Positions 1 to 64,000 of a stretch of DNA of 64,000 nt are shown one piece after another. This DNA is from Chrysophaeum taylorii (Eukaryota > Sar > Pelagophyceae > Pelagomonadales > Pelagomonadaceae). Below the pieces are notes generated by a model. It worked only from the letters and a program-made list of their open reading frames with translations. It did no database searches and had not been told where the DNA came from. Within the stretch, counting starts at the first letter, position 1. Every line of letters begins with the position of its first letter. The stretch is taken from the NCBI GenBank assembly GCA_029834535.1, contig JAQMWT010000059.1:170795-234794 (forward strand), in the 5' to 3' direction. A program made the translations under genes and the position numbers.

Positions 1-114
1 TCAAAGTGCCCTCACAGTGAGACAGCGACCCCTCCGCGCGGTGCGCTGCTTCGGCGCTTCATCCGCGACGCGCGAGGAAAACAGCAACAAGGTCGGCGTC
101 GTCCGAATCTAGAT

Positions 115-2203
115 ATGCCGCGCAGCCGTCGCTCAAACAGTAGCGTTACAAAAGACCACAGGATCCTTTTTATGACGTCATTGAGTATGGATGAACGGGA
201 GCGCACGAAGCAAGCCGTGAGGCTCGCGATTGCTGAACAGGACCAACGGCACGAGGCGGATGAGGCAGCTCTCCGCAATCGCATCCGCGAAGACGCACGT
301 GCAGTGGTCACGGCGATCCAGCTGCTTCGCACGGATGACGAGGCATTGGAGGAGAAACAGCGCTTACAGGCTGCGAATCCCGAGGAAAAAGAGCAGCAGA
401 AATTCACGACGGCACTGTACGATGAAGAAGGCCGTCGTCGATACAATGAGAAATTCACTCAGTACAGCTCGCCGATCGACGATTCCAGCGCCTTGTGGTG
501 GCCATGGGGGGGGAGCAATCAATCATCTGAACAGGGACGGGTTGAGTACAAGGTACTCGCCCGAGCACAATGGCTCCGGAGTCGCGTTAAGAATGCTGCC
601 GATCCCAAAGCAGCGGCCCTCGAAGCTGGAGCTGCCTTTGCCGAGGCTGCGGCCACAGCAGTAGGCGAGCAGCGTCGAACAGTTAAGGAAGAGAATGCAC
701 GAGCTGCAAGCGCCCTTGAAGACGATGCAAGGAAGCTGCTGAAGCTCGCAACACAGCCTTCTGATCCGCGGATAGTTCTGCGTCGCGCCACAAACATTGC
801 AGTGATAAAAGAAACGATCCGTCGGCGAGAACTCTTGCGACCAGATAAGCGATCGAGAGCTGTGCGACGGGCGCGCAGGTTGCACGCGCGCGAACTCGCC
901 GCTGAACGGCGGCGACAACGACTGCGTCGAGCAAATGCTCATCTTGCAATGCTCCGAGATTGCATCCGGGCAAAGGGATATGCCGGGTTTCCGACAACGC
1001 GTGCTCTCGAGCCCAACATTCCAGCCCAGCGCCGAGTTCTGTTGTGTCTGTGAAACTCATACGCTGTAATTATCTGCAATTCAGGCAGCTGCGATGCACG
1101 CTCGTCACTACCTTGCTCTCTTCTGCCTCGAGGACGATGATGTACGGAGTTTGTTGTTCCATGCATGATGCCGATCATGTCACCATTATTAGGCAACAGA
1201 TAGCGACGACGAAGAAGACTACTCGCACCTTTGTCGGTATTTTTGCGGCAAGTCGGCAATGCTACGCCAAGACAAATGCGCTGAAATGTGTCCGAACACG
1301 AGCACTGCGATTAACGCTGGCACGTTCATCGACAGAGATCACGCGGCGCGTGCTTCAGACATCGCTATGCGCCGTCTCAGCATTCCGATTGTGACAACGA
1401 CCACCCAAAGTATGGCGTCCACTGATGAATTCTCATCGAGTGTTGTGATCGCCGATCTCAAGCCGCCGCCGACGTCGACTGAGCTTCTTGAAGCGCGAAA
1501 TGCTGCACTCGCCACAGTCCACTTACTTTTTGCTGCGCGCGGCGTCCGTCACCTGGACAACGACCTGCGCGACGTCCAATGGAAGCCGAACTCAGATGCC
1601 CATTTACTCGCAGGAAGTCTGGGTGCGCTCGCGGACATTCATCGCCAAGTGTTGGAAGAATACGTTCCACGAAAAATCAAGAACGATTGCGGGCTCGAAG
1701 ACGATGCCGACATAGCTTCCTTGCTTTCAGAATTGGGTGCGCTTCGTGCCAAGGCTGGCAACCTTGATGGAGCGCGAGATATGCTCGCGGAAGCGACTGT
1801 CGAGCGCGAACGTCGAAGCCCGACCAAAGCAAGTCTTGAGACACCGTACGCTCAAGCGCAGCATGACGGTTCGAACTCACTTCGAGGAGACGACACACGG
1901 TCACGCTATGGTCGTTTAAGCCGCTTTTTGCGAGCGCAAATGCAGCCTATCGAGCCCCACATATCGACTTGGCAGGGCTTCGTGTCACGCGGAGGTCTGC
2001 CGACAGCGCCGTGGCGCGCCCTCCCGTTCCCAAATCACGCTCTCAAGAATGAAGCAGAATCACGCATCATTGTTAAGTCCAGAATGCCCGCTGGCATCAA
2101 AGACGACGACCCCTACGACCGCGTTTTTCTCCAGGCGTCAGTCGACGTGTTGCCGCCCCCCTTCGGAGCCAACTACGTACAGGGGCACTTCAAGGCTTGG
2201 TGA
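115..2203 (+). CDS. unknown coiled-coil protein, three exons, possibly 5' partial
   Basis: I do not recognise a family. Proposed exons are 115-1035, 1085-1141 and 1193-2203 (662 aa), all joined in phase 0 by introns of 49 and 51 nt (donors GTTCTG and GTACGG, acceptors TTCAG and TTAG). The join makes sense of a cysteine cluster followed by an acidic run (EDDD joined to ATDSDDEEDY) that no single frame encodes intact. The first 300 residues are charged and helical, rich in Arg, Glu and Ala, as in a coiled coil. The central part has CRYFC and KCAEMC, possibly metal-binding. A TPR-like stretch (GNLDGARDMLAEA) lies near residue 500. The reading frame is open from 115 back to base 1, so the real start may lie outside the window and ATG 115 is only the first visible one. 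The first intron is the weakest part of the model. Confidence 0.5.
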
Positions 2204-2601
2204 GACCGCCGAAGTGGCGTAAGAGATTATCGAACTTGCGGCTGGTTCGTTCAGAATGCGCCCCCAATACACTCGAAACATACTTGGCAAGGGGCACATT
2301 CTAAACGAACCCGCCACACTTTTGATGTTCTACTACTGCGCGGACAGACTCAGAGCAGACTGGCATTGTGCAGCGACTCCCTGACTTATTTGTTGTCGCC
2401 CCCGAGAGACGCTGTGGTTGGCATATTGTGCCGCGACATGACTTACCAAAGTTGTGGTTGCACGTGCGTTGAAGGGATAAGGTGTAAGGGATAGGGTCCA
2501 GGAATATTAACTAGCTTAGCCGGATATTCACTCAGATACTTTAGTGCGTCGAAGTGCACGAATGTGCTTGCTGAAGCGCTCAAGAAAATGCTGAGACGGG
2601 G
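2204..2601. other. intergenic, nothing recognised
   Basis: About 400 bp between the unknown coiled-coil gene and the LRR gene. Moderately AT-rich. I see no RNA gene, repeat or convincing open frame. It must hold the terminator of the first gene and the promoter of the second. Confidence 0.6.
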
Positions 2602-5600
2602 ATGCCACCCAAAGGCCGAAAACCTAAGAAAGCGAAACAGGCCAAGAAGCCAGTCACACCCCCGATACCTATCGAAGAGCTGAGATTATTTGATGATGAC
2701 GAGGACAAGAATATAATCGTACAGCCTTCGTCGTCGTCGCGATGTACAAATCCTCTTATGCTTATTCCAGTGCCTACAAGGGCGTCGAACCAGTCTCGAA
2801 AACTAGAGTCTCAGACTGGTCTTGAACTCTGTGTTAATCCGCCTTGTGGATCGAACATTGTAACACGCAGCGGCACACAGTCTCGCGAACTAGTCATCGA
2901 CGGCATGGATGCCGACGCACCAAGCTCGCAACGACGAGAAACGACGTCAGACTATCTCGCTTCAGGCAGCCAACGCAAACTCACATTGACTGCGCCCGAC
3001 ATTGGTTCCGTCAGACACACTTCGATAGCCCAGGTGCACCCAAGAGCACGACGAGAAGAGTCGCAGATGGACAACTTACTGGATGGCGTGCGCCGTGGAA
3101 ATTTCATTGACGAGAGTCATCGACGAAACTCAATAATTCCAGCCGCACCCCCAGAGATCGAACGGCATAAACCCAAGAAGAGGAGCATAAGACGGTCGCT
3201 CTCGAAGTTTAAAAATCAGATGGACATCGATGGCGTGGATGAAAGGAACGAAGACTCTGAGACCGACGAGGTTGAGAGCCACGAGAAGATTTCGAACATG
3301 CCAGAATGGCGACAGACTATGTGGTTCTTGAACTTTGGAACATTGGACGACAACTTGGATGTGCTTCGGAACACCCTGATGAGACAAGCGATATTGAACG
3401 GACGACTCGGGTCGCTTGATAACGGCAGCACGAACGGCGTCGGTGCAACCGATGTGCATCCCCAAGTCACCATTACATCGACGGAGAATGGTCTTCCGGA
3501 GGAGGATTTGTCGAAAGATCTATTGAAGGACGTTCTGGAGAACAGCGAACAGATAGAAAATGCATCCGAGACAAAGAAGCAGCCCTTAAACCTCGAAGGT
3601 TGCTTTGTCTCGCGACTTCTCTGCGCAGCTGAGAAGCGTCAAGCAGCATCAACATCGAAACAGCAGGGAGATCCCGACATAAAGGGCACTACTAGCGATG
3701 AAGGAAGGCGGGTGGAATTGCGGCACATTCATATTGGTAATCATTCTGCCCCAGCGCTTGCTTCGGCAATTGCAAGCCTGGACCCGTCGGCACTCGTTCT
3801 CATCGACAATAATCTAGCCGACGCAGGTGTGGCCCTGCCCGTAGAAGCGTTGGCAGGGTCCTGCAAGGCAACCGTCGAGATCACAATTGCGCAAAACACG
3901 ATCAAGCAACACGCCACTGCGGCACTGGTTACATTGGCGGCATCTCCTATCCTTTTCAGCTTGCGTTCCTTGACGCTAGAGCAGTGTGGCCTCAATGACC
4001 GTCTTCTGGCCACGATCATCAAGGCATGGCATGGCAGCAACTTGAGGCTGCTGAATTTGAGCCGAAACACCTTCGGATCTTTGTCGGCCCGTGCTTTGGA
4101 ATTGTTACTTGCCCAAGGCGAGCTAGCTGAATTGCATTTGATGGATGCAAAACTTAGAGGTCAGGACGCAACAACGGTGGCGCGCGGGCTATTCAAATCC
4201 CGCGTTCATACAGCCGATCTCTCGTGGAACGGCTTTCACAGTCGCGGATTCGAAGGCGAGTTTTCGCCGCTAGCTCAACTTGTCTTCGTCATACTCAAAA
4301 CCAACTCGCTGACACACATGGACCTTTCGCACAACCAGCTTAGCCCGTCAGACCTGCGTGATCTGGCCAAAGCCCTCCAGCAGAACTTCACCATCATGGG
4401 CTTGCACATGGATGGGGCAGCGATATGCTCTGACTCGGAGTGCTTCTTGGTTCCTATGGAGCGCGACCCGGACGACGGACTCCCGACTGGTTTAGTCCCT
4501 ACCGGTGATGCCCACGTTTACTCGCGCCTCTTGTCATCAAAGAATATCAAGGATAATCACACGTGGAAGCTCAATGGAAGCTGCTGGATCTGCGATCGCT
4601 GGATTGAACATCAGTTCCTTTGGACGGCATCCTCGAGCAGCATCTTCAGCGCCGAGTCAAGTTCATCTTCGGGACTGTCCGTCTCGCTTCGAGCGTCTTT
4701 CGATGGCTGGCTCCCGATTGCGATGTCTCGAGTCAACGATGCCGAGTACGAGAATATGACGCGGAAGCAACCGTCACTCTTTGAGCTATGGCGCATGGTC
4801 GGTATCAGATGTGTTTGTTCGTTCGTTAATTTGTTTGTGTGTCGACGGGTCTATGTCAAGAGACTGGACTGTCTGTCTGCAGCTTGCCAACAGAAGAGCA
4901 ACGCATATATATAAGCGTATTTGCTTGCAAGACTCGTGTTGTGACCCGCAATGTGCAATTCACGTGAAAGATTGATGGTCCTCAGGTCCCACCGGGCGGC
5001 TTTCAATACTGCTTTAGCGTCAGCAATATTGGTGGACCCGCAGTCAACGAGCACGCCACAGACCAACCGAGCGCAAGCTTGACCAAAGGGCCAAGCACTG
5101 CCAAAGCGTGGTTGTCACCTCGTTGTGCCAGGAACCCGCCTCCAAGTATCGTAAACACGATCAACCTTCTGCCACGAGATGCATCCGATGAGATCATACT
5201 GCCGCCGCGACGAGCAAAAGATACGAACGGGAAGCATCTGTGGTCCGTAGAGCGGTCCATCTTTGCAAAGCACCGGTCAGGACCATCGCGATAACCGATT
5301 TCATTATCTCTCGTTCGTAGGTCCGACACGAAGGATGTGCTCTCGCGCGCGTTCGCTGCAGATTTCGATGCGGCCAGCGTCCCGTTCGCCCTCGTGAAAA
5401 TGGGTTTTGATCCAAGCGGTGTGAAAGAAGTCGCTCGCTCGAATTATTTTCTCATCAAGGGCGCGTTCGATCACTACTGTGCAATATCTTCGGATGTCTT
5501 TTTTGTTGGCTGGCGCGCCTGGAACCAGTTCACCAGAAATGTCGAGGAGGAGGATGAGAAGGAGGAGGGGGAGAAAAAGAAGAATCCAAGTAATGGCCTC

Positions 5601-6054
5601 TCGACTGTTGACACCGACGAAATCTTCGCGATGGCATCAGCAGTGGGCCATAGCAAGAAGAAAGTGCTCTGTCGATTCCAGTTTCTTAAGGCAATTGTAC
5701 ACTTAGCCTTCGGGCGATGGTACAAGACAGGAGTGTGCGCTGAGCCCGAGCAGGCGCTAGAGCGTCTTATGAAAACAATGAAACGCCTTCCAATTGAGTC
5801 CATCATGCATATTACGGAATATCATCGGCGTATGTGGTCGCAGAAAAATGAAAAGATAATCATCGAAAGACGCAGCGCGCTCGAGGTGCGCTCTTGCTCG
5901 GAGGTCCTGCATATCACACGGTCTTTTTGCGCAGCGCGTCTTCAGCCTTGCGTGTAGCACACCCGAGACACCCGCGCGTGAGCTATTCATGACTTTTGCG
6001 CAGTGGCAGCGCCTCCTCGAGCGCGCGTCTCTAATCGACAAGAAGGTTTGGTAA
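2602..6054 (+). CDS. leucine-rich repeat protein with conserved C-terminal helical domain
   Basis: Four exons: 2602-4797, 4986-5275, 5321-5920 and 5958-6054, giving 1060 aa. Introns are 188, 45 and 37 nt; phases 0, 2 and 2 all keep the frame. Residues 1-340 are low-complexity and charged (a Lys/Pro start, several Arg/Ser stretches). Residues about 370-620 hold ribonuclease-inhibitor-type LRRs, for example LRLLNLSRN and THMDLSHNQLSPSDLRDLAKAL. The rest matches my memory of an LRR family of oomycetes and algae: WICDRWIE, then PPGGFQYCFSV, then a helical tail (SDTKDVLSRAFAADF, VLCRFQFLKAIVHLA) that resembles paired EF-hand-like helices. The role is probably protein binding; no catalytic residues are visible. 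The last 37-nt intron is very short, but without it the frame ends before the conserved-looking end ARELFMTFAQWQRLL. Function is not known. Confidence 0.75.
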
Positions 6055-6525
6055 TTTAGCTTGTCTTCTCGAGACCTCAACGCCAGGTAAACTTTTCGAT
6101 TCGCGACGGGAGGCTCTGCTTTCTCCGCGCGGAGCCGACCCATATCGACGAGCCTCGAGCTGACTTGCCGAGGGTGCTTGCGTTCGTCGATTTTATCGAG
6201 GCGATACTTAGAGTGGCCGACGTCTGTGACATGTCTGCGACGCTGGGCACGAAAACAGCACGTCGCCTTTCCTTGACTGCGAAGCAAAAGTCCAGCGCAC
6301 ACATGGTCTCCCCGAGCTTGCGCCTTGAGCTCCTTCTAGATGGACATATCCTGCGCGCATTTGCCTCTGGCCCGCAGGTGGTCCGGAGAAGCAGTTTTGA
6401 GCGCGCTGGCTCGCGGCCACGCCGGCAGTGAAAACGGACGAAATGGGAATGAATACCCACTCTATAGACAGCACGCGACGTGAGACCTTCTAGTAGTAAC
6501 AACCCAACGACATGATTTGCTGCCC
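6055..6525. other. intergenic between convergent genes
   Basis: About 470 bp between the 3' end of the LRR gene and the 3' end of the tubulin cofactor A gene. Open frames on both strands lack ATG starts and recognisable domains. Nothing else seen. Confidence 0.5.
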
Positions 6526-7000
6526 CTAGTTACCTCGTGACGCTAGGAGTTCTTTGGCGGTGGGATAGCAGTCTGCCGCCTGGACAGCAGGATTGTCGCC
6601 GACAGCGTCCTAATGACGAGTGGTGAGGAGGCATCTCGCACGAGCGTACCATGAGATTTTCGAGTTCGTCAAGGGCATCGTCGAGCCTCCGCGACGCATC
6701 CGTGATCATCATTCGCGTTTCGTCGAGGATTTCCTGGGCCTTTTTGATGTCGTAGACGTCTTTCCCGTCGCTCTTCATTTGTTCCACTCGTGACTCGTGC
6801 TGCTGCGTTTCTACTTTGTAGTGGGCGACTTCCTTAACGAGCCTGCGGGCGAGTTTCTGGGCCAACACGGACGGACTCCTGACGCACCGTTTTACGATCC
6901 CAGTCTTGATCGCGACTTGCTTCTCGTCGGATTGCGCGGTCGGCTGCCTGCAGTGAGAGGTCGAGTTCACGACGCACTAGTTCGTCACACACCGCGGCAT
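6526..7000 (-). CDS. TBCA: tubulin-binding cofactor A (tubulin folding chaperone)
   Basis: Binds released beta-tubulin in the cytosol during tubulin heterodimer folding. The model has four exons, read 7000-6993, 6947-6888, 6842-6650 and 6579-6526, giving 104 aa; the family is usually about 108 aa. Diagnostic stretches are AIKTGIVKRLVKEVAHY (made only after splicing), DVYDIKKAQEILDETRMMI and RRLDDALDELENLM. The 45-nt intron between IVKR and LVKEV is a multiple of three and is readable without a stop, so an unspliced reading would give a falsely longer protein. The last intron (70 nt) replaces a nonsense tail with AADCYPTAKELLASRGN. The first exon is only 8 nt (ATGCCGCG); this start is inferred because no in-frame ATG exists otherwise. 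The protein is an extended three-helix bundle. Confidence 0.85.
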
Positions 7001-7649
7001 CCTGCGCGCTTTCAAATTCGGCAGCGACAGATAGTTTCGTTGGAACCGCGTTTCCCTAGGGGGGATGGGAGTAGTTTGGACTTAGAACGGGGGGGGAGTC
7101 GAGGGCAGCTCAGCTCGTGCTCAGAGCGGCCGATCAAAGCGTCGAGCGCAAAAAGAGAGCGGGGCGAGTGGGAAAGGACAAGCAGACGGGGACGCAGGCC
7201 GCTTGTAGGGGACGGCAGAGCGCGAGCTTAGCTGTCCGGGCGCCGCCAGGGACCCGGCGGCCGGGAGACGTAGGGGCCGTTGGCGTTTCTATAAGCGTCC
7301 TCGCGATCACGGAAATGCGCCTGCGCGTGATGCCGCTGCTGGATGTGGACGGTGGCTGCACCGCCTCGACATAGTGTAGACCCGCGAGGATGAGACGGGC
7401 ACGCTCACACTGCGCCGTGATCGAGAGACGGCGGTAGAGGCGCTTGCGGGGGTGCCAAAATCTGCAGCCGACATCCACCCTGTCTGCATTCCACAATGCT
7501 ATTGGATTAAGTTGGCAAGCGAAGAACCAGCTTTGTATGCTACCAAGAGACCACGCGACACGACAAAACGGCAAAACGAGATTGGAGGATAAGGGACGAT
7601 GTTTCGCGACACAACACATTTCTTAAATACGATAGGGTCCGGGCTAACT
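7001..7649. other. intergenic with one dispersed repeat
   Basis: About 650 bp upstream of TBCA and downstream of the FYVE-like gene. It holds the dispersed repeat at 7195-7290; the rest has no convincing coding content. Confidence 0.5.
7195..7290. repeat. dispersed repeat, copy A
   Basis: About 96 bp that recurs at 12774-12869, with a nearly identical core (cggccgggagacgtaggggc followed by cgtt and cgtttct). A shorter piece, gcaggccgcttgtag, occurs here and again near 12577. No terminal inverted repeats were found, so the nature of the element is open: a short non-autonomous element or a conserved RNA/regulatory segment. Confidence 0.6.
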
Positions 7650-8228
7650 CTACACGGCGACTGCTTCGTCCGCATAAGGAGAACCTGAGGACCACGGCGA
7701 CGATGACCCCTCTTCGGTAGGGCGGTGCGATGGGGAAGGTTCTGCCGTCACAACGACAGGAGCCGGCGGCTTTCTGGGGAAGAAAACGTTGGCGGACTCA
7801 GGATCGCCGCACGCAACCTTGCATTGCCAGAGGTCAGCGTCAGGTTGCGTGAATGAAATGCGCTTCTTGATCATGTTCACGGCCTTGCAGTCGGGACAGT
7901 AAGCGCGTCGACAAACCCGACACTTGCGCGAGTGTCGACCACGGGACAAGAAACCGTCCTTAGAGGTCCACGGAGCGCCGCAGGTGCTACAGCTGCCGTC
8001 GTTCTTAAACTCCTCACGACTGCGAAGAGCGACGGCAGCCATGAGCATGATTTGCGACGGAGCCGTCAGGCCATCCTCTTCATCCGAGTGGCGTCCCCAG
8101 CTGTCCCTCGAGACTGATGACGTGGCCGCTGCGTCCTCGTCCTCTGCTTCTAACGGGGCGCGATTGTGACCACGACTCGCCTGGCTGCTGTCCTTGCTGA
8201 GCGTCGCATTCGCTGGCCTTCGTGCCAT
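7650..8228 (-). CDS. FYVE/RING-like zinc-binding protein
   Basis: A 192-residue protein starting at ATG 8228. Residues about 75-125 carry regularly spaced zinc ligands: CSTCGAPW, then HSRKCRVCRRAYCPDCK and a late CKVAC. This resembles a FYVE or FYVE-related fold (the RKCRVCRRAYC core recalls the basic R(R/K)HHCR patch of FYVE domains), but the lipid-binding WxxD motif is not evident, so phosphoinositide binding is unproven. The first 60 residues are acidic and disordered, and the last 45 are Pro/Ser-rich. It could act on endosomes if the FYVE assignment holds; a plain RING-like zinc knuckle is the alternative. Confidence 0.65.
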   Translation of the reverse strand: MARRPANATLSKDSSQASRGHNRAPLEAEDEDAAATSSVSRDSWGRHSDEEDGLTAPSQIMLMAAVALRSREEFKNDGSCSTCGAPWTSKDGFLSRGRHSRKCRVCRRAYCPDCKAVNMIKKRISFTQPDADLWQCKVACGDPESANVFFPRKPPAPVVVTAEPSPSHRPTEEGSSSPWSSGSPYADEAVAV

Positions 8229-8464
8229 CTGCTGTCCGAACACCTCAGCCTTTTCTTACTACAAGCCCGTTCTTGACATCCCCGTACACTTGAATCAAGA
8301 AGGGGTTATCGATATTGATATCCCATTTCGCTCGAAGCCCACAATTAACGGGGGTTGAGCTGAAAGAAGAGTGTGTTGACTGGGGTTAGTTTTGGTGTTT
8401 CGCTGAGAAGACTTTCGTCTCGTTTTTCGACAGGCTGTAGTCGGCCGCGGGCCGGCGGCATACG

Positions 8465-9765
8465 ATGAAGATCTACGTGATCAAAGGGACCGAAGGGGAG
8501 GCTGGGTACGTCCTAAGGCGGTCCTTGAGACGTCTGACGCGTTCGCAGGTACCTCAAGCAGTCGATGAAGCTGCCCAAGTCGTGGGGCACCAAGCCGGTG
8601 GCCGAGGTGCTCGGGTTGTTTGTCGACACCTACAACAAGAAGCACCCCGACGCCGCGATCGACGCCGGGGGATGGCACCTCGAGCGGCCGCTCGGCTCGA
8701 CGCTGTATCCCGATGATCAGGTGTCGTCGACGCTGAGCGACTACTGCGACGTGTGGTGCGTCGCGGGCTCGGTGAAGTACAAGGGACCGCCTCCCGGGAC
8801 GGCCGCCGCGTTAGAGGCAAAGGAAGCAGAAGAGCGCAAGGCTCGCGAGGAGGAGGCGGCGCGCGCAGAGGCGGCGCGCGATGCCGCCGAGGCAAACGGA
8901 CCAGACGCGGCGCAGTGGCACGTCAAGGTTCGCTGCATCGAGCTCGACCGGGGCGGCATGGACGTCAAGTCGCAATGGAAAGTTGGCGATGTCGCCAAGG
9001 TACGATGATTACGCGTTGCCGGCAACCCGCTCGTCTTGGTAGGTGACGATTGAACCGCACGCGACGATCGGCATGCTCGCTAATCGGCTGGGGCTAATGG
9101 TGGGGGCCCACCCCAAGCACCAACACATCTATCATCCCCGCGACGGCGGTGCAGCCGGCGCCCAGCCGCTCAGCCCGCTCGAGAAGCTTAAGGACGCCAT
9201 GGCCTCGGACTTAGTCGTGCTAGAACTCGTCATCAAGGTCCCGACGGTCGCGCGCGTCGTCGAGGACGTCTCGGACGACGAGGGCTTTACCGGTCCCGAA
9301 GCGGGCGACCTCCCGCCGGCCTTTCCCGAGGAGTGTGCCGACCTGGACAAGCAGGCCGACCTCAAGACACAGGCCGAGGAAAAACTCGCTGCGGGCGACG
9401 TCGACGCTGCGCTCGGCTTCTTCTCCGACGCGATCGCGCTCGGCGCCCCCAGCGCGACCATGCTGTGCAAGCGCGGGGACCTCCTGCTCAAGCGGGGCCG
9501 CCCCGCTGCCGCCGCAGCCGACGCCACCAAGGCCCTCGAGATCAACCAGGATTCGGCCAAGGCGTACCGGCTTCGCGCGAAGGCTCGTCGCAAGCTCGGC
9601 CAGTACGACGACTCCTCCGCCGACTTTGGCCAGGCACAGCGTATCGACTTCGACGACGGCGTCGTCGAGGAGCAGACCTACGTTGCCAAGCGCGCGAAGA
9701 AGCTCCGCGCCAAGCTCCTTGCCGAGCAGGAAAAGGAGAACGCCGCGGACGCTAACCACGCCTAA
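8465..9765 (+). CDS. UBL-TPR protein related to HSP70-interacting protein (HIP/ST13)
   Basis: Three exons, 8465-8505, 8549-8999 and 9043-9765, give 404 aa; both introns are 43 nt (donor GTACG, acceptor CAG or TAG). Residues 1-95 (start MKIYVIKGTEGEAGYLKQSM) look like a ubiquitin-like fold. After a charged helix (KEAEERKAREEEAARAEAA) a second ubiquitin-like segment runs from about 140 to 235. Residues 275-380 hold three TPR repeats of the HIP type: EEKLAAGDVDAALGFFSDAI, LLKRGRPAAAAADATKALEI, KAYRLRAKARRKLGQ. As in HIP they are followed by a charged helix with KKLRAKLLAEQEKE. HIP stabilises the ADP state of cytosolic HSP70. The two N-terminal UBL-like parts are not in classical HIP, so this may link ubiquitin or proteasome to HSP70. 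The DP/GGMP C-terminal part of HIP is missing. Confidence is high for TPR and moderate for UBL. Confidence 0.75.
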
Positions 9766-10418
9766 GCTGATAAGAAGGCTGCCACGCTCGTGCCACAGTT
9801 GGACGTACTCTTGCCTTGCTTCTGCTGTCGCCACGCCTCGATGCAGCGGCGGGCCCTCGACACCTTCGCGTTGTCGCCATTTTGCTGCTCCAGTGTGTGC
9901 ATGTCGGAAGGACCTTACCTTCACTTTCCTCCTGCCCTGCGCGATCGCAGCATGGTCGCGAGCCTCTTCCAAAGAAAGGACTTAGTGTGTTGTCCTTTTT
10001 CGACATTGCTAATTGGCACTCCTGGTGATCAAACACGTTGTATAATCTTAAAAGTGCACGCACGCAACTACCACCAAGCGTGACTAATACCTCGTGAATA
10101 AGCTTAAGGATCGCTGCTACAAAGACCGCCAATGCGACACCAACCCTCCGCGACTCCGCGCGGGATCTTGCTACCGTACAGATACAAGAGCGGCCACAAC
10201 ATCCAAAAAACTATGGAAGAAGAAGAAGAAGAAGAAGAAGAAGAAGAAGAGGGGCTTACAACACAAAGCGATTTATTATTCGCGTCGGCAAGAGGGAGAA
10301 GTCTTGGGTGGCACTTCTTGACCGCCCGCCAGAGGGACGCGCGCGCGGGGCGATGGAGAGAAACTTCAATGCAACGCACGACTTTCGGGAAGGTTCATAT
10401 CAGCCCATCATCGTCATG
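9766..10418. other. intergenic between convergent genes, with GAA microsatellite
   Basis: About 650 bp between the HIP-like and PCGF-like gene ends. Apart from the trinucleotide repeat at 10214-10250 I see no feature. Confidence 0.6.
10214..10250. repeat. (GAA)n microsatellite
   Basis: About twelve GAA units. The open frames over it (poly-Glu or poly-Ser) are by-products of the repeat. Confidence 0.9.
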
Positions 10419-11717
10419 TCAGATGGTGTTCTCGGCGACGTAGTCGTTCTTGCGATAGTTGATGATGAGCTCGACCGCGTCATCGTACCATAGCGCGCGT
10501 CGGATGAAGTGAAGCGAGTGGTCGGAGGCTAGGACGTCGCCGGCGCAGAGCAGCTCGACGCGGTTGGCAGAGACGCCGAGTTTCTTGGCGAGATAACGTC
10601 GAAGCTGATGGACTTTGAGCTTTCCCGAGGTCTTGAGGTAGGGCTTGTCAAGAGTGGGGTAATAAGTTTCGTCAGCGGCGGGTTCAACCTTGAAGCTCAC
10701 CTGCTGGCCCTCGGGCGGAGCGCCGCTGGCGGCAGCGGTGCCACCCGACGAAGTGCGAGGGTGCGCGGGTGAGGGCGTAGGCGCGGGTGCCGGGGGGGCG
10801 GGGGCTGGCGCGGCGGACCGAGGCGGCGCAGGTCGGGCTTTGGCGTGGGTCTTGGCGGCGGTGGTCGTCGTCGTCTCTTGCGGTGGTTGACTATTCGCGC
10901 CCGCGGCGGACGGCGTCCCCGTCCGCGCACGCGGCGCCGTCTGACCGCGGCGCCGTGATCCTCCGCCTTGTTGAGGCGGGGGCTCGTCATCGGGGGGTGC
11001 GCTGCCCTCAAACGGGAAGATTTTGTCGACGAGCGTCTGGAGCGTGCGATCGTGCAGGATCGCGTTCATGGGATGGGGTCCGAGGTGGACGTTGCAGCGC
11101 GGGCAAACGGCTTTGCCCCCTTTGAGATACTTGAGGAGGCAGTTCTTGCAGAAGGTGTGGAGGCACTCGGTGATGGTGTGGGCGTCCTGGAAGTAGCCGT
11201 CGCACAGTCGACAGACGAGGTGCGTGTTGACGTCGCGCGCTTTGAACTTGATCATCCGAAAATCTTGATCGGTGTCGCGCGTCGACGGCGTCTCGCCCTT
11301 GGATCCGACGCTCCACCGCGAAAACGTCGACGACCGCCGCCGTCGCTTCTTCGCCGGCTCTCGCGTCGCCTCTTGCTCGTCGTCCTCGCCCTGATCGTCG
11401 TCCTCCTCCGCCGCCGCTTCCCCCTCCTCGTTCGCCGCTTCTTCCTCGGCCTGGTTTGCGCCTCGTAACGCCGCCGCCACGGCGATATCGACCGCGTCGA
11501 ACCGCGCGCCGTCGCGATCGATATACACGACCTCCCCCCCATCGCCCACCTCAGCCGACCACCCGTCGATCGCGTCGCCGGCACCGGCCTTCTCGAGTTC
11601 CATCCGCAATTCTTCCAGCAACTCCCTATTCTCATCACCACCCGCGGCGGCCTCCTCCTCTTCTTCCTCTTCCTCCTCTTCTTCTGCTTCTTCTTCCTCT
11701 TCTTCGTGGTCTACCAT
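10419..11717 (-). CDS. PCGF/DRIP-type RING finger protein with C-terminal RAWUL domain
   Basis: 432 aa from ATG 11717. Residues 168-207 form a C3HC4 RING of the polycomb-group ring finger type (CRLCDGYFQDAHTITECLHT, then FCKNC and CPRC), followed by the usual basic helix. Residues about 345-425 match the RAWUL ubiquitin-like domain (KLKVHQLRRYLAKKLG, ELLCAGDVLASDHSLHFIRR). This RING-RAWUL pair defines PCGF proteins of PRC1 in animals and DRIP E3 ligases in plants; the expected role is nuclear E3 ubiquitin ligase activity, possibly histone H2A ubiquitylation with a RING1 partner. The first 130 residues are acidic and Ala-rich, followed by a basic patch (KKRRRR), a probable nuclear signal. The linker at 240-340 is Pro/Ala-rich and disordered. 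No intron. Confidence 0.88.
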   Translation of the reverse strand: MVDHEEEEEEAEEEEEEEEEEEAAAGGDENRELLEELRMELEKAGAGDAIDGWSAEVGDGGEVVYIDRDGARFDAVDIAVAAALRGANQAEEEAANEEGEAAAEEDDDQGEDDEQEATREPAKKRRRRSSTFSRWSVGSKGETPSTRDTDQDFRMIKFKARDVNTHLVCRLCDGYFQDAHTITECLHTFCKNCLLKYLKGGKAVCPRCNVHLGPHPMNAILHDRTLQTLVDKIFPFEGSAPPDDEPPPQQGGGSRRRGQTAPRARTGTPSAAGANSQPPQETTTTTAAKTHAKARPAPPRSAAPAPAPPAPAPTPSPAHPRTSSGGTAAASGAPPEGQQVSFKVEPAADETYYPTLDKPYLKTSGKLKVHQLRRYLAKKLGVSANRVELLCAGDVLASDHSLHFIRRALWYDDAVELIINYRKNDYVAENTI

Positions 11718-11761
11718 CGCTTCGGCTAGTGTATCCCCGACTGATGCTGACCGTTGGACAA

Positions 11762-11795
11762 ATAACTTCTCGGAGGGAGGGAGGGAGGGAGGGCG
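11762..11795. repeat. (GGGA)n microsatellite
   Basis: Short tetranucleotide run just upstream of the PCGF-like start codon, on the promoter side of that gene. Confidence 0.8.
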
Positions 11796-11890
11796 GCAGC
11801 AGGCACGACGTGAGGGAACGACGAGTGGAAAAGGAAAGAACCAGCATGGAAGGAGAACGGGGAGGGAGTCCGCAGCGGCAAACCTCTGTT

Positions 11891-12424
11891 TTAGTCGGCG
11901 CGCATCGGACTACTCGAGGCCTTTAAGCGCCTGGTTGGCGTCGGCGTCGGCGTCGGCGTGGAGCTCATTCGCAGTCTCTGTTGCTTCTGTAGCAGCATCG
12001 CTCTCGACTTGTGGAGCTGCGCCTGGATTTGAAGCAAGCGGTACGAGACGAAGAAGGTGAACAGGCCGAAGCCTGCGCTGTAGCACTCGCACTGCGCGGC
12101 GTAGAGCGCCGCGCGGCTCTCGCACAGCGGCGTCGGCCCGTCGCGTCGGACGCGGACGCGCATCGCCAGCAGCGTGAGAAGCGAGAGGACGAACACAACG
12201 AGGTTGAGGAAGCTCAGACCAAAGGCAAGGGTCTGGATGATCAACAAGCGCTCCCACGTAAACTCGACGATGCGCACAATGATCGCTCGCAGGAAATTCG
12301 AAGGCAGCGGGAGCAGCAACAGCACGATCAACCCGGCGTTCGATATGAAGAACCACCGCAGTAGAAAGTGAATCACGGCGAGCGGATACCCGACGAATAA
12401 CTTTGAGATGAACTGTAACACCAT
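11891..12424 (-). CDS. BAP31-like ER membrane protein
   Basis: 177 aa from ATG 12424; a longer reading begins only with GTG. Three hydrophobic segments are visible: residues about 5-45 (FVGYPLAVIHFLLRWFFI and a Leu-rich stretch), 60-90 (FGLSFLNLVVFVLSLLTLLA) and 115-135 (GFGLFTFFVSYRLLQI). The layout of short loop, ALYAAQCECYSAGFGLFTFF before the last segment and a charged C-terminal helix (QLHKSRAMLLQKQQRLR) resembles BAP29/BAP31 (human: FRAQRNLYIAGFSLLLSFLL). Those proteins are ER export and quality-control factors. The tail here is short and has no evident KKXX retrieval signal. The repeat TPTPTPTPT near the end is low complexity. Confidence 0.65.
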   Translation of the reverse strand: MVLQFISKLFVGYPLAVIHFLLRWFFISNAGLIVLLLLPLPSNFLRAIIVRIVEFTWERLLIIQTLAFGLSFLNLVVFVLSLLTLLAMRVRVRRDGPTPLCESRAALYAAQCECYSAGFGLFTFFVSYRLLQIQAQLHKSRAMLLQKQQRLRMSSTPTPTPTPTRRLKASSSPMRAD

Positions 12425-13043
12425 CGCCTCACAAAAATTGCCAGAAACAGGTGTACCTACCACTTCGCAGGGTTAAGGCTCGTGTAAGGATTAATAAACT
12501 CCTTAGATTTGCGTTTGTTGGCGCGTCGAAAGTAAACAAGAGCTGGGGTGAGTGGGAGGAGAGAAGCAGGATGTTGCAGGCCGCTTGTAGCACCGCGCAT
12601 GATTAGGGAATAAACTCACAGGCTAGAAGCAGAGTGTCCGCGTAAGGGGGGGGGGGTCAGATCGGGTTGATTGAGGTGAGCGAGGCAAGAGCGGGATGTG
12701 CAAGGCGGGAGGATATGATGCGGAGACGCAGGTCATTCGCAGAGGGCCGCAGAGGTAGCAGCCTAGCCGTCTGAGGGCCGTTTGCAAGGGACGGCGGAGC
12801 GCGTGCCTTGCCGTCAGGTTGCCGCCAGGATCGCGGCGGCCGGGAGACGTAGGGGCCGTTGACGTTTCTGTACCACTACGCAGGTTTATTCGGCGTAGAA
12901 ATTTCGGTTAAGCATCAAACTGAGCTTTGTCTCACAGCCGCGCAGGAACTATGACCTATGCCGCTATTTGGCAGGGGCGCAAAAGAGAATTGGGAGCTTG
13001 GAGTTCCGTGGGGGGCATTAGTTATGATGTATCTCATACCGGC
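12425..13043. other. intergenic, repeat remnants
   Basis: About 620 bp upstream of the BAP31-like gene. It contains dispersed-repeat copy B and a partial third copy near 12540-12590. No convincing gene. Confidence 0.6.
12774..12869. repeat. dispersed repeat, copy B
   Basis: Second copy of the roughly 96-bp repeat at 7195-7290, same orientation, about three-quarters identical overall by eye and nearly identical over the last 35 bp. A partial copy (gcaggccgcttgtag) lies about 200 bp upstream. Confidence 0.6.
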
Positions 13044-13051
13044 AAATTAAT

Positions 13052-13702
13052 CAGCGTTGCGCCTTTACTCTACAGAGCAAAAAGAATAGGGTTAAAAAAC
13101 CATTACGTGACTTGACTTGACTTGACTTGACTTTACGTTACTTTACCCCTTACATTACCCCACTCGCCCGAGTCAAGGGATTTACTCTACCCTTGTGTTG
13201 ATGAGGCAAAGTGGGAAAACAAGACACCAAGTGCGGCTTCCTCCCCAAACTCGCCAGATCTACCCGCGGCTCCATCGGCACGCTTCCTGCCGAGAGCTTC
13301 TGCGAACGAATCATCTCGGCCGGCAACATCTTTCTGACCGAGGGTTACTCGCGGCTTGGCGACGAAGAACGCGACATGCTGGTCCTCTAGCGTATGACCA
13401 GCGAGTTCATAGAATGGGCCCGTGACAAATACGGCAAGATCGCCAACGTCGCCGATGAGACCACGATCCCCGCCGATTGAAACCAAGAGGACGACGCGGA
13501 CTCGCCGGAAGAGTAGACGGCCAGCGGCGGCTTGCGACGGCATACGAATGCCATGGAATCAGAGGATACGAAATTGTTTATTTTACTTTACTTTGCCTCG
13601 CCTCGATAACTTACTTTGTAGTTGCCACTTTGATTTTACTTTGTGCCCCTTAGATAAAGGCTTTTTACTTTACCCTTAACGTAGAGTAAAAGTGCAACGC
13701 TG
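13052..13702 (+). mobile_element. hAT-superfamily DNA transposon, internally deleted, with TIRs and TSD
   Basis: A 651-bp element bounded by 22-bp terminal inverted repeats: 13052-13073 (CAGCGTTGCGCCTTTACTCTAC) and the complement of 13681-13702, which differ at two positions. The ends begin with CAG as in many hAT elements. It is flanked by an 8-bp target duplication, AAATTAAT at 13044-13051 and AAATCAAT at 13703-13710, with one mismatch. Subterminal ACTTG/ACTTT repeats (13110-13145 and 13565-13675) are also typical of hAT. Inside is a remnant of the transposase C-terminal dimerisation region. The one mismatch in the target duplication and the stop codons suggest an old insertion. Confidence 0.85.
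13214..13480 (+). pseudogene. hAT transposase C-terminal (dimerisation) fragment, broken
   Basis: One frame reads a sequence resembling the hAT C-terminal dimerisation region: LPAESFCERIISAGNIFL, then SRLGDEERDMLVL, an in-frame TAG at about 13388, then RMTSEFIEWARDKYGKI and a TGA at 13478. The family pattern is LPASSxxxERxFSxAG followed by RxxLxxexvemLvfLR. No N-terminal or catalytic part is present. The flanking TIRs and target duplication support the assignment. Confidence 0.7.
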
Positions 13703-13778
13703 AAATCAATGAAACACTAGTGAAATGTGACTCGCATGAAGAAAGCAGATGCGTCACTAATACTAACCCTCGGCGAGC

Positions 13779-15827
13779 TTAGGGGGACGTTCTCTGCGTT
13801 GTGGGTGAGCTTGATCGCAGCGTGTCCAGACCATCGAGCCGACCGTACGGCGCACCTGGCGACGACAGGACGCGCGAAAACGTCTGGTTGAGCATGGTAT
13901 GGACGCGCGGTGGCTCGCGATGTGGCGGAGGTTCCGTAGTATTCGCGAGCGTCCGCGCCGTTTTTTCGCCCGCGGCATACACGGCTCGCGCGGCGTTGCG
14001 TTTAAGCGTGCGATTGAAGGAGAAGGGAGGGAGGCCTGCGGCAGCTTGGAACTGCGTGAGTTGTTCTCGTTGTACGAGGGCGCGCTTATCGCGCCGGAAT
14101 GTTGCGGTAAGACCCAAGAGCTCGCGCTCGGAGCGAGCTGTTGCCGCGCGCGCTGCGACCTTGAGGAAGGATTCGGAGTTGGACCATTCGACGGTGCCGG
14201 CGGATCGAAGTTTCTTGCGAAGCTGGGGCGTCGATACCCGGAGGTGCATCAAGTTCCGGTAACAGTCGGTGTGAGCCGTCTCACCGAGGCGGAGCGGCAG
14301 ACCAACAGGGCGGATCTTGTCGTCATTTTCGAGCGTAGGAGATTGGTGGAGGGGCTCGCGGGAGGGGCAAGGAGGCATCGTCGGCTCGACGTAGCCCGGA
14401 TTGGTGTGGTAGGCGACAATTGGCGCCGCCCGGAGGAGCTTGGAACAGCCTTCGGTTCCGATGTGGTTTAGGGACACATCGAGATGTAGGCAAGCTTTTG
14501 CCGCGGGGACGTCGAAAGCGGTGATAGCGGTGGCACTCTTGTCGGTAGCTAAGTTCATGGCGAGGCGCAACGACCGAAGTCTCGACTTAGCAGAGAAGAG
14601 CACCGAGCAGAGGTCGACGACCCCGGAGTCTCGGATGCCGTTGGCCTCGAGTCCTAAGAATTGGAGCGACGGCAGCTCGTCGGTGGCTGGTGGCGTGAGT
14701 GGTATCAAGGCCGCCGCGAGCGCCTTGGCACCGTCGTCGCCGGCACCTTGACCTCCCAAATCGAGTTCTATGAGCCGCGATGTCCCGAGAGACCGAGCGA
14801 GCGCGCGCACTCCTTTCGGACCGATACGCTCGGCGGTGGGATCGACGTCGTCGGGGTCTTCGAAGCGACTCCAGGTCGCCGGGTCAAAGGTTTCTTCGTC
14901 GTCGACGCGGATGGCGACGGTGTTTTCTTGGAAGTCCTTTGTCCTTCTGTCCCGATAGTACTTGTAGTGGTACTTGGGCGCGGTGAGGTTGAGGACTTGG
15001 AGGCTCTCGCTCGCCTCGAGCGTCCGCGCGAAGGCGAAGGCCCCCTTGTCACCGACGCGATTGCCACCGAACGCGAGCGTCTCGAGGGTGGGGTGATCTG
15101 CGACTGCTCGCGCAACGTGCTCAGCGCCAACGTTGGTTATGTCGTTGCCGACGAGCGCTAGCGAGAGGAGCTGAAAATTGAGACCGATGGCCTCGGCGAT
15201 GGTAACGGCCCAGTCGTCGTCGATCCGTTCGTGGCAGAACCGCAGGGCAGCCAAAACTGGATCGTTGCGGGCGACGCGCCGCAAAGCGTTGAGCCGACTC
15301 CGCAGCAGCGTCTCGGCGCTCGCGGATTCGCGGTCGCGGCCGCGCATTTCGAGACGCGACTTGACGCGGTTTGGAAGCGGCGGCTTGTCCCGTCGGTGGT
15401 TGTCCAATTGGCTCAACAGCGGCGTTTTTTTGATGTCGGTCATCTCGGCACGATCGAAGATGTCGCGCGTGGGCTGCGGCTCGCACGCGGGCAGGTTGTC
15501 GATCATTCGCTGGCGCCGATTTCGTCGTCGCCGGTCGTACTCAGCCAGCACCTTAAGCGAGGTCGTAATGTACTGGTTGACGTACGCGCGTCCCATGTGC
15601 GGGAGGTCGTCGATCTTGATCCCGATGCCCTCACCCTTTGGGTTTGCTCCAGGCACGCGCATCTTAGGAGCGATGTCGATCCGATGCTGGAGAATCCGCC
15701 TCGCCCGCGCAAATCCGTCGTCGAAGACGGCCGTCTCGGGCCGCATCCTCCTCTCGTCGATCACAGACAGCCTTCTGCATTGCTCGGTGCGAGGCCTTGT
15801 TCTTCGTGTTCCGTGGTGGTCCTCCAT
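13779..15827 (-). CDS. leucine-rich repeat (RNI-type) protein
   Basis: 682 aa from ATG 15827; the 34 residues further upstream start only with GTG. Residues about 170-460 carry ribonuclease-inhibitor-like LRRs: LLSLALVGNDITNVGAEHVA, TLETLAFGGNRVGDKGAFAF, LIELDLGGQGAGDDGAKALA, SLQFLGLEANGIRDSGVVDL, CLHLDVSLNHIGTEGCSKLL. The N-terminal 130 residues are basic (EYDRRRRNRRQRM) and the C-terminal 200 residues have no repeat, with an Arg/Ala-rich helix. RNI-type LRR proteins are binding scaffolds; no further domain is visible, so the partner and pathway are unknown. Single exon. A second LRR gene lies at 2602-6054 but its C-terminal domain is not shared. Confidence 0.8.
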   Translation of the reverse strand: MEDHHGTRRTRPRTEQCRRLSVIDERRMRPETAVFDDGFARARRILQHRIDIAPKMRVPGANPKGEGIGIKIDDLPHMGRAYVNQYITTSLKVLAEYDRRRRNRRQRMIDNLPACEPQPTRDIFDRAEMTDIKKTPLLSQLDNHRRDKPPLPNRVKSRLEMRGRDRESASAETLLRSRLNALRRVARNDPVLAALRFCHERIDDDWAVTIAEAIGLNFQLLSLALVGNDITNVGAEHVARAVADHPTLETLAFGGNRVGDKGAFAFARTLEASESLQVLNLTAPKYHYKYYRDRRTKDFQENTVAIRVDDEETFDPATWSRFEDPDDVDPTAERIGPKGVRALARSLGTSRLIELDLGGQGAGDDGAKALAAALIPLTPPATDELPSLQFLGLEANGIRDSGVVDLCSVLFSAKSRLRSLRLAMNLATDKSATAITAFDVPAAKACLHLDVSLNHIGTEGCSKLLRAAPIVAYHTNPGYVEPTMPPCPSREPLHQSPTLENDDKIRPVGLPLRLGETAHTDCYRNLMHLRVSTPQLRKKLRSAGTVEWSNSESFLKVAARAATARSERELLGLTATFRRDKRALVQREQLTQFQAAAGLPPFSFNRTLKRNAARAVYAAGEKTARTLANTTEPPPHREPPRVHTMLNQTFSRVLSSPGAPYGRLDGLDTLRSSSPTTQRTSP

Positions 15828-15980
15828 TTTGTTTGTTGTGTTGTTCGGATGTCCGAATGTCCCCTTCAATCGGCGATAAAAACGACGTCGTGATGCGTCA
15901 CGGGTGTGAGGTCGTACATCTTGACACACACTTTGACCATACCTACATAAAGCGCGTCAGTGTCCGTGTTGGTGCGTTAA

Positions 15981-16001
15981 ACTGACTCACATCGAGTCAG
16001 T
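15981..16001. other. perfect 8-bp inverted repeat
   Basis: ACTGACTC, 5-nt spacer ACATC, then GAGTCAGT. It lies between the divergent LRR gene and the small gene at 16204. It could be a palindromic transcription-factor site (TGACTC is an AP-1/GCN4-like half) or chance. Confidence 0.5.
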
Positions 16002-16179
16002 CGTGAACACACAAAAATTTCAGCTCGTTTGTATTGACACGGCTAGATGTATGGTATCCAAAATCTGGATACATTTCGAAGTTCGACACACAAGCATCAT
16101 TCGTTGATGTCACGCCCATAAACGAAAGCATCTCTTCCTTTTTCTTCGGGGAGCTGTCTTCGACGACGGAAGAGCGCAT
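15997..16179 (-). CDS. small open frame, unknown, weak
   Basis: 60 codons from ATG 16179. The piece EEMLSFMGVTSTNDACVSNFEM faintly resembles the start of a UBA-like helix bundle, but the rest does not continue it. It could be a first exon of an unseen transcript or a chance frame in the divergent promoter region. Low confidence. Confidence 0.2.
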   Translation of the reverse strand: MRSSVVEDSSPKKKEEMLSFMGVTSTNDACVSNFEMYPDFGYHTSSRVNTNELKFLCVHD

Positions 16180-16203
16180 CAATCAGCATACGAAAGATCT
16201 ACG

Positions 16204-16686
16204 ATGATGATGCTTGCCGAGCCGGTGTTTCCCTGCGTCTTGCCAAAGCCCCCAAAGGAGGATCATCAGTACGCCCTCGCTCTCGCCTACGAGAAGAAGT
16301 ACAAGCGCGCATCGAGCGCGACGCATGTGCGCTGGCTCAACTTTTTTTCCCGATCTCTCTCGCGCCAAGTCGCCCAGGTCGGCAGGGATCATGCCGAGGC
16401 CACCTTCTTTACCGCCCAGAGCAAATACATCGCGCTCTTCCACGCACGCTTGACCGCGCTTCGAATGTTGAGAACTGCGGTCGCGGTCGAGAAGCAGAGA
16501 CGCGGTATCTTATCCGAGTTGCGAGCGCGGCACCAATCTCCTTGGCAAGATGATGATGATGGTAATGTCGAGGACCGCCACCGCGAGCGCCGGGTCAAGG
16601 TGTCGACCGTCGACAGCTGTGTCCTGTACTGGCTCGTCTCGATCAGCGACGACCGAGTATTCCGAGCCGTCATGAGCTTTGTTTAA
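16204..16686 (+). CDS. small helical protein, unknown
   Basis: 160 aa from a run of three ATG codons. Residues 20-115 are predicted by eye to be helical and basic (YALALAYEKKYKRASSATHV, YIALFHARLTALRMLRTAVA), followed by a short acidic stretch (WQDDDDGNVED). No family recognised. An open frame on the other strand over 16183-16443 is less protein-like. Codon composition fits the neighbouring genes. Real gene status is moderately likely. Confidence 0.45.
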   Translation: MMMLAEPVFPCVLPKPPKEDHQYALALAYEKKYKRASSATHVRWLNFFSRSLSRQVAQVGRDHAEATFFTAQSKYIALFHARLTALRMLRTAVAVEKQRRGILSELRARHQSPWQDDDDGNVEDRHRERRVKVSTVDSCVLYWLVSISDDRVFRAVMSFV

Positions 16687-17481
16687 TGTCGGGGATCTCG
16701 TCGTCGTCGTCGTCCCGTGTGCGTGTCTTCCTTCAAGTGCGCGACGACACTGCGAAGTGTCGATTTCCGCTATGTTTTTATCTATTTGTCCACCGACCGT
16801 CCCGCGAATCGGCGAATACTGCTGGTCCTTCCTCGAATGAATGAATGAATGAAGGAATAAATAAATAAATGCTGGGACATTATTGGTCTTCTCGCCGCCG
16901 CTGCTGGCACCGAGACCCTCACCGCTTCGTTTCTCTGGACGACGTCGACGCGCGACTCGAGGAAGCGCGCCAGTCGCCCGCGCGACTCGCACCAGACAAG
17001 AGGGGTTGTTTCCTGAGGCAGGCACTTCTGTTATTCCTTCCAAAAATCCTATATTATGACTCGTAAGCAAGAAGGGGGAGGAAGGAGAGGAAGGCTCCCT
17101 TCGTGCGCACCCCAGGGAGATAGGTAGATAGATAGATGTCTCGACGAGGACCCTGGTCGCTCGCTCGCTCGGCCTCCTCCTTATCTGGCGAGAATAATAA
17201 CGAAACGGGAGGTTCCTGAGGCGGCGCTTATCTAGCTTGAGACAACACTTAGGTAAACACAAAGAAGAAGACGACGAGAAAAGAAAGAAAAGCCCCGGCG
17301 GCCTGGAACCAGCAGTAAGCAGGCAGCGACAAAAAGTTGTCGGGTCGGCTCGCGTCGGTCGGCGAAAGACATCCCCAAGAGGAGGCGAAGAGAAGAGTGC
17401 ATCTCCTTCTTCTCCTCCTCCTGTAGAGAGGCACCGGCTCCGAAGAAGGTCGGCGAGGTCCTCTTTCAGACGCGGCGGCTG
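16687..17481. other. intergenic with AT-rich microsatellites
   Basis: About 800 bp between convergent gene ends. It includes (GAAT)n and (AAAT)n runs at about 16837-16870 and a short (AGAT)n near 17122. No gene recognised. Confidence 0.6.
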
Positions 17482-18246
17482 CTAGGCCATGATGCGAATG
17501 TTGATTTTTTTGCGCTCTTCGGGCGTAAAGCCGAGCTCGTCCATGTCGTCGTCGGTAAGGAGGGCGAGGTCAGATATTTTTTTTGCACCGAGCGCGCAAA
17601 TGGCGCCGTAGTAGTGGTCGAGTCCGCGCGTGATGAGCCACGCGTGGAGACGGCTCTCCGCCTGGAGAGTGTCGTCGACGCGGCTCGTCGCCGAGGCGTA
17701 GTCCTGGAGACCCTGGGCGGCGCGCAGCGGGGAGCACTCTTTCCGCCGGGACTTTGTCGGGCTCCGGGCTCTGACGGGCGAAGAGTCGCCCTGGGCTCGC
17801 GATATTCGAGGCGTCTCCGGCGCGGGATCCGGGACGTCGTCGAGCTCGTGGAAGGATTCCCCCAACAAGCGCTGGACAGTCCAGTCCATACGGTCGGCGG
17901 CGGCGAGGCAGCCCTTGACGGGCGACTCGCCCACCGCGAGCGCCCGGACGGCCTTCTTCTCGAGGTCGGTCGAACAAAATATGTACCGAGTCAGCTCGTC
18001 GTGGACTGCGCCGGCGGTCATGCGGCTCAAGTCGATCGTCTTCACCATGTTCCTCGTCGTGGTGTCCGCGTACCGCGGGGGCACCACAGCGAGGTCCTTC
18101 TCAGAAAAGTTGGGCGATGACCTTCCGTCGAGGTAGCCCTCGGGGTCCGATTGGGAGTCAGCACGCGGTGCGCACCCCCAAATTTCCTCCTCGAGGAGAT
18201 CGTCCGAGGCCCCCGCGCGGTATGCGCACGACGCGAAGGGCCACAT
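17482..18246 (-). CDS. SAM-domain protein
   Basis: 254 aa from ATG 18246. The last 60 residues form a sterile alpha motif: LHAWLITRGLDHYYGAICAL, then KISDLALLTDDDMDELGFTP and ERKKINIRI, with the typical Leu-x-x-Leu-x-x-Asp-Leu turn and final basic helix. SAM domains mediate protein-protein or RNA contacts. The N-terminal 190 residues are otherwise of low similarity to anything I know; they contain a phospho-type Ser/Pro-rich linker (SSPVRARSPTKSRRKE). It shares a 168-bp divergent intergenic region with the acidic coiled-coil gene at 18415. Confidence 0.8.
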   Translation of the reverse strand: MWPFASCAYRAGASDDLLEEEIWGCAPRADSQSDPEGYLDGRSSPNFSEKDLAVVPPRYADTTTRNMVKTIDLSRMTAGAVHDELTRYIFCSTDLEKKAVRALAVGESPVKGCLAAADRMDWTVQRLLGESFHELDDVPDPAPETPRISRAQGDSSPVRARSPTKSRRKECSPLRAAQGLQDYASATSRVDDTLQAESRLHAWLITRGLDHYYGAICALGAKKISDLALLTDDDMDELGFTPEERKKINIRIMA

Positions 18247-18414
18247 CTATCTCTCTCTCTCTTTCTCTCTCTATCTTTGTGAGGCGAGATTGATTGTTTC
18301 AAACACACCTCGCACAACGACGATGGTCGATCCGACCGCGGTCGGAGGTAAAAAAAGGGTTTGAGTATAGTACCGGTACAAAGAAGCGGTACACACGATT
18401 ATTATAGTAATAAT

Positions 18415-20799
18415 ATGGAGGTCGTGAGGAAGAGCCTCGAGCTGCAGGAGGCGGAGTTCGCCAAGTCGCTCGCCGCACTCCGGGGGCTGTTCCAGAAGCA
18501 GGAGACCTTGGCCCGGGAGTCGGCGGACGCCAAGGCGGCGGCGGTCCAGGGGCGCGAGGCCTCGGACGCCGAGCTGATTCGTGAGGGTTCGAAAGTGCTC
18601 GAGCTCGAAGCGCGCGTCGAGGGCATGGAGGCCGTCGTGAAAAAGTTGCGCGAGGAGGTTGGGCGCGAGCGCTTGGGTCGATCGGCGGCCGAGGCCGACG
18701 TGGTGCGCTTGGGGGCGGAGCTCGAAGCCGCGCGACGCGACGCTTCGGAGGCGCGCGCGACCGCCGCCTCGGACGCGAGCGCCGAGGCCGTCGACCGCAT
18801 CAAGAAGGAAAACGAGCGCCTCCGCAATCTGGCTGGAGCCCTCAAGGCGCGCGTGACGAAGCGCGACGACGAGCTCAAGGCCGCGCGCGACGCCGCGGCG
18901 CGCGAGGCTTCCGCTCGGGCTGCCGTCGCTCTCGAGCTCGACGCGGCGCGACGCGCCGTCGAGACCGCGGCGGCCGACGGCACCTCTCTCGGGGCGCGCC
19001 TCGCCGAGGCCGAGGCGCGGGTCGCGGAGACCCGCGCCGACGCGGAGGCGAGGGTCGCGGAGGCGCGCGGCGACGCCGACGCGAGGGTCGCGGAGGCGCG
19101 CGGCGACGCGGACGCGAGGGTCGCGGAGGCCCGCGCCGACGACGCTGCGCACCTCGCCGCGCTGGAGACCGAGCGTGCGAAAAGCGTCAAGGCCGAGGCC
19201 GCGGCCGGACGCCTGCGAAAGTTCCTGCGCGACCTAAAGGAGAAGCACAAGGAGGCCATCGACGACGCCGCGGCCCGCGAAGCCGCCCTTCGCGTCGACC
19301 TCGACGCGGCGCGACGAGACGCCGAGGCCTTCCAGGTGCGCGTCGCCGCGCTCGAGACAGCGCTCGCCGCGCCGCGCGACCGCGACGAACCCGAGGACGA
19401 GCCCCACCCAAAGCGTCTCCGCCGCGAGCTCCCCGACGAAAGCGACCTCGAGGGCGGGGGGCCGGTCCAACCGGCGGCGGACGACGAGATGAACGCCCGA
19501 GCGGAGAACGGCGCGCCGCGCGATGACGATGATTCTATGGTAGCAGCAGAGGCGAAGGCGGAAGTGGAAGAGGACGACGAGGCCGTGCAAACGACGGGCG
19601 TCGCGGACGAAGAGCCCGCGGCCGAAGAGGAACCCCCCGCGCCGGAAGACGAGGAGGAGCTGATGCCGAGCGGTGACGACCTCCCGGTGGCGGCAGCGGA
19701 GGAGCCCGTGGCCCCCGATTTTCCCGCGAAGGACGAGGAGGCGGCGGCCGAGGAGGCGGCGGCCGAGGAGGCGGCGGCCGAGGAGCCGGCGGCCGAGGAG
19801 CCGGCGGCCGAGGAGCCGGCGGCCGAGGAGGCGGCCGAGGAGCCGGCGGCCGAGGAGCCGCTCGACGAAGAAGACGACCGCGCGGGAGACGAGGAGCCTC
19901 CGCCCGACCTCGAAATTGCTGGTGCCAGCGACGAGCCTGCTGCACCCGAGGAGCCTGCCGACAGGGAGGAAGCTGCCAACGACGAACGCGTCGACGACCC
20001 GGAGCGCGTCGACGATCCTGAGCGCGAAGACGAACAACCGGAGGACGAACAACCGGCCGAAGACGAACAACCCCCCGAGGACCCAGTCGCGTCGCGCGCG
20101 CGAGAGGAGCCGTCTGCGGAAGCGGATGATGTTCTGGAAGAAGAAGAAGAAGAGGAAGAAGAGGAGGAAGAGGGCGCCGAAGAACCACCCGGCATCGCCG
20201 GAGACGATGAAGAGGTGGCCGAGGAAAACGAGGAAGGCGAGCAGCCCGAGGCCGACGGAGACGAGGAGGAGGAGGAGGACGACGAGCTGCCCGCGCCGGA
20301 CGAGCCCGCGGGCGAGGAACCGAGCGGACGCGAGGACGATGACGCCGGTAACCCCTCTGGCGCCGAAGGGCGACATCGACTACATCGAGACTCTGGGGTC
20401 ACGCGCGACGCCGACGACGACGACGTCTTCGTCTCTCGCGCCAATCCCCGCGCCATGACGAACGATTCCATGGAGGGTCTCGACGAACTCGACGACGAGC
20501 CGATGGACACGGAGGCTATCCAACCCATGGATGACGAAGACGAGGACGACGAAGATCGAATGGACGACCGCGATGACGTCGACCAAGACAATCGCATGGA
20601 CGAGGACCAGGACGCTGCGGCCGCCCAGGACGATCGAGACGACCTTGATGTCGACCTCAAACCGGAGGACGACGATGTGGTTGTCGATGACGTCGACGAC
20701 GACGACGACGAAGACGACGTCGACGAAGACGTGCAAGTCGACCAACCCCCGTTCGACGCTCCGCCCGTCGACGCCGCCGACGAGGCCCCCCAGGCCTGA
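18415..20799 (+). CDS. coiled-coil protein with very long acidic repeat tail
   Basis: 794 aa from ATG 18415. Residues 1-330 are a long coiled coil. It includes a perfect-like internal repeat [11 protein letters not shown] (three units near residues 205-240) and heptad-rich stretches such as [20 protein letters not shown]. From about residue 340 to the end it is dominated by Glu, Asp, Pro and Ala, with repeats of AAEE/PAAEE (residues 440-485), Glu runs and Asp runs. It resembles acidic histone- or chaperone-binding tails in composition only. A single nuclear-type basic motif (HPKRLRREL) sits at the junction. No named family; possible role in chromatin or as a scaffold. The frame is intact despite extreme low complexity, which argues for selection on the protein. 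Confidence 0.75.
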
Positions 20800-21314
20800 C
20801 CTGCCTCTCTCCGTGTGCTCCCGTGTCCTCCCCATGTATACCTGTATTCACATCTGACGACCAAATGAAACTCGGTCTAGAGCCTCCTCTTCGCAACCTT
20901 CCTGGAGAGAGAAAGGAGAAGAAGCCTCGATTGTCCCAAAAAAAGCGACGAGACTTTGTCGTGGTCGTCGTCCGGTTCTATTTGTAGAAGAATACCTTCC
21001 CTCCCTCCCTCCCTCCCTCCCTCCCTCCCTCCCTCCGGACGCCTGTCGACATTTTGGAGCAGGCTCATATGAGGCAGCACACCTTACTTCGTTCGTCATA
21101 CTTCGGGGAGTGCGGGGACTACCGTTGCTGATAAAAAAAAACAGCGAGGCCCAAGGCAGCAGAAACTACAAAGAGAAAACGAGGAATCCCCGTCCTAGTA
21201 AAAAAGAGCAGCTTGGGTGCGGCGGCATAAGCCCGAAGCACGAAACTTCCGCGGACGAGCACCTGCTTGGAGTGAGGGCCACAGCGCCGGGGAATGGAGA
21301 AAGAAGAGGGGCGC
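20800..21314. other. intergenic between convergent genes, with CTCC repeat
   Basis: About 500 bp. The main feature is a (CTCC)n tract at 20996-21036. No gene recognised. Confidence 0.6.
20996..21036. repeat. (CTCC)n microsatellite
   Basis: About ten tetranucleotide units, uninterrupted; a homopurine-homopyrimidine tract. Confidence 0.9.
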
Positions 21315-21875
21315 CTATTCAGGCAGCACAGGGATGCCGCTGTCATACATCTTCTTGACGACTGGGACCTCCTTGATGTCTTTCCACCACTTCGCAACTT
21401 TGGGGAACTTGTCGAATTCGGGGGCCTTCTTGAGTAGCCACTCAAACACGAAGATGGCGTAAAAGTCGACGATCGACGGCTTGTCGCCGAGGAAGAAGCC
21501 ATGGGTGAGCTTGGAGTCGAGCAACTCGTACCACTTTTCAGCTCGCGTCGGGTCGCTCGCGAGTTTGTCGGCGAGCGTCTCGGTGAAGATATCGGTAAGG
21601 TCGAGGAGATACTGCTTACACAACATCTTGGCCTCGGGGTTCAGCCCGTTCAAAGAGTACATCTCGCCGATGACTTCCAAAATGGCCGTCGTCTGGGACA
21701 TGGTCACACCATTCGGAAAGGTCACAATTGGCACGGTAAAGCGAGGACCTTTGGGCGCCTCGTCCTGTTGCTTGATCTCGTATGCCGCGCCCGCCGCGTC
21801 GAGCGTCAGCTTGATAGGTGCAGCACGCCCGTAGAATTTACGGCACGCAGTCCAGTAGTACAGTGTGTGTGACAT
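21315..21875 (-). CDS. glutathione S-transferase
   Basis: 186 aa from ATG 21875, shorter than the usual 200-220. Conjugates glutathione to electrophiles, or acts as an isomerase, in the cytosol. The N-terminal thioredoxin-like part starts MSHTLYYWTACRKFYGRAAP with Tyr residues in the usual catalytic place, then VPIVTFPNGVTMSQTTAILE, where P-x-x-x-F and S-Q-T-x-A-I-L bind glutathione. The helical C-terminal part has GFFLGDKPSIVDFYAIFVFE, the N-capping box and hydrophobic staple of GSTs. Sigma/alpha-like by pattern, class not certain. Single exon; upstream lies a gene-poor region. Confidence 0.9.
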   Translation of the reverse strand: MSHTLYYWTACRKFYGRAAPIKLTLDAAGAAYEIKQQDEAPKGPRFTVPIVTFPNGVTMSQTTAILEVIGEMYSLNGLNPEAKMLCKQYLLDLTDIFTETLADKLASDPTRAEKWYELLDSKLTHGFFLGDKPSIVDFYAIFVFEWLLKKAPEFDKFPKVAKWWKDIKEVPVVKKMYDSGIPVLPE

Positions 21876-23497
21876 CGCCTTTTGTTCGCAGGATTCTCAA
21901 AGGAAAGAATTGGTGATATGGAGCTTCTTTGTGTTTGAACCTTTCGGCCAACGTAACTACAACTTCACTTTCTTCTCCCCGGGGGTCGACGGTAATTCCC
22001 GACTCGCGGGCCGTCGCGACTCAAGAGCTCTCCGCTGCGGAAGCACCTGCTTAAGTTCCCATCCGCATGTCACCCAGACTATGCAGTCGATGCATTTTGA
22101 CGAGGTCTTGTTTAGTCGTATTAGTATGATCGCTCTCATCGCATGGATACACTTGCGCGCAATTTTACCAGCACGACGAGCCATCATCAAAACCGGGATG
22201 GCACTAACTACGATGAATTACAATCAACAAAACAACAGGCTGCCTCTGTGGTATAGATGATATCTGATTGAACTATTGAACCGAACCGACTTCCTGTTAA
22301 GCCTCACGCCAGCGCCGGAAACTCACACGGCTGGGAGCACGTTCCCGTGCGTGTGCCGAGGCTCGCCGTCTTTGAACTCTCAGACGTTCTGTGGGTAGGA
22401 GATCATGTGCTTCATCTACGGGTGGGCAATTGCTCGCTACTCGAGCCTTTCGAGCGGAGCGGAGCGAAACGAAACATTGTGTGCTTGTACGAAACGGAAT
22501 TCCGTTGCACTTCCGCAGAACAGGTGCGCGGCGGTGTCCTACCGCATCGAGGAGATCGGCCAGGAGCTCGCGAGAAATCGGAGGAAATCGACGACGGAAG
22601 GTCAAAAACGCCTGGTGAAATTGGGGTCGAGGTTGAAGTTGTAGGCGACGCCGGGAATCTTCCCTGATGTACTGATTCATCAATGCACGTGTTCGTCGCG
22701 ATATGGGCTGTGACTTGTTGGAGGAAGTTTCTACCCCAGAGACGGCGAATCAAACGTCTTATAGAGCGCAGTGTCGGTTCCTCCGTCTGCGCGCGAGCGC
22801 TGATCCAAGGACGAGCTCACTGACAACGTTGCTTGCAGTCTTGGCGATGATGGGCATATTCGCCCCCCCGTATCTGTGTCGCGCCCAAAACAAGCACTGT
22901 CGCAGCTTATCGCAATTGCTCTTCTCTTTCCTCGCCACATCACTGCCACGACAGAGCTTCTGGATGGATCCCGCCGTTGGCGGCTCTAAACTCGAGCGCA
23001 GCTTCCTAATCTCGAGCAGGTTTGCTTCTAAAACTGGTTGGGCTTGATTGTGTTCCAGGATCAACTGATGTTGCGACTCCTCTGAACGCCGCAGCGCCGG
23101 TTGCGGCGGAGCCTTCGGGACCCAAGGAAACGGTATGACGCAGGGCTGACAGGCCAAGGGGCGGCGGTCAAGAGAACCATATATGTAATTCGCACCAGCG
23201 CGCGGCCTCCGGGTGTATCCGATCCTGCACTTTCGCTTCTTATGCGCCCGCCCAAAAAATAGCGGTAGCTTTTTTTCGCCCGATGGAGTCGATGACACGT
23301 ACGAAGAGAAGCGTGAGCTTGTCGCGCCGATTTTGAGTGCTGGTGACGTGCATGGAGGCTTGAGGAGACGTCAATCCCACGGACTCGATCACTACTGCTA
23401 CAGACGATCTCACATTTTACGAGACAGCCTTTTTTGGTGTTTTATTATTCCGTTGAACTCATCTTAATTTTTACCATAATATTTATGCTCTCAAAAA
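21876..23497. other. gene-poor region
   Basis: About 1.6 kb, less GC-rich than the flanks. Open frames exist on both strands (for example 22759-23298 on the minus strand) but they start with GTG or TTG and have no recognisable domain. A minus-strand segment near 23061-23255 begins MVLLTAAPWPVSPAS and could be a leader exon, but no continuation is convincing. Confidence 0.5.
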
Positions 23498-24100
23498 ATG
23501 CTTGTGGTAGTGAGTTCGGAATTTTGCCGCACAAACATGGTGAACATGGCCCCCAACGCCTACCGAGACGTCTCGAGCTTGCTGCAACCCGCACACTTTG
23601 CGAGTGCGAATGATTCCAGGATCGAATCTTCGTGCGCAGCAGGCCTCAACCTGGAAGTGGCTTGCTGCACGGAAAAGTGTGGGTGCAGAGTGCGCAACCG
23701 TGTTCTTGTTAAAGAGACGGTCACCTCATCGAGTATCTTTCGCTCGTACTTAATGGGAGCCCTGAACTTCGGGTTCGAAAATCCAACGGTGTTCTTGGAG
23801 CCGAGCGGATCATTGGCGACGTTTTGGTGCTACCGCTGCCGGCACGCCATAGCCTCGGAGGAGGAGGCATCCATCTTAGTCAGCGACTGCAAGGTGCGGT
23901 TCGAGCTTTGCTGGATTGACGGCAAACAAGACGAAATGTTTGTTGCGGAACGCAGCGACGCGCATCACTTTTTCCGTCTCCCGCTGACCGAGTTGGCGAG
24001 CGAAAAAAAGCTCCGCGAGATGAAGCTTACCGCGTTCCCTATCACAGATAACGACCTCAAGCCCGAGGAGCAGGTCTTGCAAGAACACCAAGATGAGTGA
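23498..24100 (+). CDS. unknown protein with cysteine pairs
   Basis: 200 aa from ATG 23498 (other in-frame ATGs at codons 14 and 17). It has two possible metal-binding clusters: CCTEKCGC around residue 56 and FWCYRCRHA around residue 109. Between and after these it looks beta-rich (SSIFRSYLMGALNFGFENPT, DCKVRFELCWIDG). No family recognised. Its last 8 bases overlap the ATG of the next proposed gene, which is unusual in a nuclear genome; one of the two models may be wrong or they may be alternative exons of one gene. Confidence 0.5.
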   Translation: MLVVVSSEFCRTNMVNMAPNAYRDVSSLLQPAHFASANDSRIESSCAAGLNLEVACCTEKCGCRVRNRVLVKETVTSSSIFRSYLMGALNFGFENPTVFLEPSGSLATFWCYRCRHAIASEEEASILVSDCKVRFELCWIDGKQDEMFVAERSDAHHFFRLPLTELASEKKLREMKLTAFPITDNDLKPEEQVLQEHQDE

Positions 24101-24935
24101 CTACGCAGCTAAGCTGACCGACGCGGGAGCTCTAGAATCTGGAGAAAAGCACATTGAAAAGGTGATTCACCAAGAGCCGGATGTCAAACGCGCGAGCCCG
24201 CCCGCGTCTCACGTTCCACCATTTTTCATGATAGTGAGTTGAGCTGGGACGTCTTCAGGCGCTGCCGACTCCGTTTCCTCCGGTTGCGAGAACCTTCGAG
24301 GACGCCTCCAAGACTTGTCTTCAGAGGTTTCCAACGTGTACAACGCGATCGACGAGGCAGACGCGAAGGCCGACCTCGCTCTTGCAGAAGCGGCAGCCGT
24401 AGATCTAAAGCGCCGTGTCGGCGCCGCGACCGAGGACGCTCGCCGCATGTCGGTTAATCTCCGGGGCAAGAACGCCGAGGCCAAGGCTACGGTGGCGAAG
24501 CTGCAGGACGAACTCAACGACGGCGAGAGAAAGGTCAATGCCAAGGAAGGGCTTCTTTCTAAGCTGCTGCAGAGCACGGTGTAGACCCTCGGAACGTGGA
24601 CGGCCGTCTTTCTCCGCAAGATTGGCGCGGGTGGAGGCGCGGCGGCGTTGATGTAAGAGCTCGGCACTCGACTCGGCGTCGAAGAACGAATACCCGAAAC
24701 ATTGCGTGCTAAGTACAACAAAAATCTGCGCAAGGTCGAGGCAGAAATTCGCAAGGTCGACGGCGAGGCCGACGAGATCAAGCGCCTTAAGTGCTCGATC
24801 AACGACTTGATCCGACAAATGCGCGACAACGACACCAAAATTGGTGAGCAGATCAATCTCGTCGAGAGCCTCGAGGGAGCTTGCCGTGAACTCGACCAGT
24901 ACCTGGAAGCCGCCTCCAGTCTCGTTGACCAATAG
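24093..24935 (+). CDS. coiled-coil protein, tentative three-exon model
   Basis: Proposed exons are 24093-24233, 24291-24578 and 24660-24935 (234 aa, all phase 0). The first donor GTGAGT is strong, but the acceptors (gcgag, aagag) are weak, so boundaries are uncertain. The product starts MSDYAAKLTDAGALESGEKH and then is heptad-rich: VYNAIDEADAKADLALAEAA, LNDGERKVNAKEGLLSKLLQ, KNLRKVEAEIRKVDGEADEI. It looks like a structural or tethering coiled coil. A simpler view is two separate short coiled-coil exons belonging to an unseen larger transcript. Confidence 0.35.
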
Positions 24936-26186
24936 GTAGACGTGGGATTCAGATGCCGACGACGGAGCTTGGAGGTGAACTATTGCGATGCGGAGAAAAG
25001 ATGAGCACTCTACTTTGCGTAAACTGGCCGCGAGTTCTCCTGGCGAGGGCCTGTTTGGCCGTGTCTGTCCTTTCTTGATCTCACCGCACCGATGATGATG
25101 AGTCAAACGAGTATGGTGATTGATGTTACGCACACGTAGTACCTTATAGCTCGCATCATCAGATTTGGAAGCGTCCTACCGACTACAGAGACGGAGACTC
25201 GACTGAGTCGGAATACAACCTTTCTCTCGAATAAAAGTAAAAATTTTTCGTGTGGGCCTCCTTCGTCCTCCTGCTTCTTCTTCCTTCTGCTACTTTGTTG
25301 ATCGCTGTGCTCTTCTTGAGTCGCCCTCTATGCTTTTTCTGCTTGCAACTCTCCGTTTTTCTCCTGCCTTTTCCATTTGATATCTTCTTTCCATTGGCTC
25401 TTTTCCTGCTGCTTTCTTCGCCGACCTCACACTTTCCCTTCTGAATTTCTCTCAATTTTGCTCCTGTTCCGCTTTTTGTTTCGCGCTTTCTTGTTTGTGA
25501 TTACATCGCCATCCTCGCACTTATTAGTCCCCTCCTTTCTCTCCTACATCCCCATTCGCTCCCTGCTTCCCGGAACCCTTGCGGTCGCCTTTTTTTTTTT
25601 TTTCATCTGCCTTCGCCGTTCCTTATGTTCTCATTAATTTACCTTCGGTACGATCCTCGTGCTACGGCGATGGGATCAGTCTACGCCCCATGCACTGGGT
25701 TGGCCCATAGTTAGTTAGTAAATTAGTTCGCTACGATCCTCCGCGCTTGCTCTTCGAAGAGCCTGGGGGTTGGTCGTGCACCATAAAAGCGTCATCGGCG
25801 AGCACCCTGGGGGAGAGGTTAAAGCGCGTTCGCCGCGGATCCGATCTGCGGGGCAGGCGAAGAGACGAGAGTGCTTAGCCGCTACTACGACATAGTGAGC
25901 ACGGGCGGCCTAACCGAGGCGGCGTCGCGGGCAGTTGGGGCGCAGCCCGGCCCCTTCGTGCGGGTTGAACATTATGATATTAATTGTATATACAAATATA
26001 ATAATAATGATGAGGCGGCACCAGTCCGTTTATGTGCCATAAACGGTGTATGTGCCATCAGAGAGGTTGGCGTGTGTGGTCGTCGTCTGGAAGGGGCGAA
26101 TGAATTCACGAGGGAGGGTAGCATTAGTCATATGCGGGAAGGAGGGTGTGTCGCGTGCTAGAGGGTGTTGAAGCGAGATGACGGTG
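24936..26186. other. intergenic with a long pyrimidine-rich tract
   Basis: About 1.25 kb without a supported gene. From about 25240 to 25640 the plus strand is strongly enriched in C and T, including a run of 16 T near 25590. From 25740 to 25960 the sequence is GC-rich with several short inverted repeats but I could not fold it into a known RNA. Confidence 0.55.
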
Positions 26187-27260
26187 TCAGCTCGCCTCAA
26201 CATTAATATTATGAGGTTGGTGATTGGAATAGAGTGCTTTGGCAATGTGACGTGCCCAGAGCTCGTAGCCTGCTTCGTTGGGGTGAACGCCGTCCGAGGC
26301 GACGAAGGTCTGGTCGGGGGTATCCGGCGACGGGCGGACCGCGTCGACGAACAAGATGCGCTGCTTGTCGAGGAGCTGTCTGGATTTTTGTGCCAGGAGT
26401 TGTTTTTGCTGGTCCCACTGGTTTGCGATGAAAATGACGTAAGATCGGAGCGGCTCGCGAAACGAGGCGAGGCCTACGGGAAGTGCGGGCAATACGACCC
26501 TCGCCGAGTCGCCGCAGGTGTGCTTGATCTCGGCGAGGAACTGCGTGAGCTCGTCGCGGAAGGCCCAGGGTGTGCGGACCTGGCCGCGCGCGAGGTGTTT
26601 GAAGTCGTTGAGGCCGCACATGACGACGACGACGTCGTATTTTTTGGCGTCGCCCTGGGCGAGCTGCGGCAGGAGCGTCCGTCGCATCGCACCAATGTCG
26701 CCGCCCGTGACCCCCAGCGCACGCCACTCGACCTGGCGCTTGAGCTTGTCGGCGAGGGCGCGGCAGACGCGGCGCGGGAGAGGTGGTCCGCCTTCGATCG
26801 CCTCGCCGGGTGCGCCGCCGACCCCCGTCACGAGCGAGTCGCCAAGGAACAAGACGCGGACGCGCGGCACGTCAACGCGAGGCTCATCGAACCAGGACGC
26901 GAGGCGCCGGCGCCACATCTTGCTCTTCTCGCTAATGACCCGCTGTTTCTCCTTGAACTTATTGAGCGCGAGGTTGGGCAATTCGAGGCCCATTTTGCGC
27001 GCGTTAATCTCCGGCAAGGGTCGATAGCTCTGCTCGTGGAGCACTGCCTGACCGACGGCGACAGACGTCAGCGTCGCGAAGGACGCCGCCGCTCTCCAAA
27101 AGTAGGTCGCCACCGTGCGCATCGTCAGAGCCTCGCGCACCGCGTTCGCCACCAAGAATCCAATGCCGCGGCCCAAGACGCTCCTCGGGTTCGTCACGAT
27201 TGTCGGGGCGACCCGCGCGCGTCGTGTCGGGGGTGACGCGATGCCGCCTAGTCGCAACAT
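26187..27260 (-). CDS. SGNH/GDSL-type hydrolase
   Basis: 357 aa from ATG 27260 (an upstream GTG is not used). Residues from about 145 carry all SGNH blocks: VRVLFLGDSLVTG (catalytic Ser in GDS), GVTGGDIGA (oxyanion Gly), VVVVMCGLNDFKHLARGQ (Asn in GLND) and ASDGVHPNEAGY (Asp and His of the triad). Expected activity is esterase or lipase; the substrate is unknown. The N-terminal 140 residues hold basic and hydrophobic parts (EALTMRTVATYFWRAAASFA), possibly a membrane anchor or targeting leader. It is divergent from the B3GNTL1-like gene, with 156 bp between start codons. Confidence 0.87.
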   Translation of the reverse strand: MLRLGGIASPPTRRARVAPTIVTNPRSVLGRGIGFLVANAVREALTMRTVATYFWRAAASFATLTSVAVGQAVLHEQSYRPLPEINARKMGLELPNLALNKFKEKQRVISEKSKMWRRRLASWFDEPRVDVPRVRVLFLGDSLVTGVGGAPGEAIEGGPPLPRRVCRALADKLKRQVEWRALGVTGGDIGAMRRTLLPQLAQGDAKKYDVVVVMCGLNDFKHLARGQVRTPWAFRDELTQFLAEIKHTCGDSARVVLPALPVGLASFREPLRSYVIFIANQWDQQKQLLAQKSRQLLDKQRILFVDAVRPSPDTPDQTFVASDGVHPNEAGYELWARHIAKALYSNHQPHNINVEAS

Positions 27261-27416
27261 CGCCACGATAAATTAGAGACCACGCAGTCGTGACGTCAGG
27301 CAAGAACTTTCCCAAAGAATAGACGCAAGGTTTTTTTTTTGGTATATAATAAATAAATAAATCTAGGAGGGCGGTTAGTTATTATTAGGCGACCGACGAC
27401 GAGGTGCGATGGGAGG

Positions 27417-28469
27417 ATGCTTGTCTCCGTGTGCGTCCCCGCGCACGACGCCGAGGAGTTCATCGGCGAGGCGCTGGCGTCGGTCGTAGCGCAGGATTAT
27501 GCGGAGGTAGAGTGCGTAGTGGTCGACGACGGGAGCGCCGACGGGACGTACGCAGCGGCGCTGGAGTGGGAGGTGTCGTTCGCGGCAGCGAAGAAACGCC
27601 TCGTTGTGGTCCGGCAGGGGACGAACCGGGGCGCGGGCGCGGCGCGGAACGCGGCGATCGCGGCGGCCTCTGGCGAGTGGATCTGCAGCCTCGACGCCGA
27701 CGACACGTGCGCGCCGCAGCGCGTGAGGCGGCTCTTGGAGGCGGCCGCGGGCCTCGAGGCACCTCGAGCGACGCTGTTGGGATCCCGCTTCGAGCGAATC
27801 CCGGCGACGGCGACGCCACGGTACGCGCAGTGGGCCAACGGACTCTCTGCCGACCGTTGTGTGCTCGAGCGCTTTCGCGAGGTCACGATCGTCCAGCCGA
27901 CGTGGTTCTTCCATCGGCGCGTTTGGGAAGTCGCGGGAAAGTACGACGAGGACGACCTCAAGTGCGATGACCTGCGTTTTTTCCATCGTCACCTCGAGAG
28001 GGGTGGGAGGTTGCACCGGGTCGACGAGGTCCTCGTGCGGTATCGGCACCGCGAGAGGGCGGGCCTCTCGTTCGTCACGCCGCGCCGCCTTCTCGTGCGA
28101 TGGCGCGTCGAGGCCTTCGCGCGAAGCGTTCTGCTGCTGGGTCATCATCGTCGTCGTTGGGGGGTCTTTTCGATTTGGGGCGCTGGCCGGGACGCGCGCG
28201 AATTCGTGAGCGCGCTCAGCGATCTCGACTCCGCCTTGGCGCGCAGGATCCGCGCGCTCCACGACGTCGACGAGCACAAGCTCCGCGCCAAGCGCTATGT
28301 CAACGGTCGCACCGGGTTCGCGGTCGACGTGCAGCACACGTCCCTCATCGCAGCGCCGTTTGTCGTGTGCGTCGCCCTCGATCGGTTTCCCGCGTTGGAG
28401 GCAGCCGTGCGGACCCTCGCGGCAGCCCGCGGTCTCGTAGAAGGCGTAGACTACTGGCATTTCAACTAG
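27417..28469 (+). CDS. B3GNTL1: B3GNTL1-like family 2 glycosyltransferase
   Basis: 350 aa. Residues 1-110 are a GT-A fold of family GT2: VSVCVPAHDAEEFIGEALAS, then ECVVVDDGSADGT (nucleotide-binding Asp pair) and WICSLDADDTCAPQR (metal-binding DxD-like SLDADD). The middle PTWFFHRRVWEVAGKYDEDD and DDLRFFHRHLERGG, and the special C-terminal domain WGVFSIWGAGRDAREFV, HDVDEHKLR and PFVVCVALD, match the animal UDP-GlcNAc:betaGal beta-1,3-N-acetylglucosaminyltransferase-like protein 1 along its length, including a final ending in a short HFN/HFS motif. Real substrate is not established for that family. No signal peptide is visible, so it may be cytosolic. A (GAA)n repeat follows the stop directly. 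Confidence 0.9.
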   Translation: MLVSVCVPAHDAEEFIGEALASVVAQDYAEVECVVVDDGSADGTYAAALEWEVSFAAAKKRLVVVRQGTNRGAGAARNAAIAAASGEWICSLDADDTCAPQRVRRLLEAAAGLEAPRATLLGSRFERIPATATPRYAQWANGLSADRCVLERFREVTIVQPTWFFHRRVWEVAGKYDEDDLKCDDLRFFHRHLERGGRLHRVDEVLVRYRHRERAGLSFVTPRRLLVRWRVEAFARSVLLLGHHRRRWGVFSIWGAGRDAREFVSALSDLDSALARRIRALHDVDEHKLRAKRYVNGRTGFAVDVQHTSLIAAPFVVCVALDRFPALEAAVRTLAAARGLVEGVDYWHFN

Positions 28470-28481
28470 AGAAGACAGACA

Positions 28482-28557
28482 ACACCAAGAAGAAGAAGAA
28501 GAAGAAGAAGAAGAAGAAGAAGAAGAAGAAGAAGAAGAAGAAGAAGAAGAAGAAGAA
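28482..28557. repeat. (GAA)n microsatellite
   Basis: About 25 uninterrupted AAG/GAA units, 13 bp after the B3GNTL1-like stop codon; in its 3' UTR or terminator. Long GAA tracts are prone to triplex formation and length change. Confidence 0.95.
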
Positions 28558-28603
28558 CTAAATAACTAACTCCCCACCTTGTAATTATAATTATTTTGCT
28601 CTT

Positions 28604-30463
28604 CTAACGACGACGACGACGACGACGCCGTATTCTTTGGCGGCGGCGGCGGCGGCGGCGAATGGAGGGCGGCGGGACGAGGAAGGGTGGTTTGTGGTCG
28701 CGGCGGTGGTTGAGCTGCCACGAGGCGCAGTCCTTGCGGCCGTTCTGGCATTCGCTAGCGGGGAGCGTCGCGCCGCGGAAGTGGAAGACGAAGGCGTCGA
28801 GGACGTGGGCGACGCGGCGCACGCGGCCGCGGCGGAGCATGTCCTCTTCCTGGCCGTAGTTCATCCACCGCGTCGAGTTCCAGAGGCGCCGAGGCTCGGG
28901 TTCGTGGAGGGCGAGCGCCTGGACGGCCCACTCGAGGTCGAGGGCGAAGAAGAAGGCGGTGAAGCCCGGTATCGCGACGAAGGGCGCCCTATTTTGTCGT
29001 CGCGAGTCGACGCGCCCCCAGTTGAGCGGGTGGCCCACGAAGGGCTTGGCCTCGCGCGGGAAGAAGTAGTGGCTCGCGCCGCCCTCGTTAGTGACGGCCG
29101 AGGCGAGGCGGTAGGGGTGTTGGTCGCGCGCGAGGACGGTCGAGGCGAGGGCCGCCACAGCGCCGTCGGAGACCAAGACGTCGTTGTTGGCGATGACGAC
29201 GACGGCGTAGCGTCGGTCGAGCGCGTAGCGCACGACTCGGTTCCAGAGGTCCGTCAGGCCGAAAGCGGCGGGTTGCTCGAGTACGGGGACGCCCGCGGCC
29301 CGGACAACGTTGGCGGTGGCGTCCCCAAGCCGCGGCGTGACGGCGACGACGAGATCAAAGGCGCTGCGCCGGTGGCCCTCGAGCGACAGCAGAGCGGTGA
29401 GCGTGCGTCTCCAGACGCCAGCGCACGTGAGCGCGAGGAGCGTCGACGAGGGCGACGACGACGAAAGCGCCTCGACCGGCCAGGAGGGCGCCGCGTTCGA
29501 AAAGTCGGTCGGGGTCTCCGCTTGGAAGGCGTAGGCGCCCAAATGGAGGCGGGGTGTTTTCGCGCCGCAGAGCGGGTTGGCGCCGCCCAAAAAGAAGGAC
29601 CCGTATCTAAAGACGGAGAGACGCGAAAAGGAGGACGCCGGCGCGGCGACGAGCGGGCCGCATTCGGCGTCGCCGCCAGCCCCAGGCGTCATTCTGTGGG
29701 CGGCGCGCGCGATCCGGTGCGTGCGCGCGAAGTTGACGACGTGGGTCGCGTAGGCCCGCGCGGGCGGGTCGAGCGCGAGGACGAGGCGAGACCGAGGGCC
29801 GAGCGCGGACGCGGGCTCGCCGCTGCTTTCGGCGGCGTCGGCGATGCTCTGCACGGCGGACGCCGACGCGAGGACCCCCGGCCCCGCCACCACCACGCTC
29901 CTCCTCCCAACAGCCGCCGCCGCCGTCGCGTTGGCCGCTTCGCGTCCCGAGCCGACGACGACCGAGGGCACGCCGCCGCGTTCGAGGAGGGCGACGACGT
30001 CGCACGAGGCCCACCCCGCCCCGCGGTACTCGCGCGGCAGGATCGCCCAGTCCCGGTAGGCGTCGCAGCGTCGAAAGTTGTGTTCGCGCCGGCCGGGCGA
30101 ATCGGTTTCGAGCACGACGGCCAGCGCGTCGAACGCGCGCGGCGACGCCTCGACGGCGACGAGCGCCGCCAGCGCCGCCTCCACGCGGTCTGGCCACCCG
30201 AGTGCCCGCGATCGGTGGGGCGCCGACCCGTGGAACAGCAGCACCAGCAAATCCTCGCGCCGCGGCTCGTCGCAATCGGTTTGCTGGGTTTGGCATCGGC
30301 TCGCGTTCGCGTGATGGTGGCGGTGGTGGTGAGGTGGCCTCACCACCCACCTGGACCGCTGCCGCGCGCTCGACCGCAGCCCGCCTCGAAGCCGCGCGAC
30401 GTAGTCCTCCTCGCTCCCGACAGCCAACAACAATCCGCAAGCCGCCGCTACCAACGTCCCCAT
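28604..30463 (-). CDS. secretory-pathway glycosyltransferase (GT2-like C-terminal domain)
   Basis: 619 aa from ATG 30463. It starts with a hydrophobic leader (MGTLVAAACGLLLAVGSEED) and a His-rich stretch (HHHRHHH). Residues from about 345 hold a GT-A type domain: SSTLLALTCAG, FDLVVAVTPRLGDATANVVR, YAVVVIANNDVLVSDGAVAA (the NND takes the place of a DxD), AIPGFTAFFFALDLEWAV, NYGQEEDMLRRGRVRR. These agree with small GT2-like enzymes seen in algae. The middle part (residues 60-310) is not recognised; it may be another degenerate transferase half (DALAVVLETDS, RSVVVAGPGVLAS). C-terminal poly-Arg comes from a repeat. Its start is only 49 bp from that of the RanBP2 zinc-finger gene. Confidence 0.75.
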   Translation of the reverse strand: MGTLVAAACGLLLAVGSEEDYVARLRGGLRSSARQRSRWVVRPPHHHRHHHANASRCQTQQTDCDEPRREDLLVLLFHGSAPHRSRALGWPDRVEAALAALVAVEASPRAFDALAVVLETDSPGRREHNFRRCDAYRDWAILPREYRGAGWASCDVVALLERGGVPSVVVGSGREAANATAAAAVGRRSVVVAGPGVLASASAVQSIADAAESSGEPASALGPRSRLVLALDPPARAYATHVVNFARTHRIARAAHRMTPGAGGDAECGPLVAAPASSFSRLSVFRYGSFFLGGANPLCGAKTPRLHLGAYAFQAETPTDFSNAAPSWPVEALSSSSPSSTLLALTCAGVWRRTLTALLSLEGHRRSAFDLVVAVTPRLGDATANVVRAAGVPVLEQPAAFGLTDLWNRVVRYALDRRYAVVVIANNDVLVSDGAVAALASTVLARDQHPYRLASAVTNEGGASHYFFPREAKPFVGHPLNWGRVDSRRQNRAPFVAIPGFTAFFFALDLEWAVQALALHEPEPRRLWNSTRWMNYGQEEDMLRRGRVRRVAHVLDAFVFHFRGATLPASECQNGRKDCASWQLNHRRDHKPPFLVPPPSIRRRRRRRQRIRRRRRRRR

Positions 30464-30512
30464 TCACACTACTCATTTATCTTTCGTTAACACAAAACCC
30501 TCATCATCGTCC
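30464..30512. promoter_or_regulatory. 49-bp bidirectional promoter region
   Basis: Only 49 bp separate the ATG codons of the minus-strand glycosyltransferase and the plus-strand RanBP2 zinc-finger gene. Both 5' UTRs and any core promoter must overlap here or extend into the coding regions. No TATA box is obvious on either strand. Confidence 0.5.
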
Positions 30513-30980
30513 ATGGTCCGGTATGACAGTGGGTCGTCGTCGGACGACTCGTCGGAAGTTCGGAAGCAGGAGAAGAGGGAGAAGAAGCGGGCGAAGAGGA
30601 AGACGAAGAAGAAAAAGGAGCGGAAGCGAAGGAAGCGCGACGACCCGGAGGCACCGCCGATCCTCGAACCGGAACCACCAGCAGCAGCAGCAACGGATCT
30701 TCTTGTTCTTCCTCCTGAGGCGGTCGAACCGTCGCGCAACTCAAAAAAGGCGCGGTTCTTCGCGGCCCTCGCCGCGGCCGAGGCGTCGAAACCGCCGGTT
30801 GGGACCTTCCACGCCACGGGCAAGTCCCACCGCGTCGAGGAGGAGGCGGAAAAAGACTCCGGCAACTGGGAGTGCCAAAAGTGCGCCTACAAGAACTTTA
30901 AAGAGACCCTCACGTGCTCGAGGTGCCGCTCGTTACGGAGATTCGAGGGAAGGAACCAGCCCCCCGGCTATTGCCAATAA
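30513..30980 (+). CDS. RanBP2-type zinc-finger protein
   Basis: 155 aa. Residues 115-145 form a RanBP2/ZRANB zinc finger: GNWECQKCAYKNFKETLTCS then RCR, with W-x-C-x2-C-x10-C-x2-C spacing. Such fingers bind single-stranded RNA or ubiquitin; here the aromatic/asparagine pattern (W...N) suggests RNA binding. The N-terminal 50 residues are almost all Ser/Asp then Lys/Arg/Glu (KREKKRAKRKTKKKKERKRR), a nuclear or nucleolar signal. The layout recalls splicing-associated proteins; inference only. It converges with the rubredoxin gene 58 bp downstream. Confidence 0.85.
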   Translation: MVRYDSGSSSDDSSEVRKQEKREKKRAKRKTKKKKERKRRKRDDPEAPPILEPEPPAAAATDLLVLPPEAVEPSRNSKKARFFAALAAAEASKPPVGTFHATGKSHRVEEEAEKDSGNWECQKCAYKNFKETLTCSRCRSLRRFEGRNQPPGYCQ

Positions 30981-31037
30981 CACCACCCCGTGGCGTTGGC
31001 GTGGCTGGCCTGCCTCGTACTACTACTACTACGACTA

Positions 31038-31601
31038 CTAATTCAAGAGGTAGCCCGCCATGAAGAGGGCGAAGAAGGCGCCGAGACTGCCGAAGATGAG
31101 CGCATTTTTTGAGTCGGAGGTCATCGAATTGCCCCCCAGCCCGAAGTTCTGGTTCTCGGCGAAGCCCGCGATTTCGAGGGTGACGGGCTCGAAAGCGTCC
31201 TTGGTGGCGCGGCAGGTCGGACAGCGCCAGGTCGCGGGAAGCTCGCTGAACTGGGTGCCCGCCGGGATTTGCGCGATGGGCTGTCCAACCTCGGGGTCGT
31301 ACTTGTAGGCGCACACCTTGCAGATGTACACACCCGTCTCCTGCTCGATGAACTTCTCGGCGGCTTTCAACCGCGCGATCTCTTTCTGCTTCTCGGTGAG
31401 CTCCTCGGGCAGCTCGTCACTCTCCTGGAACTCGGCCGCCACGTTCCGCGGAATCTCCTTCACCTCGGGCTCCTTCACCTCAGGCTGCGACCTCGCCCGC
31501 ACGCCGCGCTGCCTCGTCGTCTTCCAGACACCCGGCTGCTGCCAAGCGCCGCCGGGGACGACCAGAAGCAACAACGCAACTCCGTGCATGATCATCATCA
31601 T
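31038..31601 (-). CDS. membrane-anchored plastid rubredoxin (RBD1-like)
   Basis: 187 aa from ATG 31601; the longer reading begins with GTG. Residues about 95-140 are a rubredoxin [Fe(Cys)4] domain: VYICKVCAYKYDPEVGQPIA and ATWRCPTCRATKDAFEPV. A single membrane helix ends the protein (NALIFGSLGAFFALFMAGYLLN, in two halves). This is the layout of RBD1/rubredoxin A, a thylakoid protein needed for photosystem II assembly. The N terminus (MMMIMHGVALLLLVVPGGAW) is a signal-peptide-like leader followed by a basic region, as expected for import into a complex red-lineage plastid; the aromatic at the cleavage site is Trp rather than Phe. A helix at residues 50-90 is charged. This is the best evidence that the organism is photosynthetic. 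Confidence 0.88.
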   Translation of the reverse strand: MMMIMHGVALLLLVVPGGAWQQPGVWKTTRQRGVRARSQPEVKEPEVKEIPRNVAAEFQESDELPEELTEKQKEIARLKAAEKFIEQETGVYICKVCAYKYDPEVGQPIAQIPAGTQFSELPATWRCPTCRATKDAFEPVTLEIAGFAENQNFGLGGNSMTSDSKNALIFGSLGAFFALFMAGYLLN

Positions 31602-31844
31602 CAGCACCTGGTACAAGTTCTGCTGAGGTGGAGGACAACGTTTGAGGGTAAGCGTCGTTGTCGTCGACGTCACCGCGGAGAAGGGTAAGACTCGTGTTAT
31701 CGGAAACTCCGACCGGCTTCTCAGATATTCTCGAGGTGCTGCTGCTTGGCCCTTCCGTCGTCGTCGCCCTGGTGATCAGTCCAGACTCGCCCCCTTCGCT
31801 TCGCCACAGTCTCAGGATTTAAAACTCCCGCATCAGAAAGAGGA

Positions 31845-32842
31845 ATGCCGCCAGCAAAGAAGGACCCGGCGATCTCGCTCACGGCGGGGTGCATCGCTGG
31901 CGCCGTCGAGTGCTGCTGCACCTGGCCGATGGAGTACATCAAGACGCAGCTGCAGACATTCCGAAAAATTCCCGGCGGCAAACCCCCGCCCTTCACCGGC
32001 ATCGGTTCGGGACTCGTCTACACCGTGCGCACGACTGGATTTTTTTCTCTCTACAACGGTCTCGCGCCGGTGCTCATCTTCTCCATCCCAAAGGCCGGCA
32101 TTCGCTTCGGCGCCAACACCTACTTCAAGAACCTCTTTCGTGATAAGGAGACCGGCAAGGTCTCCATGGGAATGGCCTTTCTTGCTGGTCTCTGCGCCGG
32201 CGTCTGCGAGGCAACGCTCGCCGTCACGCCCCAGGAGACGATCAAGACCAAGCTCATCAACCTCAACATGGGCATGGCCGACGGGGTCCCCCATATCATC
32301 AAGAACGAGGGCATCGGCGGCCTGTGAGTCGCGTCGCGCATCTGTTTACGACTTGCTTCGCGCAGCTACTCGGGTCTCGTCTCGACCTGCCTCAAACAGG
32401 GCGGCAACCAGGGCTCGCGCTTCTTCTTCATGGCGCAGTACCGCTTATTCATGGGCGGCGACGCGGAGGCGAAGCTTCCTAAACATCTCACGTACGCTCC
32501 TCGTGATTCGCTTAGACCACCCAACGCGCAGCTTCGTCGGAGGTCTTGGCGCCGGCCTCTTCTCCGTCCTTACGACCTCGCCCTTCGACGTCGTCAAGAC
32601 CAGAATGCAATCAACCGAGGCTAGCAACTACAAGAACACCCTCGACTGCTTCACGCAGATCATGACCAAAGAGGGTCCCTTTGCCTTCTTCAACGGTGCG
32701 AAATGTGCTTTGGCGGGGCAACCAACTCGTCGTCGCAGGTGCGCTTGCGCGTTCGGCCCGCGTCGTGCCTGGGCAAGGCATCATCTTCGTCTCCGTCGAC
32801 TTTTTTTATGATCTCATCGAGCGATCATTCAAACGAAAGTAG
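31845..32842 (+). CDS. SLC25A1: mitochondrial tricarboxylate (citrate) carrier
   Basis: Four exons: 31845-32323, 32366-32491, 32532-32695 and 32739-32842, giving 290 aa, the usual carrier length. Introns are 42, 40 and 43 nt. All three carrier signatures are visible: WPMEYIKTQ, TPQETIKTK and SPFDVVKTR, each the P-x-[DE]-x-x-[KR] of the inner-membrane fold. The exchange of citrate for malate across the inner mitochondrial membrane is inferred from similarity to the citrate transport proteins (AGCIAGAVECCCTWPMEYIK, GLYSGLVSTCLKQGGNQGSR, FNGALARSARVVPGQGIIFV). Without splicing the frame breaks three times. The start ATG 31845 is followed directly by the first conserved residues. Confidence 0.93.
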
Positions 32843-33092
32843 ACCTGATACCCTATTATTGTTTGTTATCCAGCCCCTCGTTCGCCAACTAATAACTACT
32901 GTGCGCGCGAGGCGGCGGCCACAAAGTTAACAACGCACTCTAAGTCGATATATTATCTTCGCCTCGCCGCCTCACTTCTTCCGACGGAATGCCCCCTCCT
33001 CAGTGCCCATACCAATCGACAGACAGACAACTCGGAGCGCCTAAGCCCCAGTCCCGCGCGACGAGCACCCATCTCCAATTCTTACGTACGTA

Positions 33093-33128
33093 ACAGACCA
33101 GACCAGACCAGACCAGACCAGACCAGAC
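33093..33128. repeat. (GACCA)n minisatellite
   Basis: About seven pentanucleotide units downstream of the citrate carrier gene. Confidence 0.9.
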
Positions 33129-33778
33129 CCCCCATCAGAACGTAGCATCATGGTGGGGGGGGCGCCACTCTAAAACATACTCTGAACAATAATATCAGAG
33201 AGTAATATAGAGAGAGGAGCTCGATGGGTGCGCCGCAGCGGTAGCGAGCTTCGCGGCTCTAAGTACCCCTCGTGAAAACGCCTACCCACTCTAATAATGT
33301 GACTAAAAAAAATCGTTCGTGATCACCCATGACCCGTCTCTCGCTTCTCACCCCCCTCTCTCTAGAATTTAGCCTGCCGCCGCTATCCCCACTGCCATCA
33401 AACGTCACTTCCTCCACTGCACCCTTGCGTTCTTGCCACCGCGACTTCCTTTTTTTTTCAATCAATACTACGTCTTCAACTATCTCTGATCTACACCACT
33501 CGTCAACGATGCCCGCGCGAAGAGGGCACCGAGACGAGTTAAATGTTGTAGTTCGTGAGACCTCAGCGCATTCGGTCGTAGTAAAGCTTCTCGGGGGGCG
33601 TCCGTGCAGGGGTTGTGAGCGTTCGGATGGTCTGCACCGCCACGCCCCTCCACCGCGTGCTCCAACTGGAACAACCAGTCACGTTTTTTTTTGAAGAAGG
33701 GAGCGTTTCTCCAATACTGGGCCTAGTTGCGAGTAGTTAGATGTAATCATTTTAATGGTTTACAACTCCCAGGCTCAA

Positions 33779-34192
33779 TCAACAACAAAGAGCCAGAATT
33801 AATATTATGGTTTGCACCTCCCAAGCTCGAAGAGCCAGAATGGATGAGATATTGTAACGCATCAGCACAAACTCAATGAGCCGGACCAGGAAGAGTAGGA
33901 GTGTGGTCGTGCCAAAGCTCGGGGCGAAGACACCGTTCACTTTGGCCCATATGGCAGCCGCGCTGGTCGTCGCGTCGAAAACGAGCTGTAAGAACACGAA
34001 GAAATCATTTCTACCCTAACCGCAACGCTTGACGTGTCCTTCATCGAATGGCTGAAGGAAGGTGATCCCAAGTGCGAGATCGCCCACCTCGACAAGGACC
34101 GCCGGTGGGCCACAGGGAAGCTCACCAAAGCCAGGCCCCTCACCCAGCAAGAGGAGAAAGGGTGCTCTGGCGCGGAATTTCATTTCAAATAT
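33779..34192 (-). CDS. weak two-exon gene candidate, unknown membrane protein
   Basis: A minus-strand reading gives MKFRARAPFLLLLGEGPGFG and on to LQPFDEGH, then a possible 48-nt intron (about 33985-34032, donor GTCAAG, acceptor TTACAG), then LVFDATTSAAAIWAKVNGVF and a hydrophobic LLLFLVRLIEFVLMRYNI, ending at 33779. No family is recognised and both exon boundaries are by eye only. It could be a decayed gene in this repeat-rich stretch. Confidence 0.22.
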
Positions 34193-34614
34193 ACGTAGTT
34201 CAATAGCCGGTTCTGCCTCCGCCCTCACGAATACCGCCAAACGCGGGCTTCCCTCAATAAGCGTGGTACGCCGGTCCCAGAACGTCTAAGCGCCACGGCT
34301 TTCAAGAAGAAGAAGAAGAAGAAGCCGGCGACGAAGACGGCGCTTTAGCCAAGACGTAGATCCTGGCTCAAGTAGTCTATCTAGAGTCTCTGGGAGGCTC
34401 TGGTCCCAGCGCACTCGCGAGGACCGGAGTGGCGATTTTGCCTCTCGGGCTCCCGAAAGCAGCAAATCGCCACTCGCCACTCGGGCTCCCGAAAGGAGCG
34501 GCGAAGGCGCCTGTGGCGGCAACTCCCGCCTCCTAAGGCTTACCCCTCTTCTAGCGCCCCCCTTATCAGGGGCGCCCTGGAGTGGCGATTTCGCCAAACC
34601 CTGGCTTTGCATCC

Positions 34615-34768
34615 CACACTGCACCTCGGGTCAATATTCGCTGATCGCTCTGCAAGACTTAGTTTAGTGGCAAAGTTAGTAAAAAGATATACACACTGCA
34701 CCTCGGGTCAATATTCGCTGATCGCTCTGCAAGACTTAGTTTAGTGCCAAAGTTAGTAAAAAGATATA
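34615..34768. repeat. 77-bp tandem direct repeat (two copies)
   Basis: The block cacactgcacctcgggtcaa continuing to aaagttagtaaaaagatata occurs twice, starting at about 34615 and 34692. The copies differ by about one base in the compared part, so the duplication is recent. Confidence 0.85.
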
Positions 34769-35327
34769 CATCAAGCTCCGGTACAATATCATTTGACCGG
34801 CAGATATGGTCCGTTGATGAATGGAAATAAAGATATACATCTAGAATTCCGCGCGTCGCTTTTTGGTCAAGAAGTAGGTGAATGAGCTGCGTGGCATGAC
34901 GTAGCAATCTAAAATCAAAACCACTCAATAAGTCTTGGTTTGTTTAAATTTAGAACCTTAAATACTCAGTTTAAACATTTGCTTTCCAAGAGCCAACAAC
35001 CCTATACGAGCCCTAATCATTCATTACCCGGAAACCTACATTCGGGATTTTACAGCATTGTACACTTGTAGCCTCAGCGTCGATTGCCGGATTCTGGACT
35101 GGATACTGCATCCCCTGACCCCGAAACGGCGAGGTGTCGTGACCGGCGGTTTCGTTCCGTTCATTTATCATGTTCCGTTCATTTATCAGAAACACCCCGG
35201 CTTTATGCGGGAGAGAGGAACTTCAAGATTCTAGTCCCCTGAAGATCTTGACCCCTGTACAATTGTAGCCATTCCAAGGCCATTCATTATTACTCCTCAG
35301 ACTCTTCTTTGACAACTCCTTCGAGAT

Positions 35328-37666
35328 ATGTGGTTTCTGCTCGCAGGGCTGATCGCGCCCGAGGCGAACGCCATCGATGACAAGATTGTCGATGTCAGTT
35401 TAAGCGGCGTGGCACTCGACGTGGTCGCGCGCGACGCGGTCAGTGCAGAGCTCGCGCTGGGCGAGCTCTACGAGCGCCGGCTGATTGGATGGGCCGGCGA
35501 ACGTTCGAACTACTCCTACAACTGCATCAACGAGACATGGTGGAAAGAGACCCTCAAGCGTGACGCGTCGATCCCCGGCGAGTATGAACGCGAACGCGAT
35601 TTCATGACATCTCTCGACGACGAAGTCGACTTCATCCCTGTTGCTCACCCTCCGCCCCACCATCCTCCTCCTCACCCGTGAGTTTGCACAACTGTCTTTG
35701 TTTGACAACACGTTACAGGCACCCGCACCATCCGTTCCGCCAAGAAGAGGACGATGACTTCACCCCCGTGGCTCACCCTCCGCCTCACCATCCTCCTCCC
35801 CACCCGTGAGTTTGCACAGCTGTCGGTGTGTGGGACGATACGCCGCAGGCACCCGCACCATCCGTTCCGCCAAGAAGAGGACGATGACTTCACGCCCGCC
35901 GCTCACCCTCCGCCTCACCATCCTCCTCCCCACCCGTGAGTTTGCACAACTGTCTGCGTGGTGGACGACACGTTACAGGCACCCGCACCATCCGTTCCGC
36001 CAAGAAGAGGACGATGACTTCACGCCCGTCGCTCATCCTCCGCCGCACCATCCTCCTCCCCACCCGTGAGTTTGCACAACTGTCCGTGTGGTGGACGACA
36101 CGCTACAGGCACCCGCACCATCCGTTCCGCCAAGAAGAGGACGATGACTTCACGCCCGTCGCTCACCCTCCGCCGCACCATCCTCCTCCCCACCCGTGAG
36201 TTTGCACAACTGTCTGCGTGGTGGACGACACGTTACAGGCACCCGCACCATCCGTTCCGCCAAGAAGAGGACGATGACTTCACGCCCGTCGCTCACCCTC
36301 CGCCGCATCATCCTCCTCCCCACCCGCATCATCCGTGAGTTCCGTGCTTGTACATGGCCAACGGGTCCCGACAGGCACCCGCACCATCCGTGGCGCCAGG
36401 CTGTAGATGACGAAGATGACTTCACACCTGTCGCTCACCCGCCGCCCCACCATCCTCATCCGCACCCGCATCATCCGTGCGTTCAATCCACGTATATACT
36501 TCACTGGTCCCAACAGGCATCCGCACCATCCGTGGCGCCAGGCTGTAGACGACGAAGAAGATGATTTCACGCCTGTCGCTCACCCTCCGCCCCACCATCC
36601 TCATCCGCACCCCCACCATCCGTGAGTGCGCATAATGTGCATGCCTCACTCTGCCAAACAGGCACCCGCACCATCCATGGCGCCAGGCTGTGGACGATGA
36701 AGATGACTTCACGCCAGTTGCTCACCCGCCGCCGCACCATCCTCCGCCTCACCCGTGCGCGACCAATCATTCGCTGCCGAGCGCAGAGCACAACACCTCG
36801 CAGGCACCCGCATCATCCGTTTCGCCAAACCGAAGAGGACGACGACTTCACGCCCGTCGCTCACCCTCCGCCGCACCCGCATCCTCATCACCCGTGCGTG
36901 ACCCGTCACCGCAATGTTTTTTGATTGAACGAACCGCAGGCATCCTCACGCTTGCTCCTGCGTCTTGCGTCGTTCCTTTGTGCCTACCCTTCGTTCTGAC
37001 TGCTTTCACAGCCGCCGCATCGGAAACTGGAAGTTGAAAAAGATCTCGAGTTGGAATGGAAGGGGTGCTGCGAGCCTGATGGATACGGCGAGCTGTCGCG
37101 CAGTTCCGTCGAGAAGTTGTTTGAGACACTAGGCATCACGCAATCTTCTCCCACTGGCGCTTTCTTCGACCTGGGATCGGGCGTGGGCAAGATTGTTATG
37201 CATGCTGCCATTGCTGGCTTCGCCAAGGAGGCCGTAGGTGTTGAGTTGAATGATGGTCGCCACCGTGCTGCTCTCGCGCTCTTGGAGTCTGTCAAAGACA
37301 AAGACGCCGTCGCTGCTGAAGCCATCACGTTCATCAATGCCAACATGTTGGACGTTGATCTTTCGAAGGCGACCGTCTTGTACCTGAACCACGCGTGCTT
37401 CCCCGCGGATATGCGCGACCAGATCACGGAGAAAATCCTCGACACTGCGCACAACGTGGAGATCATTGTCGCGGCGCCCACGATCCCGCGGCTCGTGACC
37501 TCTGGGCGGTTCGCTGCTGATCGCGGCTTCCTCACTCTTGGCATGGAGATCTACACTTATGGCACCGTGAGTTGATGTTTTTGCTGTTTCGAATCTAATC
37601 TAACCGTCTTTGTGTGTATTACAGCCTCTGAAGATTTATCGCCGTATTGTCAACGCTCTTGCTTAA
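35328..37666 (+). CDS. secreted His/Pro-rich DOT1-like methyltransferase with tandem duplicated exons
   Basis: Thirteen exons, 600 aa: 35328-35677; 35719-35805; 35849-35935; 35979-36065; 36109-36195; 36239-36334; 36375-36476; 36517-36621; 36662-36754; 36804-36893; 36940-36961; 37012-37566; 37625-37666. Start MWFLLAGLIAPEANA is a signal peptide with an A-x-A site. Residues 16-100 contain two N-glycosylation sequons (NYS, NET). Exons 2-10 each encode one 29-35 residue unit, HPHHPFRQEEDDDFTPVAHP followed by PPHHPPP, so the middle of the protein has roughly nine copies rich in His, Pro and Asp/Glu, a likely metal-binding segment. Residues about 405-600 are a class I SAM-methyltransferase of DOT1 type: FFDLGSGVGKIVMHAA (motif I), AVGVELNDGRH (acidic loop), ATVLYLNHACFPADM (motif IV-like). 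DOT1 is normally a nuclear histone H3K79 enzyme; a secreted form must act on something else. The boundaries of the small exon 11 are the least sure. Confidence 0.82.
35678..36939 (+). repeat. tandem exon-intron array, nine units, 130-bp core period
   Basis: Each unit is an intron of 40-49 nt plus an exon of 87-105 nt. The intron starts at 35806, 35936, 36066 and 36196 are exactly 130 bp apart. The introns at 35936-35978 and 36196-36238 are identical over 43 nt, and the neighbouring exons differ at one or two bases. All introns are phase 2, so each exon is symmetrical and any number of units keeps the frame. Units 7-9 form a diverged subtype (HPWRQAVDDEDDF in place of HPFRQEEDDDF). Confidence 0.92.
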
Positions 37667-38489
37667 AGCGCGAGCATCTCAGGTGCTAAGCAGCTGCCAA
37701 GAGAGTCGCTGTGACTACTCTTACAACCTGGTATAAAACTTTTCAATATCATAACGCGCTCATCGTGTGTCACGTCCGTTTCCAAGTTGATATTCACGAT
37801 AAAGAGTTTCGAACAGAAAGAACGCTCCTCTATCCACGCTGTCTGCAACCTCGAATCGCTCCATCCTATAGCACAATATATGCGAAGCTCGTTAGGATTG
37901 TGGGTGATCTGAACGCAAGTTGTGAGTTGTACAACCGACTTTCTTCCCCGCGTGTTATTAGAAGTATCAATCGTCACTCTCTGCTGCTTTCTGCCTGTTT
38001 TAAGTTACCATTCTAAATTCTCTTACCCAACAATACGACGTCGTGCACGCATACAACAACCATCTCGAAAGAAAGATAGTTGCTCGAGGAATATAAGTTA
38101 GATTCGCCCCCACTGGGTGTCAATCAAAATGAGAGTTTCTGTGGTGTTCCCACTTCACGCAAGTCCTTAATGCTTCGTCGCCCGACCGAAACTCTTTCGT
38201 CGGAAGCAGGCATTTGGGTGTTTACTTTACAGTAGTAGTAAGCACGATAATAATTAATGCCCACAAAAAAGAAGCACACACACACACACAACTCCACAAA
38301 CCCACCCACATCCTTCATGCTCCCCCCCCACACACACAACCCCGCACACGGGATGCACAACCGAGCAGCTCGAGCGGCGGCAAGGGAGGTCGTAGAGGGA
38401 CGACTAGCGACAGACATGGCACAACCAACGCGAGCGAGTTATTGTTCGTTTGTTCGTCGTTACTCGTCGTTCAACAAGCGGCAACGCAA
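37667..38489. other. intergenic with CA repeat and satellite-like fragment
   Basis: About 820 bp between convergent genes. A (CA)n run at 38276-38290 is followed by cccacatccttcatgctcccc at 38303-38325, a fragment of the satellite unit found at 41.7 and 59.8-60.1 kb. No gene recognised. Confidence 0.55.
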
Positions 38490-41476
38490 TTAGGGTCGGC
38501 GCCGGCGCGGTGGGTGCCTGGGCCGCGACCACGACCGACTTCGCGAGTCAGCGAAGCGTCGGTCGCGATTTTGACGCGGGCTCGGAGGCGAGTAAGACCT
38601 GACGTGGTTGTGAAAAGATCGAGGAAAGACGACGTACCCGCGAGAGGAGCTCGAAGGTGAACGTCGAATGCGCTTGTACCGTCGGCGGTTGTCGTCGTCG
38701 TCGTCGCTATCACGGGGTCTCGCCGGCTTGCGAAAATCACGCGAGGGTGGGTCCGCCGCGTCGATATCGTTACGGCGACGCGCGGGTCGGCTAAGTATGT
38801 CTTCGTCGTCGTCGCGGCGTCGCTGGATGAATCCGCCGTCGCTGCGTTTGTTCTTGTTGGTGGAGGGCGCCTTGCGCGGCGGGTCTCTGCGGTGGTTGGT
38901 GTGGTTGTTGTGCTCGTTTTTGACGGACGGCGGCGGGGGCGGCGCGCTCTTCTCCTCTTTGACTACGACGTACGGAGATGCGAGGTTGATCTCCTCCTCC
39001 TCGACGGGCGGCGGTGGCGGCGGAGGCGGCGGAGGCCGCGAGCTCTTCTCCTCTTTGACTACGACGTACGGAGAGGACGCGTGGTTGTTGTTGCCGTTGC
39101 TCTCCTGCTTGACGGAGGACGGCCGAGCGCGGTCCTCCGCCTCCGTCTCGAGCGTCGACTCTATAAGGAGGCGAGTCTCGGGCGGCGCGGGCAGCTCGTC
39201 TTCCTCGGGAGCGGGCGATTGCGGGCGCGGCGGGTCATCAAATATGACGTCCGGAACGCTGTTGAAGGCATCCATGTCCATCTCCTCGCCGTCGATTTCG
39301 TCGTCGTCCTCCTCCTCCTCGTCCTCCTCGCGGACCCGTCGGACGATCGCGTCGGCGTCCACCCACGTGCCCGTCTTCTTCTGCTGCGGCACGGGGACAG
39401 CGGGGGCCGCGTTCGCAACGGGCGAGGGGTCGGGAGTCTCGGTGGTCTTCGCCTCGTCGCGGTGGTCGCGCTTGGTTTGGGCGACGGCCTTGTCTACGGC
39501 CGTGCGGGCTCGTCGCCGAGCGCGCGAAACTTGACGTAGGCGTGAGCCCTCGCGAGACGCGCGACGAGAAGGTCGCGCGAGCCCGAGTCGGGGACGCCCG
39601 AGACGCGGGCCTTGCGCCGGAGGGCCTCGACGTCAAGGGTGTCGAGGTTGGCCTGCTTGCCGTCGGCGTAGCACCCGTCTTCCAGGGCTTCCGAGGCGAA
39701 GAAGGTGGACTCGAGGCCGTGGACGTAGAGGGGCGGGAAGAGCGACCATCGGAGCCAGGCGGCGAGGACGGCGACGACGCGGTCCTCGAATGATTTCGCG
39801 GCGATTCGCGAGGTCGTCGCGCGCGCGGCGGCGTTGAGCGTCGCGAACGCTTCGGGCAGCGACGACTGGAGGAGGGTGCGGTAGTGCTGCGCGCCGCGCA
39901 TCGGGACGCTCGCGTTCCGGAGCACGTCCGAGGCGAGGTAGATGCGGGCGACGCGCGCCGCGAGGGACGTCGTCGGCTCGCACCTGATCATCGCCTCGTC
40001 GAGGATATCCACGATGTCCGCGGCCGACTCGACGTGGTCCAAGGCGAACGCCATCGCTTCGGCGATCTTAACCCGCGACGTCGTCAGCTGCAGCACCAAC
40101 GTCCGGAACGTATCCCCGTCGTCGGGGTGAAGGGCCGACCGCCGTCCGACGCGCTCGAGGTCCCGTGCCCGCTCCGCTTGCCTGCCCGTCAGGAACTGCT
40201 CGTCGCGCCGGGTCCGTTTCGGCTCGGGGTCGTCGTCGGCGTCCTTCGTCGTCGCTCCGTTCGGGGGGCCGCGATCCCCGCCCGCGAGGGCAAGGGTCGT
40301 CGCTTCTTTCTTTTCGTCGGACGCCTCCTTAGTTTTCATCTCCTTATCAGGGGCATCCTCGCCCGGAGGCGGCACCCAGAAGATGCCGTCGAGCTGCATC
40401 AAGAAGGGCTCCGTCGTCCTCGACGGGACCACCACCTCGAGGTCCTCGCCGCCGCGTCTCGCTCGGATCCCGTTCTCGACCACCGACGCGTACACCTTCC
40501 AGCGGTAATAGGTCGCCTCGGAGCACTTTTGCCGCAGGAAGGCGAACAAGGGGTTCCGCTCTTCGCGCTCGCGCACGACCGCCTCGAAGGGCGCCCCGTC
40601 CTTGGCGACGTACTCGGCCAAGAGGTCTATCACCTCGCGCTGCTCGACGTCCGCCGGCCGCGTCACCTCGACCCGCGGATCATCGTCGCTCAAAGTGCGC
40701 TCGGCGTTGCTGGGCACGGGCGCCTCCACGGTCGGCGGCGGGGGCTGCTTGACGACGGGGGGATCGACGACCACCACCACCGGGGCGGCGGGCGCGGCGA
40801 CCTGGACTCCCCCCGTAACGACCGGAGACGCGGCGACGATCGGGAGGACCGGCCGCTTGCCGACCGCCTTGCCCCAGCCGACGGAGAGGCGGTAACCGTC
40901 GATGTCCAAGTCGTGCACCGCGTTCTTCGCGTCGTCGGCGTCGTCGCGGCGCGCAAAGCTCACGAAACCACAGTTGCGTTTTCGAGCTCGTTCCTCGTCC
41001 GTTCGCGGCCACATTATCTTCACGGATTCGATCTTGCCGAACTTGCCGAAGATGCCCAACAGCTGTTCCTCGGTGATGGTCGGCGCGAGGTTGCCAACGT
41101 ACAAGTTGGTCGTCTCGGGGTCGCCGTCGTCGAAGGAACCTTTGGTAGCGACCGGATCCTCGACCGTAGAAGACCCGCCCGCCTCCTGCCGCGACTTGAG
41201 CTCCTCCAGGAACGAGTCGATCTGCCGGTTTGACCGCGGCCTCCCGGCGCCGCGACCCGGCTGCCCCGAACCCTTGCTCTCATTGCCCCGCTCCATGCGA
41301 TACATCTTTCCCGAGCTCGCCTGGCCTGAGCGCAAGAAGGTCTGCGACTCGTCCACCTTGAACGACGCGACAAACTCCTCGTACACCGACGCCGCCTCGC
41401 TCTCCGCGATACGCTTCTTCATCTCGCGCTCCTCCTTCTCGCGCTGGAACCGCGTCTTCCCGCCCCCCTTGGACAT
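38490..41476 (-). CDS. U2SURP: U2 snRNP-associated SURP-motif protein (SR140)
   Basis: Proposed exons, in reading order: 41476-39536, 39488-38638 and 38598-38490 (966 aa). Domains: N-terminal MSKGGGKTRFQREKEEREMK and FVASFKVDESQTFLRSG typical of SR140; RRM about 120-205 (TNLYVGNLAPTITEEQLLGI, RNCGFVSFARRDDADDAKNA); SURP about 279-330 (EVIDLLAEYVAKDGAPFEAV, NPLFAFLRQKCSEATYYRWK); CID about 430-565 (RSALHPDDGDTFRTLVLQLT, ADIVDILDEAMI); then a SAP-like helix pair (LRRKARVSGVPDSGSRDLLV); an acidic EIDGEEMDMD linker; and an RS-rich tail. The role is in U2 snRNP/branch-site recognition in the nucleus. The first join (47-nt intron, donor GTCAAG, acceptor GACAAG) is needed because the long frame stops at 39494 while the tail frame has no ATG; an indel is the alternative. 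The second intron is 39 nt. Confidence 0.85.
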
Positions 41477-41939
41477 GGTGATGATTCTGCTCGACGCTCT
41501 CACATCATAACATATTGGCTGGTTAGTGTCTACCACTTTGCCTTTGGGGGGACATCCATCCCATCCTTCGCCGCACATACGTCCGGCGGCAAGCATGCGT
41601 ACGACCTACGGGCGGGGCCCTTGGTCCGCTCTTCGCCTGCCCCACGCCTCGGCGATGACCCCGACTAGGTCCCGCGTACTTATCTCCGCCCGTCAGGCAC
41701 ATCCCTCCTACCCCACATACCCACCCACATCCTTCATGCCCCCACACCCCCCTCTTAGCATTCGACATTTAAAGACATCCATCCCATCCGCCATCCCACA
41801 TCCCACATCCGTACGGCTCGCCGGCTCCGAGCCGGCCATCTATCCATCCATCTCGACTCCGTGCATCCCCGGCGGCGGCGGCGGCTCGAGTGTCGGACGA
41901 AGGGGCGAGCGAATGAAAGAAAGAAAGGTCGTCGTCGTG
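41477..41939. other. intergenic, mobile-element-derived repeats
   Basis: About 460 bp between the U2SURP start and the TLDc gene end. Most of it is the dispersed repeat described at 41566-41706 and a satellite-like unit near 41728-41785, followed by CATCC-type simple repeats. Confidence 0.6.
41566..41706 (+). repeat. dispersed repeat shared with the Helitron-associated region, copy 1
   Basis: About 140 bp beginning cgcacatacgtccggcggc and continuing through tgcgtacgacctacgggcgg to cgcccgtcaggcacatccct. It recurs at 60234-60362 with only a few differences. Both copies are followed by the ctcttagcattcgacattta satellite motif, so this is probably a fragment of the same element family. Confidence 0.8.
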
Positions 41940-43496
41940 TTAGTCGGGCCCCCGGTTGTTGTTGTTGTTGTTGTTGCCGTTTGCGGCCTCGCGGACGGGG
42001 CGGCGCAGGTCGGCGTTGGAGGCGCACTGGGCGAATGTCTTGCCGAAGAGAAACTCGCGGTCGAAGTCGGAGTCTGCGAATTTCGTCTTGTCGACGGTGC
42101 CGGCCTTGCGGATGTGCTCGGCCCGGGTCTTGCGGTTCTCGTCACGGGCTCGCGCGGCGGAGAGGATGGTCGCCTGGTCGCCGACACCCCAGACCTCGAT
42201 GGCGTCGATCTCGACCTGGCCGTTGGGGTGTGAAGGCGCGAGGGGGGCGGACTCGAACGTGAGGCACGACGCGCGAACGGCGATGGTCGCGTCGCCGAGC
42301 TGCTCGGGGACGAGGATGCGAGCGGTGTCGGGGCCGCCGCTCGAGCCGATGCAGATGCCCTTGAAGCGGGCCTTGGTGCTGAGGTACATGAAGTCGCGCC
42401 TCGAGCCCGGACCCCGGCGAGGGCGGCAGACGGCGAGCGTCGGCCGCAGCGCGAAGACGAGGCAAGAGGAGCCGCCGTAGAACTGATGCCACTCGCGCCA
42501 GGGTTCGTCGAGGTAGGCCCCGAAGACGTCCCCCGAACCCGAGGCCTTGACGATCAAGAGGGTCGGGCCCCGCCATCCCAGAATCTGGTGGCAGAGGCGG
42601 TAGAAGGACAGCCCGTCGATGCCGCTGCCGTAGACGCGTTTCCACCGCCCGCGCGCCTCCGAGGCGCAGAGTCCCAAAGCGCACAGTATCTGCGCGCGCG
42701 CCGCGTCGCCGGCGGAGCCCAGAATCTCCGACTTGTCGACCACCACGGGCGCCGTGAATATGCCCGCGTACTCGCCGAAGCACGCCGCGCGCGCGAAAGC
42801 CGACCACGCGTCCGCGAGCTCGGGCGCGTGACGCTCGGCCCAGCGCGCGACGCAGCTCAGGTCGACGTGGCCCTCGGGACTCAAAGCCGTCGCATCGCTT
42901 CCCACGGCCTGCGCCCCCTCCCGCGCCCGCTCCTCCTGCTTGGTCTCGTGCGCGGCGGCCGCGACGATCGACCGAACGAAAGGGTCCGCGTCGAGAGGAG
43001 ACGCCGCGCCGTACGCGCGCCGCCGCCGCCGCGATCCCGACACGGTCGCGTCGTCGTCGTCGTCGTCGTCGAAACCGCACGATGTCGGGTGGTGCTTGGA
43101 CAGCAGGGAACGCCAGGTGACCTCGAAGAGCCGCGCGAGCGCCGCGGGATCTGCGTACCGGGGCTCGCGCGTTACCGGATCGACGAGGCTCACGGCGCCC
43201 ACGCCCGCGCACAAAAGGTGCGTCAGCCGACAGCTCTTGGCGCCGCGCGTCGTCTCGCCCATGAACCTCACGAACTCTTGCGCTCCGAGCAACGGCGCGC
43301 CGCGCGACGCCACGAAGAACAACGCCTTCCCGAACGCTGCCTCGGACTCGAGATCCATCGCCCTTACGAACCCCGCGGCGCTCAGCTCGCCCTCGGTCGC
43401 GTGCTTAGCAAACACCTCGAGTGCGGCCCCGCATTCAGAGTCCCCCAGAGGACCCGGATCCACGACGCGCTGGACCTTATTATTTTGGGCTCCCAT
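41940..43496 (-). CDS. TLDc-domain protein
   Basis: 518 aa from ATG 43496; the longer reading begins with GTG. Residues about 300-450 match the TLDc fold (oxidation resistance and V-ATPase-interacting proteins): GIDGLSFYRLCHQILGWRGP, TLLIVKASGSGDVFGAYLDE, WHQFYGGSSCLVFALRPTL, then KGICIGSSGG and VEIDAIEVWGVGDQ. The N-terminal part (residues 10-150) looks like the EF-hand-like helical region seen in TLDC1/RTC5 proteins (ALEVFAKHATEGELSAAGFV, LLGAQEFVRFMGETTRGAK). The N terminus MGAQNNKV fits an N-myristoylation signal, as in TLDC1/MEAK7. The likely place is a lysosome- or vacuole-type membrane, regulating V-ATPase or stress responses; inference. C-terminal poly-Asn is low complexity. Confidence 0.83.
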   Translation of the reverse strand: MGAQNNKVQRVVDPGPLGDSECGAALEVFAKHATEGELSAAGFVRAMDLESEAAFGKALFFVASRGAPLLGAQEFVRFMGETTRGAKSCRLTHLLCAGVGAVSLVDPVTREPRYADPAALARLFEVTWRSLLSKHHPTSCGFDDDDDDDATVSGSRRRRRAYGAASPLDADPFVRSIVAAAAHETKQEERAREGAQAVGSDATALSPEGHVDLSCVARWAERHAPELADAWSAFARAACFGEYAGIFTAPVVVDKSEILGSAGDAARAQILCALGLCASEARGRWKRVYGSGIDGLSFYRLCHQILGWRGPTLLIVKASGSGDVFGAYLDEPWREWHQFYGGSSCLVFALRPTLAVCRPRRGPGSRRDFMYLSTKARFKGICIGSSGGPDTARILVPEQLGDATIAVRASCLTFESAPLAPSHPNGQVEIDAIEVWGVGDQATILSAARARDENRKTRAEHIRKAGTVDKTKFADSDFDREFLFGKTFAQCASNADLRRPVREAANGNNNNNNNRGPD

Positions 43497-43606
43497 CGCC
43501 GGACGGATTTTTCTGCCTACAAACGCGACGAAACCCCCGCGCGAGGTCAGTACTGTTTTTTTCCACAACGATCCGCTTGCCGTCCACCGCCGGGTCACCA
43601 CATCGC

Positions 43607-44870
43607 ATGCCCCTGCGCCCGCGTATGGTCGGCAGTCGGTCTCATATGCAACGCAGACGACGAGGGGGCATGTCTCAGTCGCGCTTCGTCATCATAATCG
43701 TTGGCTTGGTATTATTGCTTGCGCTCGCCTGTAGCCTCTTCTCCTTGCGAAGCGTCGTCGGCGTCGTCTTCCCGAGCCGCCACACGGCCGTCAGCGTCGT
43801 CTTTGAGTCCTCGAGCTCGGTCGCCGGCAACTTTCGCTCGTCGGACGAAATCAAGCTGCCGTCGGGCTCCTCGAGGCTTCGCGCTTCCTCCGGTAGTACT
43901 GTAGTGGTCGTGTCGTCGTCGTCCGAGAGCGTCGACACCGCGTAGGCTCCTCCTCCTCCTCCTCCTCCTCCTCCAACACGGTGGTCATCATGTACGACAC
44001 GCGACCGCCGACCCCGCGCGACTCGCTCAACAAGGACGGAGAGAACGAGTACTGGTCCCACGCTGCCTACCTCAACTGGCTGTTCGCGTGCAACCGCGGC
44101 TACGACTTCCGATACTACCTAGAGGTCAACATCGAGCAGAAGGCCGAAAAGCCGCGGGGATTTCTGCAGGAGGGCAACAGCGGCATCTTCAAGTCGCAGC
44201 TCACGTGCTACCTCAACCGCAATATCGGGCGTTCGACGCCCTGGTGCAAGCTAGGCGCGGTCGCGGACGCGCTCGCCTCGGGCTACGAGTGGGTTCTCAT
44301 CCTCGACTCGGACGCATACTTCCGAAGCTCCGGCGCACAAGCGACCAAAAGCGTCGATGACCTCATCAAGGACTACCGCGGCGCCTACTGGGAAACGGGT
44401 AGCCCCGATCTCTGGCTCGCCTCGAACAGTCCTTGGGGCGAGACTCGCGGCAACACCGGCATGCAGATCTGGCACAACACCGAGGCCGCTTGGAAGGTCC
44501 TCCGCCTCTGGTGGCAGACCGACGCCAAGGCAACGCAGCACGCCTACGAGCAGCACGGCTTCGTCGAGCTCATGCACAAACACCACGAGCTTCGCGGAAA
44601 CTTTGGCGTCTTGTCCAAGCTTCGCTGGATGGAGCCCGACGATTGGGAGAAGCTCCCCGCCGTCCACATCGCCTCCTTCCAGAAGGCCGTCCGCATCAAC
44701 ATGATGATGGACCAAGTCGAACAAGAGGAGCGACACGTACGGTGTAGTAGTTTTTTTTTGTGAGCGAGTGATTTTTCGAGCAGGGCAGGGGCCGAAAATG
44801 CAAGACGCTCGTCGTGCGCCGAATCAACGCGACCGCCATCGCCGAGGTCAGCCTCTTCGTCTCGCCTTAG
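43607..44870 (+). CDS. type II membrane glycosyltransferase (GT34-like)
   Basis: Three exons, 43607-43892, 43946-44736 and 44784-44870, give 387 aa. The first intron (53 nt, donor GTAGTA, acceptor CGTAG) removes two stop codons; the second is 47 nt and replaces a spurious tail with GRGRKCKTLVVRRINATAIA. Residues 28-45 are a signal anchor (FVIIIVGLVLLLALACSLF) after RRRR. The lumenal domain has WCKLGAVADALASGYEWVLI then LDSDAYF (the DxD metal site), DLWLASNSPWGETRGNTGMQ and IWHNTEAAWKVLRLWW; this pattern resembles galactosyl/xylosyl-transferases of the GMA12/MNN10 group (GT34), acceptor unknown. The start could also be one of the later ATGs (43625, 43646, 43670). It shares a 110-bp divergent promoter with the TLDc gene. 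Confidence 0.8.
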
Positions 44871-45092
44871 GTGATTCGCTTTATCATAGGCCGTGCTCGA
44901 CGAAGACACGAAACCGCCCGTTTCCCGTTTGTAGCGATGCCTGGCTCGTGCGCCCCTATCTCATCTCATCTCATCTCATCTCGCTCTCGCTCTCGCTATC
45001 TATCGCCAGAGTAGACATCGCCCTTGGCGACTGGAGACCATCCTTTCGGTGGTGGTGGGCAATGTACCATTTTATTCGTCAAACCCCCACCA
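44871..45092. repeat. intergenic with (ATCTC)n repeat
   Basis: A CATCT/ATCTC pentamer and CTCTCG hexamer run lies at about 44960-45000. Otherwise the gap holds only the converging 3' ends of the glycosyltransferase and EamA transporter genes. Confidence 0.7.
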
Positions 45093-46154
45093 TCACAGGA
45101 CGTCGTTGTCGACACCACTCGGGTCGTCCGCGTGGTGGGTGGTGTCCTTTTTGACGAGCTCAAAGGTCGTCGCGGGCCTGGGCGCCGAAGAGACGACGTT
45201 AGCAGCCGAGTGGCGCTTGGCGTAGGCGGTCTCGGCGCGAAGGCCCGCGTATTCGTGGGCGGCGACGGTGAGAATGAGCACAGCGCCACCAAGGAGCGTA
45301 AAAAGAGGCGGCTCTTCTCGGTAGATCATAAAGACCCACATCGGGCCGAGAATGGTTTCGAGGAGCGATATGAGACCAATCTGTGCTCCCGGAATGTATC
45401 GGGGGGCGATGCTGAAGGCGATAAAAACGCTACCCACACAGACGCCGTCGATGGCCATCACCAAGAAGAAGAGTGGAGAGATGCCATCCAAGATCGAGCC
45501 CCGAGCGAGCGAGGAAAACAGAGCGGTCGCGACGGCGCCGAGGAGCGCGCCGCAGGCTGAGGCGAGCGGGAGCGGGAGGTCCGGGACGGTTTTTGCCGCC
45601 GTGCGCGCGACGAGAACGTACGAGGACATGCCGAGGCCGGTTCCGATGGCGAGTACGTTGCCGAGGTCGGTCGAACCTTCCCGACGGCCGGAAACGATAC
45701 CCGGAGCGAACATTATGGTTATCGCGACTATCGAGCCACAAAGCGCAAAAATCGTACGTTTCGGAAGCGGGTCTCGCAGGAAGAACCACCCGAAGACAGC
45801 GCTCCAGATAGGCTGGAGTGAGTAGCACAGGAGAACGTTCGAGGCGTAAGTGAGCGCGAACGCTACCGGGAAAATTATGTCGACGATCGCCTGCAGAAAC
45901 ATGGCCGCGACCATGTACCGCACGCCCCCGCGGCACCGCTCGCGCAGGCACCCAAACGTCTCGCCGTCCGAGACGATCACCCAGGAGAAGGAGAATAGAA
46001 AGATCGACATCATCTTCCAGAAGACGACGGTAGCGAGTCTCGCCCCGAGCAACGCCGCCCAGTACACTAGAACGGCGTCGGGCGTCACCGACACGACGCC
46101 CGCCGTCGCGATCAACAGCCCGCGCCGCCGCTTCTTCGACGATTCGTCATCCAT
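45093..46154 (-). CDS. EamA/DMT-family transporter
   Basis: 353 aa from ATG 46154; an upstream in-frame GTG is not used. About ten hydrophobic helices are visible in two halves, for example LLIATAGVVSVTPDAVLVYW, YMVAAMFLQAIVDIIFPVAF, RTIFALCGSIVAITIMFAPG, ASACGALLGAVATALFSSLA, FTLLGGAVLILTVAAHEYAG. The motif LQPIWSAVFGWFFLRDPLPK at the end of the first half and LLETILGPMWVFMIYREEPP in the second are the two EamA signatures (P-x-x-x-x-x-x-x-x-E/D). Members export metabolites or amino acids, or carry nucleotide sugars; the substrate here is unknown. The C-terminal 50 residues are cytosolic and polar. Start codons of this and the TLC-like gene are 74 bp apart. Confidence 0.88.
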   Translation of the reverse strand: MDDESSKKRRRGLLIATAGVVSVTPDAVLVYWAALLGARLATVVFWKMMSIFLFSFSWVIVSDGETFGCLRERCRGGVRYMVAAMFLQAIVDIIFPVAFALTYASNVLLCYSLQPIWSAVFGWFFLRDPLPKRTIFALCGSIVAITIMFAPGIVSGRREGSTDLGNVLAIGTGLGMSSYVLVARTAAKTVPDLPLPLASACGALLGAVATALFSSLARGSILDGISPLFFLVMAIDGVCVGSVFIAFSIAPRYIPGAQIGLISLLETILGPMWVFMIYREEPPLFTLLGGAVLILTVAAHEYAGLRAETAYAKRHSAANVVSSAPRPATTFELVKKDTTHHADDPSGVDNDVL

Positions 46155-46228
46155 CCTCCTTAACGCGGCACGTTCCACGAACGACTCCTCGCACGAAAAC
46201 GAGGGTTCGCGTTCATGCACTCGATGCG

Positions 46229-46978
46229 ATGCTCGTCATCATCATCATCGCGAGCGTCGTGTTCTGGCTGGTGCTCGCGCTCGCACTGCGGGGCTACTTT
46301 GCGCGGCGGCGACGAGCAAGAGATCTTGCACGACTCACACGCAGCCTCGTGTTCGCCACGGCGGCGAGCATCGCGGGACCGGCGCTCCTCGCGCTCGCAC
46401 CCAACTGGCCGCGCGACTTGCTGACGCAATTCGCGCCGCGTCACGCGTGCGTCTTCGCTCTCGCCGCGGGCCACTGGTTTGTGTCGTTTATCGAGGACAT
46501 TCGCGCCTCCGACCCGGCCGGCGCCGAGAAGAGTTTCGTGTTCGAGCCTATCCGCGACGAGCTCGCGGCAATTGTCAGACTTGGGTATGCAGTGCACCAT
46601 GCCGCGACCTTTGCGATTTACCTCGTCCTCCTCGAGACGCGCCGCCTCTCTGGCCTGGGCGCGATCGGCTTGCTCTACGAGCTCCCCGTCTGCTTCCAGC
46701 TCTCGAGGGAAATCCGTCGAGACCGCGTCTACGACCGATCGCGAGCAAAGTTCGACGCCTTTTGGCTCGCTTGGCTCGCGGCTTTTGCGGTGGCGCGCGG
46801 CGGACCGACCTTCCTCTACATCGTCTCGCTCATCTGGTGGAGAAGGCAGCTGACCAACGTTCTATCCACCGCGCTCCTCAAGGTCCTCTATCACGGCAGC
46901 GCCTCTTTTTTTACCTACATCAACTGCACCTACTTTAGTCTCATGGTTGGCTGGTATCAATGCGACAAGGCAGCCCTT

Positions 46979-47009
<31 letters not shown>

Positions 47010-47050
47010 GCCCAACTGTCGGCGCCACCGCGATTACAACAGCCTTGTAG
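46229..47050 (+). CDS. TLC-like polytopic membrane protein
   Basis: 273 aa. Starts with a hydrophobic helix (VIIIIASVVFWLVLALAL); at least five more follow (LVFATAASIAGPALLALAP, VFALAAGHWFVSFIEDI, AIYLVLLETRRLSGLGAIG, AFWLAWLAAFAVA, FFTYINCTYFSLMVGWYQ). The pair LGYAVHHAATFAIYLVLLE resembles the HH-containing core of TRAM-LAG1-CLN8 (TLC) domains, found in ceramide synthases and lipid-sensing proteins. Key additional TLC residues are not clear, so function in lipid synthesis is only a suggestion. The C-terminal poly-Ser comes from a (TCG)n repeat (46980-47007). Confidence 0.65.
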
Positions 47051-47546
47051 ACGACGACGACGACGACGACGACCGGTGGAGCAAACGAGATGTTGCTTCC
47101 CGTGCATTTGTTTTGCTTCGTCATCATTGCATTGCGGTCCCAGCGATGATAGTGAAGTAATTATTATTCGTCGAGCCGCTGAACGTCCGGAGATTGCGGC
47201 GATGCCAGGGCCTGAGCGATCTTCTGGGGAGCCCGTGGTCTATTTATTAGTTATGCAGTTTGTCGAGGAGCAGTTTTGCGAGGGCCCCCATCTCCTTGGT
47301 CGACGGGCCGAAACCGAGGTGTCTCCAAGAAGCACACCTGCACGACGTAGTCGCAACTTTGTCATCTGCCAGCAGGCTGCGGCATCCCCAAAGTCCGACT
47401 TTTGGTCACGGTCCCTGTAATCATAATAAACGGCGCCGACGTGCGACGTGCGACGTGCGACGTGCTCCCCGCCGAAAAGCTGCGCAGCGTCGGAAAATTA
47501 CCCGCACCAGAAAAGATGATGAGCAGTACCATCATCATCGTTGTCG
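47051..47546. other. intergenic with trinucleotide and heptamer repeats
   Basis: About 500 bp. (GAC)n lies at 47051-47073 directly after the TLC-like stop; four copies of a gacgtgc heptamer lie at 47440-47466. No gene recognised. Confidence 0.6.
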
Positions 47547-50500
47547 ATGGCGGTGTCGCGCGATGATGTTGCGATAGGAGGAGAAGAGATGGCGCGGTCG
47601 CGGCGACGGCGGCGCTGCGGCATGTGGCGAAGCGTCGTGTTGGGGGTCGTGGGCGTCGGCGCGTATTTTGGCGCCATATTCGCGTTGTGGGGGCGGCTCG
47701 ATGCACTGCCTTCTCCTCCTGCGCCTCCTCGAGAGGCGCCACCAGCGGCCTCCCCGCAGCGGCCGGCATTTGCGGATGTGCAGAACATGAGCCTCGCTGC
47801 GGCGCTGGATCGGCGCGCGCGGAACGAGGCGGCGGAGCGCGAGCGTCGGTCGTCGCAGAGCGTCGCGTTCGTGATCGGGGTCGAGCACTCGGGACACGCG
47901 GGGTGCGCCGAGGTCCTGGGCCGCGTCGCGCGCCAGAGCGCGCCGATGGCCTCGAGCGTGTACTCGAAGCACGGCGTCATGGAGCTCACGCAGAAGTCGT
48001 GGCTCCCGCGACGCGGCCCCGAGACGCCGATCCTCGTCGCTCGCGTCGACGACGCCGAACTCGTGCCCGACCATCTCCTCGGGCAGGTGCTCGCCACCGC
48101 GGCGTCGCGCGGCGGGCGCGTGGGACGCGTGGTGGCCGTGCTACGGCATCCGCTTCCCTGGGCGGTGCGCGTCGTGCAGCGGTGGGCGGAGCGCACGCGG
48201 CAGAACGCGACGAACCGGACTGTGAGCGAACACGTCGAGCGCTGGCGTCGCGCGACCGACGTGTATCTCGAGGTTCCCGGGCTCGAGATCGTCCACGTGG
48301 AAGCCTTTGACATGCGGACCGTGCGACGCCTCTTTCCCGGCGATCTCGTCAAGTCCAACGTAAATATCGAGCTGCCGTCGGTGTCGGTCAACGTCGGCCT
48401 CGTCAGATGTTGGCTCCGCGGGACGGACTTCGTGGACTTTGTCAGCGTCTGCGAGTACGGCGAGACGGTCGAGACCGAAGATCGCAGCTACTTTCCGCCG
48501 CGCGCCGCCGACAGGCACCTCGAGTTCTGGTTCGTCAAGCGCCACCACGAGTGTGCCATCGAACGCTACGGCTACACGCTCCGGAGCTTTGAGAACCTCC
48601 TCGCGTGCGGTCGCTCGTGCGCCCGGTCGGTGCGCGAATCCCGACTCTTCCCGCCATTTTTCGAAGAGTTTCTGGCCCCCGAAATCGCCGCCAAGGTCGT
48701 CGTCAAGCTCCCCGACGAAGATAATAAAGTCACGAGCCAGAATATGGGCGGCGAAGACGCGAGCGAAGATAATAAAGACGCGAGCTCGTCGTTCTCGTCG
48801 CAGAGCGTCGTCGCGGCGGGCGACGGCAAGCACGGCGACGTGATCGTCGCATTCTTCAAGATCTACAACTACGTGCGGTCGTCCGGGGCTCGGGGCGGCA
48901 TGTTTGCGAGGATGGCGCAGGTGGTCCACGCGCTCGACCAAGCGGGCTTCCGAGTTCATTTCGTGTGCCACTGCAGCATGGGCCCCGTCCGCGAGGTCGA
49001 CAAGTCTTGGGCACCGAAGAACGTGCGGTTCTACGAGGGCGACACGAACCAGCAGCTCGACCAGCTCCTGCCGTACTCGTGTGGCGGCCGCAGCAGCATT
49101 CGCGCACTCTTTCTGTTCGTCACCTCGCTCACGGTCGACATGCACTTCCGCGCCGCCGTAAAAAGAGTAAGGTTCTGGTGGAAGGAGCCGCGCCTCGGAA
49201 CGATCGCGTCCGAGGAGATCGCGCGCCGCGTGTCGGAGCACTCGCCAAACGTGAAGCGCGTCGTGTTGACGGACGATATCCACTCGATCCGGGCCCGACA
49301 GGCCTTCTCGGATATCAAGGAGCCGGTCCACATCGAGTTCATGCTGTCCTGGCTCAAACGCCGGGAGTTTGCGATCTACGAGGCGGCCGATTACGTGCTC
49401 ACCGTGTCGTCGGAGGACGCGGACCTCGTCGAGACGGAGCTCGAGCTCGCGCGGCCCGACGTCGACTCGAAGCGGTACAAGAAGCAGCTCCCGTCCGTGG
49501 TGTGGGCGCCCTTCGTGCAGACCTCGGCGGCGCAGGAAGACCAGCAGCAGCAGCAGCAGCCGAAAAGTAGTCGGGACGACGAGCAATGGACGTTGGCCAA
49601 GCGCGCGGGTCTGCTGTACGTGGGCATGCCACATCCCGTCGCCGTGCCTTCGGTCAAGTGGCTCGTGAGGCACGTACTGCCGAAACTGCGCGAGCGGCTC
49701 CGCGAGATGGGCAAGCCGGAGGAGTTTGTTGCGAAGCAAGCAGTCTTGTACCTGGGCGGGGGCGGCGAGAACGCCCGGCGCTGGTACCACGCCGTCAAGA
49801 AGGTGCCGGGCTCGAACTCGACCGTCAAGCTCATCGGCCAGCTCTCGGACGTCGCGTTCGAGAAACATCTCACGCGCTGGCGACGCGTCCTCGCGGCGCC
49901 GCTTTTCAACAACACGGGGGTCGCTACCAAGATCATAACGGGATTGGCGCACGGCATCCCCGTCGTCACGACGTCGGGCGGGTGTCGCGGTCTCGGCCTG
50001 CCGCAAGAGGGTTACGCGCACATTCTGCGCGTCGCCGACGACGTCCCGAGTTTCGTCGAAGAAACGGCTCGTCTCCTCACGGACGACTACCTCTGGTACC
50101 AGCTCGCCGAGAACGGGAGACACCACGTCGAGGAAACGTTGTCGTCCAAGGCGCTCATCAAGACGGTGCACGACGCCGTCGTCGAACACGACGACGACCC
50201 AGCGACGGTCTCGGTACCCGCGCGCGAAGCGTTCGCGCGCTACGTGCCGACGTCTCCGCGACTCTACAATTTCTCGAACGACGACAAGATGTTTCCGGGG
50301 GAAACGAACAACACCGCACCACCGTCGCTCGCGCGCTCGCGGGGGGCGTGGTTCGCCGCGCGCCGCGCGGGCGAGGCCATCGCAGTCGTGCGCCTCGGCG
50401 CGTCGTCGTTCGACGAAATCGCGCCGCCGATCCGCGTCCCGGCGATCGTTGGCACGGCGTGCCCCTCAACAGCAGCCTCGAAGCACCGTCGCAGGAAGAA

Positions 50501-51431
50501 AAAAAAGAAGGTCGACGTTCTGCCCGTCGACGAAGTCAAGCTGTTCGAATGGCGCGACGAGCTCTGGGTCCTGTTCGTTGCTCCGCCGAGATGTTTGGGG
50601 AGTTGCGACCTCTGCGCGTACGAAGTGCTGCACTACCTCGTCCGGGTCGACGGGGCTTCGCCGGCAAAACCCGTCGTGGTCCGCGGCGCGCCCCTCGGAT
50701 CGAACCAGCGCGGCTTCGTGCCGTGGGTCCTCGACGACGAGCTCTACCTCTCGGTCATGATCGAGCCGCACGTCGTCCTCAAGTGCGACGTCGGCAACGT
50801 CGTCGTCTCCGCCGCGCTCGAGGCCGTTTCGACCAACGACGCTCTTTGGCGAGACATCCGAGCCCTCGACGGCGGCTGCTTGACGCGGCCCGCCATTTTC
50901 CCGACGAGCCCAGCGATTCGATGGCCGGACGGCTCGTTTTTCGGTATCGCTCGAACGCACGTCGAGCTCGGCTGCCTGCGGTTTCACGAGCACCTCGCTT
51001 ACAGCTTCGAGCCCACCTTTCCGTTCCGCGTCGTGCGCCGCTCGCCCTTCGTGCCGCTCAACGCGCGCGCCTTTGCGCCGGCCACTGTCAACGAGTGTCG
51101 TACGGCCGACGCGACTCGCGTCCGTTCGGGCAAGGCCAAAGCCGCCGCCGGCCTCGCTCTGGATCACCGGGGTGATATTCGAATCTCCTATGCTTCTGCG
51201 ACGGGCGCCCGCGTATTCACGCTCCCAAACGATCGCATCTTCGACAACGGCACCGACGACTTCATCAAACCCGCTCCGTGCCCGCCTCCAGATGATATCG
51301 ACGAACCGCCCGAGTGCGTCGTCATTCGGAAGCACGCCGCGGACTGCATCCAGTCCCGCAAAACCCTGCTCACAAAGCGGACCAAATCCTCCTCCCAAAG
51401 ACGTCGTCGTCGTCGTCGTCGTCGCCGTTAA
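47547..51431 (+). CDS. giant type II membrane glycosyltransferase, composite domains
   Basis: 1294 aa, one exon, from ATG 47547 (TTG at 47541 rejected). After RRRRR a signal anchor lies at about residues 27-47 (VVLGVVGVGAYFGAIFALW). Residues 105-290 look like a degenerate sulfotransferase fold: VAFVIGVEHSGHAG in the P-loop place and VVAVLRHPLPWAVRVVQRW like the PAPS-binding RxPxxxxxS strand. Residues 430-860 are a GT-B glycosyltransferase of GT4 type: GARGGMFARMAQVVHALDQA, VVLTDDIHSIRARQAF, YEAADYVLTVSSEDADLVE, LAAPLFNNTGVATKIITGLA, HGIPVVTTSGGCRGLGLP. Residues 870-1280 look like a beta-propeller of glycosidase/transferase type (LFEWRDELWVLFVAPPR, GFVPWVLDDELYLSVMIEPH). The C terminus is poly-Arg from a (CGT)n repeat. 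Expected in the Golgi, making or modifying a complex, perhaps sulfated, glycan. Confidence 0.75.
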   Translation: MAVSRDDVAIGGEEMARSRRRRRCGMWRSVVLGVVGVGAYFGAIFALWGRLDALPSPPAPPREAPPAASPQRPAFADVQNMSLAAALDRRARNEAAERERRSSQSVAFVIGVEHSGHAGCAEVLGRVARQSAPMASSVYSKHGVMELTQKSWLPRRGPETPILVARVDDAELVPDHLLGQVLATAASRGGRVGRVVAVLRHPLPWAVRVVQRWAERTRQNATNRTVSEHVERWRRATDVYLEVPGLEIVHVEAFDMRTVRRLFPGDLVKSNVNIELPSVSVNVGLVRCWLRGTDFVDFVSVCEYGETVETEDRSYFPPRAADRHLEFWFVKRHHECAIERYGYTLRSFENLLACGRSCARSVRESRLFPPFFEEFLAPEIAAKVVVKLPDEDNKVTSQNMGGEDASEDNKDASSSFSSQSVVAAGDGKHGDVIVAFFKIYNYVRSSGARGGMFARMAQVVHALDQAGFRVHFVCHCSMGPVREVDKSWAPKNVRFYEGDTNQQLDQLLPYSCGGRSSIRALFLFVTSLTVDMHFRAAVKRVRFWWKEPRLGTIASEEIARRVSEHSPNVKRVVLTDDIHSIRARQAFSDIKEPVHIEFMLSWLKRREFAIYEAADYVLTVSSEDADLVETELELARPDVDSKRYKKQLPSVVWAPFVQTSAAQEDQQQQQQPKSSRDDEQWTLAKRAGLLYVGMPHPVAVPSVKWLVRHVLPKLRERLREMGKPEEFVAKQAVLYLGGGGENARRWYHAVKKVPGSNSTVKLIGQLSDVAFEKHLTRWRRVLAAPLFNNTGVATKIITGLAHGIPVVTTSGGCRGLGLPQEGYAHILRVADDVPSFVEETARLLTDDYLWYQLAENGRHHVEETLSSKALIKTVHDAVVEHDDDPATVSVPAREAFARYVPTSPRLYNFSNDDKMFPGETNNTAPPSLARSRGAWFAARRAGEAIAVVRLGASSFDEIAPPIRVPAIVGTACPSTAASKHRRRKKKKKVDVLPVDEVKLFEWRDELWVLFVAPPRCLGSCDLCAYEVLHYLVRVDGASPAKPVVVRGAPLGSNQRGFVPWVLDDELYLSVMIEPHVVLKCDVGNVVVSAALEAVSTNDALWRDIRALDGGCLTRPAIFPTSPAIRWPDGSFFGIARTHVELGCLRFHEHLAYSFEPTFPFRVVRRSPFVPLNARAFAPATVNECRTADATRVRSGKAKAAAGLALDHRGDIRISYASATGARVFTLPNDRIFDNGTDDFIKPAPCPPPDDIDEPPECVVIRKHAADCIQSRKTLLTKRTKSSSQRRRRRRRRRR

Positions 51432-51776
51432 CTTCGTATCCGATCGTTCTCTTCGTGGCTATATAAGGACCCAGTCGCTCGTTCGCTCGTTATCTCGTTC
51501 GTTGGCACTAAGCGCCAGTTATCATCTTAATAATAATCATCGTCCGTCTCTAATAATCGTCGCAGTCGCACAATACTGCTAGCTAGGAGCACTTCAAGAC
51601 GTACGTACCTCGGGATGATGGCGCTACCACCGCGATCATTGGGAAAGAAAGAAAGACTATACCGGAGCGTCAACTTTATCGTCATCAGAAAGGAGAAGAA
51701 CCCCACCCGCCGATGCAGAGGAAACAAACGCAAGGAGCACAGCTACGTACGTACGAGAGGCAGGTGTGGGTGTGAT
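51432..51776. other. intergenic, nothing recognised
   Basis: About 345 bp between convergent genes. CGTT-type short repeats near 51480-51505. No gene. Confidence 0.6.
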
Positions 51777-52322
51777 TCAGAGGTCGTCCGTCATCTCGAG
51801 GATGAGCTTCTCCTCGCCGGGCTTGAACGCGGGCTTGCCGAGATAGGGGCAGCCCTCGCACCGGAAAGCGTCGCCCTTGTGGCAATTACCGCAACTCGAG
51901 GAGAGGGGTGCAGCATCGGCATCGTGGGCCTCCTCGGCGGCGAGTTGGTCGGCCCGGCCGCACGTGCAGTTGGCGCACGGCTTTCGGGCGGTGGAACAGC
52001 CGACGTCGTCCGGAACCGACGGCGGCTCGAGACCGTCCGCGGCGAGGAGCTCGTCCTCGTCGACGACATCGTCTCCAAGCTTGAGCGGCGCGGAGGCCCC
52101 CGTCTCCCACTCGGGTTTGGACGCGCACAGGAGCTTTTCTGACGATTCCTCGAGGGAGATGACGAAGCCGCCGAGGAGAAGAGGGAGTTTTGCCTCGGCG
52201 ACGAGTGCCTCGTTCGCCAACGAGAGCATCAGCTTGCCTCCCGGTCGCAGAGACTCGTTCCAGCCCGCAGCGCCTTCCTGGATCTCCTGCGTGCTGTTCG
52301 CCGACACCTTGAGCTCGTCCAT
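51777..52322 (-). CDS. DRE2: anamorsin/DRE2, cytosolic Fe-S cluster assembly
   Basis: 181 aa from ATG 52322. With a diflavin reductase (TAH18/NDOR1) it passes electrons into the cytosolic iron-sulfur assembly pathway. The C-terminal half has both cluster motifs: [20 protein letters not shown] (2Fe-2S, C-x8-C-x2-C-x-C) and [20 protein letters not shown] then PAFKPGE (twin CX2C, with the conserved PYLGxPxFKPG). The N-terminal part (residues 1-85, [20 protein letters not shown]) is a shortened methyltransferase-like domain; full-length family members have about 270-310 aa. A further upstream ATG at 52421 would overlap the divergent gene's coding region and adds no conserved sequence, so 52322 is preferred. 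Only 65 bp lie between the two start codons. Confidence 0.9.
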
Positions 52323-52387
52323 CTTCTTCTTCTCTCCACAGGAGGAAGGGTTTAGTAATAAGATTATAAAAGTAGAAGCGGCGACCG

Positions 52388-54495
52388 ATGATGATGGCTT
52401 CGAAAATCGCCGCCTTGCCATTACTTCAACGCGGGGGACCGCCGCGCGATCCGCACACCGCGACCAAGCTGCTCGCGTGCATGGCGCATTTCGGTCGCAG
52501 CCTCAACGGCCGCATCGCACGGATCGCCGACCATGAGCTAAATCATGATGATGATGATGATGATGTCCGGGCGTTGCTCGAGACGCAGGTGCGGTCGGTG
52601 GCGTGGGCGAGCGAAGCGGTGTGGCGGCGCGGCGTTGGGCTGGCGAGGACGCGGCGCGAGCGAGCCACGATCGGCGCAGCGTCGTGCGTCGCGCTCGCGA
52701 CGTGCTCGGACGATTTGTCGACGGCGACGGCGGCGCTCGACGGGGCGGTGTTGGCGGCGCGGGAGGCGCGGCGGGATGGAGATCTGGATGCCGAGACGAA
52801 GAAGCTGGTGGCCGCGGCGTACGCAACGGTGTCGAAGAGTTGGGCGAGTCGCGGCGACGTGCGCGAGGCTACGCGGGTCGCGCGAAAATGGTCGGCCGCG
52901 GCGATAAAATCGAAGATCGCGTTTGGGGCTCGGCCTGTCGAGGCGGCGAAGCTGGGGTCTGCGATCGCGCGGGCGCACTCGACGGCGATGAGTCGCGGCG
53001 AAGCGAAAGAGGTCCTCGGTCGCGTCCGAGCCTGCGCCGAGCAGCTCCCGGGCTCGCGCGCGTACTCGGAGGAGGCGATCGCAGCGTGCGTTCTCGACGC
53101 CGCGCGCCGACAACACCAATCGGCGGGCGTCCTTGCCGACGCCGCGTTGGAAACGCTCGCCGGCCGCGAACCTTCGCCGTGCCTCGAAGAGGCTGTTCTG
53201 GTCGCGCGGGCCGCCTCGCCCGGACGGTTAGAGGCCGCGCTCGCGGGAGCGGCGGCGATTTTATCTACGTCGCCCGAGGTGGCGGCGGCGCTCGCGACGG
53301 GCGCCGTCGACGAGTACAAGCGCGTCGTCGATCGTGGGCCGCAGTCCTCCGCCGAAAATATCGAGGCGGCCAGGGACGCGGTGAGGCGCGCGCTCGAGGC
53401 GGCGTCTCGGGCGTGCGCCGAGAATGAACCGGCGCCGGGAACGCGGGGCCGCGCCAAGCTGTGGTCGAACGTCGGGGTCATCAAAGCGCGCGCGAGCGCC
53501 GCGATCATCTTGGGCGACCAGGCCGGTGCTCTGGCCGCTCTCGAGGCGCTCCCGCAGCGCATCGCGCCGGCCGCGACGCGCGTCGTCGCCGACGCGCGAT
53601 ACGCGCGCGACCTGCGCAAGCGCTCGTCGCCCGTGCCCTTTCTCGCGCGGGTCGCGGATCTGGTGGCGCGCCGCGACGGTCCGCCGCCGCGGAGAAATAA
53701 GGACCGCCGTATCGTGCAGCGGTTTGTCGTCGAGGTGCTGCGCTCGGCGGCGTTCTTCGCCGGCTTTTCCCGACGCGCGTCCGACGATTCCGACGTCGCG
53801 TCTTGGGGCCTCGCCTTCGCGAGAGCGGCCGCGAGAGGCGCGTTTCTCGTCTTTCCCGACGACGAGGTCGGCGCCCGAGTCGCGACGCTCGCCGCCGACG
53901 GGTCGTCGTTCCTCGACGCCGACGGCGCCAACGTAGGTTCCTCCTCCTCCTCCTCGCGCGTAGCAGTCTATTCTTTTCGTCGCAGGCGGTGCTCGACGCG
54001 CTCCTCAAGGCCGACCGGCGAGACGAGGCGTCCGATTGGCTGGACGCGATGCGTAGGGAGCGTCGGTATCCCGCGCCGACGGCGGGAACCTACAACGTGG
54101 TCCTCGAGGACTTGGCGCGCACCGCGGCGCATCCCGACGCGGTCGAGGACGTGCTGACGACGATGGCCAACTCGGACATCGTCCCGAACCCTAGAACGGT
54201 CGACCACGTCCTGAGGTTTCACGCGCGCCTGGGCGACGCGCACGCGGCCGTGACGGCCGTCCAGGATGCCTTCAACCAGCACGGCGTGCGGCCGTCGCCC
54301 GGGGAGTTCGTCTACTTCCTCGCGACTCTTTTGGGGTCGGGCGACCTCCACGAGGCTCGACGGGCCGTGTATGTCCTCGACCAACTCTGGCCACCCGACG
54401 CTTTGACGGGCCTCCGGCGCAACGACATGCTCTCGGAAACCGAGCTCGCTGGCCTCTTCGAAACGTACGGTGGTCCCGGCACGAGGCCTCGATAG
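52388..54495 (+). CDS. PPR-like helical-repeat protein
   Basis: Two exons, 52388-53932 and 53986-54495, give 684 aa; the 53-nt intron (donor GTAGGT, acceptor CGCAG) is phase 0. Exon 2 encodes pentatricopeptide-type helix pairs: [80 protein letters not shown]. Exon 1 is Ala-rich and helical throughout, with less regular repeats ([20 protein letters not shown]). PPR proteins bind organelle RNA and stabilise or process it; expected in plastid or mitochondrion, though no clear transit peptide stands out in [19 protein letters not shown]. It is divergent from DRE2, sharing a promoter of about 65 bp. A (GACT)n tract starts right at its stop codon. Confidence 0.75.
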
Positions 54496-54535
54496 ACTGA
54501 CTGACTGACTGACTGACTGACTGACTGGCTGACTG
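54495..54535. repeat. (GACT)n microsatellite
   Basis: About eight to nine tetranucleotide units directly after the stop codon of the PPR-like gene, followed at 54555-54575 by a (CTG)n run; both lie in the likely 3' UTR. Confidence 0.9.
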
Positions 54536-54793
54536 GGTCGACGTCGAAAACCACTGCTGCTGCTGCTGCTGCTGGTGCTGGTCCTCCTCGTGGTAATAAA
54601 TAATGTACGTACACGAGTACCCTACTGATTCCGTAGCCGCGGGCGCACCACGGCGCGTGGGTGTTTACTTATTAATTTATATTATCCGTGAGTGAGTTAT
54701 ATACTTTCGGGCTCGCCCCCAAGGAAGGAAGGAAGGAAGGGGGGAGGGGGAAATCATTCATCATAGAGCGTATGGCACAGCATTCTACATCCT

Positions 54794-56008
54794 TCACGCG
54801 TAGAAGGAGAGGATGAGAAAGAGGAAGCAGGAGCGGGCCCGGGTGGTGGTCAACCACGCGAGGGCGGCGTAGGCTCGAGAATTGGCTGCCCCCAAAAAGG
54901 CCGGGGGCGCCGCGCGGCGCGGCTTGAGATAGGCGCGGCCGCGGTCGAGAAGGTAGAAAACGAGGAGCACCGGCGCGACCCGGAGGTACCAGCGCGCGAG
55001 CTTACTGGGGACGGCGATAGAGACGAGGTAGTCGTCGCCCGTGCCGACGTAGAGGAAGCCTCGGTCGTCGTCGAGGATGAGCGAGTAGGGCGTCGATATC
55101 GAAGCCGAACCCCCGCAGCCCTCGAAAGTCTTGTCGCGGTCGGCGCCGCCGGCGAGGGTGGAGACGGTGCGGCTGGTCATATCGATGACGCGGACGCGGT
55201 CGTTCCCAAAGTCGGAGACGTAGATGGTTAGGTCGGCGTCGACGGCGATGCCCCTGACGGTGAAGAAGCGGGCCTGGTCGAGGCCGCCGTCGCGAAAGCC
55301 CGCCTCGAGTTTTCCGGCGATGGTCGAAACTCTCCCCGTCCGCGGATCCCAGACGCGCACGCGGTTGCCGTCGGCGAGGTAGAGCCGGCCGTCGGGTCCG
55401 ACGGCCGCGGCGTAAAGGAGCCAGAATCGCGCGTTCTCGCCGACGCCGTCGGCGAAGCCTCGCTCGGCGAGGCGGCCGGCGACGATCTCGGCGTTTCGCG
55501 GGAGCTGCGGTCCGTGGTCGCGCGAGGATCGCGGGACCGCGGCGTCGTCGCAGATCGAGATGACGCAGTGCGCGCCGTCCTTGCAGTCGGTGGCGGTGAC
55601 GTAGGTCCATCGCCTTCCGATCGCGACGTCGCACGGACGCATCGGCGCCGGCAACGCGACGATTGTCGAGGTCACGCCGGTCGCCTCGACGCGTCGGACG
55701 CGGAAGTTGTCGCGATCGGCGAGCCATAGTCTTCCGCTCGCGTCGAGATCGCCCGAGCTCGGATAGTTAAACCGCGGACTCGGCCCGTCCTCGAAGCCCT
55801 CCGCGCCCCCCGCGAGCGTCGTCACCGCGCCGCCGCGCAGCACGCGCACGCGGTTCTCGAGCCGCTGGACGAACACGATGGCGCCGTCCTCGTAGATTCC
55901 GCATGGCCGCGGGTACAAAAGTCGCATTTTCTGGGCGCACCCGTCCTCGGGCTCGCCCGCCTCGCACCCGGCCAGGACCTTCACGCTTCCGCGGCCACCT
56001 TTGCTCAT
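54794..56008 (-). CDS. NHL-repeat beta-propeller protein with membrane-anchored C terminus
   Basis: 404 aa from ATG 56008. Residues 10-330 contain at least five NHL-type blades, for example RVLRGGAVTTLAGGAEGFED, GRLWLADRDNFRVRRVEATG, ARFWLLYAAAVGPDGRLYLA, VRGIAVDADLTIYVSDFGND, TVSTLAGGADRDKTFEGCGG. Each repeat has the D-x-x-N-x-R-V/I-R pattern and V-S-T-L-A-G links. After it a hydrophobic helix (VAPVLLVFYLLDRGRAYL) and a second at the very end (SCFLFLILSFYA) anchor it in a membrane. NHL propellers bind proteins, RNA or carbohydrates; no catalytic motif visible. No signal peptide was seen, so orientation is unclear. Confidence 0.82.
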   Translation of the reverse strand: MSKGGRGSVKVLAGCEAGEPEDGCAQKMRLLYPRPCGIYEDGAIVFVQRLENRVRVLRGGAVTTLAGGAEGFEDGPSPRFNYPSSGDLDASGRLWLADRDNFRVRRVEATGVTSTIVALPAPMRPCDVAIGRRWTYVTATDCKDGAHCVISICDDAAVPRSSRDHGPQLPRNAEIVAGRLAERGFADGVGENARFWLLYAAAVGPDGRLYLADGNRVRVWDPRTGRVSTIAGKLEAGFRDGGLDQARFFTVRGIAVDADLTIYVSDFGNDRVRVIDMTSRTVSTLAGGADRDKTFEGCGGSASISTPYSLILDDDRGFLYVGTGDDYLVSIAVPSKLARWYLRVAPVLLVFYLLDRGRAYLKPRRAAPPAFLGAANSRAYAALAWLTTTRARSCFLFLILSFYA

Positions 56009-56266
56009 CACCTCTTCTTCGTCTTCTTCAACTAGAAGACAGGAGGGCCACTCCCATTATCGAGACAGTTTGCCACGATCTCCGCAATTCAACGGGGCAG
56101 CAATCACTCGTTCGTTCGTCTTGTGGGGAAATGCAGATTTTTTTTTTTTTCCCTAACTTTGCCGAAACAATTTTAGAAGATGTTTCTTTTCCGCTTATTA
56201 TTTATTTATTTATTCATTTTTGCTTGTTGAAATTGAAGGATGCCGCAGCAGCTGCTGTTCTTTTTT

Positions 56267-58558
56267 TCAGAGCTCGAAGGTCTCGGCGTGAAAGTCGGCG
56301 CCCCCAGCGGCAGCGGCGCGGGCCGCCTGGACGAAACTGGGCGGCCCGCAGGCGAAGACGAGGACGTCGGTGGTTTGGTGGGCGAGAAGAAGAAAGGTGC
56401 GGACTTCCTCGTGGAGGTCGGGGCGGCCGCGAGTTGTCGCGAGAGATTTTTGGCCGTTCTCCTCGTCGTCCGTGTGTCCGGCCGTTTCGAAGAGGGCCGC
56501 CGAGAAGCGGCGCGTCGAGGGCGCGGAAGCGAGGGCGCAGAGATGGAGGTCGTCGGCGAAGAGGTCAAAGATTTCGCGTCGTTTCGCGGCCCAGACGAGG
56601 CGCGCGGCCTTAGACGTGGAGGAGGACTCGAGGAGGAGGGTGCGGAAGATGGATGCACAGGGCGTGATGCCGATCCCGCCGGCGAGGAAGAGGACGCGCC
56701 GATTAAGGAGGGGTGGCGGGCTGCCGTAGGGACCGTCGACTATCAGGTCCTCGATAGGGTAGCCGGCGACGATCGTAGCGGCGAGACGCGACGACCATTC
56801 GCGAGGGCCGCGGACGCAAACGTGGTGCGTCACGGTTGCGTCGTGGGGGCTCGACGAGTAGGAGACGGGGTGCCAGCCGGGGAGACCAACGACGCGGATC
56901 CACGCGTATTGTCCCGGATCGAAGAACGCGGCCGGGTTTCGCGTTACGTCCTCGCCGCCTTTCCGCCGCCGCCAGAAGAAGAAAGCTCCGGGGCAGCTCC
57001 AGGAAATCTTGCGCTTTTTGGTGGTGGTGGAATGATGCGGCACGACGAAGAGGGTCGGGACGACGCCGTCGTCGTCGGTTCGTTGTCGTCGTCGAGACGA
57101 AGACGCGTCGTAGGCCACGACGACGACGCCCGCGACGACGCGAGCGTCTATTATTCGCCTCCGCGCGGCCTTGGCGAAGCGAAGGGCGTGGTCGACGACG
57201 GAGAACCCGAGGCCGCCGAGGACGTAGTACCACGCGGCCGTCGCGTGCCAGAGGGTCGCCACCAGAAGCGGCGGAAAAGCGAGGTAGTGGAAGACCTGGA
57301 AGATTTCCCAGCGTCGACGACGGACGGCACCGAACGAGGTCGCGACGAGGAGGGGGAGCGAAACGGCGGCGACGACGGCCGCGAGCGCGGTCGTCCAGTC
57401 CTGAATGCCGCCGCCGCCGCCGCCGCCTTTCGCCGCGCAGAAGACGGCGGCGTGCGCGAGGATGGTTGCGATTGCGGCCCACCCGAGGACGCGGTGGAAG
57501 CCGACGAGGTGTTCGTAGCCTACGCCGAAACACGCGACGAGCGCCGAGTTTCGCGAGACGGGGAACAACAGCAGCCCGAAGAGAGCGTTGGCGAGCTGCC
57601 CGAGCACAATACCTCCCGTCTCCAGCGCGCTATCCGTGCGTCGCGTGCGCCACCAGAACGCGACCTCGTACGCGAGAGTCGCGACGAGCGAACCCCAGAA
57701 AAGCGCCTCGCCCGCGCTCGCGCGCCCGCGGCGCGCCGAGAGGAACCTCGCGACGCGCGGATCGCGCCTCGCGACGAGCCCGACCCACCCGATCGCCCCA
57801 ACGAAGCCGTACCAGACCACCACGTCGAACCGCTTCGCGACCGTCGCGGTCGCGATCGACGACCGGATCGACGCGGGGTCGAACGCCGCCGCCGCGGGCG
57901 GCAGCGACACCGAGGCGACGAACACGAGACTGAGCCCGACGCACGCGACGACGAGTCCCGTCGCTTCGCGCGCGCGCCGCTTCGTCACCCAGTCGTGGTC
58001 GTTCTTACGAAAAATTGACGACTCCTCTCCGGCGGCGACGCGCTTCGCCGCTTCCATCAGCCGAGGCACCCAGATCACGAGGCAAAAGACCGACACGACA
58101 GCGTACGCCACGCCGGTCGTCGCGACGATGCCGCTCCCGTCGTGTCCCGCGCACCGCACGAACCAACACCGCACGAGTCCGTTTGAATCGGCCACCTCGA
58201 TCGACAGCCAGAGCGCGACGACCGCGCCCGATACGAGCGCGCACAGCGCGCAGAACACCACGCGCCGCGGCAGTTTCGACGAAAATATGGTGTCGAACGA
58301 GCCCCGGAGCACCAAAATCGTCGCCGCCGGCGCCAAAAACACGAACCCCACGGCGCACAAAAACTCGCCTCTCGTGTAGGAGGAGGACGCGCCCCTCGGG
58401 TCTCGAATGACCTCGGACTCGAACCATATCTGGACGCACTCGACGGCCACAGCAAGCATACCGATTCCGCACACCAATTCCGCCAATGCCCACCATCCCT
58501 TGTCTGGCGGCGGCGGCGGCCTCTTCTTCGGCGTCGCGATCGTCCCGTACCCAGACAT
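56267..58558 (-). CDS. ferric reductase / NADPH oxidase-like transmembrane flavocytochrome
   Basis: 763 aa. Moves electrons from NAD(P)H through FAD and two haems across a membrane to ferric iron or oxygen. Ten or so membrane helices fill residues 20-480. The haem-binding histidine pairs are visible in EHLVGFHRVLGWAAIATILA then HA, and FQVFHYLAFPPLLVATLWHA, each with two His about 13-14 residues apart. The FAD domain has GQYAWIRVVGLPGWHPVSYS (HPxSxSS). The NAD(P)H part has LFLAGGIGITPCASIFRTLL and LVFACGPPSFVQAAR near the end. There are no N-terminal EF hands, so calcium control is unlikely. Iron uptake (FRE type) and superoxide production (NOX type) cannot be told apart from sequence alone. 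The long extra N-terminal membrane segment (residues 20-300) is unusual for the core family. Confidence 0.85.
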   Translation of the reverse strand: MSGYGTIATPKKRPPPPPDKGWWALAELVCGIGMLAVAVECVQIWFESEVIRDPRGASSSYTRGEFLCAVGFVFLAPAATILVLRGSFDTIFSSKLPRRVVFCALCALVSGAVVALWLSIEVADSNGLVRCWFVRCAGHDGSGIVATTGVAYAVVSVFCLVIWVPRLMEAAKRVAAGEESSIFRKNDHDWVTKRRAREATGLVVACVGLSLVFVASVSLPPAAAAFDPASIRSSIATATVAKRFDVVVWYGFVGAIGWVGLVARRDPRVARFLSARRGRASAGEALFWGSLVATLAYEVAFWWRTRRTDSALETGGIVLGQLANALFGLLLFPVSRNSALVACFGVGYEHLVGFHRVLGWAAIATILAHAAVFCAAKGGGGGGGIQDWTTALAAVVAAVSLPLLVATSFGAVRRRRWEIFQVFHYLAFPPLLVATLWHATAAWYYVLGGLGFSVVDHALRFAKAARRRIIDARVVAGVVVVAYDASSSRRRQRTDDDGVVPTLFVVPHHSTTTKKRKISWSCPGAFFFWRRRKGGEDVTRNPAAFFDPGQYAWIRVVGLPGWHPVSYSSSPHDATVTHHVCVRGPREWSSRLAATIVAGYPIEDLIVDGPYGSPPPLLNRRVLFLAGGIGITPCASIFRTLLLESSSTSKAARLVWAAKRREIFDLFADDLHLCALASAPSTRRFSAALFETAGHTDDEENGQKSLATTRGRPDLHEEVRTFLLLAHQTTDVLVFACGPPSFVQAARAAAAGGADFHAETFEL

Positions 58559-58990
58559 TATCGCAGCGGTACCACCGCCGCCGAAATTGACGTTTCTTAT
58601 CTTGTTTCATTATCTTCTTTCTCTCCTCTGGTTTGGAAGCACTCTTGCGTCCTATAGATTATTTCTCTTTCCACCACGTAAAAAGAAAATACGGAAGACT
58701 AACATCCCTTTCTTCGAGAGGGCTAGTTTTTCAACGAAGGGAAATTGACGTTTCTAGAAAGAATAGAAGTGGTCTCGCTGCGCCTCAGTAATCGGTTATA
58801 TCAGGGGCTGGTGGGTAAAGCTGGTGGGTATATAGATGCAGACTATCACAGGCTGGGGGGCTTTCTGCCAGAAAATGAGGTCTCCCAGTTTGTCGCCAAG
58901 GTGTCAGCCGCAGCGCCAGCAAGTTCCAGCTTGCGAGAGGCTTGGCCAGGGTCGCAAGGTAAGCCGCCACGGCTCGTCTTGTGCAGGCCA
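58559..58990. other. intergenic, nothing recognised
   Basis: About 430 bp upstream of the ferric-reductase gene; contains its promoter. Short open frames lack domains. Confidence 0.5.
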
Positions 58991-58992
58991 GT

Positions 58993-59100
58993 TTTAAGTT
59001 GACCTGGTCCCAGTAAGTTGACCTGGTCCCCTGGTCTTAGTAAGTTCACCTGGTCCTAGTAAGTTGACCTGGTCCCAGTAAGCTCACCTGGTCCTAGTAA
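58993..59100. repeat. 18-20 bp tandem repeat (agtaagttgacctggtcc)
   Basis: Five copies of an agtaagttgacctggtcc-type unit, one with an insertion, next to the decayed Helitron helicase. Possibly its terminal or subterminal region. Confidence 0.8.
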
Positions 59101-59108
59101 GGGCGGCT

Positions 59109-59724
59109 ACCCGAGGACCTAGGCGTAGACGACGGTGCGCGTGTAGACGCCGGGAGGGGGCTTATCGGTATTGCGCAGCACGTGTGGGGTAGGGTGGAGT
59201 CGTCGACCCAGAAGAGGATATCATCGGGGTTGCCGACTCGACAGAAAGCCACGTAGAGCTGGCCGTGGCAGAAGACGGGCTTGTGGGCAAGAGGACGCCG
59301 ACCTCGCGGGGCGTCAGGCCCTGGCTCTTGTTGATCGTTTGGCGTCGGCGGGGCTTTAAGGGATACTGGTTGGAGGAGCCTCGGTGACACGACGCGATCG
59401 ATGATGTATCGGGTGCCGTTGCAGAGGCCGTGCGACGGGTCGAGGTTGCGAAGACTTTAAGCTCGCGATCAAAGTCAGCATGCCGTTGCTTGTCAGGGAG
59501 TCGAAAACTCGACTGTAAAGAGCGAGGCGTCGTCTTCCGACCCAACCTAGTCTGCCGAAAAGAACTCCGACGCCTCGTCTCCGGGAAAAATAGGCCGCGG
59601 TCATGCGCGCTTTGTCAGCATCGACAACATCGTTTCGACGGGGCGTGAGAATGGCGCGCTGAAAGAGCCGCCGCGGGTCGTGGAAATAGTCTGCGAGGTC
59701 GCCGTAGACGGCTTGGAGGATCAC
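59109..59724 (-). pseudogene. Helitron helicase (Pif1-like) C-terminal fragment, frameshifted
   Basis: The minus strand, read through at least three frames, gives the last part of a Helitron-type Pif1 helicase in the correct order: ILQAVYGDLADYFHDPRRLF then RAILTPRRNDVVD; SRVFDSLTSNGM; RNLDPSHGLCNGTRYIIDR; TINKSQGLTPREVGVLLP; KPVFCHGQLYVAFCRVGN. These are the hallmarks of Helitron helicases (RNLDPxxGLCNGTR, INKSQGQT, HGQLYVALSRV). The frame changes twice between them and no N-terminal Rep or Walker region is seen, so the copy is dead or is just the 3' end of a larger decayed element. It is the C-terminal motif V/VI part only. Confidence 0.85.
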
Positions 59725-59800
59725 TGTCTGCCTCGCATGCCTACCTGATCCTTACCCTGAATCGGGGGACAAATGCTCCCCGCAGGGCCGCACACACCCC

Positions 59801-60090
59801 CCTCTTAGCAGTCGACATTTGAAGACAAAGAGGTCCAACCACATCCTTCATGCTCCCCACACACACCCCCCTCTTAGCAGTCGACATTTAAAGACAGAGA
59901 GGTCCTTCATGCTCCCCACACACACCCCCCTCATAGCAGTCGACATTTAAAGACAAAGAGGTCCAACCACATCCTTCATGCTCCCCACGCACACCCCCCT
60001 CTCAGCAGTCGACATTTAAAGACAAAGAGGTCCTTCGTGCTACCTACACACACCCCCCTCTTAGCAGTCGACACTTTAAGACAAAGCGGC
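59801..60090. repeat. satellite array with alternating 69/59-bp units
   Basis: Five copies of a unit containing ctcttagcagtcgacattta and cccacacacacccccc. Copy starts are at 59802, 59871, 59930, 59999 and 60058, so the spacing alternates 69, 59, 69, 59; the 10-bp difference is the presence or absence of aaccacatcc. The true repeat is therefore a 128-bp higher-order unit. A further copy at 60362 and fragments at 38303 and 41728 belong to the same family. Confidence 0.9.
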
Positions 60091-60233
60091 CCAAACTCGC
60101 CGCATCTACCGTGAGTGGGGGATCGCCAACGCACTAGGCCGGGCTCGCTTTGCCCTCACTGCCCTCACCCATGTCGCCGCCTCGGGGAACCTCACCCAGG
60201 CCGCCCGATCCCAGCAGGACGTCACCCTTCGTC

Positions 60234-60362
60234 GCACATACGTCCGGCGGCAGCATGCGTACGACCTACGGGCGGGGCCCGTCCTCTCTTCGCCTGCCCC
60301 ACGACCCGGCGATGACCCCGACTAGGTCCCGCGTACTCATCTCCGCCCGTCAGGCACATCCC
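60234..60362 (+). repeat. dispersed repeat, copy 2
   Basis: Second copy of the repeat at 41566-41706, with a few differences including a short deletion around 60280, again followed by the ctcttagcagtcgac satellite motif. Confidence 0.8.
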
Positions 60363-60399
60363 TCTTAGCAGTCGACCTTTAAAGACAAAGACTGAAATT

Positions 60400-61525
60400 T
60401 CACTCCGAGGAAAACAAACATCTTCTTGCGTTCTCTTATGCGCTCTTATTCTTCTCAAGTCCCGCAACACGATGGGATTGGGACTAGAGACCGTCGATCG
60501 CTTTTGAAGAAGAAAACGATGATGATGATTCTTCTTCCGAGTCTTTCTTCCTAGACTTCACGGCCTTTTTCCTTGCCGTCAGCCGCCTCCTGCCATCTCA
60601 CGCGTTCTTGATATCGAAGTGAATAGTCCATGATGAGATCGTCCCCGCTTTTCCAGGCAGGCAGGCTACCATCGCGCCGCATGTCCCTGAAGTTGATTTC
60701 CGGAGCCACCGCGGGAGCCGCCAACACCCTATCATCGAAGTCGATCGCCGTGGTGCTGCTCGTTGGCGGATGGCGCGGGCACAGGTGGTGCAGCCGTTGA
60801 TGATTCAGAGGGTGCTCTTCGAGTGATTGGCAAAGGACCCAATTGCTCCTGCGGTAGACACTGCATCACCCACGAAGTTGCCCGTTATATAGAGCCGAAG
60901 CCCTTGACCGTGCTCATCATCATTCTTCGCCTCCCCGAGATCGAGAAGGCAGTTGGTGGGTCACCCGCGGTTCCGGGGGATTGAAGGACTGCTCGCTCCG
61001 TGTTTCCCTTTAGTTATTAAGTCCACGACGTCGACAACACTACCGATGCGGTCCGGTGGCGCCGTGGCCATTGTCGACTTATATATATATATATATATAC
61101 CGAGGAGTAGCATTTTTTTGAAAGAAAGACGGTCCGCTCCGCCTTAAATCAAAATATCGGCGCTTGTCTATCTACCGATTTAACGAACATATTCGTCGGT
61201 CCCGCGATGGCCTCCTGACGACGATCAGATGCGCGTAGTGCCTGTCTGCTGCTATGTCCGCGAATGTTGCACTGTCCGCGACTATTTTGTGCAACTCCTC
61301 TGTTCGTCGCCACCCATCCAAAGGCCATCGAGTCTAACGACAGACTTTCGGGAAATCCTTCTTTCTCCGGATTCCGGAATCTAATTGGCGTGTTTCTGCC
61401 TGCCTGACCACATGATGAAGCTTGCCCTTATTATATCGTTGTCATTCTCAACGGCACCAAAATAAGGGTTTAGAAAAGGTCGCCTGTTACTAATAAAGGC
61501 TCGAAGAAGTCCAAGGCTAGAGTAT
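60400..61525. other. intergenic with AT dinucleotide repeat
   Basis: About 1.1 kb upstream of TRAPPC6. A (TA)n run lies at 61080-61100. A plus-strand frame at 60763-60984 (CSCGRHC in the middle) has no recognisable domain and is left out. Confidence 0.5.
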
Positions 61526-62122
61526 ATGGCCGCCACCACCGCCGCCGCGGCGCCAGTCCCCGCGCCAAAGGGGGTTGTCGCCGAGTGCGCGTTCGAGTTT
61601 TTGCTGACGGAAGTGGTACGGACCTCCGCCGGGAGCGATCCCGCCTTTCACAAAGTTGTGGACCCCGAGGCCAGGAGCAGCGGCGGCGTTCCCTCTTCGC
61701 TCGAAAGTCACGGCTACGAGGTGGGGTACCGATTTATCGAGCGCGTTATCCAGACGAAGATCGTCGCGACCGATCACCTCGAGGCCATGAAGTTCATCTG
61801 CAAGGACTTCTGGCACGATGTCTTTGGAAAACAAATCGACAAGCTCCAGACGAATCATCGAGGGGTCTTTGTGCTCAAGGATCTCACGTTTCGATGGTTG
61901 ACGCGCCTCTCGAGCTCCCAGGACGAGGCGGTCAAGGCGGCGGCCCTCCATCTTCTCCAGTTCCCGTGCGGCGTCATCCGCGGAGCCCTCTCCAATTTGG
62001 GGATCGTCGCCACCGTCACCGCCGAGCACGTATCCCCCCCCAGCTGCTCCTTCAACATTCGCATGCAGCAGCCCAACACGGCCGCTGCTGCAGCACCCCC
62101 ACCCTCCGGCGGTACCTCGTGA
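61526..62122 (+). CDS. TRAPPC6: TRAPP complex subunit 6 (Trs33)
   Basis: 198 aa from ATG 61526. Core subunit of the TRAPP complexes that act as Rab1/Ypt1 exchange factors and vesicle tethers at the Golgi. Matches along its length: LESHGYEVGYRFIERVIQTK (the ESxGxxVGxRLxER motif), LEAMKFICKDFWHDVFGKQI then DKLQTNHRGVFVL, FRWLTRLSS, FPCGVIRGALSNLGIVATVT (the FPCGxIRGxLxNLG signature of the BET3/Trs33 fold). The N-terminal 15 and the C-terminal 20 residues are Ala/Pro low complexity added to a normal domain. Single exon. It ends 77 bp from the end of the histidinol dehydrogenase gene on the opposite strand. Confidence 0.93.
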   Translation: MAATTAAAAPVPAPKGVVAECAFEFLLTEVVRTSAGSDPAFHKVVDPEARSSGGVPSSLESHGYEVGYRFIERVIQTKIVATDHLEAMKFICKDFWHDVFGKQIDKLQTNHRGVFVLKDLTFRWLTRLSSSQDEAVKAAALHLLQFPCGVIRGALSNLGIVATVTAEHVSPPSCSFNIRMQQPNTAAAAAPPPSGGTS

Positions 62123-62198
62123 TGGTATGCTTTGTTGAGCGAGTATCAAGAGGCATCAGCATCATCATCATCATCATCATCGACCGCGCGCTTTCTTT

Positions 62199-63488
62199 TT
62201 ACTCGGGGAGTCGCTTTTCGGCGGCGCGGGCGTGGCCTTCGAGACCTTCGAGGCGGGCGAGGGTGACAGCGTCTTGGACGGCGGGCTTGGCGGCTTTGAG
62301 GTCGTCGATGCGCATCCAGGTGCGGATACGAAGGAAGTGGAAAACGGCGAGGCCGCCGGTGTACCTGCTGGTCGCATTTGTCGGAAGCGTGTGATTGGGG
62401 CCGATTCCGTAGTCGCCCAAAACCTCGGCCGCCTTGGCGCCGACAAAGAGGCCGCCGTAGTGGTCGCAGCGGTCGGCGACGGCCTGGGCGTTTTCGCACA
62501 CGACTTCGAGGTGCTCGGGGGCGACGGCGTCGGCGACGCGCACGGCCTCGTCGACGCTCGCGCAGGCGACGGCGAAGCCGGCGCGCACGGCCGGCTCGGC
62601 GACGGCCTTGGTCGGCAACACGTCGAGCTGCTTCTCGAGCTCGGCGTTGACGGAATCGACGATAGCCGCCGCGTTTCGCGACGCAGAAAACGCGACGAGT
62701 ATCGGTCGCGCCACGACGTCGTGCTCGGCCTGCGCGAGAAGATCCGCCGCGACGACGCTGGGGTCGGCCGTCTCGTCGGCGATGACGAGGACCTCGGAGG
62801 GCCCCGCGAGCATGTCGATGCCGACGCCCGCGCTTACGGAACACACCGCTTTGGCGGCCGTTACCCATTTGTTGCCGGGCCCGCAGATCACGTCGCACCG
62901 CGGAATTTTTGGAAAGACCCCCGTCGCGAGAGCAGCGATGGCGTGCGCGCCCCCGATGGCGAGAAAAACGGTGGCTCCGGCGACGTGCGCCGCCGCGAGA
63001 GTGATTTGCGACGGCTTTGGAGATGCCACGACGACCGTCTCCACGCCGGCCGCGCGCGCCGTCACGGCCGTCATCAGCACCGACGACGGCAAAGGGTACC
63101 GACCGCCCGGAGCGTAGCACCCCGCGACCTTGACGGCCGCGACGCGGTGCCCCGCTTCGCCGCCGGGAATCGGGGTCGTCACGTCGCCCAGGCTCTTGCG
63201 CTGGGCCTCGGCGAACACCCGGATGCGCGCCGCCGTGCGATCCAGGCACTCGCGTTCCGGTGCGCTCAGACTATCGTACGCCGCCTTGAGCGCGCCGGCC
63301 TCCACAACCGCCGCCTCGCCCTCCCCAAGCTCGCCAAACTTGGCGGCGAGTCGCAGCACCGCCGGAACTCCCTCGGCTTTCACTTCCTCCAGAGTCTTCC
63401 GAGCGTTCTCCATCGCGCCGGCATCCACCGCTTCCTCCACGGCGCCGCTAGCGACCGAACCCGACTCCACTACGCGCAACACGGTCAT
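62199..63488 (-). CDS. HDH: histidinol dehydrogenase
   Basis: 429 aa. Catalyses the last two steps of histidine biosynthesis, NAD+-dependent oxidation of histidinol to histidine. Family motifs are in order: PGGRYPLPSSVLMTAVTA, CGPGNKWVTAAKAVC, IDMLAGPSEVLVIADETA, DLLAQAEHD (Gln and His zinc ligands), VAPEHLEVV (catalytic Glu-His), GDYGIGPNHTLPTNATSRYT (Asp ligand) and GLEGHARAAEKR (C-terminal His ligand). Length equals bacterial HisD. In plants and algae the enzyme is plastid-located; here the start MTVLRVVESGSVASGAVEEA is not a clear targeting peptide, so either the true start is upstream or the enzyme is not in a complex plastid. No intron. Confidence 0.96.
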   Translation of the reverse strand: MTVLRVVESGSVASGAVEEAVDAGAMENARKTLEEVKAEGVPAVLRLAAKFGELGEGEAAVVEAGALKAAYDSLSAPERECLDRTAARIRVFAEAQRKSLGDVTTPIPGGEAGHRVAAVKVAGCYAPGGRYPLPSSVLMTAVTARAAGVETVVVASPKPSQITLAAAHVAGATVFLAIGGAHAIAALATGVFPKIPRCDVICGPGNKWVTAAKAVCSVSAGVGIDMLAGPSEVLVIADETADPSVVAADLLAQAEHDVVARPILVAFSASRNAAAIVDSVNAELEKQLDVLPTKAVAEPAVRAGFAVACASVDEAVRVADAVAPEHLEVVCENAQAVADRCDHYGGLFVGAKAAEVLGDYGIGPNHTLPTNATSRYTGGLAVFHFLRIRTWMRIDDLKAAKPAVQDAVTLARLEGLEGHARAAEKRLPE

Positions 63489-63811
63489 TTGGTCCCTTCA
63501 GTAGTGAGTGAAACCTGAAGCGAAGAAGTGTGGATCTCGAAACACCGTTGAAGTAGTAAAAGCAGAGAGAGCGCGGCGCGCGCTGCTTCAAGAAACGGGG
63601 GCAGCGGTATCGCACGCGAGGTTTCGATGATGATTCCGAGACCGCGCCCGGTAGCGAACCCCACTCAGCGTGCGCCTCACGAGCGATGATGATGAGGACG
63701 AGGACGAGGACGACGACGACGAAAAGGCAAGCAGCACGCGCGTTGCGTGTTTTTGGTTTCGCGGGGGGCGAGATCGGCGGGGTGAAATAATATGTAAAAG
63801 CAAGAGCTCGC
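63489..63811. other. intergenic with GAC/GAT repeats
   Basis: About 320 bp. A GATGAGGAC to GACGACGAC trinucleotide-type run lies at 63684-63723. No gene. Confidence 0.6.
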
Positions 63812-64000
63812 TCAGATCTTGGCGGCGCGTCGGAGGATCGAGTGGACAGCCTTTTGAACGACGTTCCGTTTGTCTACGGAATTCGCCTTGGCGGCTTCGA
63901 GGGCGTCGGCAATGATGGACGCCGTGTAAGGTTGGAAGTAGTAATACCACAGAACGGTGGCGAGGCCGGCGAAGTAAATTCCCACAGCAATACGTAACTT
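63812..64000 (-). CDS. 3' end of a membrane protein gene (partial)
   Basis: The last 62 codons of a gene running off the window edge. They read KLRIAVGIYFAGLATVLWYY followed by YFQPYTASIIADALEAAKAN and a basic amphipathic end (VQKAVHSILRRAAKI). One hydrophobic helix is visible. The frame is open to base 64000, with codon usage like the neighbours. No family can be named from this piece. Confidence 0.6.
   Translation of the reverse strand, partial: KLRIAVGIYFAGLATVLWYYYFQPYTASIIADALEAAKANSVDKRNVVQKAVHSILRRAAKI

Follow-up and report, generated by a model that had tools for sequence, protein, structure and literature searches.

A probable protein-coding array of nine tandem exon-intron units in a gene for a DOT1-family methyltransferase of Chrysophaeum taylorii

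The window analysed here is a 64,000-nt stretch of the Chrysophaeum taylorii genome (contig JAQMWT010000059.1, C59:170795-234794), within which all positions are given. On its forward strand, an array of short exons and introns was found, with a signal-peptide-like N-terminal part before it and a DOT1-family methyltransferase after it. Exon 1 (35328..35677) begins with an ATG and comprises the signal-peptide-like start (MWFLLAGLIAPEANA) and an N-terminal domain with two N-x-S/T sequons, sequons and signal peptide both being judged by eye; it ends in HPPPHHPPPHP (DDEVDFIPVAHPPPHHPPPHP), half a unit that stands before the first intron. The array (35678-36939) is followed by a short exon starting with HPH together with a phase-0 intron ending in CAG at 37011 (36940..37011), by the methyltransferase exon (37012..37566), recognised by its Pfam profile (PF08123) and predicted fold, by a last intron of 58 nt (37567..37624, GTGAGT...ACAG), and by a last exon (37625..37666) that ends in PLKIYRRIVNALA and a TAA stop. 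Scans of the window with Rfam (gathering threshold) and for tRNA gave no matches. A 77-bp sequence stands twice, head to tail and with 98% matches, at 34615-34770, about 560 bp before the ATG.

Direct reading of 35678-36939 gives ten introns of 40-49 nt, each of the form GTG[AC]G...CAG, which flank and separate nine exons of 87-105 bp. Introns 1 to 5 belong to one family and lie at 35678-35718 (41 nt), 35806-35848, 35936-35978, 36066-36108 and 36196-36238 (43 nt each); introns 6 to 8 occupy 36335-36374, 36477-36516 and 36622-36661 (40 nt each), intron 9 occupies 36755-36803 (49 nt) and intron 10 occupies 36894-36939 (46 nt). The encoded units follow the pattern HPHHP[FW]RQ..acidic..DFTPVAHPPPHHPPPHP, and their types change along the array. 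Units 1-5 are of the F type: the exons of units 1-3 (35719-35805, 35849-35935, 35979-36065) and of unit 4 (36109-36195) measure 87 bp each, and that of unit 5 (36239-36334) measures 96 bp. Units 6-8 are of the W type (HPHHPWRQAVDDEDDF; 36375-36476, 36517-36621 and 36662-36754, with 102, 105 and 93 bp), and unit 9 is of the F type again (FRQTEEDDDF; 36804-36893, 90 bp). Exon 5 combines an F-type start with a 3' end resembling the W-type units, which suggests exchange within exons.

Copies in the first block are spaced 130, 130, 130 and 130 bp, and Tandem Repeats Finder describes this block by a period of 130, 5.4 copies, 93% matches and a score of 1188. Introns 3 and 5 are identical at 43/43 nt. 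The donor GTG[AC]G and the acceptor CAG are kept in 10/10 introns each, and the intron interiors drift. All ten introns are in phase 2 and all nine exons have lengths that are multiples of 3; since each unit thus has phase 2 at both ends, units can be gained or lost, at the DNA or the RNA level, with the frame kept. A preliminary description of this DNA had claimed nine tandem units with introns and exons of these sizes, four units exactly 130 bp apart, two introns identical over 43 nt, uniform phase 2 with frame-safe gain and loss, and splice signals kept in every copy, all of which was confirmed; its view that the repeat unit carries its own intron is supported by the intron/exon map and the alignment of the units. 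Nine consecutive homologous exons fall into one alignment, where at least three make a tandem symmetric-exon array, and with the same phase at both ends and lengths that are multiples of 3 the exons are symmetric. No other array of such build was noticed in the Tandem Repeats Finder table of the window (periods up to 500). In nine of the ten array introns the length equals 1 modulo 3, across four length classes (40, 43, 46 and 49), possibly through chance or shared descent.

Introns of 40-49 nt are not peculiar to the array, because a mitochondrial-carrier gene about 2.5 kb upstream (31845-32842) has three introns of 40-43 nt with like signals. The first (32324-32365, 42 nt, donor GTGAG) leads to an immediate stop if retained, as do most array introns; the others are found at 32492-32531 (40 nt, GTACG) and 32696-32738 (43 nt, GTGCG), and all three end in CAG. 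When the whole window was scanned for introns by a crude method with codon scores, four candidates emerged: 32324-32365, one starting at 32492, 44737-44783 and 28367-28449. The first two serve for the carrier, the first as it stood and the second with a nearer acceptor (32531) chosen by reading the carrier's translation, which also yielded 32696-32738. The spliced carrier has 290 aa and three repeats and reaches 186.7 bits against Mito_carr. Left unspliced, the first exon with its two repeats reaches 92.0 bits, and a piece in another frame, with one repeat, 59.1 bits.

Substitutions among the array units are patterned like those of spliced coding sequence. Among the nine exons read in the spliced frame, variable columns occur at 24/35 third, 6/35 second and 1/35 first codon positions; comparison of third positions with first and second positions together (24/35 vs 7/70) gave a Fisher p of 1.3e-9, an indication and no exact probability because the copies are not independent. 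In units 1-5 alone, the variable columns are five third positions and one second position. Moreover, pN is lower than pS in all 36 unit pairs (pN 0-0.10, pS 0.05-0.63), and the introns differ between units by 0-0.66, a range like that of silent sites. Retention of any single intron shifts the frame, none of the ten lengths being a multiple of 3, and in 7/10 introns the retained reading opens with P-stop. Once joined, the exons are free of stops in the spliced frame, and four of the other frames contain 2, 9, 10 and 20 stops; one opposite-strand frame is likewise stop-free over the nine exons, which weighs against the reading preferred here. On the codon-position bias, a non-coding repeat was rejected. 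Judged by their substitutions, the array units evolve as spliced coding sequence, with purifying selection on the spliced frame, and the array introns are presumably spliced constitutively in the cell.

The spliced protein matches PF08123 with 48.5 bits (E 1e-12; curated cut-off 23), and DOT1 is the sole Pfam family matched at E up to 0.1. The predicted model of the methyltransferase exon has a mean pLDDT of 80.9 (first 19 residues below 50), and the other four models have 65-68. Its best PDB match in Foldseek is the bacterial DOT1L 9ne1 (E 1.2e-9), followed by further Dot1 structures including yeast Dot1p (1u2z is listed for the family) and human DOT1L, which points to a DOT1 fold for the predicted model. 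Thus, the family profile and the predicted fold are shared with the DOT1 family (PF08123; PDB 9ne1, 1u2z), whereas identity to DOT1 structures is about 18-27% and the gene described here has in addition a signal-peptide-like start and a His/Pro linker. At E <= 1, a search of the own genome with the methyltransferase gave 16 other matches; eight have E below 1e-4, and identity nowhere exceeds 46%. With its signal-peptide-like start, this DOT1-type methyltransferase would enter the secretory pathway, and a nuclear substrate (histone H3 K79) appears doubtful; it would seemingly be a DOT1-type enzyme in a compartment where a histone substrate is not expected.

The nine units amount to 278 residues, including 72 His, 90 Pro and 46 Asp/Glu, and this His/Pro/acid-rich linker is probably disordered. 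It might act as a flexible pH- or metal-responsive tether, in the manner of the His/Pro-rich regions of plasma histidine-rich glycoprotein, a secreted protein whose His/Pro-rich region is described as binding Zn. The tether function, read from composition, is the least certain step of the explanation and is put forward tentatively, with somewhat less than even odds. We know of no methyltransferase among histidine-rich glycoprotein and other His/Pro-rich proteins. A more far-reaching proposal, in which a secreted DOT1-type enzyme would have the length of its metal- or pH-responsive His/Pro linker tuned by unit number, with intron-bearing units gained or lost from cell to cell, and at the same time by the choice of in-frame exons in the RNA, is regarded as quite unlikely.

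Relatives of the gene were sought in three protein searches at E <= 0.001, which gave 1, 3 and 9 matches, ten different proteins in all (the first search being made among the 8000 candidates sharing most words). In P0001 (334 aa), the domain order of the array gene is found with about one unit; the two units of P0002 (300 aa) share a single open frame, apparently with no intron between them. The first residues of P0002 are unlike those of the window's protein, so that it may begin within an intron. In both, the N-terminal part and the methyltransferase are found in one protein. P0003 looks as if it started inside an intron ending AG|G just before HPHHPHHKE. P0004, P0005 and P0006 are 64-72% identical over the methyltransferase and switch to V (GTG) where the last intron begins in the window (37567), as they would on reading into the GTG donor of that same intron. 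P0007-P0010 are more distant DOT1-domain proteins. Among them, P0007 (473 aa) carries two tandem DOT1 domains as well as a start that, by eye, resembles a signal peptide, and secretory-looking DOT1 proteins may thus be more widespread. No relatives of P0001 and P0004 were found in IMG/VR, nor of P0002 in GTDB genomes, in searches from which records near the window's own genome may be excluded.

Within the own genome (70.8-Mb assembly, 697 contigs), the array was found at one locus. With unit 3 and intron 4 as a DNA query, 10/10 matches fell inside the array in a search that skips very common words, and with the unit protein as query 10/11 matches fell at the array locus; the eleventh, with E 0.17, is weak and falls on a Pro/Ser-rich repeat. 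Elsewhere in the assembly, at G000:C546:188060-191251 (L029), one frame is open along all 3.2 kb of a stretch of Pro/Ser-rich repeats (PSSxPSxxPS type).

The gene model is less firm where the array passes into the methyltransferase. A phase-0 intron with its acceptor at 37009-37011 is required to enter the methyltransferase frame, and the Q right before PWRS in P0004 and P0005 suggests an acceptor at the same place as 37011. Four candidate donors keep the frame: 36950 (GC), 36962 (GTCTTG) and 36980 (GTGCCT), all of them weak, and 36898 (GTGACC), also weak, from which a 114-nt intron would replace intron 10. The methyltransferase falls out of frame if 36894 is spliced straight to 37011, and likewise if no second intron is placed ahead of 37012; both models were rejected for this reason. 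All four frame-keeping models take one weak donor, which counts against the overall reading, and an assembly error at the 36894-37011 junction is possible.

Kinship among the introns bears on how the array arose. Compared with shuffles, the intron interiors are related among introns 1-5 (z 7.0-12.3) and between introns 6 and 7 (z 3.9), and every other intron pair, including those with four control introns of other genes, gave z <= 2.2. Only introns 1-5 and 6-7 are thus demonstrably related, and introns 8, 9 and 10 resemble the rest in place and phase alone. Taken with their following introns, units 1-4 match one another at 118-128 of 130 bases, the closest pair being units 2 and 4 (128/130). 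Silent divergence is about 5-21% among units 1-5 (5-11% among units 2-5) and about 30-63% for the older units.

The locus is best read as a real protein-coding array of nine tandem exon-intron units that grew by tandem duplication, a reading to which we give a probability of roughly 85%. Relatives have about one or two units, which makes growth of the array by tandem duplication probable, in part of recent date. As to the route, we infer an ancestral segment in which a minimal phase-2 intron lay between the last part of one exon and the first part of the exon after it; this segment would have been duplicated in tandem and then multiplied by unequal exchange. Splicing would join the units into the 278-residue linker between the signal-peptide-bearing N-terminal domain and the DOT1-type S-adenosylmethionine methyltransferase.

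A further proposal, the mechanism put forward in the preliminary description, holds that the number of units varies between strains and that exons are skipped, so that one gene would yield many protein lengths. The frame neutrality of the units fits this idea, as do the 128/130 agreement of units 2 and 4 with their introns and the low silent differences among units 2-5, the near identity of the youngest units implying recent duplication. However, the evidence comes from a single locus in one assembly, and the silent divergence of 0.30-0.63 in the older units indicates that much of the array is old. Exon skipping is tied to long flanking introns and exon definition, and short introns to intron definition, which favours retention over skipping (PMC6142364). 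Introns of 40-49 nt therefore disfavour frequent skipping, though only as a tendency, given that skipping with short introns is described for Ectocarpus, Klebsormidium and Bigelowiella in the same source (PMC6142364). Length variation of this kind is considered unlikely.

Introner-like elements might instead have been inserted repeatedly into an existing coding repeat, with one intron gained per unit. Pelagophyte algae have such elements, of about 210 bp in Pelagomonas in the account given by PMC9481584. Two observations that count against tandem duplication speak for this alternative: introns 8-10 have no recognisable similarity to the rest beyond place and phase, so that separate origins are possible, and P0002 carries its two units in one open frame. 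Against it, place and phase are identical in 10/10 introns, the size of 40-49 nt is also that of introns in the neighbouring carrier gene, and P0003 seems to read through an intron with its AG|G end at the same place, ahead of HPHHP. Because introns 1-5 and introns 6-7 are related, and related together with their exons, introner insertion is only a minor rival and very unlikely. A very slim chance is given to an assembly artefact, in which the count of 130-bp units would be wrong through collapse or duplication: the high agreement of units 1-4 with their introns would allow it, but the units are distinguishable by substitutions of their own and divergence is high between units 6-9 and units 1-5. 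Finally, an unspliced gene that stops at 35681 after HPPPHHPPPHP, the remainder being a non-coding tandem repeat or a decaying copy, would suit the in-frame TGA with which intron 1 opens (CCG TGA) and the complete ORF at 35328-35681, but is strongly disfavoured, close to dismissal, by the codon-position bias and pN < pS over nine units in the spliced frame, by the fully open methyltransferase exon and by the union of N-terminal part and methyltransferase in P0001 and P0002.

Genes of this build are not unique, precedents being known from Tetrahymena LRR genes (PMC6564038), chicken BG genes (PMC4046983) and spider silk genes (PMC3522626). In Tetrahymena, LRR genes with arrays of exons of exactly 90 bp number in the thousands, and the exons in the tens of thousands; more than 98% of the introns before these exons are in phase 2, their length is about 50 bp in the oldest genes, and unequal crossing over has been proposed for the arrays (PMC6564038). 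The two cases are alike in their tandem short exons (90 bp there, 87-105 bp here), in phase 2 (>98% vs 10/10) and in occurring in a single-celled eukaryote (PMC6564038). They differ in that Tetrahymena has thousands of such genes and a single locus was found here, in that LRR proteins are encoded there and a His/Pro-rich, probably disordered linker here, and in that the Tetrahymena exons are supported by RNA-Seq (PMC6564038), whereas the present array is known from DNA alone. As Pfam matches DOT1 only, the array would work like those of Tetrahymena, yet it lies outside that LRR gene family.

In chicken BG genes, 13-36 exons of 21 or 24 nt encode the cytoplasmic tail (PMC4046983). There, too, a protein segment is built from many small in-frame exons, whose number varies between genes; unlike the present case, these exons encode heptads of a presumed coiled coil and belong to a vertebrate multigene family (PMC4046983). 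Work on the spider silk genes Flag and MaSp2 indicates that an intron, once present, can spread through a gene, although silk introns measure 496-2620 bp, against 40-49 nt here, and belong to a structural protein and not to an enzyme (PMC3522626). What is new, so far as the literature searched shows, is the host protein together with the near-minimal introns.

The locus offers a compact case in which a protein region can lengthen one copy at a time with the frame intact, owing to an intron inside the segment that is duplicated. Stages of growth can be seen side by side, from the half-unit in exon 1 through relatives with about one and two units to the nine-unit array of young and old units. 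It seems to add an independent case, one with near-minimal introns, from neither ciliates nor animals.

Downstream of the gene, a dispersed motif, ACATCCTTCATGCTCCCC, recurs in the window at 38308-38325, 41727-41744, 59841-59858, 59900-59917 and 59969-59986. These five matches (at most two mismatches) compare with none in 100 shuffles, and three of the five lie inside a tandem repeat at 59791-60094.
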